Assembly: GCA_039815145.1 (NCBI GenBank)
Contig: JBCBZW010000022.1
Coordinates: 1-58,240, forward strand
DNA length: 58,240 nt
Reading direction: 5' to 3'
Origin: Pseudomonadota bacterium
Lineage (GTDB): Bacteria > Pseudomonadota > Gammaproteobacteria > Steroidobacterales > JBCBZW01
Part shown: piece after piece, positions 1 to 58,240 of the stretch
How positions within the stretch are numbered: position 1 is the first letter of the stretch
Layout of the letters: each line of letters begins with the position of its first letter
Made by a program: the position numbers and the translations under genes
Notes under the pieces: model-generated
Database searches by the model: none
What the model was told of the DNA's origin: nothing
What the model saw: only the letters and a program-made list of their open reading frames with translations

Positions 1-1041
1 CTGAGCCTGCTGCTGCTTGGCGGCGCCGCTGCGTGGGGAGCACACGTGGTATGGCGCTGGCTCGAGTCCCCTCTGCCCATTCCTGCCGATTCGGTGCTAG
101 AGGTCGAGCCCGGTACCTCGCTCTCCGGGTTGGCGCAGCGCCTAGCGGAGCGCGGCTGGTTGACCCACCCACGCTGGTGGCGTGCGCTGGCGCGTTGGCA
201 GGGAGACGCCACTCGAATTCAGGCGGGGCAGTACCGGCTCGATGGGGATCTCACCCCCTCAGGCCTCCTGGCCTTGCTCGTGAGCGGCGATGTCATCCAG
301 TACCAGGTCACGCTGATCGAGGGGTGGACCGTGCGCGAAGCGGTCACGGCGATTCGCGAACATCCCCATGTGAAGGTGACGCCGGCGACCAGCAGCCCGG
401 CGGCCATCGTGGAGGCCCTCGATCTTCCGGCGGACTGCACGGGGGACGCATGCGCCTGGGCGACCCTCGAGGGTCAGCTCTTTCCGGATACCTATCAATT
501 CCCAGAGGGTAGTGAGGACGTCGCGCTGCTCGAGCGAGCGCATTCTAGACTGCGCGACGCGCTCAAAGCCGAGTGGGAATCACGCGATCCGCAGTTGCCT
601 CTGGAGACCCCGATGGAATTGCTCGTGCTGGCCTCCATCGTGGAGAAGGAGACGGGCCTGGCACAGGAACGTGAGAAGATCGCCGGGGTGTTCGTGCGGC
701 GCTTGCGCAAGCGTATGCGCCTGCAGAGTGACCCGACGGTGATCTATGGCGTGGGGGATGCTTACGCGGGCGATATCACCCGCGCTCATCTGCGCACGGA
801 TACGCCCTACAACACCTACACACGCGGTGGCCTGCCGCCAACGCCGATCGCCCTCACGGGGCGCGCCTCGCTACACGCTGCCGCTCACCCAGCGTCGGGC
901 GATAGCCTGTACTTCGTGGCCACGGGGGCAGGGGACGGTAGCCATCAGTTCTCGGCCACCCTCGACGAGCACAACGCGGCCGTGCGGCGCTATCTTCAGC
1001 GTCAGCGGCAACGTGAGCAGCAGGAGCAGGCAGATGAGTAG
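1..1041 (+). CDS. mltG: Endolytic murein transglycosylase MltG, 5' partial
   Basis: MltG (YceG family) is an inner-membrane lytic transglycosylase that cleaves nascent peptidoglycan strands and is thought to terminate glycan elongation. The reading frame is open from base 1 and its first codons encode a Leu/Ala-rich hydrophobic stretch, the end of the N-terminal membrane anchor, so the true start lies left of the window. A GTG at 46 is only an internal possibility. The family core is visible: 'ASIVEKET' carries the catalytic Glu, followed by 'LQSDPTVIYG' and the C-terminal 'YNTYTRGGLPPTPI' motif. The stop overlaps the start of tmk by 8 bp. In many gammaproteobacteria pabC precedes this gene, so pabC may lie just outside. 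Identification is firm. Confidence 0.95.
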   Translation: MSLLLLGGAAAWGAHVVWRWLESPLPIPADSVLEVEPGTSLSGLAQRLAERGWLTHPRWWRALARWQGDATRIQAGQYRLDGDLTPSGLLALLVSGDVIQYQVTLIEGWTVREAVTAIREHPHVKVTPATSSPAAIVEALDLPADCTGDACAWATLEGQLFPDTYQFPEGSEDVALLERAHSRLRDALKAEWESRDPQLPLETPMELLVLASIVEKETGLAQEREKIAGVFVRRLRKRMRLQSDPTVIYGVGDAYAGDITRAHLRTDTPYNTYTRGGLPPTPIALTGRASLHAAAHPASGDSLYFVATGAGDGSHQFSATLDEHNAAVRRYLQRQRQREQQEQADE

Positions 1042-1705
1042 TCACTCGGGCCGCGGTCAGCTGATCACCCTCGAAGGCATCGAGGGGGTTGGCAAGAGTA
1101 CGCAGGTGTCCACCGTCACTGCCTGGCTGGAGGCGCAGGGGCTGACAGCGCTCGCCACCCGTGAGCCAGGTGGTACAGCCCGCGCCGAACGAATTCGCGA
1201 GGTGCTCCTCGACACGGAGGGGGACGAGTTGCCGCCCCTGGCCGAGTTGCTGCTCATGTTTGCGGCCCGGCAGACGCATATCAGCAACTTGATCCTGCCA
1301 GCCCTACGTCGCGGGGAGTGGGTGGTGTGCGATCGGTTCACGGATGCCACGCGCGCCTACCAGGGCGCGGGGCGTGGCCTCGATGACGTGCCAATCGAGA
1401 CCTTGGCGAGTTGGGTGCACGGAGAGGAGTTGAGGGCGCCGGACTGCACGGTGCTGCTGGACGCGCCCGTGGACGTGGCCCTCGCTCGCGTGCGCACGCG
1501 CCGCGGACGTACGGATCGCTTCGAGCAGGAGGCCGCACCGTTCTTTGCCCGGGTGCGAGACCGCTATCTGGTGCTCGCCGAGCAGGAGCCAGACCGGTTC
1601 CTCGTGATCGACGCTGCCCAGGGTGGGCCCGACGCGGTGGCGGCACGCATTCGCGAGGCGCTCACCGCGCGCTACTCGGCGCAACTGGTGCACGGTGATG
1701 GCTAA
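1034..1705 (+). CDS. tmk: Thymidylate kinase
   Basis: Phosphorylates dTMP to dTDP with ATP in the cytoplasm, for DNA synthesis. The 223-residue protein has the usual family length. Near the N-terminus is the P-loop 'GIEGVGKST'. The 'DRFTDATRAYQGAGRG' motif (DR[YF] type) follows in the middle, and a LID segment 'RTRRGRTDRFE' lies further on. The open frame extends far upstream, but the ATG at 1034 fits the family N-terminus and overlaps the mltG stop. The gene lies between mltG and holB, overlapping both, so translation is probably coupled. Confidence 0.96.
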   Translation: MSSHSGRGQLITLEGIEGVGKSTQVSTVTAWLEAQGLTALATREPGGTARAERIREVLLDTEGDELPPLAELLLMFAARQTHISNLILPALRRGEWVVCDRFTDATRAYQGAGRGLDDVPIETLASWVHGEELRAPDCTVLLDAPVDVALARVRTRRGRTDRFEQEAAPFFARVRDRYLVLAEQEPDRFLVIDAAQGGPDAVAARIREALTARYSAQLVHGDG

Positions 1706-2765
1706 GGCCCCGGTGACTTTGCGCGATGGTCGGGGACAGGCTGTGGTCTTGCCCTGGCTCGACGCACTCTTCGAGCGCCTGGTGGAGGCACGCTTCGCCC
1801 AGACCCTAGCCCACGCGTTGCTGCTGAGCGGTCCAGCAGGTGTGGGTAAGGATGCCCTGGCCCACGCCCTGGCCGATGCGTGGCTGTGCGAGGCCGAGGG
1901 GGTGCAAGCGAGCGAGCGCCCCTGCGGACGATGCCGCGGCTGCGGACTGACCGCGGTCGGTAACCACCCGGACCTGCATCGGCTCGTGCCAGCCGAGGGC
2001 AAAGCCACGATCTCCGTGGATCAGATACGGGAGCTCTCCGCAGAACTGGCCCTGAAGCCGCATGCCGGCGGCAGCCGGGTGGCGTTGATCACCCCGGCCG
2101 AAGGGATGACGGTCAGTGCACAGAATAGCCTATTGAAAACGTTGGAAGAGCCGCCGTCGGGAGCGGTGCTGGTGCTGATCACCCACCAACTGGATGCCTT
2201 GGCGCCAACCATCCGCAGCCGCTGCCAGCAGCTATCGGTGGCCGGGCCAGACCCCGCCCAGGCACAAGCCTGGCTCGCCGACCAAGGCGTGGAGCCAACG
2301 GCGAGTGCGGAGGCCTTGCAGCTCGCACGCCAATCGCCCCTGGCCGCGCTTCAGCTCGTCGAGGACGGGTTCGCCGAGCAGGCATCGAGCCTGGCGGAGG
2401 CCCTCGGTCAGATCGCCCTCGGCAGGGCGGAGCCGATCAACGTTGCCGGAGGCTGGGAGAAGCTCGACATGCAGCGGATCCTCGCCTGGTGGCAGGGCGC
2501 CCTGCATGCGATCGCCCGGGAGGGGTTGGCGAGCGGCGCGCAGGGGGCGGAGGAGGGCCCGGAGACGGCGACGAGCTACCGCGTGTTGGCCGCGCAGGGC
2601 GCGCGCTGGGTGGCCCCGAGTGACCTGTTCGAGTTCGCCGATCGCCTCGCGGAAGCCACCTTGACCCTGCGTGGTCAGGCCAACCCGAGGCTGCTCCTGG
2701 AGGGACTGTTGATCGACTGGGCACGCGTGACCCGTCCCGCACGTACGCGTCGTAAGCCCACATGA
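1698..2765 (+). CDS. holB: DNA polymerase III delta' subunit
   Basis: Delta' is part of the clamp-loader complex that places the beta sliding clamp on DNA. The protein is 355 aa. It has an AAA+ N-terminal half with a Walker-A-like 'SGPAGVGKDALA' and a Cys-rich zinc module ('CGRCRGCGL'). It also has the clamp-loader motif 'AQNSLLKTLEEPP' and a sensor/arginine-finger region 'TIRSRCQQL'. The ATG at 1698 overlaps the tmk stop by 8 bp; a GTG at 1695 is an alternative. A weak imperfect hairpin follows the stop (about 2763-2794) and could end the transcript. Confidence 0.95.
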   Translation: MAKAPVTLRDGRGQAVVLPWLDALFERLVEARFAQTLAHALLLSGPAGVGKDALAHALADAWLCEAEGVQASERPCGRCRGCGLTAVGNHPDLHRLVPAEGKATISVDQIRELSAELALKPHAGGSRVALITPAEGMTVSAQNSLLKTLEEPPSGAVLVLITHQLDALAPTIRSRCQQLSVAGPDPAQAQAWLADQGVEPTASAEALQLARQSPLAALQLVEDGFAEQASSLAEALGQIALGRAEPINVAGGWEKLDMQRILAWWQGALHAIAREGLASGAQGAEEGPETATSYRVLAAQGARWVAPSDLFEFADRLAEATLTLRGQANPRLLLEGLLIDWARVTRPARTRRKPT

Positions 2766-2837
2766 TCGCGACTTCTCGGCGCGAGAGCGTGATCTAGCCA
2801 CTTTGCCCACCGCAACACATCTGCCACTATTCAGAAT

Positions 2838-3188
2838 ATGGCCATAGCTCCCAACAAACCGGGTCTCCTGCGTCTGACGATCAAGGACACCAGCGCCTTG
2901 TATCTCGCCTATATGCCGTTCGTGAAGAATGGCGGGCTCTTCATCCCGACCAACAGCTCCTACCGCTTGGGCGATGAGGTCTTCATGCTGCTCACCCTCA
3001 TGGATGAGCCGGAGAAGCTACCCGTAGCGGGCCGCGTGGTGTGGATGACGCCGAAGGGTTCGCAGGGTAAGCGAACGGCGGGGATCGGCGTTCAGTTCAG
3101 CGAGCAGGACCGCGGGGCTACGCAAGAGAAGATCGAGAACTATCTCGCCGGCAAGCTCACGGCCGATCGCCCGACGCACACGATGTAG
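2838..3188 (+). CDS. pilZ: PilZ domain protein, type IV pilus-associated class
   Basis: A 116-residue single-domain PilZ protein. In the gammaproteobacterial setting downstream of holB this class supports type IV pilus assembly through PilB and FimX-like partners. Residues like 'GGLFIPTNSSYRLGDEVFMLLTL' (split here as GGLFIPTN / SYRLGDEVF) and 'GRVVWMTPKG' match that PilZ group. The RxxxR c-di-GMP motif expected before the domain is not evident, as in canonical PilZ. It is separated from holB by about 70 bp and converges with the next gene, with 4 bp between the two stops. Function is by family and position. Confidence 0.88.
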   Translation: MAIAPNKPGLLRLTIKDTSALYLAYMPFVKNGGLFIPTNSSYRLGDEVFMLLTLMDEPEKLPVAGRVVWMTPKGSQGKRTAGIGVQFSEQDRGATQEKIENYLAGKLTADRPTHTM

Positions 3189-3192
3189 CTGC

Positions 3193-4296
3193 TCAGCGCA
3201 GCCCCGCGACGCCGTCCTTCACGACGTACACGTCGAAGCCGCGCTCGGCGAGGAGGTAGGCGGCCGCGGTGGAACGCCCGCCGTCATCGCAGACCGCGAT
3301 CAGCTTCTGCGCCGGATCCAACGACCGGGACTTCATGCGGATCATGAACAAGGGGATGGAGATCGCCCCTTCGAGCTGACTGTCCTCGGGCACCTCCGTC
3401 GGTAGCCGCACGTCCAGCCACTGGGCGTCCTTGGTCAGCACCATGCCCTGGGCTTGCTCGTAGTCGACGAACTTCAGCATGGGCTTGCACAGGAGCTCGA
3501 AGAAGTCGTCGTTGGACAGGCGCATCACGGCGCCGTCGGTGTTCATGGTGACCGATGCCGTGCGCTCGCGTCCCGACAGGAGTGCTTCCTCACCGAAGGT
3601 ATCACCGGGGTTGAGCGTCGCGAGCACGAACCCACCGGTGCTGCTGTGGGGCGACGTTCGCGTCACTGATGCAGACCCTTCGATCACGAAGTAGAAGTAG
3701 TCGCCGGGGTCGCCCTGACGTACCAGCGTCTCGCCGGCAGACGTCGGGCGTCGCTCGAGTTTGAGAAAGAGCGCTTGAATGTTCCCCGGGGGAATCCGCT
3801 GAAAGAGCGCCGAGTGGAGCAGGGCGCTCATCCAGTCATCCCCGGCCCCATCCTCGCTATTGAGATCGCTCACCTCGTAGGAGCCGGTCTTGTCCCACGT
3901 GAGCATGATCTCGAGAAACTCGCTCTCCACCACGAGCAACTTGGTGTCCTTCTCCGCGCGCAGGCCGAGGCGGCGCGGCTTCATCGGGGCGAGTTCCGCC
4001 CTGGCCTCAGGACCGCCTTGTTCCACCGCGCGGACGCGACGGCCATCGTCGGTGTAGAGGCCGATGGAGCCGGTCAGCAGGAAGTAGGAGTGCTTGTCGT
4101 TGTCGCCGGAGCGGAAGGCCCACTCACCGCTCTTCAGCGAGATGCTCCGGGCGCGCTCCATGACCGCTTTGAGGTTGTCATTGCGCAAGCCTTCGAAGGG
4201 CGAGAGGCGACGTACGTCGGCCATGGTGACGCCGCCGCTCAGGGCGGAGCCGATCTGCGAGTCGGAACGGGTCACAGCGCTTGCCATTGCACTCAT
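3193..4296 (-). CDS. Tandem cyclic-nucleotide-binding domain protein with C-terminal rhodanese domain
   Basis: 367 aa, no membrane segment or DNA-binding domain. A degenerate cyclic-nucleotide-binding (CNB) domain covers about residues 25-125. A second, better one covers about 155-275, with a phosphate-binding-cassette-like 'GDTFGEEALLSGRERTASV'. A rhodanese-like domain covers about 290-365 with an active-site loop 'CDDGGRS' whose Cys is residue 336. The architecture suggests that ligand binding controls a sulfurtransferase or single-domain rhodanese. The true ligand and substrate are unknown. Several Met codons occur near the N-terminus (residues 1, 4 and 25), so the start is uncertain. A 22-bp palindrome lies 13 bp upstream of the first ATG and recurs upstream of pheA. 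Confidence 0.85.
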   Translation of the reverse strand: MSAMASAVTRSDSQIGSALSGGVTMADVRRLSPFEGLRNDNLKAVMERARSISLKSGEWAFRSGDNDKHSYFLLTGSIGLYTDDGRRVRAVEQGGPEARAELAPMKPRRLGLRAEKDTKLLVVESEFLEIMLTWDKTGSYEVSDLNSEDGAGDDWMSALLHSALFQRIPPGNIQALFLKLERRPTSAGETLVRQGDPGDYFYFVIEGSASVTRTSPHSSTGGFVLATLNPGDTFGEEALLSGRERTASVTMNTDGAVMRLSNDDFFELLCKPMLKFVDYEQAQGMVLTKDAQWLDVRLPTEVPEDSQLEGAISIPLFMIRMKSRSLDPAQKLIAVCDDGGRSTAAAYLLAERGFDVYVVKDGVAGLR

Positions 4297-4582
4297 TCTA
4301 CACTACCTAGCAAGCACCCAAGGGTGCTTGCCCCGGCGAACGGTTGTCGTCGCGCTCCGCGCTGTTGCTGCCCTTGTGCCGTAAACCCGTTGATTTCCAT
4401 GGCCCTCGCCTTAATGAGGAAGGCGCTAGGTGAGGTTTCCGCCCTAGCGCAAGGTCCGCCCCTGGGGAGTTATAGCGCCATTCGGCGCGCTCCACCCGCA
4501 CGCGGATCCGACCAGCAGCCTACCCGCGATATGTTCGACTACGCAGAGTAGCAGCGGGTTGCAGCATTACCCGGTACATCGT
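4297..4582. other. Non-coding gap between CNB-rhodanese gene and thioesterase gene
   Basis: This 286-bp gap must contain the promoter of the CNB-rhodanese gene and the end of the fatty-acid operon transcript, both read on the minus strand. It holds two inverted repeats: a 22-bp palindrome at 4310-4331, and 8-bp perfect arms GCGCTAGG / CCTAGCGC at 4423-4430 and 4443-4450 with a 12-nt loop. The second could be a terminator for the upstream operon, but no T-run follows it in either direction. No credible gene is seen. Confidence 0.6.
4310..4331. repeat. 22-bp palindrome upstream of CNB-rhodanese gene (copy A)
   Basis: Perfect 10-bp arms GCAAGCACCC (4310-4319) and GGGTGCTTGC (4322-4331) around a central AA. 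It lies 13 bp upstream of the first ATG of the minus-strand gene. A nearly identical palindrome sits upstream of pheA at 23088-23109. It may be an operator or a leader hairpin; the sequence alone does not decide. Confidence 0.75.
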
Positions 4583-5017
4583 TCACATTTCATGATCGTT
4601 CACGTCGGCTGCGTCGCTCGGCACGGGCCGCGGCCGACGATCCTCGCCCACGTGCACGTAGGTGATACACGCCGTCGCCACCTGCAGTGGCAGAGCGTCG
4701 TGTCGACCAGGACGATCTACGCGGATATCGATGGCGACGCGCAAGGAACTGGTCCCCACCTCGGCCACGTGGGCGTAGCAAGAGACCACATCGCCCACGT
4801 ACACCGGCTGCAGGAAGCGGAACTCGTTCACGGAGACGGTCACCACTTTGCCGCCGGCTCGCTGGTAGGCGAGGATCGCGCCAGCGAGGTCAGCGTGGGA
4901 CATGAGCCATCCCCCGAAGATGTCGCCAAGCCAGTTAGCGTCGCGCGGCATCGCCATCGTGCGCGCGGTGGCGACGCCTTTTGGGGGAGCGTCCTCAGCT
5001 GCGTACATCTCGCTCAT
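4583..5017 (-). CDS. yciA: Acyl-CoA thioesterase, YciA family
   Basis: Hotdog-fold cytoplasmic thioesterase that hydrolyses acyl-CoA to free acid and CoA. The family block 'GDIFGGWLMSHADLAGA' holds the expected catalytic Asp region, followed by 'VNEFRFLQPVYVGDVV'. About 144 aa with the start at 5017, which makes a 4-bp ATGA overlap with the stop of the FadJ-like gene; an upstream in-frame start at 5041 would add 8 residues. The tight coupling suggests it clears acyl-CoA during fatty-acid breakdown. The substrate chain length is not readable from the sequence. Confidence 0.85.
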   Translation of the reverse strand: MSEMYAAEDAPPKGVATARTMAMPRDANWLGDIFGGWLMSHADLAGAILAYQRAGGKVVTVSVNEFRFLQPVYVGDVVSCYAHVAEVGTSSLRVAIDIRVDRPGRHDALPLQVATACITYVHVGEDRRPRPVPSDAADVNDHEM

Positions 5018-7113
5018 GGGGCTGCTCGCAAACGATCCCAACCGTCATCGGGGGCGAAGCGCTGTCCGTGGCGCTCACTCAGTGCCGTCAGTTCGGCAAC
5101 GATCGTATCGATACCCCGTCGCCGCGAATGGTGGATGGGACCACCGGTGAAGGGCGCAAAACCCGTGCCGAAGATGATGCCCGCGTCCAATAGTTCCGGG
5201 TCTTCGATCACCCCTTCGCGCAGGCACCTAACCGACTCGTTGAGCATGGGCAGGATCAGACGTTGGGCGAGTTCGCGTTCCTTGCCGTCGTCCTGCGAAG
5301 GCCCCAGCACCGGTTTTCCCCGGCGCCATTGATAGAACCCTTCGCCTGTCTTGCGCCCGAGCTTGCCGTCCGCGACCATGCGTTGGAGCTTCTCGGGCAC
5401 CTCCAGACCGAACTCTTCGGCGAACACGCCGGACACCAGCAGGCAGACATCGAGGCCAATAGTGTCGGCGAGCTCCACGGGGCCTACCGGCATGCCGAAG
5501 GCCTTTGCCGCGCGGTCTATCGATGACAGGGCGACGCCTTCCTCGATAGCGGTGAACGCTTCCATCAGGTAGGGCATCAGCACCCGGTTGACCACGAAGC
5601 CGGGTGCACTCGCGCAGGGCAACGGCAACTTGCCGATCTGCTTGACCAGGGCGCAGCCGCGCTGCAACGCGCCCGCATCCGCTCCAGGCGCCGCGATCAC
5701 CTCGACCAGGGGCAATTTGGCGACGGGATTGAAAAAGTGCAGGCCGATCAGGCGTTGCGGCTGTTCCAGCGCTTCGCGAATGCGTTCGAGGCGGATGCTC
5801 GAGGTATTGGTCGCTAGCACCGCGTCAGGTCTCGCCTTGGCTTCCACCTGCGCGAAGAGCTCCCGCTTGGCGTCGAGATTCTCGTAGATCGCCTCGATGA
5901 TGATGTCGGCACTGGCCACGCCGTTGCCCTGGGGGTCGGGAAGCAGACGATCGTAGGCAGCTGTAATCGCTCTGGGCTCCCGCAGGCGGCGCTTGAATAG
6001 ACGGCCCGCGCGCTCGAAGGCGGGTGCCAGGTACTTCGCTTTGCGGTCTTGCAGGGTGACCGTGAGGCCGCGCATCGCGCACCAGGCGGCGATGTCGCCG
6101 CCCATCAGGCCGGCGCCGATCACGTGGACATGCTGCGCGCGGGGGGCTTTGCGTGGCGCCAAGGCTTTGAGGCGATCTTGCAAGCCGAACACGCGTACCA
6201 GGTTGCGAGAGGTGCACGAGCACATGAGTTCGGCGATGGAGCGCGCCTCGGCCTCGAGGAAGGTGCCGTGGCTGGAGTCGCCGTGGCGTTGCCACAGGTC
6301 GATGATCGCGTAGGGGGCTGGGTAGTGCGCTTGGCGAGCCTGCTGTGCCACCTGGCGGCGCAGTTGCCGCGCCAGCAGACCACGCGTGAAGGGCGTATCG
6401 AGCAATGTCTGGGTGACGGGACGCTGGCGCGGCGCGGGCGGCGCGAGGGCCAGGCGTCGGGCGGCGCGCAGGAGATGGCGGGCCGGTACGACCTGGTCGA
6501 CCAGGCCGATGCGCTTCGCCTCGCGTGAACGGACGTTGCGACCTGTCAGCATCATGCTCATGGCGGGCACCGGGCCCAGCTGTCGGATGCTCCGTACGGT
6601 GCCGCCAAACCCCGGGTGTATGCCGAGCTTCACCTCGGGCAGGCCGAGGGTGGCGGCGGGGTCATCGACCATGACCCGGTAGCGGCAGGCCAGTGCGAGC
6701 TCCAGTCCACCGCCGAGGGCGAAGCCGTTGATCGCCGCCACGGTGGGGCAGGGCAGCTCAGCGATCTGTTCGATGATCAGCTGGCCTCGGCGGATCAGCG
6801 TGTAGGCCTCGTCGGCGTCGGACAAGCGCTCGAACTCGGTGATGTCAGCGCCCGCGATGAAACCACGTTTCGCGGAACAGAAGATGACCGCCTTAGGCGA
6901 GCGACGCGCCACCGTGTGCAGCAACGCCTCCAGCTCCCCCAGCACGAGGCTCGACAGCACATTCGTGCTACTGCGTGCGCGATCGAGGGTGAGGCACCAC
7001 AGGCCCTCATCGTCGCACTCGATGCGCCAGTGTTCGGTGGTGGGAAAGCTATCGTCGAGAGGCTGGCTATCGCCCGCGTCGGCCGTGATGGCAGCACTGC
7101 TGGGTGAGCTCAT
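5014..7113 (-). CDS. fadJ: FadJ-like enoyl-CoA hydratase / 3-hydroxyacyl-CoA dehydrogenase
   Basis: Catalyses the hydration and NAD-dependent oxidation steps of beta-oxidation. The 699-residue protein has an N-terminal crotonase domain with 'FALGGGLELALACRYR'. A Rossmann dehydrogenase domain 'VIGAGLMGGDIAAW' follows, with 'GLHFFNPVAKLPLVEVI' holding the catalytic His, and then C-terminal 3HCDH domains ending in 'GTGFAPFTGGP'. The ATG at 7113 is preferred over a longer open frame to 7221 because the extra N-terminal residues look unlike the family. It lies 46 bp after the thiolase gene and overlaps the thioesterase start. FadB versus FadJ cannot be settled, but pairing with a FadI-like thiolase favours FadJ. 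Confidence 0.9.
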   Translation of the reverse strand: MSSPSSAAITADAGDSQPLDDSFPTTEHWRIECDDEGLWCLTLDRARSSTNVLSSLVLGELEALLHTVARRSPKAVIFCSAKRGFIAGADITEFERLSDADEAYTLIRRGQLIIEQIAELPCPTVAAINGFALGGGLELALACRYRVMVDDPAATLGLPEVKLGIHPGFGGTVRSIRQLGPVPAMSMMLTGRNVRSREAKRIGLVDQVVPARHLLRAARRLALAPPAPRQRPVTQTLLDTPFTRGLLARQLRRQVAQQARQAHYPAPYAIIDLWQRHGDSSHGTFLEAEARSIAELMCSCTSRNLVRVFGLQDRLKALAPRKAPRAQHVHVIGAGLMGGDIAAWCAMRGLTVTLQDRKAKYLAPAFERAGRLFKRRLREPRAITAAYDRLLPDPQGNGVASADIIIEAIYENLDAKRELFAQVEAKARPDAVLATNTSSIRLERIREALEQPQRLIGLHFFNPVAKLPLVEVIAAPGADAGALQRGCALVKQIGKLPLPCASAPGFVVNRVLMPYLMEAFTAIEEGVALSSIDRAAKAFGMPVGPVELADTIGLDVCLLVSGVFAEEFGLEVPEKLQRMVADGKLGRKTGEGFYQWRRGKPVLGPSQDDGKERELAQRLILPMLNESVRCLREGVIEDPELLDAGIIFGTGFAPFTGGPIHHSRRRGIDTIVAELTALSERHGQRFAPDDGWDRLRAAP

Positions 7114-7159
7114 ATGAGGGCTTCCGAACTGTTGCCGTTGATAGGTATGGCGGCCGGCG

Positions 7160-8446
7160 CTAGGCCGGTCGCTCCAGGAGCATGGCACCGCCTTGTCCGC
7201 CGCCGATGCATAGGGTGGCAAGGGCGCGCCGCCCCCCGCTGCGCTTGAGGATCTCCAGGGCGTGCAGGACGATTCGCGCCCCGCTCGCCCCCACCGGATG
7301 GCCCAAGCTGATCGCGCCGCCGTCCACGTTCAGGCGATGGGCTGCCAGGGGCCCAAATGCTGCTTCGAGGCCGAGGTGTGCCTTGCAGTAGTCCGCATCT
7401 TGCCAGGCCGCGACGCACGCCAGCACCTGCCCGGCGAAGGCTTCGTTCAGCTCCACCGTATCGATGTCGGTGAGCGACAGTCCCTGGCGTTGCAGGATGG
7501 GGGTGGACGCGTGCACGGGCCCAAGGCCCATCTCCGACGGGTCGAGGGCGGCCCATTCCACATCCACCAGCTTACCGATCACGGGAAGATCGAAGCGCTC
7601 TACAGCGTCTTCGGAGGCGAGCAGGAGCAGGGCCGCGCCGTCGGTGATCTGTGAGCTGTTGCCGGCCGTCACCAGCCCCACGGAACGGTCGAAGAAGGGG
7701 CGCAGGCGCGCCAGCTTCTCGGCGCTCGAATCGCGACGCAGGCCATCGTCAGCGTCGTGCAGGCGACCTTCGCCGTCGAACAGCGGTGTCACCTCGTACA
7801 TCCTGCCATCGTCGTACGCCTGGGCCAGGCGCTGATGACTTCTGACCGCGTAGGCATCCATGGCCGCGCGGGTGATGTCGAAGCGGTGGGAGATCACCTC
7901 GCAGGTCTGCCCCATATTGAGTCCCACGATGGGATCCGTGAGGCCACGTACCAAGCTCAACACCGGCGTCAGGTGCTTGGGTCGCAAACGCGCGAGGGTG
8001 CTCAGTTTGGGGAGCGGCGTACGGGCCTGGCTCAGGGCGGCCAGCCAATTCACGGCCTCGTCGTTGAGCAGGACGGGGGCTCGGCTCATCGCCTCCGTGC
8101 CGCCGGCGAGCACCAGCTCCGAGCGTCCGAGGGCGATGTCCTTGGCGGCACTGTCGAGGGCCTGCATGGCTGATGCGCAGTTGCGCATCACGGTGTACGC
8201 CGGCACACGCTCGCCGCAACCCAGGCGCAGGGCGATGACCCTGGCGATGTTGGCTTCGTCGGGCGAGGGCATCGCGCAGCCGATGACGAGCTCGTCGACA
8301 TCTTCGGGGGAGATCCGCAAGCGAGCGAGCAGCTGGCGGCCTGCCTGCACCGCCAGGTCCGACGCGGCAAAGGCACCGGGCTTTCCACGGGCTTTCAGGA
8401 AGGGGGTGCGCAAACCGTCGACGAAGTAGACCGGACGGCCACTCAA
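7160..8446 (-). CDS. fadI: FadI-like acetyl-CoA acyltransferase (thiolase)
   Basis: Thiolase completing beta-oxidation by cleaving 3-ketoacyl-CoA with CoA. The nucleophilic Cys lies in 'MRNCASAMQA', the second motif is 'GHPVGASGAR' and the C-terminal catalytic Cys is in 'CIGGGQGG'. From the TTG at 8446 the protein is 428 aa. The strong Shine-Dalgarno AAGGAGG (8468-8474) is 21 nt from that TTG but only 6 nt from an in-frame ATC at 8459-8461. Translation may therefore begin at ATC and add five residues (IATTA, or M for the first). It is the first gene of a three-gene operon with the FadJ-like and YciA-like genes. Confidence 0.9.
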   Translation of the reverse strand: MSGRPVYFVDGLRTPFLKARGKPGAFAASDLAVQAGRQLLARLRISPEDVDELVIGCAMPSPDEANIARVIALRLGCGERVPAYTVMRNCASAMQALDSAAKDIALGRSELVLAGGTEAMSRAPVLLNDEAVNWLAALSQARTPLPKLSTLARLRPKHLTPVLSLVRGLTDPIVGLNMGQTCEVISHRFDITRAAMDAYAVRSHQRLAQAYDDGRMYEVTPLFDGEGRLHDADDGLRRDSSAEKLARLRPFFDRSVGLVTAGNSSQITDGAALLLLASEDAVERFDLPVIGKLVDVEWAALDPSEMGLGPVHASTPILQRQGLSLTDIDTVELNEAFAGQVLACVAAWQDADYCKAHLGLEAAFGPLAAHRLNVDGGAISLGHPVGASGARIVLHALEILKRSGGRRALATLCIGGGQGGAMLLERPA

Positions 8447-8458
8447 GGCAGTCGTGGC

Positions 8459-8474
8459 GATGGTGTGCCTCCTT
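8459..8474 (-). promoter_or_regulatory. Strong ribosome binding site placed for a non-canonical ATC start
   Basis: On the minus strand AAGGAGG is followed by CACACC and then ATC, in frame with the thiolase. Spacing from the RBS is 6 nt to ATC, 12 nt to the in-frame ACG and 21 nt to the TTG. No ATG or GTG is in frame in between. Either ATC initiates, or a base error changed an ATG, or the TTG start is used despite poor spacing. Confidence 0.55.
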
Positions 8475-8584
8475 GTGGGGGCTGATGCTGTGAGCGTGGA
8501 TCAAGGGGGTGCGCCAGACGGCGCGGGCAGTGTGCCCAGACGAGAAGTGTAGCGCAGCTGGCGCGTGGCGCTCTGCGGGAGACG

Positions 8585-9946
8585 CTAGTCGCCCAGGCGG
8601 AAGGCAAGCCGCGTACGCACCCGCTGCGACAGGGGACGCCCGAGGTAAGTGCGCGGCTCGAGCTGCCACTGGCGAATCGCCGTCAGCGCTGCGTCGCGAA
8701 AGTTTGCGGTGCGCGCGGAGTCGAGTACCACGATGTCCGTGATGCTGCCGTCCTCCTGCACCAGAAACTCCACATCGACCCAGCCCTCGGCCCCGCGCTG
8801 GCGGGCAACGGTGGGGTAGCGAGGGGGTACGTAGTTGGCAAACTCGAATTCGTTGAGGTTGGCGATCCGTTCGCTTTCCGCGGCGTGCCGCGCGGCGGCG
8901 ACTTGGTCCCGCAAGGTGGGCAGGCGTTGATCGTGTTCATTGACCATCGCCGCTTCGGTGATCCAGCCCTCTGCGGAATCGAAATCACCGCCCTCGATAC
9001 GCTGGGCAACGCCATCGATGAGCTTGTTGAGGTAGGCGCCACGCAGGCGCGCCATCGCGACGGGGTCGGCCTCGAGGTAGTCGAGCTCGGCGATAAGCTG
9101 CTTGGCGTTCTCCCATTCGGGCGATAGCAAGCGATCCTCCTCGATCGCCCCGCGCGCGGACGCCAATAGCTGACCCATGCGGGTCTGAAGGGCACGCTCG
9201 CGTTCAGACTGCGCCTGCGCCTCCACCCGCGCGGCTTCGGCCTGGAGGATAGCAGCCTCGTTGGCGGTTGCCTCAGCAGCGGCGGCTGTCACGGCGGCTG
9301 CACGCAGGTTCCCCAACTCGTCCCAGGCGTTTTGCAGTCCGTCCTCGCTTGGGCCCGGGATCGCCTCCGCCCGCGACAGCATGTCGCTCGCCACATCGAA
9401 GTTGCCGGAGCGCGAGAGAATCTCGGCGGTGTTGATCAGGCGCGACCGCTCAGCTTGCAGTTGCTGCTCTACCAGTGCCACGAGGCGATGACCGGGGCGC
9501 AGTGACTTGGCGGCAGCGAGCTGGTTGATCGCGGTTTGTACCTGCTCCTCCGCCAGAGCGCCCGTCGCGCGCTCGAGCACGATTTCGGCGAGTCGGTCGA
9601 GCCCGAGATTCGCTTGCACGTGTTCCGGGGCGAGCGCCAGCACGGACTCGTAGTAGCCGCGAGCGTTTTGCTCGGGGGGCGAGAAGTACTGCTCGGCGGC
9701 CATGGCGAGGTTCGCGTTGTCCAATAGCCGATCGATATCCTTAGCCAGCGTGGCATCATCGCCCTCACTGGCCGGCAGGGCTTCCCCATCGACGGTGACC
9801 GCGTTCGCGACGCGCACCAGGGCGTCGGCCTCCGCCGAGGCCATGCCGAAGGCGCCGCCCGCAAACCACGCGGCAGCCGTGCCGACACCGACGAGGGCGG
9901 CGACCTGAAGCAGCAGGATGCTGGGTTGGCGCGAAAGCAAGGGCAT
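8585..9946 (-). CDS. Membrane-anchored protein with C-terminal TonB domain
   Basis: 453 aa. One N-terminal membrane helix ('ILLLQVAALVGVGTAAAWFA') anchors it. A long helical, Ala/Glu-rich periplasmic part of about 300 residues includes a likely coiled coil. The last 90 residues form a TonB C-terminal domain ('YPTVARQRGAEGWVDVEF...QEDGSI'). TonB proteins pass energy from ExbBD to outer-membrane receptors, but the usual Pro/Lys-rich spacer is replaced here by helices and no exbBD genes are adjacent. A structural role in the periplasm is also possible. It lies 32 bp downstream of a receiver-domain gene, in line with the pseudokinase gene, suggesting a shared operon. Confidence 0.8.
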   Translation of the reverse strand: MPLLSRQPSILLLQVAALVGVGTAAAWFAGGAFGMASAEADALVRVANAVTVDGEALPASEGDDATLAKDIDRLLDNANLAMAAEQYFSPPEQNARGYYESVLALAPEHVQANLGLDRLAEIVLERATGALAEEQVQTAINQLAAAKSLRPGHRLVALVEQQLQAERSRLINTAEILSRSGNFDVASDMLSRAEAIPGPSEDGLQNAWDELGNLRAAAVTAAAAEATANEAAILQAEAARVEAQAQSERERALQTRMGQLLASARGAIEEDRLLSPEWENAKQLIAELDYLEADPVAMARLRGAYLNKLIDGVAQRIEGGDFDSAEGWITEAAMVNEHDQRLPTLRDQVAAARHAAESERIANLNEFEFANYVPPRYPTVARQRGAEGWVDVEFLVQEDGSITDIVVLDSARTANFRDAALTAIRQWQLEPRTYLGRPLSQRVRTRLAFRLGD

Positions 9947-9978
9947 GGTGGCTATCTCCGGCGGCTAGGTCAGAGCTC

Positions 9979-11643
9979 TCAGTCGTCGTGGGCACCGGTC
10001 AGGAACCGGCTCACGCGCCGTAGGCGGTCGCTCAGCAAGGCGCCAGTGCTTTGCGTCGAAGCGGCCGCGCTCGGCAGGCCCCGCGCCTGCGCCACAGGCG
10101 GATCCACCACCACCGGCGGCACGGCGAGCGCCGCATCGAGCAGCTCAGTCTCGTAAGTGGCCACCGCGTGCGCCCAGCTGAGAGCGCCGAACAGCTGCTG
10201 GGGTGTGGGCAGAGCGTAGAGCAAGCTGATGATACCGGGCACGCGAGCGGGGAGTTCGAACAGGGCGGCACACTCGGACACTTCCGCGAACACGAGAATA
10301 CTCAGCTCCGGCGCCGCGCCCAGCAGGGTGCGTGCGGTGCGTTCCACCGCTCGTGCCGAGCGCCCTCGACCGTCGACCAGGGCGACCGCGCAACAGGAGC
10401 TGCAGATGGCGTTCAAGGCCGCGTCCGGCGACGCCGCATCCACCACGACGTGGACGCGTTCGAGGGCGCGTCGTAGCTCGGCGCGCGTGATGGCATCGTC
10501 CGAGAGCAGCAGCACTTCGGTAGGCACCACCGGGGCGGTGGTCGACGCCCGCGGCGCCGCAGGCGGCTGCGGAGGCATCGCTGCGCCCGGCAGCGCCTCG
10601 CCGACGCCACCGATAGGGCCGGCCAGAGGGGCGTCCGGGAGCACGCTGTGACCGCCCGAGTCGGCGGCGAGCGAGGCGCTCACCTGCACCGCCGGAGAGG
10701 TGTTCTCCTCCGTCGCGTGCGGCGGGCGGGTCGACTTATCGTGGAGCATGCTGGCGAAGACCCGTTGCGTGTCGGTCGGGTCGTCGTAGGCGTCCTCTTC
10801 CACGGTGATCCCGTGGGCGCTCCAGACGCGGGTGCTGATCGGGCGACTGTGTTCGTCCGTGCTCTCACCGGGTGCGGGAGCAACGTCAGTATCGTCGATG
10901 GTGCTCGAGGCTGTGTCCGGCGTGGCGAATGGTGCTGATAGGCCGCCCTCGGAGGAGGGCGTCGACGCGTCCGTCATCGCAGCGGGGGAGGCCTCGGTGT
11001 TCGCCGGAATCGCATCGACGTCGGCAAGGGGGACACTTCCGGTGACACTCGCCGAGTCGATCGACCGGGGCGTGCCGCCAAAGGTGTGCTCGGCGCCATC
11101 CAAGGTGCGGTGCAGGCCAGAATCGTCGTCGCTCAGCGTCAGCACCGGACGGGTCCCGTCCTTGTCTTCGCGAAGGATGTCGTTAGCGGCGCTATCAGGC
11201 TGGGCGGCGCTGGCGGCGGCGCGCACCAGGGCACTGGCACGTCCGACGCGTGCGGTGCGCCCGGCCTGAGCGATGGTCGCCCTCAGCACATCGGGGGCGC
11301 ACGGCTTGGAGAGCACGCGAAAGAGCTGGGCGCGGCGAATGGTGGCCGCGTCGTAGGGTTGCTCCCCAGCACCGACCAGCAGGATTCTGGCGGCTTCGGG
11401 CGCGCGCAGGCGAACCCAATGCAGCAGATCGAGGCCGTTGGTGTCAGGTAGGCGATCGTCCGCAACCACGACGTCCACCGGCGTCTCGTCCAAGGCCTGG
11501 AGTGCCTCGTGCACATGGGTGGCTGCAACAACATCGTGGTCGTGGCGGAACATCGCACGCAGGCTGTTCAGTACGCGCCGGTCGGCGTCGACGAAGAGCA
11601 ACTTCAATCGCGAGGCTGACTCGAGTCGATCTTCGTGATTCAT
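9979..11643 (-). CDS. Receiver-domain protein with long acidic linker and degenerate second receiver-like domain
   Basis: 554 aa from ATG 11643 (a GTG at 11667 is possible). An N-terminal response-regulator receiver covers about residues 12-130, with acidic D19/D21, probable phosphoacceptor D62 ('VVADDRLPDTNG') and conserved K113 ('LSKPC'). The Thr usually in beta-4 is replaced by Val. A 200-residue low-complexity Asp/Ser/Thr/Pro-rich linker follows. The C-terminal third again looks receiver-like ('VLLLSDDAITRAELRRAL', 'VALVDGRGRS') but lacks a normal active-site pattern. There is no DNA-binding or enzymatic output domain. It sits 35 bp downstream of a pseudo-histidine kinase gene, its likely partner. 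Target unknown. Confidence 0.75.
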   Translation of the reverse strand: MNHEDRLESASRLKLLFVDADRRVLNSLRAMFRHDHDVVAATHVHEALQALDETPVDVVVADDRLPDTNGLDLLHWVRLRAPEAARILLVGAGEQPYDAATIRRAQLFRVLSKPCAPDVLRATIAQAGRTARVGRASALVRAAASAAQPDSAANDILREDKDGTRPVLTLSDDDSGLHRTLDGAEHTFGGTPRSIDSASVTGSVPLADVDAIPANTEASPAAMTDASTPSSEGGLSAPFATPDTASSTIDDTDVAPAPGESTDEHSRPISTRVWSAHGITVEEDAYDDPTDTQRVFASMLHDKSTRPPHATEENTSPAVQVSASLAADSGGHSVLPDAPLAGPIGGVGEALPGAAMPPQPPAAPRASTTAPVVPTEVLLLSDDAITRAELRRALERVHVVVDAASPDAALNAICSSCCAVALVDGRGRSARAVERTARTLLGAAPELSILVFAEVSECAALFELPARVPGIISLLYALPTPQQLFGALSWAHAVATYETELLDAALAVPPVVVDPPVAQARGLPSAAASTQSTGALLSDRLRRVSRFLTGAHDD

Positions 11644-11678
11644 GCCTGCATGGGTCCGTGTCTGCACATCGTGTGGCG

Positions 11679-13442
11679 TCAGCTCGCGGTGGCCTGCTCG
11701 CCGTCGGGATCGGCGGTGCTAGGGGTGGACACTAGGGCCGTCTCCGGCTCCTGTTGGGCGAGCAGTACAGGAAGGGTGATGGTGATGGTGGAGTCCGTCC
11801 CATCCGCCGCGTCGCCGCCTTGGAGCTGACCTCCCGCGCCGGCGATGAGCTTGGCCGCGATGGCGAGATCGAGGCCGGCACCCGTGCCGGATTGACCGAC
11901 GGGTTGGGCGGCCGCCAGCATCAGTTGTACCTGTTGGCCGTCGCGGTGGGCGCTGGCCATGATCGATTGACCTCGCGCCTTCGCATCCATCGGCGCCAGC
12001 GCCGTGAACGCCCGTGCCAGGCCCCGCTGAAGGGGCTCCTGGGAGGCGTCCACGATGATGGGCCCATCGAGGGCAACCGTCACCGGCGCGTCGGAACGTT
12101 CCGCGGCCCACTGCCCGGCCACCTGGCCGACGAGGGCCGCCAGGTCCGGCGCCGGGGACTGATCAGCATGCTGCAGGCCGGACACGATGGAACCGACATC
12201 GCGAGTCAGGTCATCGAGGCCGTCGGCGTTGTCCTGCAGGAGCCCGCGCACTTCCACCACGCTGTCCGTCAGGTTGTTCTCGCGCAGGGTGCGACGCAGG
12301 GCCGTCAGGCCTTCGGCAACGCGCTGGCGATCGGTTTGTTCGCCACTGAACAGGGCGAGGGTTTGCGCCGTCTGGTCGACGAAGCCCTGCAGCTCATCCA
12401 AACGTTCATCCACCAAGGTGGTGTTGCTGCGCAGGTACCAAAGGGGTGTGTTCATCTTCGAGTCGATCTGCGCGGCCACCTGCTCGAGCTGGTCAGCGTG
12501 GCGGCGCTGGGCCAGTCCACGTTGCGCTAGCTCCAGGTCGGCGATGGCATCGTCCAAGGTTGCCAGCTGCTCGGCCAGTCGCAGCTGGACGTCGGTTTGC
12601 GCCTCCACGTCCGCCACCAGGGGGCGGGGTGCCGCCGCCGCGACGGCCGGCATCGCGTCCTCCTCTAGCTTGCGCAGGCCGAGGAGCAGCAGGGCAGCGA
12701 GCGACAAGGCCGAGAACGCAGACAACGCGGCCCAGCCCTGGGCGGCGCCCAGGTTGGTCGAGCCACGCAGCAGGCTCGCTTCGGCCTGACGGGCGAGGCG
12801 CGGAATCGACAGCGCCTCCAATTGCGCGAAGGACGCGTCGGCGAGCGGACGATCGCCCGCCACAGACTCGACCGCATCGAGCAGCGGTGTCAGGTAGGGC
12901 AGATCTACCGTGTCGGCCCGCAGCAGCTCGGCGTCCTCGCCCAGGGAGGACTGGTCCGTGCCCCCGCCGCGGCGGGCGGCGTCCACGGCGCGGGTAAGCA
13001 GGGAGAAGGCACGCTCGGCGGTCAGACTGTTGCCGCTCTCGCGCAGCTGGCGCACCACCTGCGGGCCTTGGCCACGTAGCCAGGCCACGTGGTTGGACAG
13101 GCGGGCGCGATGATCGACGAGGGCGCCGCCGGCCGTCAGGGCATCACGACCGGCCAGGATCAGCGCCTGCGCTTGCGTGTTGCTGGTGCCGTCGAGCGCA
13201 TCGATGGCCGTATTCAGTTCGGCGAGTGAGCGGTCACCGCGAGCCGAGGCGTCAGCGGTAAGCTGATAGGGGTCGAGGTTGGCGAGCAAATCGGCGTATT
13301 CGACGGCGATCCGGCGAACCGCCGGCACCTGTGCTGCGTCGTTACCCGCCGCATCCGAGGTTGGTCTCGAAGCCAACACGAGCAGCACTAGCGCGCCGCA
13401 CAGCACGCCGGCCGCTAACCATGCGCCGATCGCTTTGAGCAA
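11679..13442 (-). CDS. Membrane pseudo-histidine kinase (H-box His replaced)
   Basis: 587 aa. TM1 is at about 6-24, then a helical periplasmic sensor of about 210 residues, and TM2 at about 236-256. A long coiled coil follows. The H-box remnant is at 325-340: 'DSKMNTPLWYLRSN', where the phosphoacceptor His of HExNTP is Ser (S328). The ATPase half is eroded: the N-box Asn is gone ('RGLARAFTALAP', about 473-484) and no DxGxG G1 box is seen. A G2-like 'SGTGAGLDLA' (518-527) remains. Family descent from a histidine kinase is clear, but phosphotransfer chemistry looks lost. It lies upstream of the receiver-domain and TonB-domain genes and probably signals by protein contact. Confidence 0.75.
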   Translation of the reverse strand: MLKAIGAWLAAGVLCGALVLLVLASRPTSDAAGNDAAQVPAVRRIAVEYADLLANLDPYQLTADASARGDRSLAELNTAIDALDGTSNTQAQALILAGRDALTAGGALVDHRARLSNHVAWLRGQGPQVVRQLRESGNSLTAERAFSLLTRAVDAARRGGGTDQSSLGEDAELLRADTVDLPYLTPLLDAVESVAGDRPLADASFAQLEALSIPRLARQAEASLLRGSTNLGAAQGWAALSAFSALSLAALLLLGLRKLEEDAMPAVAAAAPRPLVADVEAQTDVQLRLAEQLATLDDAIADLELAQRGLAQRRHADQLEQVAAQIDSKMNTPLWYLRSNTTLVDERLDELQGFVDQTAQTLALFSGEQTDRQRVAEGLTALRRTLRENNLTDSVVEVRGLLQDNADGLDDLTRDVGSIVSGLQHADQSPAPDLAALVGQVAGQWAAERSDAPVTVALDGPIIVDASQEPLQRGLARAFTALAPMDAKARGQSIMASAHRDGQQVQLMLAAAQPVGQSGTGAGLDLAIAAKLIAGAGGQLQGGDAADGTDSTITITLPVLLAQQEPETALVSTPSTADPDGEQATAS

Positions 13443-13557
13443 GTGTGCCCCCGGTGGTGGTGGAAACCCCTCGCCGGTGTTGTCCCAGCGTGAATCCTCC
13501 CGAGATTACCACCGCAAGTTGCTAGACGACAGTGGTCTTTCGGGGAGAAATATGTCC

Positions 13558-14043
13558 TCACGATGGACGGTTTGGAGCTCGCTGTTCGGGCACTGGAGTG
13601 AGCACCGACGCGTAAGTGTCGGCGAAGGCTTGGGGCATCCTGCTCGCCCGCCCCGTGTCCAGATTGATGCAGGCAAACTCCGTACGCGCTCGCAATAGGG
13701 TGCGGCCATCATGCGCATTTCGAATCTGGAATCGCCGTACGATGCGGATGATCTCGTCGCACTCCACCACCCAGGTGGCCAGGCGCAGCGGCTCGTCCGC
13801 GTAGGCGGCGGACAGGTAGTCGTACTCGCAGCGTCTGATCACCATCGCCCGGCGCATCGTTTGATAAGTGTCTAGGGTGATCCCGAGGCTCTCCGAGTGG
13901 GCCCAGCTCACCCGCTCGCACCAGCGCATGTAGCTGGTGTTGTTGGCGTGGCCGAGACCGTCGATATCCTCGCGCGCCACCGCGTGATCGATCAGAAACG
14001 GCGTCGGCAGATCCCAGCCATCGTTCGCAGTTCGCTGGGTCAC
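13558..14043 (-). CDS. Acyl-CoA thioesterase, YbgC/4-hydroxybenzoyl-CoA thioesterase family
   Basis: Hotdog-fold thioesterase of about 161 aa. The start of the domain reads 'VAREDIDGLGHANNTSYMRW', the YbgC-type block with the catalytic Asp before GHxNN. The GTG at 14043 makes a GTGA overlap with the stop of the SDR gene; a GTG at 14067 is an alternative. The pair is probably co-transcribed from the SDR promoter. The substrate is not predictable. Confidence 0.82.
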   Translation of the reverse strand: MTQRTANDGWDLPTPFLIDHAVAREDIDGLGHANNTSYMRWCERVSWAHSESLGITLDTYQTMRRAMVIRRCEYDYLSAAYADEPLRLATWVVECDEIIRIVRRFQIRNAHDGRTLLRARTEFACINLDTGRASRMPQAFADTYASVLTPVPEQRAPNRPS

Positions 14044-14819
14044 GGCTCGATCCTCTGGCCATCCCACGCGAAGCAGCTACCGCTATCGCCCTGGTCTAAA
14101 CCGCCGAGCACGTCGAGCAGTGCGCCGGCGGCACGGGTTGGTGAAAACAGCGCCTGCGCCGACACGCCACTGCGAAACGGCGCCGACAATTGCGTGTCCA
14201 CCGTGCCTGGGTGGAGCCCGACGCAGATGCACTCGGGCAGGCGTCTGGCCCATTCGATGGCGAGGGTCTTGGTCAGCATGTTCTGAGCCGCCTTAGAGGC
14301 ACGGTAGGCGTACCACCCTCCCAGACGGTTGTCGGAAATGCTACCAACGCGGGCACTCAGGGAAGCGAATACGCTTGGACCCTCTTTGGGAATTAGTGGC
14401 ATGAACTGCTGAGCGACGAGGATCGGCCCGGTCGCATTCACGGCGAAGGCGCGCGCGAGCGCTTCGGCCTCTACGTTCTCCAAGCGCTTTTCCGGTTGAT
14501 GGGCACCGTCGTGCAGGAGCCCCGTGGAATTGATCACGATGCGCAGCGCCTCATCCTCCGGCAGTCGCGCTGAGACCTCGCGCGCCGCCGCCTCAATCGA
14601 GCTGGGCGCCTCCACATCCAGCGGCACGGTGATCAGTCGCGGACCGAAGCGCTCGCTCAAGTCCGCTAGCGTCGACGATTGGTGCGGGCGGCGGCTGGTG
14701 GCGACCACGCCGAGGACATTCACACGGGAGAGCAGGGCTTCGACCAAGGCGTAGCCGATGCCGCGCGAGGCGCCCTGCACGAGGGCCCAGCCAGGCGTAG
14801 CGATCAATGTATCGGGCAA
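14040..14819 (-). CDS. Short-chain dehydrogenase/reductase, C-factor-like
   Basis: Rossmann-fold oxidoreductase of 259 aa. The NAD(P)-binding motif 'QGASRGIG' is near residue 16, 'NSTG' follows in place of NNAG, and the catalytic 'YRASK' carries Tyr and Lys, with Ser in 'ASLSARVGS'. The pattern 'GWYAYRASKAAQNM' resembles CsgA/C-factor type SDRs. Substrate unknown. It is divergent from gltB across a 269-bp region and is followed by an overlapping thioesterase gene. Confidence 0.85.
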   Translation of the reverse strand: MPDTLIATPGWALVQGASRGIGYALVEALLSRVNVLGVVATSRRPHQSSTLADLSERFGPRLITVPLDVEAPSSIEAAAREVSARLPEDEALRIVINSTGLLHDGAHQPEKRLENVEAEALARAFAVNATGPILVAQQFMPLIPKEGPSVFASLSARVGSISDNRLGGWYAYRASKAAQNMLTKTLAIEWARRLPECICVGLHPGTVDTQLSAPFRSGVSAQALFSPTRAAGALLDVLGGLDQGDSGSCFAWDGQRIEP

Positions 14820-15088
14820 TGGGGATCCTCATATCGGGCTGGTCTCGCCCGAGCGTGCGGCGTCGGCACGCTCAGGTGAACCCGAGTGTGCTTGACACGG
14901 GTCGATGGCGGCACATGCACCGGGAAAGGATTGCCGCCTTGACCGCTTCTTCGCCCCTATAGCAGGATTGCTGCTATGCACCGCACGGCACGGGCCCAGA
15001 CCCGCGCCAGGCCAACCAGGGGCGCTTGGGGCTCTCTCCCGGCGCCCTTGTTGTTTCTGGCCTGAAGGGGAATGCGGTCGGAGGTGGA
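14820..15088. promoter_or_regulatory. Divergent promoter region between SDR gene and gltB
   Basis: A 269-bp non-coding stretch. It contains 8-bp perfect arms GAGCGTGC (14851-14858) and GCACGCTC (14866-14873) with a 7-nt loop, which would lie in the leader of the SDR transcript. A perfect -35-like TTGACA is at 14892-14897 without a good -10. A smaller dyad ATAGCA / TGCTAT is at 14959-14964 and 14972-14977, overlapping a TATAGC. The last is a possible operator for gltBD. No promoter can be fixed with confidence. Confidence 0.45.
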
Positions 15089-21020
<5,932 letters not shown>

Positions 21021-21033
21021 GCGCGAGAGCCGC

Positions 21034-23058
21034 TCATCGCCGCAACACCTGTGCTACGACGTCGGCGAAGTGTGCGCGGGTTAGCGTAGGCGCCTCGCTC
21101 TCAGCACCATCACCTTTCAACGCAATCAGGCAACCGTTGGCGCCGGCCGCCTTACCGGCCGCCAGCAAAGGTGTGGCCAGGGCCGCCGTGCCGCCCAGGG
21201 CGGCGCCGGGATCGATCAGTACGGGGCAGTCCGTCTCGTGACGAAGGCGGGCGACGGTGCCGAGATCCAAGGTCGGTTGCGTCGCGTCGTCCGCGGCGGC
21301 GGCGCCCGCTTCACACAGCAACACCTGTCGATTGCCTTCCGTGCGCAGGATGTTCAAGGCGCGCAGGAGTTCGCGCATGCTGCTCGACCGCCCGCGCGTG
21401 AGAATCACCGGACGCGCCGTACGACCGACCGCCCGTAACAGGTCGAGATGTTCCATGTGGCGGCCGTCCAAACGCAGGGCATCTGCCGCGGCCGCCGCTT
21501 CGGCCACGTGTTCCACCCGCATCACCGTGGCGACCAGGGGCAGGCGAGTGGCGCGCGCTGCCTCGGCCAACCATTGCAGCTGCCGCCGCCAACGTTGGGC
21601 ATCGACGGCGAGGGCGTTGTCCTGCAGTCCACTCACGAGGGCGCTGGCGCCCGCTTGAGCAGCCTGCTCAGCCTCGCGCAGGGCGGTTTGTTGAGTGGTC
21701 TCCTGCGCGGGGCCGGCCATGATGGCGAAACGTTGCGCATCCACGGTCATCGGGCCGATCCTCACGCTGACCAAATGAGCCGATTCGGTAGCGGGTACCG
21801 TGGAGGAGTGACCTGCCGAAGTCGCCGCCGGTTCGCTGCCGACCCAGCGCTCGGGCGCCACCGGGGTGGCGCGAATCTGATGCGATGGGTAGCACCCGAG
21901 TACCTTCAGGTAGCGGGTCACACGCGCCAGGCGTCGCAAGGTCTCGCGCATCGCTGGGGCATCGACGTTGCCCTCCACATCCACGTAGAACATCTCCTCC
22001 CAGGGGTTGCCCATGATGGGGCGCGACTCCAGCTTGCACATGCTCAAGCCCGCATCGCGAAAGAGGGTGAGTGCCTCCACCAGCGACCCGGCCGTGTCCG
22101 CTGTGGCCATCACCAACGAGGTCTTGCAGGCGATCGGCAGGGGCACCGCGCGCGCTTGGCGGGCCACGCACAGAAACCGCGTCACGTTTTCCCGCTGGTT
22201 CGCGATGTTCGTCGCCAGGGGCACGAGGCCGTAGCGCTCGCCCGCTTGCCGGCTCGCAATCGCACCCGCACGCTTGTCGGTGTCCTGAGCGGCGCGACGC
22301 ACGGCCTCCGCCGTCTCCAGGGACTCCTGGCGACAGTGGCGTAGGCCCGCCACGAACTGACTGCACTGGGCGAAGCCCTGCGGGTGGGCGTAGATGCGAT
22401 CGAGGGACTCCAAGCTGGTGCCCGGCGGCGCGAGCAAGCAGTGGTCGATCTGCAGGGTCTCCTCGCCGATCACATTGAGGGGCGTGTGCATGAGCAGGTC
22501 GTAGACCTCGTTGATACCGCCGGAGGTGGTGTTCTCGATCGGCAGCATGGCGTAATCCGCGGCGCCGGACTCCACCGCCTCCACCGCTTGGGAGAAGGCG
22601 TCGAAGCCGAGGAATACGAGGCGGTCGGCGCGGCTCGCGAAGTGCTGTTGCACGGCGACCTGGCTGTAGGAGCCCGTGTCGCCCTGGAAGGCGACCCGAA
22701 TGCTCGGGGCGTCCACCGCCGGGTCGTTGCTCTCCACCAGTCGCGATTGTTGCAGCCGAACTGAGTCGTCGATGATCAGATGAAAGACGCGGGTGACATA
22801 GGGCGCGTCGAGACCGTGCGATTTGCCGCGTTCGATGAGTCGGACCAGCAGGTCTTCTTCCCGTTCCTGGTCGCGGATCGCGCGCCCGGAGGTGGCCTTG
22901 GTTTGCGCGATGCCCACGGCGAGTTCACGGCGCCGGGCGAGCAGCTCGATGAGCGAGCTGTCGAGCGCGGTGATCTCATCACGCAGGCCGGTCAAGGCAT
23001 CGGGGGTAGGTGGGGCTGATGGGTCTTGTTTGCCGTCGACGGTCGGTTTGTCGGCCAT
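21034..23058 (-). CDS. pheA: Chorismate mutase / prephenate dehydratase with C-terminal pseudo-DAHP synthase domain
   Basis: 674 aa, nearly twice normal PheA. Residues 20-108 form an AroQ chorismate mutase with Arg, Lys and 'DQEREED' residues intact. Residues 119-300 form prephenate dehydratase with 'NVTRFLC' (TRF at 293-295). Residues 312-392 form the ACT domain with the Phe-binding 'ESRP' (344-347). After a 50-residue linker, 443-674 match type I-beta DAHP synthase in order and spacing. Key residues are changed: metal Cys of GPCSVE is Ala ('GPAQET'), the KPRTSPYSFQG loop is missing, LKRG is 'LTRG', and the metal His of DPSHATG is lost ('DPGAALG'). That domain is probably non-catalytic. ATG 23058 is preferred over 23076 because AAGGA lies 8 nt before it. 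Makes phenylpyruvate for phenylalanine. Confidence 0.92.
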   Translation of the reverse strand: MADKPTVDGKQDPSAPPTPDALTGLRDEITALDSSLIELLARRRELAVGIAQTKATSGRAIRDQEREEDLLVRLIERGKSHGLDAPYVTRVFHLIIDDSVRLQQSRLVESNDPAVDAPSIRVAFQGDTGSYSQVAVQQHFASRADRLVFLGFDAFSQAVEAVESGAADYAMLPIENTTSGGINEVYDLLMHTPLNVIGEETLQIDHCLLAPPGTSLESLDRIYAHPQGFAQCSQFVAGLRHCRQESLETAEAVRRAAQDTDKRAGAIASRQAGERYGLVPLATNIANQRENVTRFLCVARQARAVPLPIACKTSLVMATADTAGSLVEALTLFRDAGLSMCKLESRPIMGNPWEEMFYVDVEGNVDAPAMRETLRRLARVTRYLKVLGCYPSHQIRATPVAPERWVGSEPAATSAGHSSTVPATESAHLVSVRIGPMTVDAQRFAIMAGPAQETTQQTALREAEQAAQAGASALVSGLQDNALAVDAQRWRRQLQWLAEAARATRLPLVATVMRVEHVAEAAAAADALRLDGRHMEHLDLLRAVGRTARPVILTRGRSSSMRELLRALNILRTEGNRQVLLCEAGAAAADDATQPTLDLGTVARLRHETDCPVLIDPGAALGGTAALATPLLAAGKAAGANGCLIALKGDGAESEAPTLTRAHFADVVAQVLRR

Positions 23059-23087
23059 AGCCGGGGTCCTTTTCATGGGCGAGCGTC

Positions 23088-23109
23088 GCGAGCGCCCTAG
23101 GGTGCTCGC
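23088..23109. repeat. 22-bp palindrome upstream of pheA (copy B)
   Basis: Arms GCGAGCGCCC (23088-23097) and GGGTGCTCGC (23100-23109) around a central TA, with one G/T mismatch that would pair as a wobble in RNA. It matches copy A at 4310-4331 at 18 of 22 positions, with changes that keep the symmetry at one pair. It lies 29 bp upstream of the preferred pheA start. Confidence 0.72.
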
Positions 23110-23250
23110 CGCGGAGCATTATCGTGCACGTTGCCGCCCGTGTCTGTGCGCTCGAGCCTCATCGGGAGGCAGGCAACATTGCTGCCATCGGACCCGGTGG
23201 GCTACATTGCCCGCGTTTGCAATCGTTGCCGTGGGGGCATAGGGGGAGCA

Positions 23251-25647
23251 ATGACGGTCGTGGTGAAGGATAAGAGCATTCAGCTGGCGCGGGCGATGTG
23301 GCCTGCCGGGGTGGCGCTCGCACTGGTAAGTACGGGTGTGCAAGCCCAGCTGGAAGAGGTGGTGGTCACCGCGCAGAAGCGCGAGGAATCCCTGCAGGAC
23401 GTGCCCATCGCCGTGAATGCGATCGACTCCGGCACGCTCGAGAAGGCCGGCATCGTCGACATCCGACAGCTCACGGCGCTCGCACCGAGCCTGGTACTGT
23501 CGAGTTCCGCGTCAGAGGCGGCCGGCACGGTGGCTCGTATCCGCGGCATCGGCACCACCGGGGACAACCCCGGCCTCGAGTCTTCCGTCGCCATCTTCAT
23601 CGATGGCGTCTACCGAAACCGCAACAACAACGCCTTGACGGAGCTCGGTGAGATCGAGCGCATCGAGGTGCTGCGCGGCCCCCAAGGAACGCTGTTTGGT
23701 AAGAACGCCTCGGCGGGTTTGATCAATATCATCACCAAGGGGCCTTCCTACGAACCGGAAGGTCATCTGAGCGGCTCCTTCGGCAGCTTCAATGAGATGC
23801 GGCTGAACGCGGGGTGGAGCGGTCCGTTGGTAGAGGACCAGATCGCGTTCCGTATCGATGGCGCGTTCACGGAGCGTGACGGGTTTCTGGAGGACCGCGC
23901 CACGGGCGTGAGCTTCAACGACCGTGACCGCGTCTTGTTGCGCGCCCAGTTGCAAGCCGACCCCACCGAGGCGATCTCCATGCGGATCATCGCCGACTAC
24001 GCCGATCGCAACGAGACCTGCTGCGCGGCCACCACCATCGTGGCAGGACCCACCACCGGCTTCATCACCGCCCTTGGCGGCGATGTGGTGGTACCGCCCG
24101 ATCCCTTCGAACGCGACGCCACGGTGAACGTGGAGCGTGGCTACCAGCAAGACGTGGAAGACTACGGCGTCTCCCTGCAGATCGATGCGGACGCCTCCTT
24201 CGGCACCTTTACTTCCATCACCGCCTACCGCGAGTGGAACGCGAACCGGTCCCAGGATCTCGACTACACGAGCGCCGATGTCCTCTTCCGTGACATCGAC
24301 GGCAACGTGCAGGGCTTTGATACCTTCACCCAGGAGCTGCGGCTTGCGGGCACGAGCGATCGCTTCGATTGGATGATCGGTGGCTTCTACTCAGATGAGG
24401 AACTCGCGCTCGATGACGCGATCCGAACCGGCGCCGTGTACGAGCCTTTCCTCGACCTGCTCCTCGGCGGTGGCGTTCCCGGCACTCTGCCGGCCATCAC
24501 CGGCCTGGCGCCTGGCACTATCTACAGTGAGGGCCAGGGCGTCGTGAGCGACTCCTTCCACCAGGAGGCGGTGAGCTGGGCGCTGTTCACCCACAACACT
24601 TTGCGGTTTACCGACCGCGTCTCCTTGGGCTTCGGCGTGCGCTACACGGAGGAGGACAAGGATCTCGAGGCCAGCCTGCTGTCGGACAATCCAGCGTGTT
24701 TGGCATCGGTGGGGTTGGGGGTGGCACCGCCCGACGCTATTGGTCTTGTTTGCCTGCCGTTCTTTAATCCTCTGACCGACGGTGAGTACGCCGCAGATCG
24801 CACGGACAGGGAAGTCACGGGAACCGTCAACCTCGGCATCGAGTTCACTGACAGCGTTTCCGGCTACGCTTCATACGGCAGGGGCTTCAAGGCCGGGGGC
24901 TTCAACCTGGACCGTGCGGGGCTTGCCAACCCTCTGCTCGGGCTGACGCCCTCCGGTGCCGATCTCGAGTTCGAAGCCGAGACCGTGGACTCCTACGAGA
25001 TCGGGCTCAAGTCGCGCCTGGCCGGCGGCGCCCTCCAGTTGAACCTGGCAGCCTTCAGCAGCGAGTTCGAAAACTTCCAGCTCAACACCTTCACGGGGAT
25101 CAACTTCGTGGTGAGCAATCTCGCGGAAGTGACCACGGAGGGCTTCGAGCTCGACTTCACCGCGCTGCCCTTCGAGACGCTCACGCTACGCGGCGGTGTG
25201 GCCTTCGCCAACGCCCGCTACGGCGACGACATCATCGACCCGGCCACCGGTGTGCTATCGCCGTTGGCAGGCCAGACGCTTACCAACGCACCGCGCTGGA
25301 GCGCGTCGCTGGCCGCGACCTACGAGCAGCCCCTCGGCAACGGCCTGCTCGGGTTCATCCACCTCGATTCGCGCTTCACCTCTGAGATGAACACCGGTTC
25401 CGATCTCGATGTGGAGAAGATCCAGGACGCGTTCACCGTGCTCAACATGCGGGTCGGGCTCGGTAGCGATAGCGAGCGGTGGACCATCGAGGTGTGGGCG
25501 CGCAATTTGCTGGACGAGGACTTCATCCAGATCGCCTTCGACCAGCCGCTGCAGGGGTCGGGAAGTGGCCCTGGGTCCACCCAGACTTTCGGCGCCTTCC
25601 TCGGCGAGCCTCGCATGGTCGGCGCGACCCTTCGTTTGCGCTTCTAG
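23251..25647 (+). CDS. TonB-dependent outer-membrane receptor
   Basis: 798 aa. A signal peptide of about 32 residues ends in 'VSTGVQA'. The TonB box and plug follow at once ('LEEVVVTAQKREESLQDVPI'), with plug motifs 'RIRGIG', 'IEVLRGPQGTLFGKNASAG' and 'NIITKGP'. The rest is a 22-strand-type barrel ending in the aromatic 'LRLRF'. The plug resembles receptors annotated as iron-complex receptors in marine proteobacteria, but the ligand is not readable. The ATG at 23251 is chosen because it follows AGGGGGAGCA and starts a normal signal peptide; an open frame continues upstream. It is divergent from pheA and ends 451 bp before the serine-cycle operon. Confidence 0.9.
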   Translation: MTVVVKDKSIQLARAMWPAGVALALVSTGVQAQLEEVVVTAQKREESLQDVPIAVNAIDSGTLEKAGIVDIRQLTALAPSLVLSSSASEAAGTVARIRGIGTTGDNPGLESSVAIFIDGVYRNRNNNALTELGEIERIEVLRGPQGTLFGKNASAGLINIITKGPSYEPEGHLSGSFGSFNEMRLNAGWSGPLVEDQIAFRIDGAFTERDGFLEDRATGVSFNDRDRVLLRAQLQADPTEAISMRIIADYADRNETCCAATTIVAGPTTGFITALGGDVVVPPDPFERDATVNVERGYQQDVEDYGVSLQIDADASFGTFTSITAYREWNANRSQDLDYTSADVLFRDIDGNVQGFDTFTQELRLAGTSDRFDWMIGGFYSDEELALDDAIRTGAVYEPFLDLLLGGGVPGTLPAITGLAPGTIYSEGQGVVSDSFHQEAVSWALFTHNTLRFTDRVSLGFGVRYTEEDKDLEASLLSDNPACLASVGLGVAPPDAIGLVCLPFFNPLTDGEYAADRTDREVTGTVNLGIEFTDSVSGYASYGRGFKAGGFNLDRAGLANPLLGLTPSGADLEFEAETVDSYEIGLKSRLAGGALQLNLAAFSSEFENFQLNTFTGINFVVSNLAEVTTEGFELDFTALPFETLTLRGGVAFANARYGDDIIDPATGVLSPLAGQTLTNAPRWSASLAATYEQPLGNGLLGFIHLDSRFTSEMNTGSDLDVEKIQDAFTVLNMRVGLGSDSERWTIEVWARNLLDEDFIQIAFDQPLQGSGSGPGSTQTFGAFLGEPRMVGATLRLRF

Positions 25648-26098
25648 CGCGTCCTTCCTCAGCTTCGGGCGGCAACTTTTTCCATCTCTGGGAAGGAGTT
25701 GCCGCGCCTTCCCCTTCGCTCCACGAGTTCTCGTGTACATTCCGAAGGGATGTATCCAGGTCGATGCCCTAACCCAAGGAATACTTGCCGGAATGTAAGT
25801 ATTCCTTATTTCGTCTTATATTTTGGTTCCGGCAGACTTGGCCTCCGTCTTTCGCAAGTCGTGCGGCAACGAGCATTCGACGCCCGTTGCCCACAGAGAT
25901 CGAGACGCGTCGCCTGATCGGGGAAGCCAGGATCAGCGACGCAGCGTCAAGGGCCACCATCGCCCTGACCACGATCGGCTCGGGTGAGCGCAAACCCAGC
26001 GTAAGGCCAGAACTGAAAATGCAGCGGCGCGATCGCCAGGACGGCTTGTCCCGCGCGATGACGTCGAGAATGCACCCTTCACGCGCACAGGAGAATCA
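25648..26098 (+). promoter_or_regulatory. Non-coding region and probable promoter of the serine-cycle operon
   Basis: 451 bp between the receptor and mclA, with lower GC around 25740-25860 than its surroundings. It holds an AT-rich inverted repeat (25776-25807), followed by a TATATT that could be a -10 (25817-25822) with only a weak -35. AGGAGA at 26089-26094 is the RBS of mclA. Small open frames inside lack RBS or recognisable protein and were not called. Confidence 0.5.
25776..25807. repeat. Perfect inverted repeat, AAGGAATACTT arms with 10-nt spacer
   Basis: Arms AAGGAATACTT (25776-25786) and AAGTATTCCTT (25797-25807) are exact reverse complements around a 10-nt spacer. It lies about 290 bp before mclA and 129 bp after the receptor stop. 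It could be a regulator binding site of LysR or other dimeric type for the C1 operon, or a terminator of the receptor gene. The T-rich tail after it (ATTTCGTCTTATATTTT) allows the second reading. Confidence 0.7.
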
Positions 26099-27058
26099 AT
26101 GAGCTTCACCCAGTACCCGCCGGCCCCGGCGAGGCTGCATCGCAGTGAATTGGCCGTACCCGGCTCCAACCCGAAGATGATCGAGAAGGCGGCCGATAGC
26201 GCGGCCGACTACGTGTTCCTCGATTGCGAGGATGCCGTGGCGCCGGCGGACAAGGAGCAGGCACGGCGCAACATCATCGAAGCCCTCAACGAGATCCCCT
26301 GGCGCGAGAAGGGCAAGACCATCTCCGTGCGCATCAACGGCCTCGACACCCACTATATGTACCGAGACGTGGTGGACATCGTGGAGCAGGCCGGCGCCAA
26401 CCTGGACACCATCTTGATACCAAAGGTGGGTGTGCCCGCAGATGTCTACACGGTTGACTGCATGGTCACCCAGATCAGCGACGCTAAGGGCTTCGGCGAG
26501 CACCGCATCGGCCTCGAGTGCCTGATCGAAACGGCCCTTGGCGGGGCTAACGTAATGGCAATTGCGCAATCGAGTGCAAGGCTCGAAGCGTTGCACTTCG
26601 GCGTCGCCGACTACGCCGCGAGCATGCGGGCGCGGACCACCGTGATCGGCGGCCTGAACCCGGACTACCAGTGCGAGGGGGCGCTTGCAGACCAGTGGCA
26701 TGCGGCCCTGGTGAACATGGCCACCGCCTGCCGAGCCTACGGCTTGCGTGCGATCGACGGCCCCTTCGGCGACTTCAGCGATCCCGACGCCTACCGTGCC
26801 GCTGCCCGCCGCGCCGCGGCCCTCGGCTACGAGGGCAAGTGGGCGATCCACCCGTCCCAGATCGAACTGGCCAACGAGGTCATGTCGCCGCCGGACGCGG
26901 AGATCGACCGCGCCGAACGGATCGTTGAGGCGCTGGGCGAAGCGGCAGCCCAAGGCAAGGGCGCGGCATCGCTCGACGGCAAGATGATCGACGCGGCGTC
27001 GGAGCGTATGGCGCGCAACGTACTGCAGCAGGCGCAGCTGATGCGCGCCAAGGCGTAA
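26099..27058 (+). CDS. mclA: Malyl-CoA lyase
   Basis: CitE-superfamily aldolase that splits L-malyl-CoA into glyoxylate and acetyl-CoA, the cleavage step of the serine cycle. 319 aa. The N-terminus 'RLHRSELAVPGSNP' and the blocks 'LDCEDAVAP', 'RINGLDTHYMYRDVV', 'ILIPKVGVPADVY' and 'AIDGPFGDFSDPD' follow MclA of Methylorubrum closely as I recall it. First gene of the serine-cycle operon, with AGGAGA five bases before its ATG, and 12 bp before mtkA. Position beside mtkAB makes the malyl-CoA assignment much stronger than citrate lyase. Confidence 0.94.
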   Translation: MSFTQYPPAPARLHRSELAVPGSNPKMIEKAADSAADYVFLDCEDAVAPADKEQARRNIIEALNEIPWREKGKTISVRINGLDTHYMYRDVVDIVEQAGANLDTILIPKVGVPADVYTVDCMVTQISDAKGFGEHRIGLECLIETALGGANVMAIAQSSARLEALHFGVADYAASMRARTTVIGGLNPDYQCEGALADQWHAALVNMATACRAYGLRAIDGPFGDFSDPDAYRAAARRAAALGYEGKWAIHPSQIELANEVMSPPDAEIDRAERIVEALGEAAAQGKGAASLDGKMIDAASERMARNVLQQAQLMRAKA

Positions 27059-27070
27059 GGGGGAACACAA

Positions 27071-28249
27071 GTGGACATTCACGAGTATCAGGCAAAGGCA
27101 CTGCTGCGCGACTACGGGGTGGGCGTGTTGCCCGGCGCCCTTGCGTACAGCCCGGAACAAGCCGTCTACCGTGCCCAGGAAATGGGCGGTGAGGTATTCG
27201 CCGTCAAGGCGCAGGTGCACGCCGGCGGCCGCGGCAAGGCGGGGGGCGTCAAGATCTGCCGTTCACCGGACGAGGTCTGGGAAGCGGCCGAAGCCCTGTT
27301 GGGTCGTCGCCTGGTGACCCACCAGACTGGCCCCGAAGGCAAGCTCATCCATCGCATCTACGTGGAAGCGGGCTGCGACATCCAGCGCGAGTTCTACCTC
27401 GGCTTCGTGATGGACCGCGAGAGCGAGCGCATCATGATCGTCGCCTCCGCTGAAGGCGGCATGGAAATCGAGGACATCGCCCAGAGCAAGCCGGACTCTC
27501 TGATCCGTGCGGCCATCGAGCCCGCTGTTGGCATGCAGGCCTTCCAGGCGCGTGAAATCGCCTTTGCCTTAGGGCTTAGCGGCAAGGAAGTGAATCAGGC
27601 CGTCAACCTGATCATGGGCGTCTACAAGGCCTTCACCGAGTGGGACGCCAACATGGCCGAGATCAACCCGCTGGTGGTGACCGGCGATGGTCGGGTGCTG
27701 GCCCTCGACTGCAAGATGTCCTTCGATGACAACGCCACCTTCCGCCACCCGCGCATCGCCGAGTTGCGAGACAAGACCCAGGAAGACCCCCGCGAGATGC
27801 GCGCGGCCGACCGTGGCCTCAGCTACGTGGGCCTCGACGGCAACATCGGTTGCATCATCAACGGTGCCGGCCTCGCCATGGCCTCCATGGACATGATCAA
27901 GCATGCGGGAGGCGAACCGGCCAATTTCCTCGACATCGGCGGCGGTGCCTCACCGGAACGGGTGGCCAAGGCCTTTCGTCTGGTGATGTCCGACGACAAG
28001 GTGCAGACCATCCTGGTCAACATCTTCGCGGGCATCAATCGCTGCGACTGGGTGGCCGAGGGCGTCGTGCAAGCCGTCCGCCAGGAGAACCCGCAGATGC
28101 CGCTCGTGGTGCGCCTGTCGGGTACCAACGTGGAGGAGGGTCGCAAGATCCTCAACGACTCGGACCTGCCGATCATCCAGGCAGAGACCCTGCGCGAGGC
28201 TGCCGAAGTGGCGGTGGCCGAGTGGAAAAAGACCACCGGACGGAGCTGA
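27071..28249 (+). CDS. mtkA: Malate-CoA ligase (malate thiokinase) beta subunit
   Basis: Together with MtkB makes malyl-CoA from malate, CoA and ATP. SucC-type ATP-grasp protein of 392 aa starting with GTG ('[17 protein letters not shown]'). Visible features are '[15 protein letters not shown]' (nucleotide binding), 'EINPLVVT' and '[15 protein letters not shown]' (the CoA-ligase domain; SucC usually has xRCDxIAxG). It resembles MtkA more than SucC, and the adjacent mclA supports malate as substrate. Seven bp to mtkB. Confidence 0.93.
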
Positions 28250-28256
28250 GCGAACC

Positions 28257-29147
28257 ATGGCAATTCTTCTCGACAACGACAGTCGCGTCATCGTGCAGGG
28301 GTTCACGGGGCAGCACGGCAGCTTCCACGCCCAGGCGATGATGAACTACGGCACCAACATCGTCGGTGGCGTGACCCCGGGCAAGGGGGGCACCACGCAC
28401 CTCGATCGCCCGGTGTTCAACACGGTGAAGGACGCCGTGGAGGCCACGGGCGCCAACGCCTCGATCATTCTGGTGCCGCCACCCTTTGCCGCGGACGGCA
28501 TCATGGAGGCGGCCGACGCCGGTATTCGCTTCTGCGTGTGCATCACCGACGGCATCCCCACCCAGGACATGATCCGCGTCAAACGCTACATGCGCCGCTA
28601 CCGCGCGGAGAACCGCATGGTGCTTACCGGGCCTAACTGCGCCGGTAGTATCAGCCCGGGCAAGTGCATGATGGGCATCATGCCGGGCCACATCTATATG
28701 CCTGGTTCGGTCGGTGTCATCGGTCGCTCGGGCACCCTCGGCTACGAGGCCGCCTCGCAGATGAAGTCCTTAGGCATCGGCATCTCCACCAGCGTCGGCA
28801 TCGGCGGCGACCCGATCAACGGCAGCGCGTTCCGCGATCACCTCGAGCGTTTCGAGGAGGATCCGCAGACCAAGGCGGTGGTGATGATCGGGGAGATCGG
28901 TGGCCCGCAGGAGGCGGCAGGCGGACGGTTCTTCAAGGAGAACATGAGCAAGCCCGTCATCGCCTACATCGCGGGGCTCACCGCACCGAAGGGGCGTCAG
29001 ATGGGCCACGCGGGCGCGATCATCTCGGCCTTTGGTGAATCAGCTGCGGAGAAAGTGGAGATCCTGCAGGAGTGCGGCGTGACCATCGTGCCGACGCCTG
29101 CGGACTTCGGCCCGGTGGTGGCCAGTGTGCTCGAGAAAGTCGCCTAG
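28257..29147 (+). CDS. mtkB: Malate-CoA ligase alpha subunit
   Basis: SucD-type subunit of 296 aa with a CoA-binding Rossmann domain ('VQGFTGQHGSFHA', 'GGVTPGKGG'). The phosphohistidine motif is 'GHAGAIISAF'. The ligand loop 'GRSGTLGYEAASQM' and 'GIGGDPINGS' agree with the family. It carries the enzyme phosphoryl intermediate while MtkA holds the nucleotide. Eleven bp before the hydroxypyruvate reductase gene, same operon. Confidence 0.93.
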   Translation: MAILLDNDSRVIVQGFTGQHGSFHAQAMMNYGTNIVGGVTPGKGGTTHLDRPVFNTVKDAVEATGANASIILVPPPFAADGIMEAADAGIRFCVCITDGIPTQDMIRVKRYMRRYRAENRMVLTGPNCAGSISPGKCMMGIMPGHIYMPGSVGVIGRSGTLGYEAASQMKSLGIGISTSVGIGGDPINGSAFRDHLERFEEDPQTKAVVMIGEIGGPQEAAGGRFFKENMSKPVIAYIAGLTAPKGRQMGHAGAIISAFGESAAEKVEILQECGVTIVPTPADFGPVVASVLEKVA

Positions 29148-29158
29148 GGGGGCAAGCT

Positions 29159-30130
29159 ATGACTAAGGCCAAGGTGATCGTCACCAGGCGCTGGCCGGAA
29201 GCGGTCGAGCGCACCCTCGCGGATGAGTACGAGCTGGTGCTCAACGAGTCCGACACGCCGATGACGGCGGAGCAACTGCAGGCTGCCTTCGCCGAGGCGG
29301 ACGCGGTGTGCCCGACCGTCTCGGACAAGATCACCGAGGCGGTGATGAGCCCTCCCACGCTGCGGGCCAAGGTCATCGGCAACTACGGCGTCGGCTTCAA
29401 TCACATCGATCTCGAGGCCGCCAAGGCCCGTGACCTGGTGGTGACGAACACCCCCGAAGTGCTCACGGATTGCACCGCCGACACGGCCATGACCTTGATG
29501 CTGATGGCGGCCCGACGTGCAGGCGAGGGCGAGCGCCACGTGCGCACCAAGGCGTGGACCGGTTGGCGACCCACCCACATGATGGGCACCAAGGTTACGG
29601 GCAAAGTGCTCGGGCTGGTGGGCTTCGGCCGCATCGCCCGGGCCATGGCGCACAAGGCCCATTTCGGCTTCGGCATGCAGATCCGCTACTTCGATCCCTA
29701 CCCGCCGGCCGACGAGGTTGCCAATGCCTACGGGGCGATTCGCTGTGATTCCATCGACGAGGTGATGGCGAGCGCCGATTTCGTCTCCCTGCACATGCCG
29801 GGCGGTGGCGCCAACACCGGCATCATCAATTCCGAGAAGCTCGCCTTGATGAAGCCCGGCGCCTACCTGATCAACACCGCCCGCGGCGATGTGGTGGACG
29901 AGGCCGCGCTGACGGCAGCTCTGCGCGATGGGGTGATCGCCGGGGCGGGCCTCGATGTCTACGAGAAGGAGCCCACGGTTACCGAGGCGTTGCTGAGCAT
30001 GGACAACGTGGTGCTTCTGCCTCATCTCGGCAGCGCCACCCTGGAGACGCGCGAAGCCATGGGCATGCGCGTGGTGGACAACCTCCGGGCCTTCTTCGCC
30101 GGCAAGCCGCCGCGCGACCGGGTGGCCTGA
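29159..30130 (+). CDS. hprA: Hydroxypyruvate/glyoxylate reductase (2-hydroxyacid dehydrogenase)
   Basis: D-isomer 2-hydroxyacid dehydrogenase of 323 aa that reduces hydroxypyruvate to glycerate in the serine cycle. The dinucleotide site 'LGLVGFGRIARAMA' and the catalytic set Arg in 'INTARGDVVDE', Glu and His in 'LLPHLGSAT' are present. The open frame runs upstream into mtkB; ATG 29159 is chosen since it follows GGGGGGCAAGC and fits the family N-terminus ('KAKVIVTRRWP'). Sequence alone would also fit glyoxylate reductase; operon position with sgaA favours hydroxypyruvate. It ends 1 bp before ppc. Confidence 0.88.
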   Translation: MTKAKVIVTRRWPEAVERTLADEYELVLNESDTPMTAEQLQAAFAEADAVCPTVSDKITEAVMSPPTLRAKVIGNYGVGFNHIDLEAAKARDLVVTNTPEVLTDCTADTAMTLMLMAARRAGEGERHVRTKAWTGWRPTHMMGTKVTGKVLGLVGFGRIARAMAHKAHFGFGMQIRYFDPYPPADEVANAYGAIRCDSIDEVMASADFVSLHMPGGGANTGIINSEKLALMKPGAYLINTARGDVVDEAALTAALRDGVIAGAGLDVYEKEPTVTEALLSMDNVVLLPHLGSATLETREAMGMRVVDNLRAFFAGKPPRDRVA

Positions 30131-30131
30131 C

Positions 30132-32918
30132 ATGAGTGAAACCACCGGTGACTCAGGTCCAGAGGTGCTCTTGGAGGGCACGCCGAGTTCAATCGCCGAT
30201 CGCGTGGCGCACTACGCGAACGAGGCGGTCGAACTGCTCAGTCAGTCCTTCCATAAGGTGATCCAGCGGCGCGAGCCGCGCATCGAAGTCTACCTGCGCG
30301 ACGGCAGCGCCACGCCGCCCTCGGATCGCACGCTGATCCTGGCGATCCTGCAGGCGCAGGGAATCTGGTTTCAGCTGCTCAGCATTGCGGAGGAAAACGC
30401 GGGCATGCGCCGCCGGCGCATGATCGAGATGGAGCGCGGCGCCGCGGAGGTGGCGGGCAGCTTCGCCCAGATGCTGCGCGACGCGCGGGAGCAAGGGTAC
30501 TCCGCCCAACGCCTGCAACAGGTGCTCAACGAAGCTCGGGTGCGGCCAACGCTTACGGCGCATCCCACGGAGGCCAAGCGGGTCACCGTGCTGGAGATCC
30601 ACCGTCGCATCTACCTGCTGCTGATGGAACTGGAGTCGCCACGCTGGACGCGGCGCGAGCGGGACAACCTGCACGCCGACCTCGAGGAGGAGATCGACCT
30701 GCTGTGGCTCACGGGGGAACTGCGGATGCAGAAACCCACCGTAGCGCAAGAGGTCGCTTGGGGCCTGCACTTCTTCCGCGACGCGTTGTTCGCGCGTACT
30801 CCGGAGATGTTCGACAAGCTCGAACAGGCCATTGAGGAAGCGTATCCGGGAGCGAACATCATCGTTCCGGCCTTCTTCGATTTCGGATCCTGGATCGGTG
30901 GTGATCGCGACGGGAACCCCTTCGTGACCGCCGACACCACCCAGGAAACCTTGTTCTCCTGCCGCTTGGAGAGCCTGCGACGCTACTCGGAACAGCTGCA
31001 GACCCTCTGTCGCCGGCTCAGCATCGCCGAGTACGCCTTCGAACTCAGCCCCGAGTTCCGCACGCGGCTGGACGGCCTGCTCGAGGCGAGCGGGGAGGGC
31101 GAGGAGATCGCGACCCGCAACCCCAATGAGGTATTCCGCCAATTCGCCGTGTGTATGCAGCACAAGCTGGCCAACACCCTGGCCGCCGCCGAGCAACACG
31201 CGGCCCCGCTGGCGGGCACCTACGCGTACTACTCGGCAGACGAGCTTATCGATGACCTGCAGATCATGGAGCACACCCTGGCGCGAGGCGGGTCCGTAGG
31301 CCTTGCCCGCGGGGCGGCCCGTGCCCTGCGCCGGGAGGTAGAAGTGTTCCGGTTCAAGACGGTCAGCCTCGATGTGCGCCAGAACACCACCGTGACGCGC
31401 CAGGCCCTGCAGGACATCTGGCTGCGCATCACCGGGAGCTCCGAAGACAAGCGCCCGGCACTGGATTCCCCCGAGTGGCGGGACTGGCTGCTGAGCGAAC
31501 TCGATCGCGAACGCCCCTACGAGATCACCTTCAACGATCTGCCCCCGGCATCACAGGAGTTCTTCCGACTGCTGCGCACCCTGCGTGACCTCGGCCCGAG
31601 CCTGGACGAGAACGCACTCGGTGCGATCGTGCTCAGCATGACCGAGAGTGCGGAGGACGTGCTCGGTGTCTACGTCACGGCCAAGCTCGCCGGACTCGTG
31701 GCGCGTGATGAGGAGGGCGAGTACTGCCCCCTGCAGGTGGTCCCACTGTTCGAGACCATCGGCGATCTGCGCAACGCGCCCGACATCATGAACGCGCTGC
31801 TGGAGGTGCCGTACGTGCGGCGCACGACCCGGTACAGCGGTGGCTACCACGAGTGCATGATCGGGTACTCCGATTCGAACAAGGACGGCGGCTACTTCAC
31901 CTCCAGCTGGGAACTGCACATCGCCCAGCAGCGGCTCACTGCCCTCGGCGAACGCCACGGCATCCCGGTCGCGTTCTTCCACGGCCGTGGAGGCTCCGTG
32001 GGCCGCGGCGGCGCGCCGACGGGGCGTGCGATCGCGGCCCAGCCGGCAGGCTCGGTGGGTGGACGCTTACGCCTGACGGAGCAAGGCGAGGTCGTCTCCT
32101 TCAAGTTCGCCAACAAGGGCACGGCGCTCTACAACATGGAGCTACTCGCCGAGAGCGTGCTCGAGCACACGGTGAAGTCCGAGCACGAGTCAGCCCTAAA
32201 GCCCAACGATGAGCTTAATGCGGCGATGGATAGCCTCTCGGAGTTCTGCTACCAGGCCTATCGTCGCCTCATCGAGCACCCAGGCTTGGTGCAGTACTAC
32301 GCCGCCGCCAGCCCCGTCGAGGAGCTGAGCTTGCTCAACATGGGCTCGCGTCCTGCACGGCGCTTCGGGGCTACGTCCTTGTCCGATCTACGCGCCATCC
32401 CCTGGGTGTTCGCGTGGACCCAGAATCGACACATCGTGCCGGGCTGGTACGGTTTCGGCAGTGGCATAGAGGCCTTCATTCGCGAGCGGGGCGGTGAGGA
32501 GGCGCGCACCACCTTACGCAGGATGTTCGCCCAGTCACGCCTGTTCCGCCTAGTCATCGACGAGGTGGAGAAGACGTTGCTGCAGGTGGATCTGGAGATC
32601 GCCGAGGGCTACTCGCGTCTGGTGCCCGACGAGCAGGTGCGCTCGGAGATCTTCGGCATGATCACCTCCGAGTACGAGCTGACCGTGCGCCACGTGCAAG
32701 CGATCTCCAATAGCGAGGCGCTCGCCTCCCGCTTCCCGCGCTTCCGCCGCAAGCTGTCGCGACGCTCGGAGGCGATCAAGCAAATCGGGTACGAGCAGAT
32801 CTCGCTTATCAAAGAGTTCCGAGGCAGTTCGAGCAACGGCGAGCAGCGTCTGGAGGAGCTCGTACCACTGCTGCTGTCGATCAACTGTATTGCGACCGCT
32901 TTGGGCTGGACCGGATAG
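30132..32918 (+). CDS. ppc: Phosphoenolpyruvate carboxylase
   Basis: Adds bicarbonate to PEP to give oxaloacetate, the CO2-fixing step of the serine cycle. 928 aa. Catalytic H144 is in 'TAHPTEAKR'. Further motifs are 'GGDRDGNPFVT', 'GYSDSNKDGGY' and the glycine loop 'FHGRGGSVGRGGAPTG'. The C-terminus 'NCIATALGWTG' departs from the usual MRNTG ending, which helps bind allosteric effectors in classic enzymes, so regulation may differ. Translationally close to hprA (1 bp). Confidence 0.95.
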   Translation: MSETTGDSGPEVLLEGTPSSIADRVAHYANEAVELLSQSFHKVIQRREPRIEVYLRDGSATPPSDRTLILAILQAQGIWFQLLSIAEENAGMRRRRMIEMERGAAEVAGSFAQMLRDAREQGYSAQRLQQVLNEARVRPTLTAHPTEAKRVTVLEIHRRIYLLLMELESPRWTRRERDNLHADLEEEIDLLWLTGELRMQKPTVAQEVAWGLHFFRDALFARTPEMFDKLEQAIEEAYPGANIIVPAFFDFGSWIGGDRDGNPFVTADTTQETLFSCRLESLRRYSEQLQTLCRRLSIAEYAFELSPEFRTRLDGLLEASGEGEEIATRNPNEVFRQFAVCMQHKLANTLAAAEQHAAPLAGTYAYYSADELIDDLQIMEHTLARGGSVGLARGAARALRREVEVFRFKTVSLDVRQNTTVTRQALQDIWLRITGSSEDKRPALDSPEWRDWLLSELDRERPYEITFNDLPPASQEFFRLLRTLRDLGPSLDENALGAIVLSMTESAEDVLGVYVTAKLAGLVARDEEGEYCPLQVVPLFETIGDLRNAPDIMNALLEVPYVRRTTRYSGGYHECMIGYSDSNKDGGYFTSSWELHIAQQRLTALGERHGIPVAFFHGRGGSVGRGGAPTGRAIAAQPAGSVGGRLRLTEQGEVVSFKFANKGTALYNMELLAESVLEHTVKSEHESALKPNDELNAAMDSLSEFCYQAYRRLIEHPGLVQYYAAASPVEELSLLNMGSRPARRFGATSLSDLRAIPWVFAWTQNRHIVPGWYGFGSGIEAFIRERGGEEARTTLRRMFAQSRLFRLVIDEVEKTLLQVDLEIAEGYSRLVPDEQVRSEIFGMITSEYELTVRHVQAISNSEALASRFPRFRRKLSRRSEAIKQIGYEQISLIKEFRGSSSNGEQRLEELVPLLLSINCIATALGWTG

Positions 32919-32933
32919 AGGGGAGTCAACGTC

Positions 32934-34607
32934 ATGTCTGATATCGAAATCGCACGCAAAGCCAAGATGCGCCCGATCATCGAGCTGGCCGGAGAGCGGC
33001 TCGGGATCGAAGCTACTCATCTGGACCCCTACGGCCACTACAAGGCCAAGCTCTCCCTGGAGCACATCGGCGCCTTGGCCGACAAGCCCGATGGCAAGTT
33101 GATCCTGGTCACGGCCATCAGTCCCACACCGGCGGGCGAGGGCAAGACCACCACCACCGTGGGCCTCGGCGATGCGCTGAACCGCATCGGCCGCAAGACC
33201 GTGGTCTGCCTGCGCGAACCATCGCTCGGGCCGTGCTTCGGCGTGAAGGGTGGTGCCGCCGGCGGTGGTTACGCTCAGGTGGTGCCGATGGAAGACATCA
33301 ATCTGCACTTCACCGGCGACTTCCATGCGATCGGCGCGGCCCACAACCTGCTCTCGGCAATGATTGACAACCACATCAATCACGGCAACGCGCTGGAGCT
33401 GGATCCCAGGCTCATTCAATGGAAGCGCGTGGTCGACATGAACGACCGCGCCCTGCGCCAGATAACCGTCGGCCTCGGCGGCACGCCAAACGGCTTCCCG
33501 CGCGAAGACGGCTACGACATCGTCGTGGCCTCGGAAGTGATGGCCATACTGTGCCTCGCCGATGGCCTGGCGGATCTCAAGGAGCGTCTCGGGCGCATCA
33601 TCGTCGGCTACAAGCGTGACCGCACGACCCCGGTCTACGCCCAGGACCTGAATGCGCACGGTGCCATGGCGGCCCTGCTCAAGGACGCCATCAAGCCGAA
33701 CGTGGTGCAGACCCTGGAGAACAACCTGGCGTTCATCCACGGTGGCCCCTTCGCGAACATCGCCCACGGCTGCAACACGGTCATGGCGACCAAGACCGCC
33801 CTCAAGCTGGCCGACTACGTCGTCACCGAGGCCGGTTTCGGCGCGGATCTCGGTGCCGAGAAGTTCATCGACATCAAGTGCCGCAAGGCGGGACTGAAGC
33901 CGGCGGCGGTGGTGCTGGTGGCCACGGTGCGTGCGCTGAAGTTCCACGGCGGTGTGGACAAGGCGGAGCTCAACACGGAAAACCTGGCGGCGCTGGAGGA
34001 GGGCCTCTCCAATCTCGAACGACACGTGAGCAACATCACGGAACGTTACGGGCTTCCTTGCGTTGTCGGCATCAATCACTTCACCTTCGATACGGACGCG
34101 GAGATAGCGGCGGTGAAGGCCCGCTGCGAGAAGCTCGGGGTCGAGGTGGTGGTGGCGCGGCACTGGGCTGACGGTGGCGCGGGCGCCGAAGACCTCGCCA
34201 CAAAGATCGCCGGGATCCTGGACGAACGCCCGGGGACCCACCAGTACGTGTACCCCGACGATGCGTCTCTGTGGGAGAAGATCGAAGCAGTCGCCACGCG
34301 CGTTTACGGGGCGTCGGATATCAGCGCCGACCCGAAGGTGAAGGCCAAGCTTGCGGAATGGTCAGCCCTGTATCCGGATTATCCGGTGTGCATGGCCAAG
34401 ACGCAGATGAGCTTCTCCACCGACCCCGGTCTGCGCGGAGCGCCGTCCGGACATACGGTTCACGTCAGGGATGTGCGGCTAGCGAACGGGGCAGGATTCA
34501 TCGTGGCGATCTGTGGCAGCATCATGACCATGCCCGGGCTGCCCAAGGCCCCAGCTGCCGAGCGAATCGACATCGACGAGAACGGCAGCATCAGCGGCTT
34601 GTTCTGA
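32934..34607 (+). CDS. ftfL: Formate-tetrahydrofolate ligase
   Basis: Makes 10-formyl-THF from formate, THF and ATP, feeding formate carbon into assimilation. 557 aa, full length. The P-loop '[18 protein letters not shown]' lies near residue 65, with '[21 protein letters not shown]', '[13 protein letters not shown]' and 'GVNHF'-like 'VGINHF'. Starts 15 bp after ppc in the serine-cycle operon. The cyclohydrolase and dehydrogenase needed downstream (fchA/mtdA or folD) are not in this window. Confidence 0.96.
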
Positions 34608-34621
34608 TTTTTTATGAAGCT

Positions 34622-34652
34622 GATTCGAGAGGCGGACAGCACCTCGCGAATC
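34622..34652 (+). repeat. Intergenic hairpin between ftfL and glyA
   Basis: Arms GATTCGAGAGG (34622-34632) and CCTCGCGAATC (34642-34652) pair over 11 bp with one mismatch and a 9-nt loop. It fills the only large gap (78 bp) inside the serine-cycle operon. It may moderate transcription or protect the upstream mRNA. No T-run follows, so a strong terminator is unlikely. Confidence 0.6.
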
Positions 34653-34685
34653 GACTTGCGCTATTGATTACTGGAGGTTAGTGGA

Positions 34686-35936
34686 GTGTTTAACAAGACC
34701 GACTCCATCGAGCAGTTCGATCCGGCCCTGTGGGAGGCGATGAGCCACGAGGTGACTCGTCAGGAAGAACACATCGAGCTGATTGCATCTGAGAACTACA
34801 CGAGCCCCCGGGTGATGCAGGCGCAGGGATCCGTCCTCACCAACAAGTACGCCGAGGGCTACCCGGGCAAGCGCTACTACGGCGGTTGTGAGTACGTCGA
34901 CGTGGCGGAGCAGCTGGCGATCGATCGGGCCAAAGAACTGTACGGCGCCGACTACGCAAACGTGCAGCCCCACTCCGGTTCTCAGGCCAACGCCGCCGTC
35001 TTCATGGCCCTGCTTCAGCCCCACGACAAGATCATGGGTATGAGCCTCGACCACGGCGGGCACCTGACCCACGGCGCCAAACCGAACTTCTCCGGCAAGA
35101 TCTACGATGCCACCCAGTACGGTGTGGACTCCGATGGCCGCCTCGACTTCGATGTCATCGAGGAGATCGCCGTCGAGCAGAAGCCGAAGATGATCATCGG
35201 TGGCTTTTCTGCGTACTCGGGAATCATCGAGTGGGGCCGCTTCCGCGAGATCGCCGACAAGGTGGGCGCTTACCTCGTGGTCGACATGGCGCACGTCTCA
35301 GGTCTCGTCGCGAGTGGCCACTACCCCAACCCCGTGCCTCACGCCGACGCGGTGACGACGACCACCCACAAGACACTGCGCGGCCCTCGCGGCGGTCTCA
35401 TCGTGGCGCGCAAAAACGATGAGCTCACCAAGAAGTACAACAGCCTGATCTTCCCCGGTATCCAGGGCGGGCCCCTGATGCACGTGATCGCGGCCAAGGC
35501 CGTGGCCTTCAAGGAGGCCTTGGAGCCAGGCTTTAAGGACTACCAGACTCAGGTCTTGAAGAACGCCCAGACCATGGCGGAGACCATGATCGGTCGCGGC
35601 TTCAAGGTGGTTTCCGGTGGTACACAAAACCACCTGTTCTTGCTCGACCTCGTGGACAAGGGCCTGACGGGCAAGGCCGCGGACGCCGCGCTAGGGCGAG
35701 CCAACATCACAGTGAACAAGAACACGGTGCCGAACGATCCGCAATCACCCTTCGTGACCTCGGGCGTTCGCATCGGCTCACCGGCCATCACCACGCGCGG
35801 CTTCAAGGAAAAGGAAGTGATGCAGGTGGCGAACTGGATCGCTGACGTGTTGGAAGACATCGAGAGCGAAGCCACGCTCACGCGCGTCAAGAATGAGGTG
35901 GTCGAGCTGTGCTCCCGCTTCCCCGTCTATCGTTGA
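34686..35936 (+). CDS. glyA: Serine hydroxymethyltransferase
   Basis: PLP enzyme joining methylene-THF and glycine to serine, the entry of C1 carbon into the serine cycle. 416 aa. The Schiff-base Lys is K229 in '[13 protein letters not shown]'. N-terminal '[19 protein letters not shown]' and '[20 protein letters not shown]' are typical. The start is GTG at 34686 with GGAGG eight bases before it. Its place in the C1 operon suggests a dedicated copy; a housekeeping glyA may exist elsewhere. Confidence 0.96.
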
Positions 35937-35962
35937 TATCTCGGCAGGAGAACTGATCGATC

Positions 35963-37144
35963 ATGACCATGCTCACCGGAAAGCACCACCTCTTCGTCCC
36001 CGGCCCCACCAATGTGCCGCCCGAGGTTATGCGCGCCATCCACGCGGACATGGAGGACCATCGCTCGCCGCTGCTGCCGTCCTTCACCAAGCCCCTGATG
36101 GAGGACCTCAAGCAGGTCTTCAAGACCACCGAGGGGACCGTCATCGTCTTCCCCGCGTCAGGCACGGGCGGTTGGGAATCCGCCTTGCAGAACACCCTGT
36201 CGCCGGGCGACAAGGTGTTGATCGCGCGCTACGGGCAGTTCAGTCACCTGTGGATCGACATGGCTCAACGGCTCGGCCTCGACGTGATCGAGGTGGACGC
36301 CGAGTGGGGCACCGGCGTGCCCGAGGAGACCTTCGCCCAGATCCTCCGCGATGACACCGGCCATGACATCAAGGCCGTGCTCATGACCCACAACGAGACC
36401 GCCACCGGGGTCACCAGCGACGTCGCCCCCGTGCGCAAGGTGATGGACGAGGCCAAGCACCCGGCGCTGCTGTTCGTCGACGGCGTCAGCTCGATCGGCA
36501 GTATCGATTTCCGCATGGACGAATGGGGCGTCGACGTGGCCGTAAGCGGCTCGCAGAAGGGCTTCATGCTGCCGGCGGGGCTTGCGATCATCGCCGTTAG
36601 CCCGAAGGCCCTTGCTGCCCGCGAGAACGCCAAGCTCGTCCGCTGCTTCTTCGACTGGAACGACATGCTGGCGACCAACCCGGGGGGCTACTTCCCCTAC
36701 ACGCCGTCCATGCCCATGCTGCGGGGTCTGCGAGTCGCGTTGGATCGTCTGCTCGAGGAGGGCCTGGAGAACGTCTACGCCCGGCACCATCGTCTCGCCG
36801 AGGGCGTTCGCGCCGCGGTGCGCCAGGGCTGGGGCTACAAGATCTGTGCCAAGGCGACGCGTTGGGAGTCGGACACGGTCACGACCATACTGGTGCCCGA
36901 GAACATCGACGGTGCCAAGGTGGTGCAGCGGGCCGCCACGCACTACAACCTGGCCCTCGGCGCCGGCCTCTCCCAGCTTGCCGGCAAGGCCTTCCGCATC
37001 GGTCACCTCGGCGATCTCAACGAACTGATGCTCTGCGGCGCGATCAGCGGTGCCGAGATGATTCTGCGTGAATTCGGCGCCGACGTGACGCCTGGGAGCG
37101 GTGTGGCAGCGGCCACGAGCTACTGGCTGGAGAACGAACGCTAG
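35963..37144 (+). CDS. sgaA: Serine-glyoxylate aminotransferase
   Basis: Class V PLP aminotransferase moving the amino group from serine to glyoxylate, giving hydroxypyruvate and glycine. 393 aa. PLP Lys is K199 in 'SGSQKGFMLPAGL'. The N-terminus 'HLFVPGPTNVPPEV' and 'DGVSSIGSIDFRMDEWG' fit the family. Last gene of the serine-cycle operon, 26 bp after glyA; a GC-rich hairpin follows. Confidence 0.94.
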   Translation: MTMLTGKHHLFVPGPTNVPPEVMRAIHADMEDHRSPLLPSFTKPLMEDLKQVFKTTEGTVIVFPASGTGGWESALQNTLSPGDKVLIARYGQFSHLWIDMAQRLGLDVIEVDAEWGTGVPEETFAQILRDDTGHDIKAVLMTHNETATGVTSDVAPVRKVMDEAKHPALLFVDGVSSIGSIDFRMDEWGVDVAVSGSQKGFMLPAGLAIIAVSPKALAARENAKLVRCFFDWNDMLATNPGGYFPYTPSMPMLRGLRVALDRLLEEGLENVYARHHRLAEGVRAAVRQGWGYKICAKATRWESDTVTTILVPENIDGAKVVQRAATHYNLALGAGLSQLAGKAFRIGHLGDLNELMLCGAISGAEMILREFGADVTPGSGVAAATSYWLENER

Positions 37145-37162
37145 CGATTTCGCTCAGCGAGT

Positions 37163-37193
37163 GGGGCGCCGGCGGCAGCGGCCGGCGCGCCCC
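37163..37193 (+). terminator. GC-rich hairpin at the end of the serine-cycle operon
   Basis: GGGGC plus GCCGGC (37163-37173) pairs with GCCGGC and GCCCC (37181-37193) with a 2-nt bulge and a 7-nt loop. It lies 18 bp after the sgaA stop, between convergent genes. No T-run follows, so rho-independent action is uncertain. Confidence 0.45.
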
Positions 37194-37208
37194 CTCGCGG
37201 GTGGCGGC

Positions 37209-37697
37209 TCAGTCGGTCAGCCAGCCATCCACCAGGTGGTGTTCGAGATCACCCGCCTCATTTTCGTGAATGACCCGGCCACGCACGGTAATCCCGGCGT
37301 CGATCACCGTTTGCGGTGTTCCCGACACCAGCGGGTGCCACCACTCCAACCCGTCACCCTCGGCGATCCGCCGATAGGCGCACGAGCCCGGCAACCAGCT
37401 CGCGTCCCTGGTCAGCATCGACGCGGTCAGGGTGATGCACTGGGGTTGGCGGATCGAGCGGCGAGGGTAGTCGGTGCAGCGGCAGCTGTCGGTGTCCAGG
37501 AGATCGCAGCACACGTTGGTGCCGATGCGCTCTCCGGTCCGCTCATCTTCCAGGCGGAACACGCAGCAGCGGGCACAACCGTCGCAGAGTGATTCCCACT
37601 CCCGCTTCGACATCTGCTTCAGTGTCTTGCGTTCCCAGAACGGGCGGTCGTCGCCGTCATTAGGTGCGGTGCCGGGCTTGTCGCTGCGATCTGCCAT
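37209..37697 (-). CDS. ycgN: YcgN family cysteine-cluster protein
   Basis: 162 aa. Conserved Cys pattern 'CDGCARCCVF' near residue 38 and 'NVCCDLLDTDSCRC', with C-terminal 'GSCAYRRIAEG' and 'EWWHPLVSG', define the YcgN/UPF0260 family, a probable metal- or FeS-binding protein of unknown role. It converges on the serine-cycle operon and has no obvious link with C1 metabolism. Confidence 0.88.
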   Translation of the reverse strand: MADRSDKPGTAPNDGDDRPFWERKTLKQMSKREWESLCDGCARCCVFRLEDERTGERIGTNVCCDLLDTDSCRCTDYPRRSIRQPQCITLTASMLTRDASWLPGSCAYRRIAEGDGLEWWHPLVSGTPQTVIDAGITVRGRVIHENEAGDLEHHLVDGWLTD

Positions 37698-37867
37698 GGC
37701 GGGAGTGTAGCGGGCTTTGCCGGTCGAATCCGTGACGGCGATGCCTGCTGGGGGCTGTTTCAGGTGCCGGCGGGGCGCGTCGGTAGAGGGCGGGGCGCGG
37801 TTCGGCGGTCGGGGCTGGCCACGACCGCCGCCAAGTCTCGCGCCCTCGTGGGAGTCAGGGGTGGGGG

Positions 37868-38230
37868 TCAGCCGCCGAAGAGTCGCTTCAACCAGCCGAA
37901 GAAGCCGCCGCCACCACCCTTGGCCGCTTCGGCCTCGCCAGCACTCGCCGAGCTGGCTGCCGGGGCGGCCGCCGGTGCGGGGGCAGGGCTCGCCGCGGGC
38001 GCGCTCGCCGGAGCACTGCTGGCGACAGACGCGGATCCGCCGCCACCGAGCAGAAGCGCCGCGGCATCGCTACCCACTGCGGCGCTGAGCGCTTGCTGCA
38101 CGGAGCAATCGAAATGGCGACGAAGCACTGAATCACTCGGGCGCTGCGGCATGCTGGCCAGGATGTCACCCAGCTGGCTGGCGACGTGATGGCGCTTGAG
38201 CACCGAGTCTTCCGGTATCCTTGAGTTCAT
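37868..38230 (-). CDS. Small Ala/Pro-rich protein of unknown function
   Basis: 120 aa. Residues 1-60 look like a folded helical part ('HVASQLGDILASMPQRPSDSV', 21 residues here described in pieces: HVASQLGDI / LASMPQRPSDSV). A 40-residue Ala/Pro/Ser linker follows, and the tail ends 'GGGGGFFGWLKRLFGG', an amphipathic aromatic-basic peptide that could touch membrane. GGGGAG lies before the ATG. No family recognised. It lies divergent from the nucleotidyltransferase gene. Confidence 0.6.
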   Translation of the reverse strand: MNSRIPEDSVLKRHHVASQLGDILASMPQRPSDSVLRRHFDCSVQQALSAAVGSDAAALLLGGGGSASVASSAPASAPAASPAPAPAAAPAASSASAGEAEAAKGGGGGFFGWLKRLFGG

Positions 38231-38341
38231 TCCCTTGCACTCCCCGTGCGTTAACTGCCACTGAGCTCAAGTGTATCTGCCGTCCGTGATATCGAAAAGC
38301 GCCACGCTACCCGGAGCGTTGATCGGTACGACGACCACGCC

Positions 38342-39364
38342 ATGAGCGAACCCCTCGCGAGCCCGACGTCCCTGCCCGAATCGCTTCGGCAAAGCCGCGC
38401 GTGGAGTGAGGCGCGACTCGCGCAACTTCGCTCGTTGCTGGCGCAGGATGCCGTTGGCCTCGACGCGTTCGAGTGCGTGGCCGTCGCCGGATCCCTCGCC
38501 CGCGGTGAGGCGGGACCTGGTTCCGATGTCGATTGCGTGGTGGTGGGCGGCGATGCGGTCGACGAGCACGAGTCGGCGCCGGCGATGGCTCGCGTGCTAC
38601 AGGCCATCGAGGACACGGGCTTGCGAGCCCCACGCGCGGGAGGTTTTTTTCGCCGAGTGGTGCGTCGCGCAGAACTGCTCGATCCGCGGGGGCTGGGCAA
38701 ATTAGACGAGTCTCCACACGTCTACGGCAAGCGGCTTCAGTGCCTCCTCGACACGCAACCGCTGACTCAGCCAGCGCGCTATCGAGCCCTCAGGAGCGAG
38801 GTGTTGCGCTGGTTCACCCTCGGCCAGGGTACGTCCGCGCCGCTCGCCCTACTGGCCTCTGAGCTGGTGCGTTACCGGCGCAGCTACGTGGCCTATCAAA
38901 CCTACGATTTCACCCACAGCGATGAGGACAGCTGGCGCCTGCGGATGGTCAAGCTGCGCTCATCGCGCCTGGTCACCGTGGCCGGGCTGTTGGCCCTGGT
39001 GGGCGAGAGCAGTGTTCGCGAAGACCCTATCGCCTACGTCGAGGATCGCCTCGACCTCTCGCCGCTTGATCGCCTGCTGCAGGTGATGGCGCCGTCACGA
39101 CCGGCGTTGGCAATCGCCGTCGCTGAGCACTACGCGGAGGCCCACGGCGCCGTCAGCGCAGCGTCCTCCCGGCGCGCCTTGGTGGGGGAGGGTGATCCCG
39201 TTGATCGCGAGAGGCTCGCGAGCGCCGAGACGACGACGCTCGGCGTGTGGTTGCCGCCGGCGCTCGACAGCGCCCTCGAAGACCTCGCCCGCGACGTCAA
39301 CGATTTCTTCCTGACCCAGCGTGGGCACTGGGCCAGCTGGTTCTTCCACGCACTGCTGCTCTAG
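38342..39364 (+). CDS. Nucleotidyltransferase-domain protein
   Basis: 340 aa. The signature 'VAGSLARGEAGPGSDVDCVV' (exactly 20 residues) carries the GS...SDxD metal-binding motif of the pol-beta nucleotidyltransferase superfamily, near residue 48. The rest is helical. It has no HD or ACT domain as GlnD would, nor two adenylyltransferase halves as GlnE would. The acceptor is unknown: protein, small molecule or RNA. It is convergent with an amidohydrolase gene, 19 bp apart. No clear RBS is seen before the ATG. Confidence 0.7.
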   Translation: MSEPLASPTSLPESLRQSRAWSEARLAQLRSLLAQDAVGLDAFECVAVAGSLARGEAGPGSDVDCVVVGGDAVDEHESAPAMARVLQAIEDTGLRAPRAGGFFRRVVRRAELLDPRGLGKLDESPHVYGKRLQCLLDTQPLTQPARYRALRSEVLRWFTLGQGTSAPLALLASELVRYRRSYVAYQTYDFTHSDEDSWRLRMVKLRSSRLVTVAGLLALVGESSVREDPIAYVEDRLDLSPLDRLLQVMAPSRPALAIAVAEHYAEAHGAVSAASSRRALVGEGDPVDRERLASAETTTLGVWLPPALDSALEDLARDVNDFFLTQRGHWASWFFHALLL

Positions 39365-39383
39365 GCCGCAGTGCCGTGCCTTC

Positions 39384-40202
39384 TCACGCGCCCCCGCGAC
39401 CGCCCAGCTCCAGTACGCGCGCCTCGAGCGAGGCCAGCATCGAGCTCAGGTACGGCCGGAGTTGATCCGCCAGCGCCGGCGCGTAATCCCAGGGCGGCGT
39501 TTCGTGCAGATACGCCCGTTGCGCGGTCTCCATCTGGATCGCGTGTACGCCCGTCTGCGGCTGGCCGTAGTGGCGGGTGGTCCAGCCGCCCTTGAAGCGC
39601 CCGTTCAGTACCCAGTTGTAACCGCCCGCCTCAGCCGCACGGCAACCCTCCACGGTGAGCGCCTCCAGGTCCGCATGGCAGGTGGCGCCCTGATTGGTGC
39701 CGATGTTGAGCACGGGCAGCTGGCCCTCGAACAGGTAGGGGATCACCGAGCGAATCGAGTGGCAGTCGTAGAGCAGCACCGCCCCATGGCGCGCCTTCAG
39801 ACGCTCGATCTGGGTGAGGATCGCCTCGTGGTAGGGGCGGTGGTAGATAGCGACGCGCTCGGCCACCTCATCCTCGTCCGGTGCCTGGCCGTCCAGATAC
39901 AGCGATTCGCCATCGAAATCCGTCACGGGACAGGTGCCGGTGGTGTTCTGGCCGGGGTAGAGCGAACCGCCATCCGGGGAGCGGTTCAGGTCGACCACGT
40001 AGCGCGAGTAGCGGGCGGAGATCGTCGTCGCGCCGGGGAGCAAACCCGCGTAGAGCTGGTGGACGTGCCAATCCGTGTCGTCCAGGGCTCGGCCGCGCTC
40101 GGAGAGCCGAGCCAGGATGGGCTCTGGCACTTGGGTGCCCACGTGCGGGGCACTCAAGATGATCGGCGAGTCGCCTTCGTCCAGGTCGATGATGGGATCC
40201 AC
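39384..40202 (-). CDS. N-formylglutamate amidohydrolase-like enzyme
   Basis: 272 aa, FGase family. Motifs 'LSAPHVGTQVPEPI', 'VVDLNRSPDG', 'LLYDCHSIRS' (metal-binding) and 'NIGTNQGATC' match HutG-type deformylases, which release formate from N-formyl-glutamate or related N-formyl compounds. No hut genes are near. It lies between the two C1 modules, so formate released here could feed FtfL, but that is inference. Start is GTG at 40202 with GGAG upstream. Confidence 0.85.
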   Translation of the reverse strand: MDPIIDLDEGDSPIILSAPHVGTQVPEPILARLSERGRALDDTDWHVHQLYAGLLPGATTISARYSRYVVDLNRSPDGGSLYPGQNTTGTCPVTDFDGESLYLDGQAPDEDEVAERVAIYHRPYHEAILTQIERLKARHGAVLLYDCHSIRSVIPYLFEGQLPVLNIGTNQGATCHADLEALTVEGCRAAEAGGYNWVLNGRFKGGWTTRHYGQPQTGVHAIQMETAQRAYLHETPPWDYAPALADQLRPYLSSMLASLEARVLELGGRGGA

Positions 40203-40306
40203 GGATGGGCACTCCTAGGGTGGCTTGAAACCCAAGAATTATAGGCCGTTCCCGCAGCAATCGTGATGACGCACGCTGTCGGACTCGGGTCACGAATGCG
40301 CTACAC

Positions 40307-41779
40307 TTGTCCGCCCAGCGAGGCGCCTCCCGCCCCGCGATTCGGTGGGAACGGCGGAGAGTAAGCGTCCTGTCAGCATCAGCATCCCAGCGTGTCATCG
40401 AGTTGCCCTACGCTGCGGACTCGGCACGCCAGTTCCAGCACCTGTCGGCGCAGCCGTGGTTCGTCTTCCTCGACAGCTGCGTGCCACGGGCACCCCTGGG
40501 GCGATTCGATATTCTTGCCGCTCGGCCGCGCGCTACCTTGTGCACCCGCGGGGGCGTCACCGCCGTGCGCGAAGGCGACGATCTTCAGCTGAGCGATACG
40601 GATCCCTTAGACCTGCTCCGGGAGCGCCTGGGGCCACGCCAGGCACCGGTGCCAGAGCTGCCGTTCTGCGGCGGCGCCCTGGGCTACTTCGGGTACGACC
40701 TCGGCAGGCGCTTCGAGCGCTTGCCAGCGATCGCCGAGCGCGACGTCGACCTGCCGGACATGGCCGTTGGCGTGTACGACTGGGCCGTGGTGGTCGACCA
40801 TCGCGAACGGCGCACGCACCTGGTGGCCGCGCAGGCGCAGGACAGCGCCTGGTGGGAGCGAGTACACGCCCTGGTCACAGGCGGCGTCTCTTGGGGTGGC
40901 TCGGAGCGGGTGGCCGCAGCGGGCTACCAGCTGATCGGCGAATGCGTGGCGAACTTGTCGCGGCAGGACTACGCCGGCGCCTTCGCCCGCATCAAAGCGC
41001 ACATCCGCGCGGGGGATTGCTACCAGGTCAACTTCGCCCAGCGCTTCTCGGCGCCGGTCGCAGGAGATGCCTGGGCCGCGTATCGACAACTGCGCGAGGT
41101 CACCCCCGCCCCCTTCTCGAGCTTCATGCGCTTGCCGGACGGTGCCGTACTCTCCTCATCACCCGAACGATTCCTTAAGGTGCGCCGCGGCGTGGTCGAG
41201 ACCCGACCGATCAAGGGCACGCGCCCCCGCCAGCTGGGCGCCGAGGCCGACCGCGCCATGGCCCAAGAGCTTTACCAGAGCGAGAAGGATCGGGCCGAAA
41301 ACGTCATGATCGTCGATCTGCTGCGCAACGATCTGGGCAAGGTCTGCCGACCCGGGAGCGTGCGCGTGCCGGAGCTGTGGAAACTCGAGAGCTTCGAGCG
41401 GGTGCACCACCTAGTGAGCACGGTAACCGGCGAACTCGAAGAGGGGGCGGACGCCATCGAATTGCTGCGCCACTGCTTCCCCGGAGGATCGATCACCGGC
41501 GCGCCGAAGATCCGTGCCATGGAGATCATCGAGACCTTGGAACCCCACCGACGCAGCGTCTACTGCGGGGCCATCGGCTACCTGGGCGTCGACGGCAGCA
41601 TGGATACGAACATCGCCATCCGCACGATGGCCTGGCACGGCGGCATGCTGCACGCGTGGGCCGGCGGCGGCATCGTGGCGGACTCCGCGATGGATGCGGA
41701 GTATCAGGAGAGCTTCGACAAGGCCTCGGGCATGCTCGCGCTGATGCGTCGCGAGCAAGCGGCGGACCTGATCTCCTAA
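40307..41779 (+). CDS. pabB: Aminodeoxychorismate synthase component I
   Basis: Chorismate-utilising enzyme of 490 aa from TTG 40307. 'PIKGTRPRQ' and 'NDLGKVCRPGSV', 'SITGAPKIRAMEII' and 'YCGAIGYLG' identify PabB rather than TrpE. It makes aminodeoxychorismate for p-aminobenzoate, a precursor of both folate and dH4MPT. The TTG overlaps a -10-like TACACT (40302-40307) and has no RBS. An in-frame CTG at 40370 sits 10 nt after GGAG and gives a family-like N-terminus, so the real start is perhaps there. It heads the dH4MPT module, 100 bp before fhcD. Confidence 0.92.
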   Translation: MSAQRGASRPAIRWERRRVSVLSASASQRVIELPYAADSARQFQHLSAQPWFVFLDSCVPRAPLGRFDILAARPRATLCTRGGVTAVREGDDLQLSDTDPLDLLRERLGPRQAPVPELPFCGGALGYFGYDLGRRFERLPAIAERDVDLPDMAVGVYDWAVVVDHRERRTHLVAAQAQDSAWWERVHALVTGGVSWGGSERVAAAGYQLIGECVANLSRQDYAGAFARIKAHIRAGDCYQVNFAQRFSAPVAGDAWAAYRQLREVTPAPFSSFMRLPDGAVLSSSPERFLKVRRGVVETRPIKGTRPRQLGAEADRAMAQELYQSEKDRAENVMIVDLLRNDLGKVCRPGSVRVPELWKLESFERVHHLVSTVTGELEEGADAIELLRHCFPGGSITGAPKIRAMEIIETLEPHRRSVYCGAIGYLGVDGSMDTNIAIRTMAWHGGMLHAWAGGGIVADSAMDAEYQESFDKASGMLALMRREQAADLIS

Positions 41780-41879
41780 GCATGTCGAGGGCCAGCGCGC
41801 ACCACCGATGTCGGTATGTCGCCGCGCTCGTCCAACCTGAGAACGCACTACAAATCTTTCCTTATCTGGAGCACACCTC

Positions 41880-42776
41880 ATGGCCGAACTGAAGATCAAC
41901 GGTATCCCCATCCAGGATGATTACTCGGAAACCTTCGCCGCTCGCGATGCCCGCATCCTGGTCACCAGCATCAACCGCAAGTGGGCCTACGAAGCGGCCA
42001 TGGAGACCAAGGGCCTTGGGCGTTCGGCCACCGCACCGCCCTGCGAAGCCACCCTCGAGCGCGAGGTCAGCCCTGAGGACACGCCCGACGGACGCCCCGG
42101 CTTCATCATCCAGGTGATGGACCGCAAGCTGGAGCACCTGACCAAGTGCCTGGCCCTGCGCATCCGCAAGGGGGCGGTGCCCAACCCGCAGACGAGCGTG
42201 TTCGATGCCATGCCCAAGGAGTACGCCGAGGAGACCCTCGATCTCGAAGGTACGGTGATCCAGAAGTTCGGCGACGGCTACGAGCAGGAGATCGAACATC
42301 ACGGGCGCACCGTGTACCGGGTGCCGCGCATGGATGGGTTCCTGCACGTCGAGCGCACCTTCGGCATCACCGAAGCGGTCACCGGCGGCATGTTCCTGAT
42401 CCTGGCCGACTCCATCGAGAACTGCCTCGAGTCGGCGGAGAAGTCTATGGAAGCGGTCTCCGCCATCGACGAAGTGGTGGTCAAGTGCGCTGCCAGCGGC
42501 TCGAAGGTGGGCGCGAAGAACTACAAGGACATGGTGGCGACCACCAACCACCACTACTGCCCGCTGATCGACGTGGAGGACAGCTACGTGCCCGAGGGCG
42601 TGAAGTGCATCTACGAGATCATCGTGAGTGCACCTCGCGAGGCCCAGGTGCGTGAGGGCATGCGCGTGGGTATCGAGGCGGCGACCACCGTCGCGGGCGT
42701 GAAGGAGATTCACACCGCCAACTACGGCGGCAAGCTCGGCAAGGGCAAGATTCAACTGCACAGCCTGTTCGACTGA
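41880..42776 (+). CDS. fhcD: Formylmethanofuran-tetrahydromethanopterin formyltransferase
   Basis: Moves the formyl group between formyl-dH4MPT and methanofuran, and in bacteria forms part of the Fhc formate-releasing complex. 298 aa. 'DDYSETFAARDARILVTS', 'EREVSPEDTPDGRPG', 'FGDGYEQE', 'YRVPRMDGF' and the end 'NYGGKLGKGKIQLHSLFD' follow the Ftr family throughout. GGAG lies nine bases before the ATG. The partner genes fhcA, fhcB and fhcC are not adjacent, which is unusual. Next gene 11 bp on. Confidence 0.93.
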   Translation: MAELKINGIPIQDDYSETFAARDARILVTSINRKWAYEAAMETKGLGRSATAPPCEATLEREVSPEDTPDGRPGFIIQVMDRKLEHLTKCLALRIRKGAVPNPQTSVFDAMPKEYAEETLDLEGTVIQKFGDGYEQEIEHHGRTVYRVPRMDGFLHVERTFGITEAVTGGMFLILADSIENCLESAEKSMEAVSAIDEVVVKCAASGSKVGAKNYKDMVATTNHHYCPLIDVEDSYVPEGVKCIYEIIVSAPREAQVREGMRVGIEAATTVAGVKEIHTANYGGKLGKGKIQLHSLFD

Positions 42777-42787
42777 GGAGCGGCTCG

Positions 42788-43870
42788 GTGGGAAATCGAC
42801 CACCAGGCACGTGGGGCAGCCTTGGCACCCCCACGACGGTGCCAGTACCGAAGCCCTTGGGGGCGGTAGAGGTGCTGGCGCCTGCTCGCTTGCATATGGG
42901 GTTCATCGATCCCGCCGGCACCGCCGCGGGGCGTCGCTTCGGCAGTGTGGGGATGGCGCTGGACCAGCCCCATACCCGCGTTTTGGTGAGCGCCGGCGAT
43001 AGCCTGCAGGTGAGCGGCGCTGAGGCACCGCGTGCTACTCGCTACGCGCGGGCCTTGCTCGATCACCTCAGCATGGCGCATCGGGTGAGTGTCGAGGTGG
43101 TCGAGGCCATGCCGGCCCACGCCGGCCTCGGCTCGGGCACGCAGCTCGCGCTGGCGCTGGGGGCCGCCCTGGCTGCCCAGGCCGGCCGACCGCTTTCGGC
43201 CGCACGCACCGCGAGCCTGCTCGATCGAGGCGGTCGATCGGGCATCGGCGTGGGTGCCTTCGAACAAGGTGGCTTCCTCGTCGATGGTGGAAAGGCGGCG
43301 AGCGAAGGCACGGTGGAGCCGCCACCGATCATCGCCCGCGCCGAGGTGCCGTCCGCGTGGCGGGTGGTGTTGGTGTTCGATCAAGCCTTCCGGGGGCTAT
43401 CGGGGGAGCGCGAACGCACCGCCTTTCGCGAGCTTGCGCAGCGCTCGCCGCCCGGGGTACACGAACATGCGACGCTGGTGCTCATGGGCATGCTGCCCGC
43501 CCTCGCGGAGGCTAATCTGCGCACCTTCGGGGAGGCGATCACCGAGCTACAGGAACGCGTAGGTGATCACTTCGCCCCGGCGCAAGGCGGACGCTTCGCG
43601 AGCCCTGCGGTTACCGAGGCGCTGGCCTGGATGCGCGCACGCGAGATTCACGGCGTCGGCCAGAGCTCGTGGGGGCCAACCGGCTTCGGATTCTGCGCCG
43701 ACCACGCCCAGGCACAACATCTGATCACCCAACTCGAGGCGCGGCGGCGCCCCGGGAGTGGCCTGCAGTTCACCATTGCGACGCCGCGAAACACGCCCGC
43801 GAGACTGCAGCCCATCGTGTCAGGCGATGGCACGGCCAGCGATACGCTGGCCGCCAGCGCCGACCACTGA
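42788..43870 (+). CDS. Beta-ribofuranosylaminobenzene 5'-phosphate synthase
   Basis: Beta-RFAP synthase (orf4/MptG type) condenses p-aminobenzoate with PRPP, losing CO2 and PPi, the first committed step of methanopterin synthesis. GHMP-superfamily protein of 360 aa starting GTG 42788 with GAGGAG before it. 'APARLHMGFIDP', 'PAHAGLGSGTQLALA', 'GRSGIGVGAFEQGGFLVDGG' and the C-terminal 'GVGQSSWGPTGFGF' identify the family. PabB, its precursor supplier, lies two genes upstream. Confidence 0.92.
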   Translation: MGNRPPGTWGSLGTPTTVPVPKPLGAVEVLAPARLHMGFIDPAGTAAGRRFGSVGMALDQPHTRVLVSAGDSLQVSGAEAPRATRYARALLDHLSMAHRVSVEVVEAMPAHAGLGSGTQLALALGAALAAQAGRPLSAARTASLLDRGGRSGIGVGAFEQGGFLVDGGKAASEGTVEPPPIIARAEVPSAWRVVLVFDQAFRGLSGERERTAFRELAQRSPPGVHEHATLVLMGMLPALAEANLRTFGEAITELQERVGDHFAPAQGGRFASPAVTEALAWMRAREIHGVGQSSWGPTGFGFCADHAQAQHLITQLEARRRPGSGLQFTIATPRNTPARLQPIVSGDGTASDTLAASADH

Positions 43871-43904
43871 ATTCACAATCGATTACGTCTCAAGGAAAGC
43901 GACA

Positions 43905-44795
43905 ATGGCAATACCGCGCATTCTTCACATGCTCGTCCCGGGCGATAACGTGAGTCCCTTCGACGTCAACATGGCCGTTGACGCAGGCTTCGAAGTCATC
44001 GTGCCGTACACGGGGATTGGTACGGACAGGGTGGTGGCGATGGTGCAGGACGCCATCTTCTCCCGTCCCCCCAAGCGCTTCCGTGAGACCGGCATCTTCA
44101 TCGGTGGCTGGGACGTGAACGAAGCGGCCGAGATGCTCAAGCAAACCCGTGGCGCCATGGTGCCGCCGTTCGAGGTATCCGTCTTTGCGGACCCGAACGG
44201 GGCCTACAGCACGGCCGCGGCGATGATCGCCATGGCGGAGGCCGAGCTGATCAAACGCGACGGTCGCGGCTTCGAGGGACGCAACACGGTGGTCTTCGGC
44301 GGTGGCCCCGTCGGTATGTGTGCCGCCGTGCTGGTTGCCCAAGAGGGCGGTAAACCCATGCTTGCCCGCCTGACGCCGGCAAAGCCCGAGCGTGAAGCCG
44401 CGGCGACGGGCTTCTTCGAACGCTACGGCGTCAACATCCCCTGGGTGTCAGCCCAGTCCGACGACGGCAAACGCAGCGCCCTGGAATCGGCAGAGGTGGT
44501 AATTGCCGCCGCCAAGGCGGGTATTCGCATCATCACCGCCGACATGTTGGCGGAGGCCAAGCACATGAAGGTGGCGGTGGATGTGAACGCCGTGCCGCCG
44601 AGCGGCATCGAGGGCATCGGCCCGCGCGATGCGGACGTGGCCCTGGCCGGGGGCGCCGTCGGCATCGGGGCGCTGGCGGTGGGTGACATCAAGTACAAGG
44701 TGCAGTCGGATCTGCTGAAGTACATGCAGCAGGCAGAACAGTCCGTGGTCCTGGATTTCCCTGACGCGTTCCGCCGCGCACGGGAACTGCTGTGA
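43905..44795 (+). CDS. mtdB: Methylene-tetrahydromethanopterin dehydrogenase
   Basis: Oxidises methylene-dH4MPT to methenyl-dH4MPT with NAD(P)+. 296 aa from ATG 43905 with AAGGAAAG before it. '[18 protein letters not shown]', '[20 protein letters not shown]' (20 residues), 'GIFIGGWDV' and the nucleotide site '[13 protein letters not shown]' belong to the MtdA/MtdB family. MtdB is chosen over MtdA because it overlaps mch and lies in the dH4MPT module. Cofactor preference is not readable. Confidence 0.9.
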
Positions 44796-45772
44796 ACGAT
44801 TCGTCGCGCAACTTGCGGATCAACGCGCTCGCCGCGCCCTTGGTCGCGCGCCTGATCGGCGAGGCCGAAGCGCTGCGGGTGGGTGTCTCGACGCTGGCAG
44901 GCGCCACGGTGGTGGATGCGGGCATCGATCACCCGGGCAGCCTCGAGGCGGGGCGCCTGATCGGCGAGATCTGCATGGGCGGCCTCGGCCACGTGTCTCT
45001 GCAGAGCATCGCGAGCTTCTCCCAGTGGCCCTGGCAGGTGCAGGTGCGCACGAGCCAACCGGTGATCAGCTGTCTGGGCAGCCAGTACGCGGGCTGGTCC
45101 CTGGCGCACAAGGAGGAGGGCGACGGACAGCGCTTCCATGCCCTTGGTTCAGGGCCAGCACGGGCCCTGGCGCGCAAGGAAGCGCTCTTTGAGGAACTGG
45201 CCTACGCCGATGCTGGTGACCAAGCGGTGCTCGTACTCGAGACCGACAAGGCGCCGCCTGCAGCCTTGGTCGACAAGGTGGCGAGCGACTGCGGTGTGGA
45301 ATCCGGGGCATTGACCTTCGTGCTGACGCCCACGGGCAGCCTCGCTGGCGTGGTGCAGATCGCCGCGCGGGTGGTCGAGGTGGCCTTGCACAAGGCGCAC
45401 GAACTCGGTTTTCGCCTCGAGAACGTGGTCGAAGGGTTGGGCACTACGCCGCTGCCGCCCCCGATTCGAAACGGCTTGGCCGCCATGGGCCGCACCAACG
45501 ATACGATCCTGTTCGGCGGCCAGGTGCACCTGTTCGTCACCGGCGCCGACGAGGCCGCCGAGCAGCTGGCGAGAGCACTGCCCAGCGGCACCTCGCGAGA
45601 CTACGGCAAGCCGTTCGCCGAGGTGTTCAAGGCCTACGAGTACGACTTCTTCAAGGTCGATGGCATGCTCTTCAGCCCGGCCCGCGTGGCGGTGACGGCG
45701 GTGGAGAGTGGACGTACTTTCCACGCGGGAGCCCTCGACGAGGCACTCCTCGATCGGTCCTTCGGAGGCTGA
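44792..45772 (+). CDS. mch: Methenyl-tetrahydromethanopterin cyclohydrolase
   Basis: Hydrolyses methenyl-dH4MPT to 5-formyl-dH4MPT. 326 aa, normal length. '[12 protein letters not shown]', '[16 protein letters not shown]', 'GSGPARAL' and '[11 protein letters not shown]' are family blocks. GTG start overlaps the mtdB stop as GTGA, so the two are translationally coupled. Confidence 0.95.
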
Positions 45773-45782
45773 CGTACGCGAC

Positions 45783-46703
45783 ATGGCGATGACCGCAGGT
45801 GCACAGCTGCTCGACGATAGTGCCGCCCGGGCTGCGGCGGCGGTGGATCCCCTCCAGCGCGCCTACCTGTTGGCCTGTCTGGATGAGCTGCGCGCACCGA
45901 AACCCGGCAACGTCAGCATCTACTCGCCGGGTCACGGCATGACCGCCCTCGACTTCGCGCGCAGCGCTGAGGCCAGTGCGCCGGCCCTGTGCGATGCCCA
46001 GCGTGGTCTGGGCGCTCGCGTGCTGGGCGCCGTGCGCGGCTCCTGGGCCGTCGCCGGGTGCAACACGAACCTCGGGATCGTCCTGCTCGCCGCGCCGCTG
46101 CTCATGGCAGCGCAGCAGACGGGCGGGGGGGCGCCGCTTCGTGACGGCGTGCGCACGGTGCTGCGCCAACTCGACGTCAGCGATACGCAGGGCGTTTTCG
46201 AGGCGATCCGCACGGCTGCCCCTGCAGGATTGGGCGATGCACGCCAACACGACGTGCACGAGCCGGCCATGGCGCCCTTGCGCGAGGTGATGGAAAGCGC
46301 CTCCGCCGAGGATCGCATCGCCCGCCAGTACAGCCACGACTACGTCGATGTTTTCGAACTCGGGGTGCCGGCTCTGCAGGCATCCGCGGAGCAATACACC
46401 TCCCGAAAATGGCAGGTGGTTGCGCTATACTTGGGATTGCTCGCGTGGATACCCGACACGCATATTCGGCGCAAGTTCGGCGCAGATGAAGCGGCATCCG
46501 TTCAGAAGGAAGCGCGTTCAGTACGAGAGTCACTGCGACGACAGGGGGAGGGGGCCGCGGCGCTGGCGATGTTGCGCGAGTTCGACGCGCGGCTGAAAGC
46601 GAGGGGAGTCAATCCAGGAACCACGGCCGACCTGACGGTCGCCACCCTGCTGGTCTCGAGGCTAGCGGGCGTGGTGCCCTCGTCAGGGCGTCCATCGACT
46701 TGA
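45783..46703 (+). CDS. Triphosphoribosyl-dephospho-CoA synthase-like protein (orf5 of C1 clusters)
   Basis: 306 aa, CitG/MdcB family. 'LRAPKPGNVSIYSPGHGM' and 'GCNTNLGIVLLAAPL' are the family metal and nucleotide blocks. Proteins of this kind occur beside mch and fae in dH4MPT-using methylotrophs (orf5) and are taken to act in dH4MPT or methanofuran synthesis, perhaps in a phosphoribosyl transfer. The exact reaction is not established to my knowledge. ATG 45783 is 10 bp after mch; an ATG at 45789 is an alternative, and the open frame extends upstream into mch. Confidence 0.82.
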   Translation: MAMTAGAQLLDDSAARAAAAVDPLQRAYLLACLDELRAPKPGNVSIYSPGHGMTALDFARSAEASAPALCDAQRGLGARVLGAVRGSWAVAGCNTNLGIVLLAAPLLMAAQQTGGGAPLRDGVRTVLRQLDVSDTQGVFEAIRTAAPAGLGDARQHDVHEPAMAPLREVMESASAEDRIARQYSHDYVDVFELGVPALQASAEQYTSRKWQVVALYLGLLAWIPDTHIRRKFGADEAASVQKEARSVRESLRRQGEGAAALAMLREFDARLKARGVNPGTTADLTVATLLVSRLAGVVPSSGRPST

Positions 46704-46802
46704 CACTCAAGGGGCGGCCGCTGAGCGGCTGAGCACCGAGGGTCTCGACGGGGCAGGGCATGAGAGGGCCCAGCCCGATTATCTAGCTCAAGGAGTAATC
46801 TA

Positions 46803-47315
46803 ATGGCGAAAGTGACGGGAGTAATGGTGGGTGAGGCCCTGGTGGGCGACACCAACGAAGTGGCACACATCGACCTGATCGTGGGCCCGCGCGGCTCCGC
46901 TGCCGAGACCGCATTCTGCAACTCGCTGACCAACAACAAGGACGGCTTCACCAGCCTGTTGGCCGTGGTCGCACCGAACGTGCCGGCTAAGCCCAACACC
47001 CTGATGTTCAACAAGGTGACCATGAAGCGTTCCAGCCAGGCGGTGCAGATGTTCGGCCCCGCCCAGCGTGGCGTTGCCAAGGCTGTGGTCGAGTGCGTGG
47101 AAGACGGCACGATTCCCGCTGATGAGGCTGATGACCTCTACGTGTGCGTGGGTGTGTTCATCCACTGGGAAGCCACCGACGATGCGAAGATCGAGCAGTG
47201 GAACTACGAAGCCACCAAGCTCTCGCTGAAGCGTGCTATCGCAGGTGAGCCTTCGGCGAAGGAAGTGGTTGCTCAGAAGAACGCTGAGCACCCGTTCGCT
47301 GCCAACGTTTCCTAA
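46803..47315 (+). CDS. fae: Formaldehyde-activating enzyme
   Basis: Condenses formaldehyde with dH4MPT to methylene-dH4MPT, the entry point of the pathway and a very abundant enzyme. 170 aa. The catalytic His is H22 in '[19 protein letters not shown]' (19 residues), and '[20 protein letters not shown]' (20 residues) follows. AAGGAG lies 6 bp before the ATG. A 99-bp gap upstream suggests its own promoter. A strong hairpin follows the stop. Confidence 0.97.
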
Positions 47316-47333
47316 GGGAATCGTTGACTGCCG

Positions 47334-47355
47334 CCGGGTGCCACCTGGCACCCGG
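47334..47355. terminator. Hairpin between convergent fae and RibD-like genes
   Basis: Perfect arms CCGGGTGCCA (47334-47343) and TGGCACCCGG (47346-47355) around CC; in RNA the loop would open to about 6 nt. It lies 18 bp after fae and 18 bp after the end of the opposing gene, so it may serve both. No T-run is seen. Confidence 0.6.
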
Positions 47356-47373
47356 TCGGCCGCTGCCCTGGTT

Positions 47374-48252
47374 CTAGGGCCTCGGCCGAAAGCGGGCGAA
47401 GAACTGCCCGTTCTCACCCGTCAGCAAGTAGAGCTGCTCCAAACTGAGCTCCCCACACCCTTGCAGCGGTGCGCCGTTCACCAGCGTGTGAAACGCATCT
47501 CCGCCCAACAAACGATGACCTAAGGTCAGGTACAGGCGACCGAGATAGCGCTCGCGCAGCATGGCGCCGAGCACGGTCGGCCCGGCCTCGAGGTAAGCGC
47601 GGCTGCAACCCAGGGCCCGCACGGCCTCCACCAGCAAGCTGGCACCAACCGGTCCAGGGGTGTCGGCCACCATGACGTTCACGCCACTCTCCTCGCGCAG
47701 GTGTCGCACGCGCGCTTCGGGGGCATCACTCGAGGTCACCACGACCACCGATTGGTCGTGTTGGCCAAGGGAGTCTGGCAGCACGAAGTCCAGCGAGCGG
47801 CTCGCGATGACGACGGCGGGTTGCCGGGTCAGGCCGCGGCCGTGGCGCCAAGCCAGTAGATCCGCACTGTCTTGGCGCAGTCCCACCTGCAAGATGTCGC
47901 TGAGGCGACCGGCCGCCAGCGCACGCAGGTAGGCGCCGTGCGTGATGAAGCAGTCGGCATGGGCCTGCAACTCCTGAAACAAACGCCAGTCCGCACGGGT
48001 GGTGAGCGCCCGCGGTACATGGGACCCCTCTTCCGTGTCACCGAGGGCGATCCGGCCGTCCAGGCTGGTCACGAAATTCGCGTAGATCAGGGGCCGCTCA
48101 GGCGCACTGTCGGCGGCTTCCTGCAGTACCCCCGACTCGGGATCCAAATAGCGTCCGCGCACGGACATCGGCGCCGCCGGATCCGACGTCGTCGGGAACA
48201 GCGCCAGCAGGTGAGGATCGCGCGTGTGGCTAGGGTCGGCACCCAGGGTCAT
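47374..48252 (-). CDS. RibD C-terminal/DHFR-fold reductase, candidate dihydromethanopterin reductase
   Basis: 292 aa from ATG 48252. 'LIYANFVTSLDGRIAL' and 'FITHGAYLRAL', later 'LLVEAVRALGCSRAYLEAGPTV', are typical of the RibD_C domain, which has a dihydrofolate-reductase fold and uses NADPH. It lacks the RibD deaminase part. Housekeeping riboflavin synthesis is possible, but it sits inside the dH4MPT cluster, divergent from the pterin dehydratase-like gene, and no DmrA homologue is otherwise seen here. A role reducing dihydromethanopterin, or another pterin step, is inference. Confidence 0.72.
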   Translation of the reverse strand: MTLGADPSHTRDPHLLALFPTTSDPAAPMSVRGRYLDPESGVLQEAADSAPERPLIYANFVTSLDGRIALGDTEEGSHVPRALTTRADWRLFQELQAHADCFITHGAYLRALAAGRLSDILQVGLRQDSADLLAWRHGRGLTRQPAVVIASRSLDFVLPDSLGQHDQSVVVVTSSDAPEARVRHLREESGVNVMVADTPGPVGASLLVEAVRALGCSRAYLEAGPTVLGAMLRERYLGRLYLTLGHRLLGGDAFHTLVNGAPLQGCGELSLEQLYLLTGENGQFFARFRPRP

Positions 48253-48403
48253 GACAGCATTTTGCGTGGTGGGGCAGCGATGCCACGATAGTCTACACTC
48301 TGGCCTCGCTCGCGGCCGCTTGTACGCGCCCGGGAGTGGCGAGGCGCGCTCGGCTTGCCGATCGGCGCGCACGCACTCACCGCCATCGCAGGGAGATCAC
48401 ACC

Positions 48404-48781
48404 GTGGCAAACGACGAGAAGACCTACAGCGAAGATCAGATCAACGCCCATCTGCAGGCCCACCTGCCCCAGTGGTACTACGAGGACGGGTGGATTCGCC
48501 GCAAGTACCGAACCCACGGATGGAAGGCCACGCTGATGGTGGTGAACACGGTGGGGCACCTGGCCGAAGCCGCCTGGCATCACCCCGATCTTACGGTCTC
48601 CTACGCCTTCGTGTTGGTGAAGCTGCAGAACCACGCGGCGGGGGGCATCACCGACAAGGACTTCGAACTGGCGGCACGGATGGAGGATGTGATCCAGTGG
48701 CAACCGGGCGAAGACAGTGAGAGTGCGCTCGAGGGCACGCCGAAGGACGATGCCCGCGTTCGCTACGTGAAGTACGACTGA
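48404..48781 (+). CDS. Pterin-4a-carbinolamine dehydratase-like protein
   Basis: 125 aa from GTG 48404, with GGGAGA eight bases before it. 'HLAEAAWHHPDLTVSYAFV' (19 residues) and 'GGITDKDFELAARMEDV' carry the family His-His-Pro-Asp core. Canonical PCD recycles tetrahydrobiopterin for phenylalanine hydroxylase, but no phhA is nearby. Position between a RibD-like reductase and a DHPS-like gene points to pterin handling in dH4MPT biosynthesis. Confidence 0.85.
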   Translation: MANDEKTYSEDQINAHLQAHLPQWYYEDGWIRRKYRTHGWKATLMVVNTVGHLAEAAWHHPDLTVSYAFVLVKLQNHAAGGITDKDFELAARMEDVIQWQPGEDSESALEGTPKDDARVRYVKYD

Positions 48782-48812
48782 GCGAACCTCGGGCGGACGG
48801 GCCACGAGCGCC

Positions 48813-50267
48813 ATGGGCGAGCGCATACTCTTCCTGACCGGGCGTCTTGCCAAGGACAGCCTGGAGCGAGAGCTCGAAGCCCTCGAGCAGCGCAAGTTCG
48901 ACTACGAAGTGCGCGACCTAGGGCTCAAGGTGGCCGCGCTGATGACGGCCCAGATGATAGATCGGCGGTTGGACGATGTGGCGGGCTTCGACCGCATCCT
49001 CGTGCCCGGCCTGTGCGGTGGCGATCTCGAGGCGGTTAGCGCCAATGCCGGCATCCCACTCGAACGCGGGCCTAAGGACCTCAAAGACCTACCGGAATTT
49101 TTCGGTGGGCGAGGGCGGGAAGTAGACCTCACCCGCCACTCGGTGCTGGTCTTCGCTGAGATCGTCGATGCGCCAGACGTGCCCGTGGAAGCTGTGGTGG
49201 AGCGAGCGCTGCGCTACCGGCGGGACGGTGCCGACGTCATCGATATCGGTTGCCTGCCGGGGCGAGCGTTCCCCCATCTAGAGGACTGCATCGCGGCGCT
49301 GCACGACGCTGACCTGCGCGTGAGCGTGGATTCGCTGGAGGTGGATGAGCTGCGTCGCGCCGGGCGCGCCGGCGCTGACTATCTCCTGAGTCTCAAGCTG
49401 AGCACCTTGCATCTGGTGGACGAGGTGGCCAGCACGCCGATCCTCATCCCGGAACAGCACGGCGATCTCGACAGCCTGTACGAGGCCGTCGAGGCCATGG
49501 AAGCGCGAGGTCGCGACTACTTCGCCGATGCGATCCTCGATCCGATCCACTTCGGCTTTACCGAGTCCATCGTGCGCTACCAGACGCTGCGCGAGCGCCT
49601 GCCCGAGGCGCCGATCATGCTGGGGGTGGGCAACGTGACGGAGCTTACGGATGCCGACACCACGGGCATCAACGCGGTGCTGTTCGGCATCATCTCCGAG
49701 CTCGACGTCGGCGCCGTGCTCACCACCGAGGTGAGTCGCCACGCGCGCAGCGCCGTGCGCGAAGCGGACGTGGCTAGACGCATGATGTTTGCGGCGAAGG
49801 CGGATCAACGGCTTCCTCGCGGCTACAGCGGTGATCTCATGACCCACCATGAGAAGAAGCCCTTCACCCACTCCAGCGCAGAGATCGCTGACATCGCGGC
49901 GCAGATCCGAGATCTCAACTACCGGATCCAGGTGAGCGAGGAGGGCATTCACGCCTACAATCGCGATGGCCACCAGCAAGCGCAGGATCCCTTCGCGTTC
50001 TATTCCGGGCTCGGGGTGGAGGACGATGCGAGCCACGCCTTCTACCTAGGGGTGGAGCTAGCCAGGGCGCAGATCGCCTGGCAGCTGGGCAAGCGCTATC
50101 TGCAGGATAACGAACTCGAGTGGGGAGCCCTGCGCGCCCCGGCGCAGGCGGCGCCCGTGGATCCCGCAACGGGCTATCGCGAACCGGGCCCGACTCTGAA
50201 GGCGCGACGTGAGAAGGCGCAGGTTGCGAGACGACAGGCAACACAACAAAAAGGCGAATCGACGTGA
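48813..50267 (+). CDS. DHPS-like protein (DUF6513 plus pterin-binding domain), probable dH4MPT biosynthesis enzyme
   Basis: 484 aa. The N-terminal 110 residues ('ILFLTGRLAKDSLERELEAL', 20 residues) look like DUF6513. A TIM-barrel pterin-binding domain follows ('GADVIDIGCLPG', 'RVSVDSLEVDELRRA', 'LDPIHFGF', 'PIMLGVGNVTEL'). The C-terminal part has 'THHEKKPFTHS'. Archaeal homologues condense a dihydropterin with beta-RFA-phosphate, and the same reaction is likely here. It is quite distinct from the canonical FolP encoded 600 bp away. Overlaps the DUF447-like gene. Confidence 0.85.
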   Translation: MGERILFLTGRLAKDSLERELEALEQRKFDYEVRDLGLKVAALMTAQMIDRRLDDVAGFDRILVPGLCGGDLEAVSANAGIPLERGPKDLKDLPEFFGGRGREVDLTRHSVLVFAEIVDAPDVPVEAVVERALRYRRDGADVIDIGCLPGRAFPHLEDCIAALHDADLRVSVDSLEVDELRRAGRAGADYLLSLKLSTLHLVDEVASTPILIPEQHGDLDSLYEAVEAMEARGRDYFADAILDPIHFGFTESIVRYQTLRERLPEAPIMLGVGNVTELTDADTTGINAVLFGIISELDVGAVLTTEVSRHARSAVREADVARRMMFAAKADQRLPRGYSGDLMTHHEKKPFTHSSAEIADIAAQIRDLNYRIQVSEEGIHAYNRDGHQQAQDPFAFYSGLGVEDDASHAFYLGVELARAQIAWQLGKRYLQDNELEWGALRAPAQAAPVDPATGYREPGPTLKARREKAQVARRQATQQKGEST

Positions 50268-50833
50268 TGATTACTGAGACGGTGGTGACCACCGTCGCTC
50301 CCACAGGGAAGGTCCACATCGCCCCCATGGGCGTACGCGAAGCGGATGGCCGATTGCTCCTGGCGCCGTTCCGTCCTTCCACCACCCTCGACAACCTGCT
50401 CGAGACGGAACGCGCGGTGATCAATCTCATCGATGACGTACGCGTATTCGCCGGCTGCGTCACCAAGCGTCAGCGGGAATGGCCGACGGAGGACGTCGGC
50501 GACGGCCGGGTGCGCCTGGCTTGCGCGCTGGTGCACCGTGAGCTGAGCGTCGATGAGGTGGAGCCGGACGACCAGCGGCCCCGCATCTGGTGTCGCCAAA
50601 CGGCTGCCCACACCCATGCGCCCTTCGCGGGCTTCAACCGCGCGCAGGCGGCGGTGGTGGAGGGAGCGATCCTGGCCAGTCGCCTCTCCATGTTGCCGCA
50701 GGAGAAGATCACCAACGAGGTGGCATACCTGCGTATCGCGATCGACAAAACCGCGGGCCCGCGCGAGTTGGAAGCGTGGACCTGGGTGATGGACGCGATC
50801 GACGCGCACCTGCAAGCGACACCGGCCACCTAG
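50264..50833 (+). CDS. DUF447 family protein, dH4MPT cluster
   Basis: 189 aa. 'ETVVTTVAPTGKVHIAPMGV' (20 residues) and 'AVINLIDDVRVFAGCVTKR' (19) resemble the split-barrel flavin/FMN-binding DUF447 family that occurs in methanogens and in methylotrophs with dH4MPT. Reaction unknown. Start may be GTG 50264 (GTGA overlap) or ATG 50267. Last plus-strand gene of the dH4MPT module; it converges with folKP. Confidence 0.8.
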   Translation: MMITETVVTTVAPTGKVHIAPMGVREADGRLLLAPFRPSTTLDNLLETERAVINLIDDVRVFAGCVTKRQREWPTEDVGDGRVRLACALVHRELSVDEVEPDDQRPRIWCRQTAAHTHAPFAGFNRAQAAVVEGAILASRLSMLPQEKITNEVAYLRIAIDKTAGPRELEAWTWVMDAIDAHLQATPAT

Positions 50834-50851
50834 CCGCAGGCGGCGAACTCG

Positions 50852-52198
50852 TCAGGTAGTGCTAGGGCGCTCCGCGGGAGGCAGGGGCATCGCCACCAGA
50901 TGACTCCAGCCGCGGTAGGCGGCGCTGTGCATGGGCACGTTGTGCACCCGGATGATGTCCACGCCCTGCTGCGCGAGGTGCAGGGACGCGCCCGTGGTGA
51001 TGAGATCGCGTTCCGCGCTGTCCAGGGGCCCCTCGCTGAAGCTCTTCATGAACGACTTTCTCGAGTGGCCGATCAGTAGGCGCACACCGAGGCGACCGAG
51101 ATCACCGGCGGAGCGCAACAGGCGCAGGGACTGCAGCGCATCCTTGCCGAAGCCGATGCCGGGATCGATCACCGTGCGGTGCGGGTCGAGCCCCGCCGCC
51201 GACCAGGCATCGAGCTTGCGCGCAATCCAATCACGTACCACCTCGTAGGGATCGGAATCACCCGGCAAGGTCACTGCGCGATCGGCCGGTACGCCGAGGT
51301 TGTGCATAGCGATAACCGTGACCTCAGGGTGGCCGACGGCCACCTCCAACATACCTGGCGCCTCCAGTCCGCTCACGTCGTTGATCACTTGTACACCGAC
51401 GTCGATGGCGCGCTCGGCGACGCTCGCGTGATAGGTGTCGACGCTGATCGAGGGCCGCAGGGGGTCGTCGCCGAGAAACTCCACCAGAGGCAGCAGGATC
51501 GGTGCGAGGCGTGCCCATTCCTCATCGGCGGTGAGTGGCGTGGCGCCGGGGCGAGTGGATTCGGCGCCGAGGTCGAGCAGGTGCACGCCATGCTCACGCA
51601 TGCGCTGCACCTGAGCCTTCACCGCTTCCCAATCCTCGTGCTTGCCGCCATCGGAGAAGGAATCCGGTGTGATGTTGAGCACGCCCATCCACAAGGGGAT
51701 GTGGTGGGGTAGGGCACGGCTGTGCGCCAGGGCGCTCTGGCCGGTCGGTTCGCCCGGTATGCGTAAATCGGGGGCGATCGCCGTCAGGGGACTGAGCACG
51801 AAGTTACGCGTCAACAGATCCGGGTGGGGCACCGTGACCCGACCCACCGTGCGTTGCTCCTCACCGAACATCAGCACGTCGATGTCCAGGGGCCGCGGCG
51901 CCCATCGCGAGGGGTGGGGACGGCCGCAGGCTGCTTGGGCCGCGTCGATGTGTTCGCGCAGGCGAGCGATGGCGCTCTCCACACTCACCTCGCCACTGTG
52001 CGCGTAGGTGGCGACGCAGTTCAGGAACGGTCGGTTCCAGTCCCAGGGCGAGCCCGCAGGCAGAAGGGCCGGCGACTCCACCACAGGTGAGACCCGTTGC
52101 AGGGTCAAGCCGGGTACGCCTTCCATCGCGCGGATGCCCTCGCGCAACCAGTGGTGGCGATCGCCGTGATTGGAACCGAAGCCGAGGATTACTTGCAT
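50852..52198 (-). CDS. folKP: Fused FolK-FolP: hydroxymethyldihydropterin pyrophosphokinase and dihydropteroate synthase
   Basis: 448 aa. Residues 1-150 form HPPK ('VILGFGSNHGDR', 'WAPRPLDIDVLMFGEE', 'VPHPDLLTRNFVLSPL'). Residues from about 175 form DHPS ('MGVLNITPDSFSDGG', 'LDLGAESTRPGATPL', 'PSISVDTYHASVAERA', 'IDPGIGFGK', 'LIGHSRKSF'). Both sites look intact, so it should run two consecutive folate steps from pterin to dihydropteroate. ATG 52198 starts directly at the HPPK beta-strand; an open frame continues to 52267. It converges with the dH4MPT genes and is divergent from the HDOD gene. Confidence 0.93.
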   Translation of the reverse strand: MQVILGFGSNHGDRHHWLREGIRAMEGVPGLTLQRVSPVVESPALLPAGSPWDWNRPFLNCVATYAHSGEVSVESAIARLREHIDAAQAACGRPHPSRWAPRPLDIDVLMFGEEQRTVGRVTVPHPDLLTRNFVLSPLTAIAPDLRIPGEPTGQSALAHSRALPHHIPLWMGVLNITPDSFSDGGKHEDWEAVKAQVQRMREHGVHLLDLGAESTRPGATPLTADEEWARLAPILLPLVEFLGDDPLRPSISVDTYHASVAERAIDVGVQVINDVSGLEAPGMLEVAVGHPEVTVIAMHNLGVPADRAVTLPGDSDPYEVVRDWIARKLDAWSAAGLDPHRTVIDPGIGFGKDALQSLRLLRSAGDLGRLGVRLLIGHSRKSFMKSFSEGPLDSAERDLITTGASLHLAQQGVDIIRVHNVPMHSAAYRGWSHLVAMPLPPAERPSTT

Positions 52199-52378
52199 GA
52201 ACCGTGGGTCTACCTTTGCCGTTGGCGTGGACGAGACCGCTCGTCCGGCATATGCGGGCCAGTTCACGGACCCATAGTGCGCACGATCGGTAGTCTCTCG
52301 AGTTGGCGCATCCTACCCCAACCGGCCGCAGGCCAGGGGCGCGCCAGCGCGTCTACCGACCAAAGAGTCCAAGCCCCT

Positions 52379-53302
52379 ATGCCCGTAGTGCAAAGCGACA
52401 GCCTCGAGGCCCTCACCCGAACCACGAGCGCCGAGGTTGCCCCCACCATCACCACCAGCGTCAGTGCCGAGCGTATCGCGCGGCAGATGGAGGCACTCGG
52501 GCCCTTGCCCGCTGTCGCCTTGGAGGTGATGCAGCTCACCGAGGATCCGAACTCGGACGCGAAGGACCTGCAGCAGTCGATTTCCCGCGATGCGGTCATC
52601 GCCGGCAAGGTGCTGAGGATGGCCAACTCCGCGTATTTCTCGTCGGGGACACCGTGCCAGACCTTGCAACAGGCGAGCACGCGCCTCGGCATGAAGATGA
52701 TCCGAAACCTCGTGGTCAGCTCGTGCGTCACCGGCATGATGGACAGGGACTTGCCGAACTACCCCTACCATTCCTTCGGTTTGCAGAAGCACTCGTTGGC
52801 AACGGGGTTGATCACCGGTGAAATCGTCACCCGCCTTGGCTTGCCGCGTACCCTGATCGACGAGCTTTTCCTCGACGGGCTGCTGCACGATGTGGGCAAG
52901 CTCGTGCTGAATCCCCTGTTGCCGAGCCGGGTGATCGCCACCGGCATTACGGGGATCGAACGCGAACGGCTGCTCACCGGCACCGATCATGCGGCCGTGG
53001 GCATCCTCATGGCCGAGCACTGGAAACTGCCAGCGCACGCGGTGGCGGTCATCGGCCACCATCACGACGTGACTGGTGTGGACGAGGACTTCCGTGCCCA
53101 TGCAGCGGTGGTCGGCATCTGCGACTGGCTGCTCAACATGCGCCGCATCGGCTTGGCCGACGACGCACAGGACGTCGCACCACACCCGGACGACTCCGCG
53201 CTCGACGCGCTGGAGATCGATCAAGAACGACTAACGGAATTTACCAGCGATATCGATGATGCCCTCGTCACCATCCTCGAGTTCTGCGACGCCGCTATCT
53301 AA
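52379..53302 (+). CDS. HDOD domain protein
   Basis: 307 aa from ATG 52379. The HDOD domain covers about residues 30-230: 'LPAVALEVMQLTEDPNSDAK' (20 residues), 'VLRMANSAYFSS', the degenerate HD site 'LLHDVGKLVLNPL' and 'GHHHDVTGVDEDF'. HDOD proteins act in signalling, often with c-di-GMP or stress regulation, usually without hydrolase activity. An open frame runs upstream to 52097, but that part overlaps folKP antisense and looks non-coding. It overlaps the next gene by 47 bp. Confidence 0.85.
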   Translation: MPVVQSDSLEALTRTTSAEVAPTITTSVSAERIARQMEALGPLPAVALEVMQLTEDPNSDAKDLQQSISRDAVIAGKVLRMANSAYFSSGTPCQTLQQASTRLGMKMIRNLVVSSCVTGMMDRDLPNYPYHSFGLQKHSLATGLITGEIVTRLGLPRTLIDELFLDGLLHDVGKLVLNPLLPSRVIATGITGIERERLLTGTDHAAVGILMAEHWKLPAHAVAVIGHHHDVTGVDEDFRAHAAVVGICDWLLNMRRIGLADDAQDVAPHPDDSALDALEIDQERLTEFTSDIDDALVTILEFCDAAI

Positions 53303-55034
53303 GACCCTGGCGGGCCTCGTACCCGCCGCGGTCTTCGATCCACTGCCCCTGCACGCTGCCGAGTCGGCCGACGAGTTGTCGGCGGCACTCAGCCAAGTGC
53401 TGCAGACGGTGGAGATCTCCAGCGGTTGGAGCATCGCCTTTCGCCTCGTTGGCGAGGAAGACCAGGTAACGGTCTACCTCACCACCGCCAAGGCCGTGCA
53501 CGTCGGTGAGCAGATCAGTTTGCCCGAGCCGGTGCTGCGCGCCGGGCTCATGGCCGGCGATGAGGCGATCGACGTGCGGCGCGCCAACGGCACGCAGGCA
53601 GGACTTCAGTGCTCGGCGCTAGTCTCCTTGGAGGCTCGCCACAACCATTACGGTTACCTGCTCCTGCACGACGATCTGGAGGTGACCCAGCGCGCCGTGC
53701 TGCTGGCGCTCGCCGATCACCTGGCCCTCGCCCTCTACGCGCTGCAGACGCGCCAGGAGCGGGCTCGCCTGCAGGAGCTGGACGGGCGCAAGCTCTCGCT
53801 CATGGTCCAGGCGTCGAGCGTGGTCCTGCGCGAGTTGGATCTCGAGCGGGCGATGTTCAAGCTCGTCGAACTCGCGGTGGATAGTGTGTGCGGTGAGGTG
53901 GGGTGCGTCGCGCTCACCAGCCGCGAAGGGGACACCCTGGACACCCACGCCAGCTGGGGCATCGACGAGGCCGCGCTCGCCCAGTTTCGTCTCGTCGACG
54001 GTCGCAGCGTCGCCCACCTGGTCACCGCCGACGGCTTGGCCTGCTTGTTCCGCAATGCTGAGGAACTGCAGGAGCTCGTGCGTTGCGAGGCACTCGAGCG
54101 AATCACCAGCCTCGTGGCCCTGCCGCTGCGCGCCGCCAGTGGCATTCGCGGATGCCTGCTGGTGGCCAACGCGCCCGATCTCGACAGCGATGCGATCGAC
54201 CTACTGAAGCTTCTGACCGAAGTGTGTGCCACCAGCGTGGACAACGCCATGCGTCACCTCGACTCCATGGAGCGCGAGTCTCTGGCGGAGCAGCTTCGCC
54301 TCGCCGGGAGCATCCAGCAGGCCCTGCTCCCCGACCGCGCTCCCCAGGTGCAGGGCGTGGCCCTCGACGGCTGCAACCTGCCGTGCGACGACTCGAGCGG
54401 GGACTACTACGACTACTTCAAGATCGACGACTCGCGCGTCGGCTTCGTGGTGGCGGACGCCACCGGCCACGGCATTGGCGCGGCCCTGATCGCCACCACC
54501 GCCCGTGCCGCCCTGCGCGCGCTACTCCATCGTCAGAGCCACGAGTCTCTCGATCTCGCCGACCTCCTCGAGCAGCTCAACGAGCTCGCCGAGTCGGACA
54601 TGAAGGACGATAAGTTCATCACCTTGTTCGCGGGTGTGTTCGACGCACACACGGGCACCCTGACCTATGCGAGCGCCGGTCACGATCCACCCATGCTGCT
54701 GTTGCGGCGTGAACAGGATGCGGTCGAGCGGCTGGAGGCCACGGGCCTCCCCTTGGGCATGTTCCCGATGGCCAGCTACGAGTCCGTCACGGTGAAAGCT
54801 CTCGAGCCCGGCGACCTGATGCTGGTCATGACCGACGGTGTCGACGAGGCACGCAATCGTGCGGGTGAGCAGTTCGGCCTCGACCGGGTGGAGCAGGTGC
54901 TACGTGGCGCGGGAGATCTCGGGCCGAATGAGATGATCAGCACCCTGATCGAGCAGCATCAGACCTTCACGGAAAACGGCAAGCGCGAAGACGACATCAC
55001 GATGATCTGCGTGCGCGTGGGCGATCCGTCCTGA
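53256..55034 (+). CDS. GAF and PP2C (RsbU/SpoIIE-type) serine phosphatase
   Basis: 592 aa from ATG 53256, overlapping the HDOD gene by 47 bp; a later start is possible. An N-terminal globular part of about 165 residues comes first. A GAF domain follows at about 180-340 ('REGDTLDTHASWGIDEAALA', 20 residues). The PP2C domain covers about 360-590 with metal-binding Asp in 'SSGDYYDYFKI', 'VADATGHGIGAA', 'YASAGHDPPML' and 'MTDGVDEAR'. Such enzymes dephosphorylate anti-sigma antagonists or other phosphoserine proteins. No anti-sigma partner is nearby. The HDOD gene is its likely operon partner. Confidence 0.87.
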   Translation: MMPSSPSSSSATPLSKTLAGLVPAAVFDPLPLHAAESADELSAALSQVLQTVEISSGWSIAFRLVGEEDQVTVYLTTAKAVHVGEQISLPEPVLRAGLMAGDEAIDVRRANGTQAGLQCSALVSLEARHNHYGYLLLHDDLEVTQRAVLLALADHLALALYALQTRQERARLQELDGRKLSLMVQASSVVLRELDLERAMFKLVELAVDSVCGEVGCVALTSREGDTLDTHASWGIDEAALAQFRLVDGRSVAHLVTADGLACLFRNAEELQELVRCEALERITSLVALPLRAASGIRGCLLVANAPDLDSDAIDLLKLLTEVCATSVDNAMRHLDSMERESLAEQLRLAGSIQQALLPDRAPQVQGVALDGCNLPCDDSSGDYYDYFKIDDSRVGFVVADATGHGIGAALIATTARAALRALLHRQSHESLDLADLLEQLNELAESDMKDDKFITLFAGVFDAHTGTLTYASAGHDPPMLLLRREQDAVERLEATGLPLGMFPMASYESVTVKALEPGDLMLVMTDGVDEARNRAGEQFGLDRVEQVLRGAGDLGPNEMISTLIEQHQTFTENGKREDDITMICVRVGDPS

Positions 55035-55059
55035 TCGCCCCGCCCGACCATCGACTTCG

Positions 55060-55500
55060 TCAGTCGCTGGTGACGTAGCGCAGGATTTCCACCACCTGGG
55101 ACGGCGTGCGCGCCCAGGCCATCGCGGCCGCATCTACCTCCTTCAGCGCATGCACGATCGACTCGTCGTGCAGAGTGATATAGGGCTTGTCCATCGCCGC
55201 GCAAAGCCCCGCGTCAAAGGCCGCATTCCATTGCTTGTACTTCTCCCCGAAGCGCACCACGACGATGTCGGCGCGCTCGATCAGGGTACGCGTGCGAATG
55301 CTGTTGACCTTGGAGGAGGCGTGATCGCGCCAGAAGGGCGTCGCGCCGAGATCCAGTACGTCCGCCGCGGCATCGCTCGCCTCGTGATCGGTGACGGGCG
55401 CCGTGAAGTCGATGCCGAGGTTCAGCTTCTCCGCCCCTTGGACGATTTGCTCACGCCAGTCGCTGTGGATCTCACCGGACAAATACACTTCCCAGACCAT
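55060..55500 (-). CDS. YtoQ family protein
   Basis: 146 aa. 'VYLSGEIHSDWREQI', 'RTLIERADIVVVRFGEKYKQ' (20 residues) and 'WNAAFDAGLCAAMDKPYI' are the YtoQ family blocks, a nucleoside-2-deoxyribosyltransferase-like fold. Activity not established. Lies 14 bp downstream of the CRTAC1 gene on the same strand and converges with the PP2C gene. Confidence 0.85.
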   Translation of the reverse strand: MVWEVYLSGEIHSDWREQIVQGAEKLNLGIDFTAPVTDHEASDAAADVLDLGATPFWRDHASSKVNSIRTRTLIERADIVVVRFGEKYKQWNAAFDAGLCAAMDKPYITLHDESIVHALKEVDAAAMAWARTPSQVVEILRYVTSD

Positions 55501-55514
55501 GACAGCAATCTCCT

Positions 55515-57251
55515 TTATGGTTGCCCGGCGCCGGTCGGCACCGGTAGGCAGTTCTCAACTTGCTCGCACGCGACACCCTGGCCGCGAGCGAGCACGTGGT
55601 AGCGATCGGCTTCAGTCACCTCGAACCGTTCGAGTTGCCCCGTCGGCCAGCGCACCACGGCACCGATCAGCGCCGCGCTTGCGCCCAGACCGAAGTGCAC
55701 CCGTGGATCGTTGCTCGACTGATAGCTGTACGCCGGCTGCGCCACGGCGCGGCGCAGGCGACCGTCGGCGCTGCGCACGATGACCTCGCCGCCGAGGCCT
55801 TGGGGCAGGGCGAAGCCGACCCAGTGGCCGTCGCCGCGCGGGGCATCGTTGCGCAGCAGACGCGTGGGGCCGCCGTTGTTGACCACCAGTACGTCGATGT
55901 CGCCGTCGTCGTCGTAGTCGGCGAAGGCGGCGGCACGGCTGTTCTCGATGTCGGGCACGTCAGCGGTCAACTCGGCGTCCAGCAAGGTGAAACGTCCGCC
56001 GCCCGTGCCACGAAAGAGCAAGTTCGGCTCAGCGAAGGGCTTGCCCGGCACGAGCGGCGGTAAGCTCGCGCCGACGCGGCCGTTGGTGACGTAGAGATCG
56101 ACCGTGCCGTCCAGATCGAAGTCGGCAAACCCCAGTCCGAAGCCCGTGTAGGCCACGCTGGGGGCGGCCAATCCTGCGCCCGGCGTCGCGTCGCGGAAGA
56201 AGTCACCGCCCTCGTTCACGTAGAGGGTGTTGGTCTCGCCCCGCAGGTGGCTCATGAACAGGTCGAGGTCTCCATCGCCGTCGGCGTCGACCGCGGCGAC
56301 GCCCATGCCGGCCTCCGCCTTGCCGGCCATGTTCACCGCCGTGCCCGAGAGCAGGCCGATGTCCTCGAAGGTGCCGTCCCCCAGGTTCTGCCACAGCTGG
56401 TTGGGCATGCCGTCATTGGCCACGTAGATATCCGTGCGCCCATCGCCGTCGAGGTCCGCCACGGCCACGCCGAGTCCATGGCCGAAAGCGCTCAGCAGGC
56501 CCGCCGCTTCCGTCACATCGGTGAAGGTGCCGTCCCCCTCGTTGCGATAGAGCACATCAGCGGCGGGGGCGTTGTAGTGGCGCGGATGGCAGTAGTCGCG
56601 GGTGGCTCCGCCGGTGAAGCAGTTCAGCTCCTGGGTCGGGGCCCAGTTGATGTAGTTGGCCACGAACAGATCGAGATCGCCGTCGGCGTCGTAGTCGAGC
56701 CACGCGGCACTCGTGCCCCAACCGTCGTGACCGGTGCCGGAGGCGGCCGTCACATCGGTGAATCGCCCATCGCCCTCGTTTCGATAGAGCACGTTGGGTC
56801 CCAGGTTGGTGACGTAGAGATCGGTGTCGCCGTCGCCGTCGTAGTCCGCGGCGGCGGCTCCCATGCCGTAGCCCGTATCGCCAGTGCCGCTGCTGGCGGT
56901 GATGTCCTCGAAGCGCTCCCCGTCGTTGCGCAGGAGCACGTTGGCGGGCAGCTGCGCGGGCACCGATGCGTCGTTGGCGTCATCCTCGGGCGTCCGAGCC
57001 CGCTGCGCCAGGTACCCCCCTTGCACCAGGTAGAGATCGAGGCGTCCGTCACCGTCGACATCGAGCCACGCCGCTCCGCCCGACATGATCTCGGGCAACC
57101 ACAAGCGCTTGGTCAGCGCCCGCACATGCGCGAAATCCACGCCCGTCGGCGCCGAGACGTCGGTGAACCAAGCGCCAGCGTCATCCGCTGCCGCGCCTTG
57201 CACAGTACTGCCTAGGAGGGCGATTAGCCCTGCGGCAATTCTGCGTCTCAT
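55515..57251 (-). CDS. CRTAC1-type FG-GAP/VCBS repeat protein with ASPIC/UnbV domain
   Basis: 578 aa, exported: a signal peptide of about 22 residues ('IAAGLIALLGSTVQGAAA'). Seven Ca-binding repeats of the DxDxDGxxD type follow ('DVDGDGRLDLYL', 'DYDGDGDTDLYV', 'DYDADGDLDLFV', 'DLDGDGRTDIYV', 'DADGDGDLDLFM', 'DFDLDGTVDLYV', 'DYDDDGDIDVLV'), forming a beta-propeller. The C-terminal ASPIC/UnbV domain includes 'GLGASAALIGAVVRWPTGQ' (19 residues). Role unknown, likely extracellular or cell surface. Start overlaps the TPR gene stop (ATGA), so the two form one operon. Confidence 0.9.
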   Translation of the reverse strand: MRRRIAAGLIALLGSTVQGAAADDAGAWFTDVSAPTGVDFAHVRALTKRLWLPEIMSGGAAWLDVDGDGRLDLYLVQGGYLAQRARTPEDDANDASVPAQLPANVLLRNDGERFEDITASSGTGDTGYGMGAAAADYDGDGDTDLYVTNLGPNVLYRNEGDGRFTDVTAASGTGHDGWGTSAAWLDYDADGDLDLFVANYINWAPTQELNCFTGGATRDYCHPRHYNAPAADVLYRNEGDGTFTDVTEAAGLLSAFGHGLGVAVADLDGDGRTDIYVANDGMPNQLWQNLGDGTFEDIGLLSGTAVNMAGKAEAGMGVAAVDADGDGDLDLFMSHLRGETNTLYVNEGGDFFRDATPGAGLAAPSVAYTGFGLGFADFDLDGTVDLYVTNGRVGASLPPLVPGKPFAEPNLLFRGTGGGRFTLLDAELTADVPDIENSRAAAFADYDDDGDIDVLVVNNGGPTRLLRNDAPRGDGHWVGFALPQGLGGEVIVRSADGRLRRAVAQPAYSYQSSNDPRVHFGLGASAALIGAVVRWPTGQLERFEVTEADRYHVLARGQGVACEQVENCLPVPTGAGQP

Positions 57252-58240
57252 GGGTTGGTCGTCGGCGGGGCCGCCAGGGCTTCCGCCAGCGCCTTCACGC
57301 CCGGGTTGTTCGGGGCGAGGGTCGCGGCACGAAGGTACATCGTGCGCGCGGCCTCCTGGTCGCCGGCCCGCAGGTGCAGCTTCGCCAGCGACAGCTGCAC
57401 GGGAAGGAGGTCGGGAAACAAGGCCAAGGCGTGGGTGTAGCGAATGGCCGCCTGGGCGTCCTTACCGAGCCGAACCAACACGTCCCCGTGCATGGCCGCG
57501 AGCTGGGGATCGCGCGAGTCGAGTTGCTCTGCACGAGCAAGGCTGGCGGCAGCGCCCTGCCAATCGCCGGTCTGGGCCTGCACGCGAGCGAGGGTCTGGT
57601 GGGTGCGCGCGATGCGGGGCGCCACCTCCACCGCACGGCGGGCATGGCGAAGCGCGCGGGGCACATCGCGCTCGCGCATCGCGAGGGACACCAGGTTCAG
57701 TTGAGTGCCGAAATGCTCCGGCGCCTCTTCCGCCACGCCCGTGAGGATACGCTTCGCATCGGGCAAGCGACCGAGTTGAAGGTAAGCCACGGCGAGGTTA
57801 TTCAAATCGTTGATATCCGCTTCACCGGCCGCCAGGATGTTCTCCAGTACCTCCGCCGCCTGCCCCGGTCGGCGCGTGGCAAGGAGGGTGTTGGCGAGGT
57901 TTCGACGCGCGGGCGCGTTCACCGTAGCCTCATCGACCCGTTCCGACAGGGGATCGTTGTAATAGGAGCGCACCCCGTCCACGCCCCGGCGCAACGCTTG
58001 CGCCGCTTGCTCCCGCTTACCCTGGGCGCGGTAGGCCAGGCCCAGCATGTAGCGCGCCTGGCGGTAGGTCGGGGCGATCGCCACCGCGCGTTCCAGGGAC
58101 GCGACAGCGGCCGCATAGTCGCCTTGGGTAAGTCGCACCTGACCGAGGCCCGTGTGACCGAAGGGATTGACCACGCCGGTGGCGATCATCTGCGTGTACG
58201 CGGTGGCGGCGCCGTCCAGGTCGCCGCGCTCGAAGAGCGC
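57248..58240 (-). CDS. TPR repeat protein, 5' partial
   Basis: At least 330 aa; the reading frame is open to the window edge, with repeat-like residues upstream of the Met at 58189 ('ALFERGDLDGAATAYTQM'), so the start lies beyond. Several degenerate tetratricopeptide repeats are seen ('GDYAAAVASLERAVAIAPTY' 20 residues, 'GRLPDAKRILTGVAEEAPEH' 20). The end is 'AEALAAPPTTNP'. TPR and CRTAC1 proteins are often paired and may form an exported complex. Function unknown. Confidence 0.85.
   Translation of the reverse strand, partial: ALFERGDLDGAATAYTQMIATGVVNPFGHTGLGQVRLTQGDYAAAVASLERAVAIAPTYRQARYMLGLAYRAQGKREQAAQALRRGVDGVRSYYNDPLSERVDEATVNAPARRNLANTLLATRRPGQAAEVLENILAAGEADINDLNNLAVAYLQLGRLPDAKRILTGVAEEAPEHFGTQLNLVSLAMRERDVPRALRHARRAVEVAPRIARTHQTLARVQAQTGDWQGAAASLARAEQLDSRDPQLAAMHGDVLVRLGKDAQAAIRYTHALALFPDLLPVQLSLAKLHLRAGDQEAARTMYLRAATLAPNNPGVKALAEALAAPPTTNP

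Follow-up and report, generated by a model that had tools for sequence, protein, structure and literature searches.

Taken together, our analysis indicates that one gene in the window (the whole stretch of 58,240 nucleotides analysed here) encodes a PheA whose chorismate mutase (CM), prephenate dehydratase (PDT) and ACT domains are followed by a folded, apparently dead DAHP synthase (DAHPS) of type I-beta. Computation gives homology of this tail to DAHPS, a predicted fold, lost catalytic residues, low dN/dS and relatives whose DAHPS motifs are intact. The likeliest reading, to which we give about an even chance on these sequence data, is that a former DAHPS has been retained as a non-catalytic structural or allosteric platform. 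The fusion and its relatives offer a natural series in a textbook feedback-regulated pathway, from an apparently active fusion through a constrained pseudoenzyme to loss, and why a dead enzyme domain is kept can therefore be asked directly.

Gene and domain architecture

The whole fusion gene is a single uninterrupted frame of 674 codons on the minus strand (21034-23058; Table 1), and Pfam and NCBIfam bear out the four-domain order CM-PDT-ACT-DAHPS that an earlier note had read from the letters of the DNA. Pfam CM_2 matches residues 25-104 (E 7e-20) and PDT residues 122-301 (E 4e-53), the match of ACT is weak (residues 320-378, E 0.0014, 18.8 bits against a 27-bit cut-off), and DAHP_synth_1 matches residues 441-642 (E 1.2e-17, 64 bits against a cut-off of 25.5). 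CM_2, PDT and ACT occur in the order of PheA (P-protein) and align with E. coli PheA at 48% identity (183 of 382 aligned columns); against the PheA profile NF007910 the window protein scores 422 bits, under the cut-off of 577. It has no match to PF01474 (type II DAHPS) in Pfam at E up to 10 and none to PF18152, the ferredoxin-like DAHPS regulatory domain.

The first three domains were also said to keep their active-site and Phe-binding residues, and this stands. The CM has residues matching E. coli R11, R28, K39, D48, R51, E52, S84 and Q88, the TRF of PDT and the ESRP of ACT are intact, and GAL reads GSL; the residues listed for CM, PDT and ACT are those usually named as catalytic or Phe-binding. 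A frameshift, an assembly error and two separate genes were each considered and are ruled out by the open frame and identical start of the same-genus ortholog (L008), with which the window protein shares its opening MADKP. A scan of the whole window for the Shine-Dalgarno pattern found 15 occurrences against 11.3 expected, which is the level of chance.

Table 1. Features of the PheA fusion gene, with window positions and protein residue numbers
Feature	Position	Strand	Basis
Whole gene, CM-PDT-ACT-apparently dead type I-beta DAHPS, 674 aa	21034..23058	-	ORF, Pfam, NCBIfam
Shine-Dalgarno-like AAGGA, 8 nt 5' of the ATG at 23058	23067..23071	-	read from sequence
Chorismate mutase (AroQ), residues 25-104, key residues kept	22747..22986	-	Pfam CM_2, residue check
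Prephenate dehydratase, residues 122-301, TRF kept	22156..22695	-	Pfam PDT, alignment
ACT regulatory domain, residues 320-378, ESRP kept	21925..22101	-	sub-cut-off Pfam ACT, alignment to E. coli PheA
Linker, residues 401-434, fast-evolving, 15/34 identical to G001, dN/dS 0.49	21757..21858	-	
DAHPS-like TIM barrel, residues 431-674, without catalytic residues	21037..21768	-	profiles, alignment, model
Best-conserved barrel block, residues 476-583, 102/108 identical to G001	21310..21633	-	
Metal Cys (GPC motif) position, Ala451	21706..21708	-	alignment to canonical I-beta DAHPSs
KPR loop position, AVDAQR, residues 484-489	21592..21609	-	alignment, uncertain by a few residues
LKRG Lys position, Thr554	21397..21399	-	alignment
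CERG Arg position, Ala584	21307..21309	-	alignment
Metal His (DPSH) position, Ala619	21202..21204	-	alignment
Metal Glu (ExHP) position, Ala646	21121..21123	-	alignment

Elsewhere in the window genome, kdsA, which sits between genes read as pyrG and eno, is the only type I family gene found besides the fusion tail. The sole other candidate for a DAHPS is of type II, a 456-residue enzyme encoded on contig C14 and belonging to a different Pfam family from the fusion barrel. A frame on contig C129 looks, from its sequence, like TyrA, a chorismate mutase-prephenate dehydrogenase.

A folded barrel under constraint

Profiles place the tail within the DAHPS family, a check that had been set beforehand. 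TIGR01361 (type I-beta DAHPS) matches residues 431-651 (E 4.7e-34) at 117.9 bits, below its curated cut-off of 267.75, and the best sequence match of the tail among solved structures is the type I-beta DAHPS 1zco (E 1.1e-28). KdsA and NeuB were weighed as origins of the tail and rejected, since the top matches among both profiles and structures are of type I-beta. For residues 431-674, AlphaFold2 gives a complete barrel (pLDDT 90, pTM 0.89); the model was built on an alignment of 19 rows, the window and 18 DAHPSs from viral contigs, and such DAHPS-only rows may bias it towards the barrel fold. Of the PDB entries, the model lies closest to 1vs1, an I-beta DAHPS (Foldseek E 5.7e-19, TM 0.89; by VIA, Z 32.8 and rmsd 2.0 over 238 residues). 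Single-sequence AlphaFold prediction of the full-length protein gave a pLDDT of 38.

Alignment to 30 I-beta DAHPSs confirmed that the metal Cys, the KPR loop, the LKRG Lys and the metal His are all changed, and the CERG Arg and the metal Glu are replaced as well (Table 1). The KPRTSPY of canonical enzymes becomes AVDAQRW at residues 484-490; two alignments place this loop a few residues apart, with no KPR in either. The metal Asp ligand aligns, with some uncertainty, with E655. Of the 103 columns in which at least 90% of the 30 class-sample I-beta DAHPSs agree, the window retains 42, mainly glycines and hydrophobic residues; five of the 103 fall N-terminal of the barrel, where the window is gapped. 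The same-genus ortholog has lost these catalytic residues too.

That a dead domain has been retained, as the earlier note had it, is supported by low dN/dS both in the window genus and in the family f216. Two genomes of our collection belong to the window genome's family, and both carry the fusion, flanked by gltB-gltD and, at its opposite end, by a TonB-type receptor (neighbours named from sequence). Between the window and G001, the one same-genus genome, Nei-Gojobori (NG86) dN/dS is 0.078 for CM, 0.048 for PDT, 0.040 for ACT, 0.49 for the linker, 0.10 for the barrel and 0.072 for the barrel core (residues 460-647; 95% bootstrap interval 0.036-0.121), ratios that are rough because dS is about 1. 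The core is about as slow as the chorismate mutase (0.07 and 0.08) and the ortholog has the same losses and the same neighbours, which argues that the barrel is no decaying tail. Identity to G001 is 26/41 at residues 435-475 and 70/91 at residues 584-674; by helix, it is 57/59 over helices 2 to 6, 8/14 in helix 1, 11/14 in helix 7 and 9/13 in helix 8.

Among the relatives, in pairs that share members and for most of which a dS near or above 1 makes the ratio rough, the dead barrels of f216 have dN/dS of 0.015, 0.021, 0.031 and 0.005 in the four pairs that allowed an estimate, beside 0.013, 0.019, 0.004 and 0.008 for the matching PheA parts. In one of these the ratio of the barrel is about eight times that of the PheA part (0.031 vs 0.004), and in two more pairs saturated dS left the barrel without an estimate. 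The dead barrels of f207 evolve faster (0.27, 0.21 and 0.32 in three pairs), which suggests that the barrel is not equally needed everywhere, and the barrel of the pair with intact motifs, G1080/G1047, stands at 0.13. Selection seems to have retained the dead barrel in the window genus, and avoidance of misfolding alone could yield part of the constraint.

Relatives, graded losses and trees

The fusion had been taken as an isolated oddity, and in this the earlier note was mistaken. A homologue search for the four-domain order found 27 PheA-DAHPS fusions in seven families (24 by search and three by inspection), and the window protein belongs to a gammaproteobacterial-type family that has been noted once in print, for Shewanella (PMC1173090, in the part of the paper available). 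In the window's own order a close match occurs in 2 of 296 sampled genomes, both of the window genus, and none of 13 own-order PheAs examined has a tail of more than six residues. No further fusion was found in the class sample of 369 genomes, in which some loci were read, and among the frames L001-L084 a PheA and a DAHPS barrel share one frame only in the window genome and G001. The phylum sample yielded G1025, whose PheA-DAHPS has 667 residues; counting matches at E 1e-28 or better, fusions occur in at least 22 of the 247 genomes of the order of G1025, a lower bound because three of ten PheAs taken as unfused there carry tails. The tails of G1065, G1044 and G881 (236-294 residues) are very degenerate and match a profile of dead fused barrels (1e-42 to 1e-17) and the canonical profile (1.5e-29 to 2.7e-10), E values for which the search space was set at 100 sequences. 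A scan of genome contigs gave one distant relative only, two scans of viral contigs gave no relative in the first and 26 loci in the second, and of 96 matching plasmid records none spans 80% of the query at a single site.

Motifs were compared in 24 fusions, with five of the 30 class rows as the canonical side; L096, L098, L099 and L101 were dropped as duplicates. Three of the 24 (G1094, G1080 and G1047) have all eight DAHPS motifs examined intact, which strengthens the earlier idea that enzymes of both ends of the aromatic pathway meet in one chain, and a trifunctional CM-PDT-DAHPS form probably exists among the relatives. The fusion tail of G1080 scores 391 bits against the TIGR01361 cut-off of 267.75 and so counts as a DAHPS under this NCBI profile, and all three genomes also hold a separate type I-beta DAHPS. 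PF18152 is present in the stand-alone DAHPS of G1080 (L142) and absent from the intact fusions of G1080 and G1094, so in these two fusions the ACT of PheA occupies the place that the barrel's own regulatory domain would have. The structure 4grs, an engineered chimera in which a regulatory domain is reported to have been joined to a bare barrel, has a similar order to the fusion.

The remaining fusions show graded losses. G1050 lacks both the Cys and the KPR loop, and Asp stands in place of the ExHP Glu; RNMQN, LKRG, CERGIR, the His and SD are still present. In f216 all 12 fusions are without the Cys, the His and the LKRG Lys, and nine of them retain KPR; nearly all of the DAHPS motifs examined are lost in the window genus and f207. 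The eight CM residues are present in 27 of 27 fusions, whose PDT motif is TRF or SRF. The barrel of G1025 (P0002), without Cys, His and LKRG Lys, still clears the TIGR01361 cut-off (270.8 bits against 267.75), a warning for annotation.

A tree built on 229 columns of the barrel unites the 24 fused rows in a single group (support 75/97). A barrel tree that included PheA tail columns (fused group 100/100) was discounted because fused-only columns could have been kept, and the tree was remade on the 229 columns; the tails of L145, L148 and L150 lie outside the barrel trees. A further barrel tree was made with the fastest rows removed, from which the six f207 rows, four near copies and two KdsA were left out. 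Here the free search separates the window genus from the fused group, with almost no nearby support and a branch length of 3.6 changes per site; keeping the fused rows together raises the likelihood by 10.85 units over the free search (p-AU 0.728). With the window genus set aside, seven signature columns of fused barrels were picked; the window has four of them, and among 49 non-fused rows 40 have none, five have one, three have two and one has three. A single inactivation, set against several, gives a p-AU of 0.163, and the sets of lost residues differ between G1050 and f216.

In the PheA tree the window genus lies within a 31-row clade with enterobacterial-type PheAs (100/100) and the ten own-order PheAs fall apart from it, which suggests that the fusion gene entered the window genus by transfer. 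Unfused PheAs, that of E. coli included, nest among the fused ones; a single clade of all fused rows is rejected (p-AU 2e-5), and the fused or unfused state must change eight times on the tree, with at least three changes forced by supported branches. This PheA tree, the second one built, left out L107, L109, L110 and L113 (near copies) and L159, L163, L168, L169 and L171 (long or short rows). The barrel and PheA trees are most simply reconciled by one gain and several later losses of the tail; repeated transfer is a possible alternative, and the 31-row clade lacks resolution at its deepest forks. The nesting suggests that E. coli PheA is a shortened form and, if the tree is read correctly, a cut-down version of a larger regulatory assembly.

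Possible roles and known systems

We picture a history in which a type I-beta DAHPS barrel became joined C-terminal to the ACT of a PheA. The ancestral fused barrel was probably an active DAHPS, and one Phe-binding ACT would then have lain between the last and the first enzyme, replacing the ferredoxin-like domain of DAHPS. In the window lineage the metal- and substrate-binding residues would have been lost, with DAHPS activity left to the type II enzyme and the folded barrel retained under purifying selection as a structural or allosteric part of PheA, a platform that may pack on the ACT and CM, set the oligomer and help to relay inhibition by Phe. We infer alike the single fusion, the active ancestor, the transfer into the genus and the platform role. 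Coupling of AroQ to a barrel has a precedent that supports the platform: in the available part of PMC12202928, splitting the P. gingivalis DAH7PS-CM lowers the efficiency of both activities, and a model has helix alpha-6 and nearby loops contact the mutase. The interfaces of type I-beta barrels are given, in the portion of PMC6435475 at hand, as alpha-6/alpha-7 (major) and alpha-4/alpha-5 (minor). Counting against the platform, the barrel has been dispensable in evolution, with unfused PheAs nesting among fused ones; the fast dead barrels of f207, the lower identity to G001 at residues 435-475 and in helices 7 and 8, and the unstable place of the window in the barrel tree weigh on the same side.

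The dead barrel might instead dock the real DAHPS for mutual regulation of PheA and DAHPS, as happens without fusion in M. tuberculosis, where chorismate mutase and a type II DAHPS form a complex (PMC4281200 and PMC6435475, both seen in part). In the 19 of 27 fusion genomes checked, type II DAHPS occurs in 12: both of the window genus and all seven of f216, where barrels are strongly constrained, together with G1050, G1080 and G1047; it is absent from the six f207 genomes, whose barrels are faster, and from G1094. This match between constraint and type II is a lead only, for it spans two or three independent clades, with constraint measured in part of f216, and G1094 pairs an intact fusion with no type II enzyme. 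The window genome's only other DAHPS candidate being type II, the docking partner would be of a different type and Pfam family from the barrel, and we regard docking as unlikely. A ligand sensor, in which the barrel tunes PheA through a pocket for PEP, E4P or an aromatic intermediate, would fit the residues that persist: among the 21 non-intact fusions aligned, the LKRG Arg is retained in 21, and the C, E and G of CERG in 21, 19 and 21, with the RNM Arg kept in the window as well. The window barrel nevertheless has no metal ligands, KPR loop, LKRG Lys or CERG Arg, and the KPR loop is its least canonical element, at 9% identity to the canonical consensus; a sensor seems to us distinctly unlikely.

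The tail could also be a useless relic, retained only because it folds harmlessly: an in-frame pseudogene, the term that Song et al. (2005) use for the Shewanella tail in the part of their paper available. Repeated loss among relatives, the faster rates of f207 and the very degenerate tails of G1065, G1044 and G881 all fit such a relic. Against it stand a barrel core at 0.072, about the level of CM, beside a linker at 0.49, the f216 barrels at 0.005-0.031 in four pairs, and a central block identical at 102 of 108 residues, part of which selection against misfolding may explain; a relic is in our judgement improbable. That the barrel is still a catalyst, with substitute residues elsewhere serving DAHPS or another aldol reaction, would be in line with its intact predicted fold and with pseudoenzymes whose residues have migrated, known in general (PMC10211241, as far as available). 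Both species of the genus have, however, lost the metal Cys, His and Glu, the substrate loop and two conserved basic residues, and the genome holds a full-length type II DAHPS, which makes catalysis very improbable indeed. More broadly, and as an unlikely conjecture, the ancestor of the enterobacterial-type P-proteins, that of E. coli included, may have been a trifunctional four-domain enzyme with the first and last steps of Phe synthesis set around one ACT sensor, its barrel killed or cut off many times, and with the surviving dead barrels now, as docking or allosteric subunits, linking the cell's separate type II DAHPS to the sensing of Phe by PheA. The platform remains the reading that we favor.

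Parts of this arrangement are familiar. E. coli P-protein PheA (CM-PDT-ACT, 386 aa) is alike in its first three domains and has no barrel. The type I-beta DAHPSs of T. maritima, P. furiosus and A. pernix share the fold and family of the window barrel, which, unlike them, has neither catalytic residues nor a ferredoxin-like domain and lies behind a PheA. The DAHPS-CM of Prevotella and Porphyromonas and the AroQ-DAHPS of Geobacillus and Listeria (5j6f, 3nvt) combine an I-beta barrel and AroQ in one chain, as the window protein does; in Porphyromonas both parts are active, with no PDT or ACT between them (PMC12202928, in part), whereas the window protein is not a bifunctional DAHPS-CM in the sense of an active DAHPS joined directly to AroQ.

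In the open-licence PMC literature we found no other account of a PheA-DAHPS fusion among the matches listed, and no intact fusion or claim of constraint on the barrel; the available passages of PMC10520331 and PMC555942 lack the fusion, unlike PMC1173090. There, Song et al. (2005) describe a 'bizarre' aroAI-beta pseudogene fused to the PheA of Shewanella oneidensis, and in the part of the paper available this aroQ-pheA-aroAI-beta fusion has the four-domain order and inactive DAHPS of the window. The two may descend from one fusion event, as the single fused group and the signature columns suggest, but the window's own place in the barrel tree is unstable. The window host belongs to another bacterial order than Shewanella. 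Compared with f216, taken as Shewanella-like, in which 9 of 12 fusions keep KPR, the window has lost KPR and keeps DP and LxRG. To that prior mention our analysis adds the 27 fusions, the motif-intact forms, the graded losses and the evidence of constraint, and where the Shewanella tail was called a pseudogene, the evidence for the window tail points to a constrained pseudoenzyme domain.

Origin of the window PheA

The PheA encoded in the window is of the enterobacterial type and shares only 31-36% identity with the PheAs of its own order, and so the gene was perhaps acquired from outside. In one family of the same order, represented by genomes G012 and G059, the PheAs (loci L163 and L169) match the query PheA in the PDT-ACT part only and are placed in the PheA tree at the end of a very long branch.

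Coordinates of the PheA and DAHPS-family features discussed
Feature	Location	Coordinates
PheA with dead DAHPS barrel	window, minus strand	21034-23058
DAHPS-family frame with one in-frame TAA	genome G1139, contig C33	6628-7401
Chorismate mutase-like stretch	394-codon frame of locus L050 (genome G334)	296-393

DAHPS relatives in other genomes and on viral contigs

Genome G1139 has a dead PheA barrel and, besides it, an interrupted DAHPS-family frame (Table) that is perhaps a stand-alone copy in decay. Searches with the type I-beta model also recovered, from many genomes of the class, a second DAHPS-like group (locus L075 and a set at about 200-230 bits) that scores around 1e-62, mostly in frames about 370-410 codons long. 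DAHPS-family relatives are likewise encoded on 26 contigs of a viral collection (IMG/VR; loci L189-L214), amounting to 19 distinct stretches. Compared with a single type I-beta enzyme from a bacterium, these show 42-61% identity, and many of them have the usual DAHPS motifs; they are possibly phage-borne DAHPS genes.

DAHPS genes beside pheA or joined to a chorismate mutase-like stretch

Three loci of the class sample (L064, L066 and L074) carry a stand-alone type I-beta DAHPS gene and a separate pheA on the same fetched stretch, neighbours that could once have been open to fusion. At locus L050, one frame has a chorismate mutase-like stretch (33% over 100 residues) behind its DAHPS barrel, and this barrel-to-mutase order is the one known from Prevotella and Porphyromonas.
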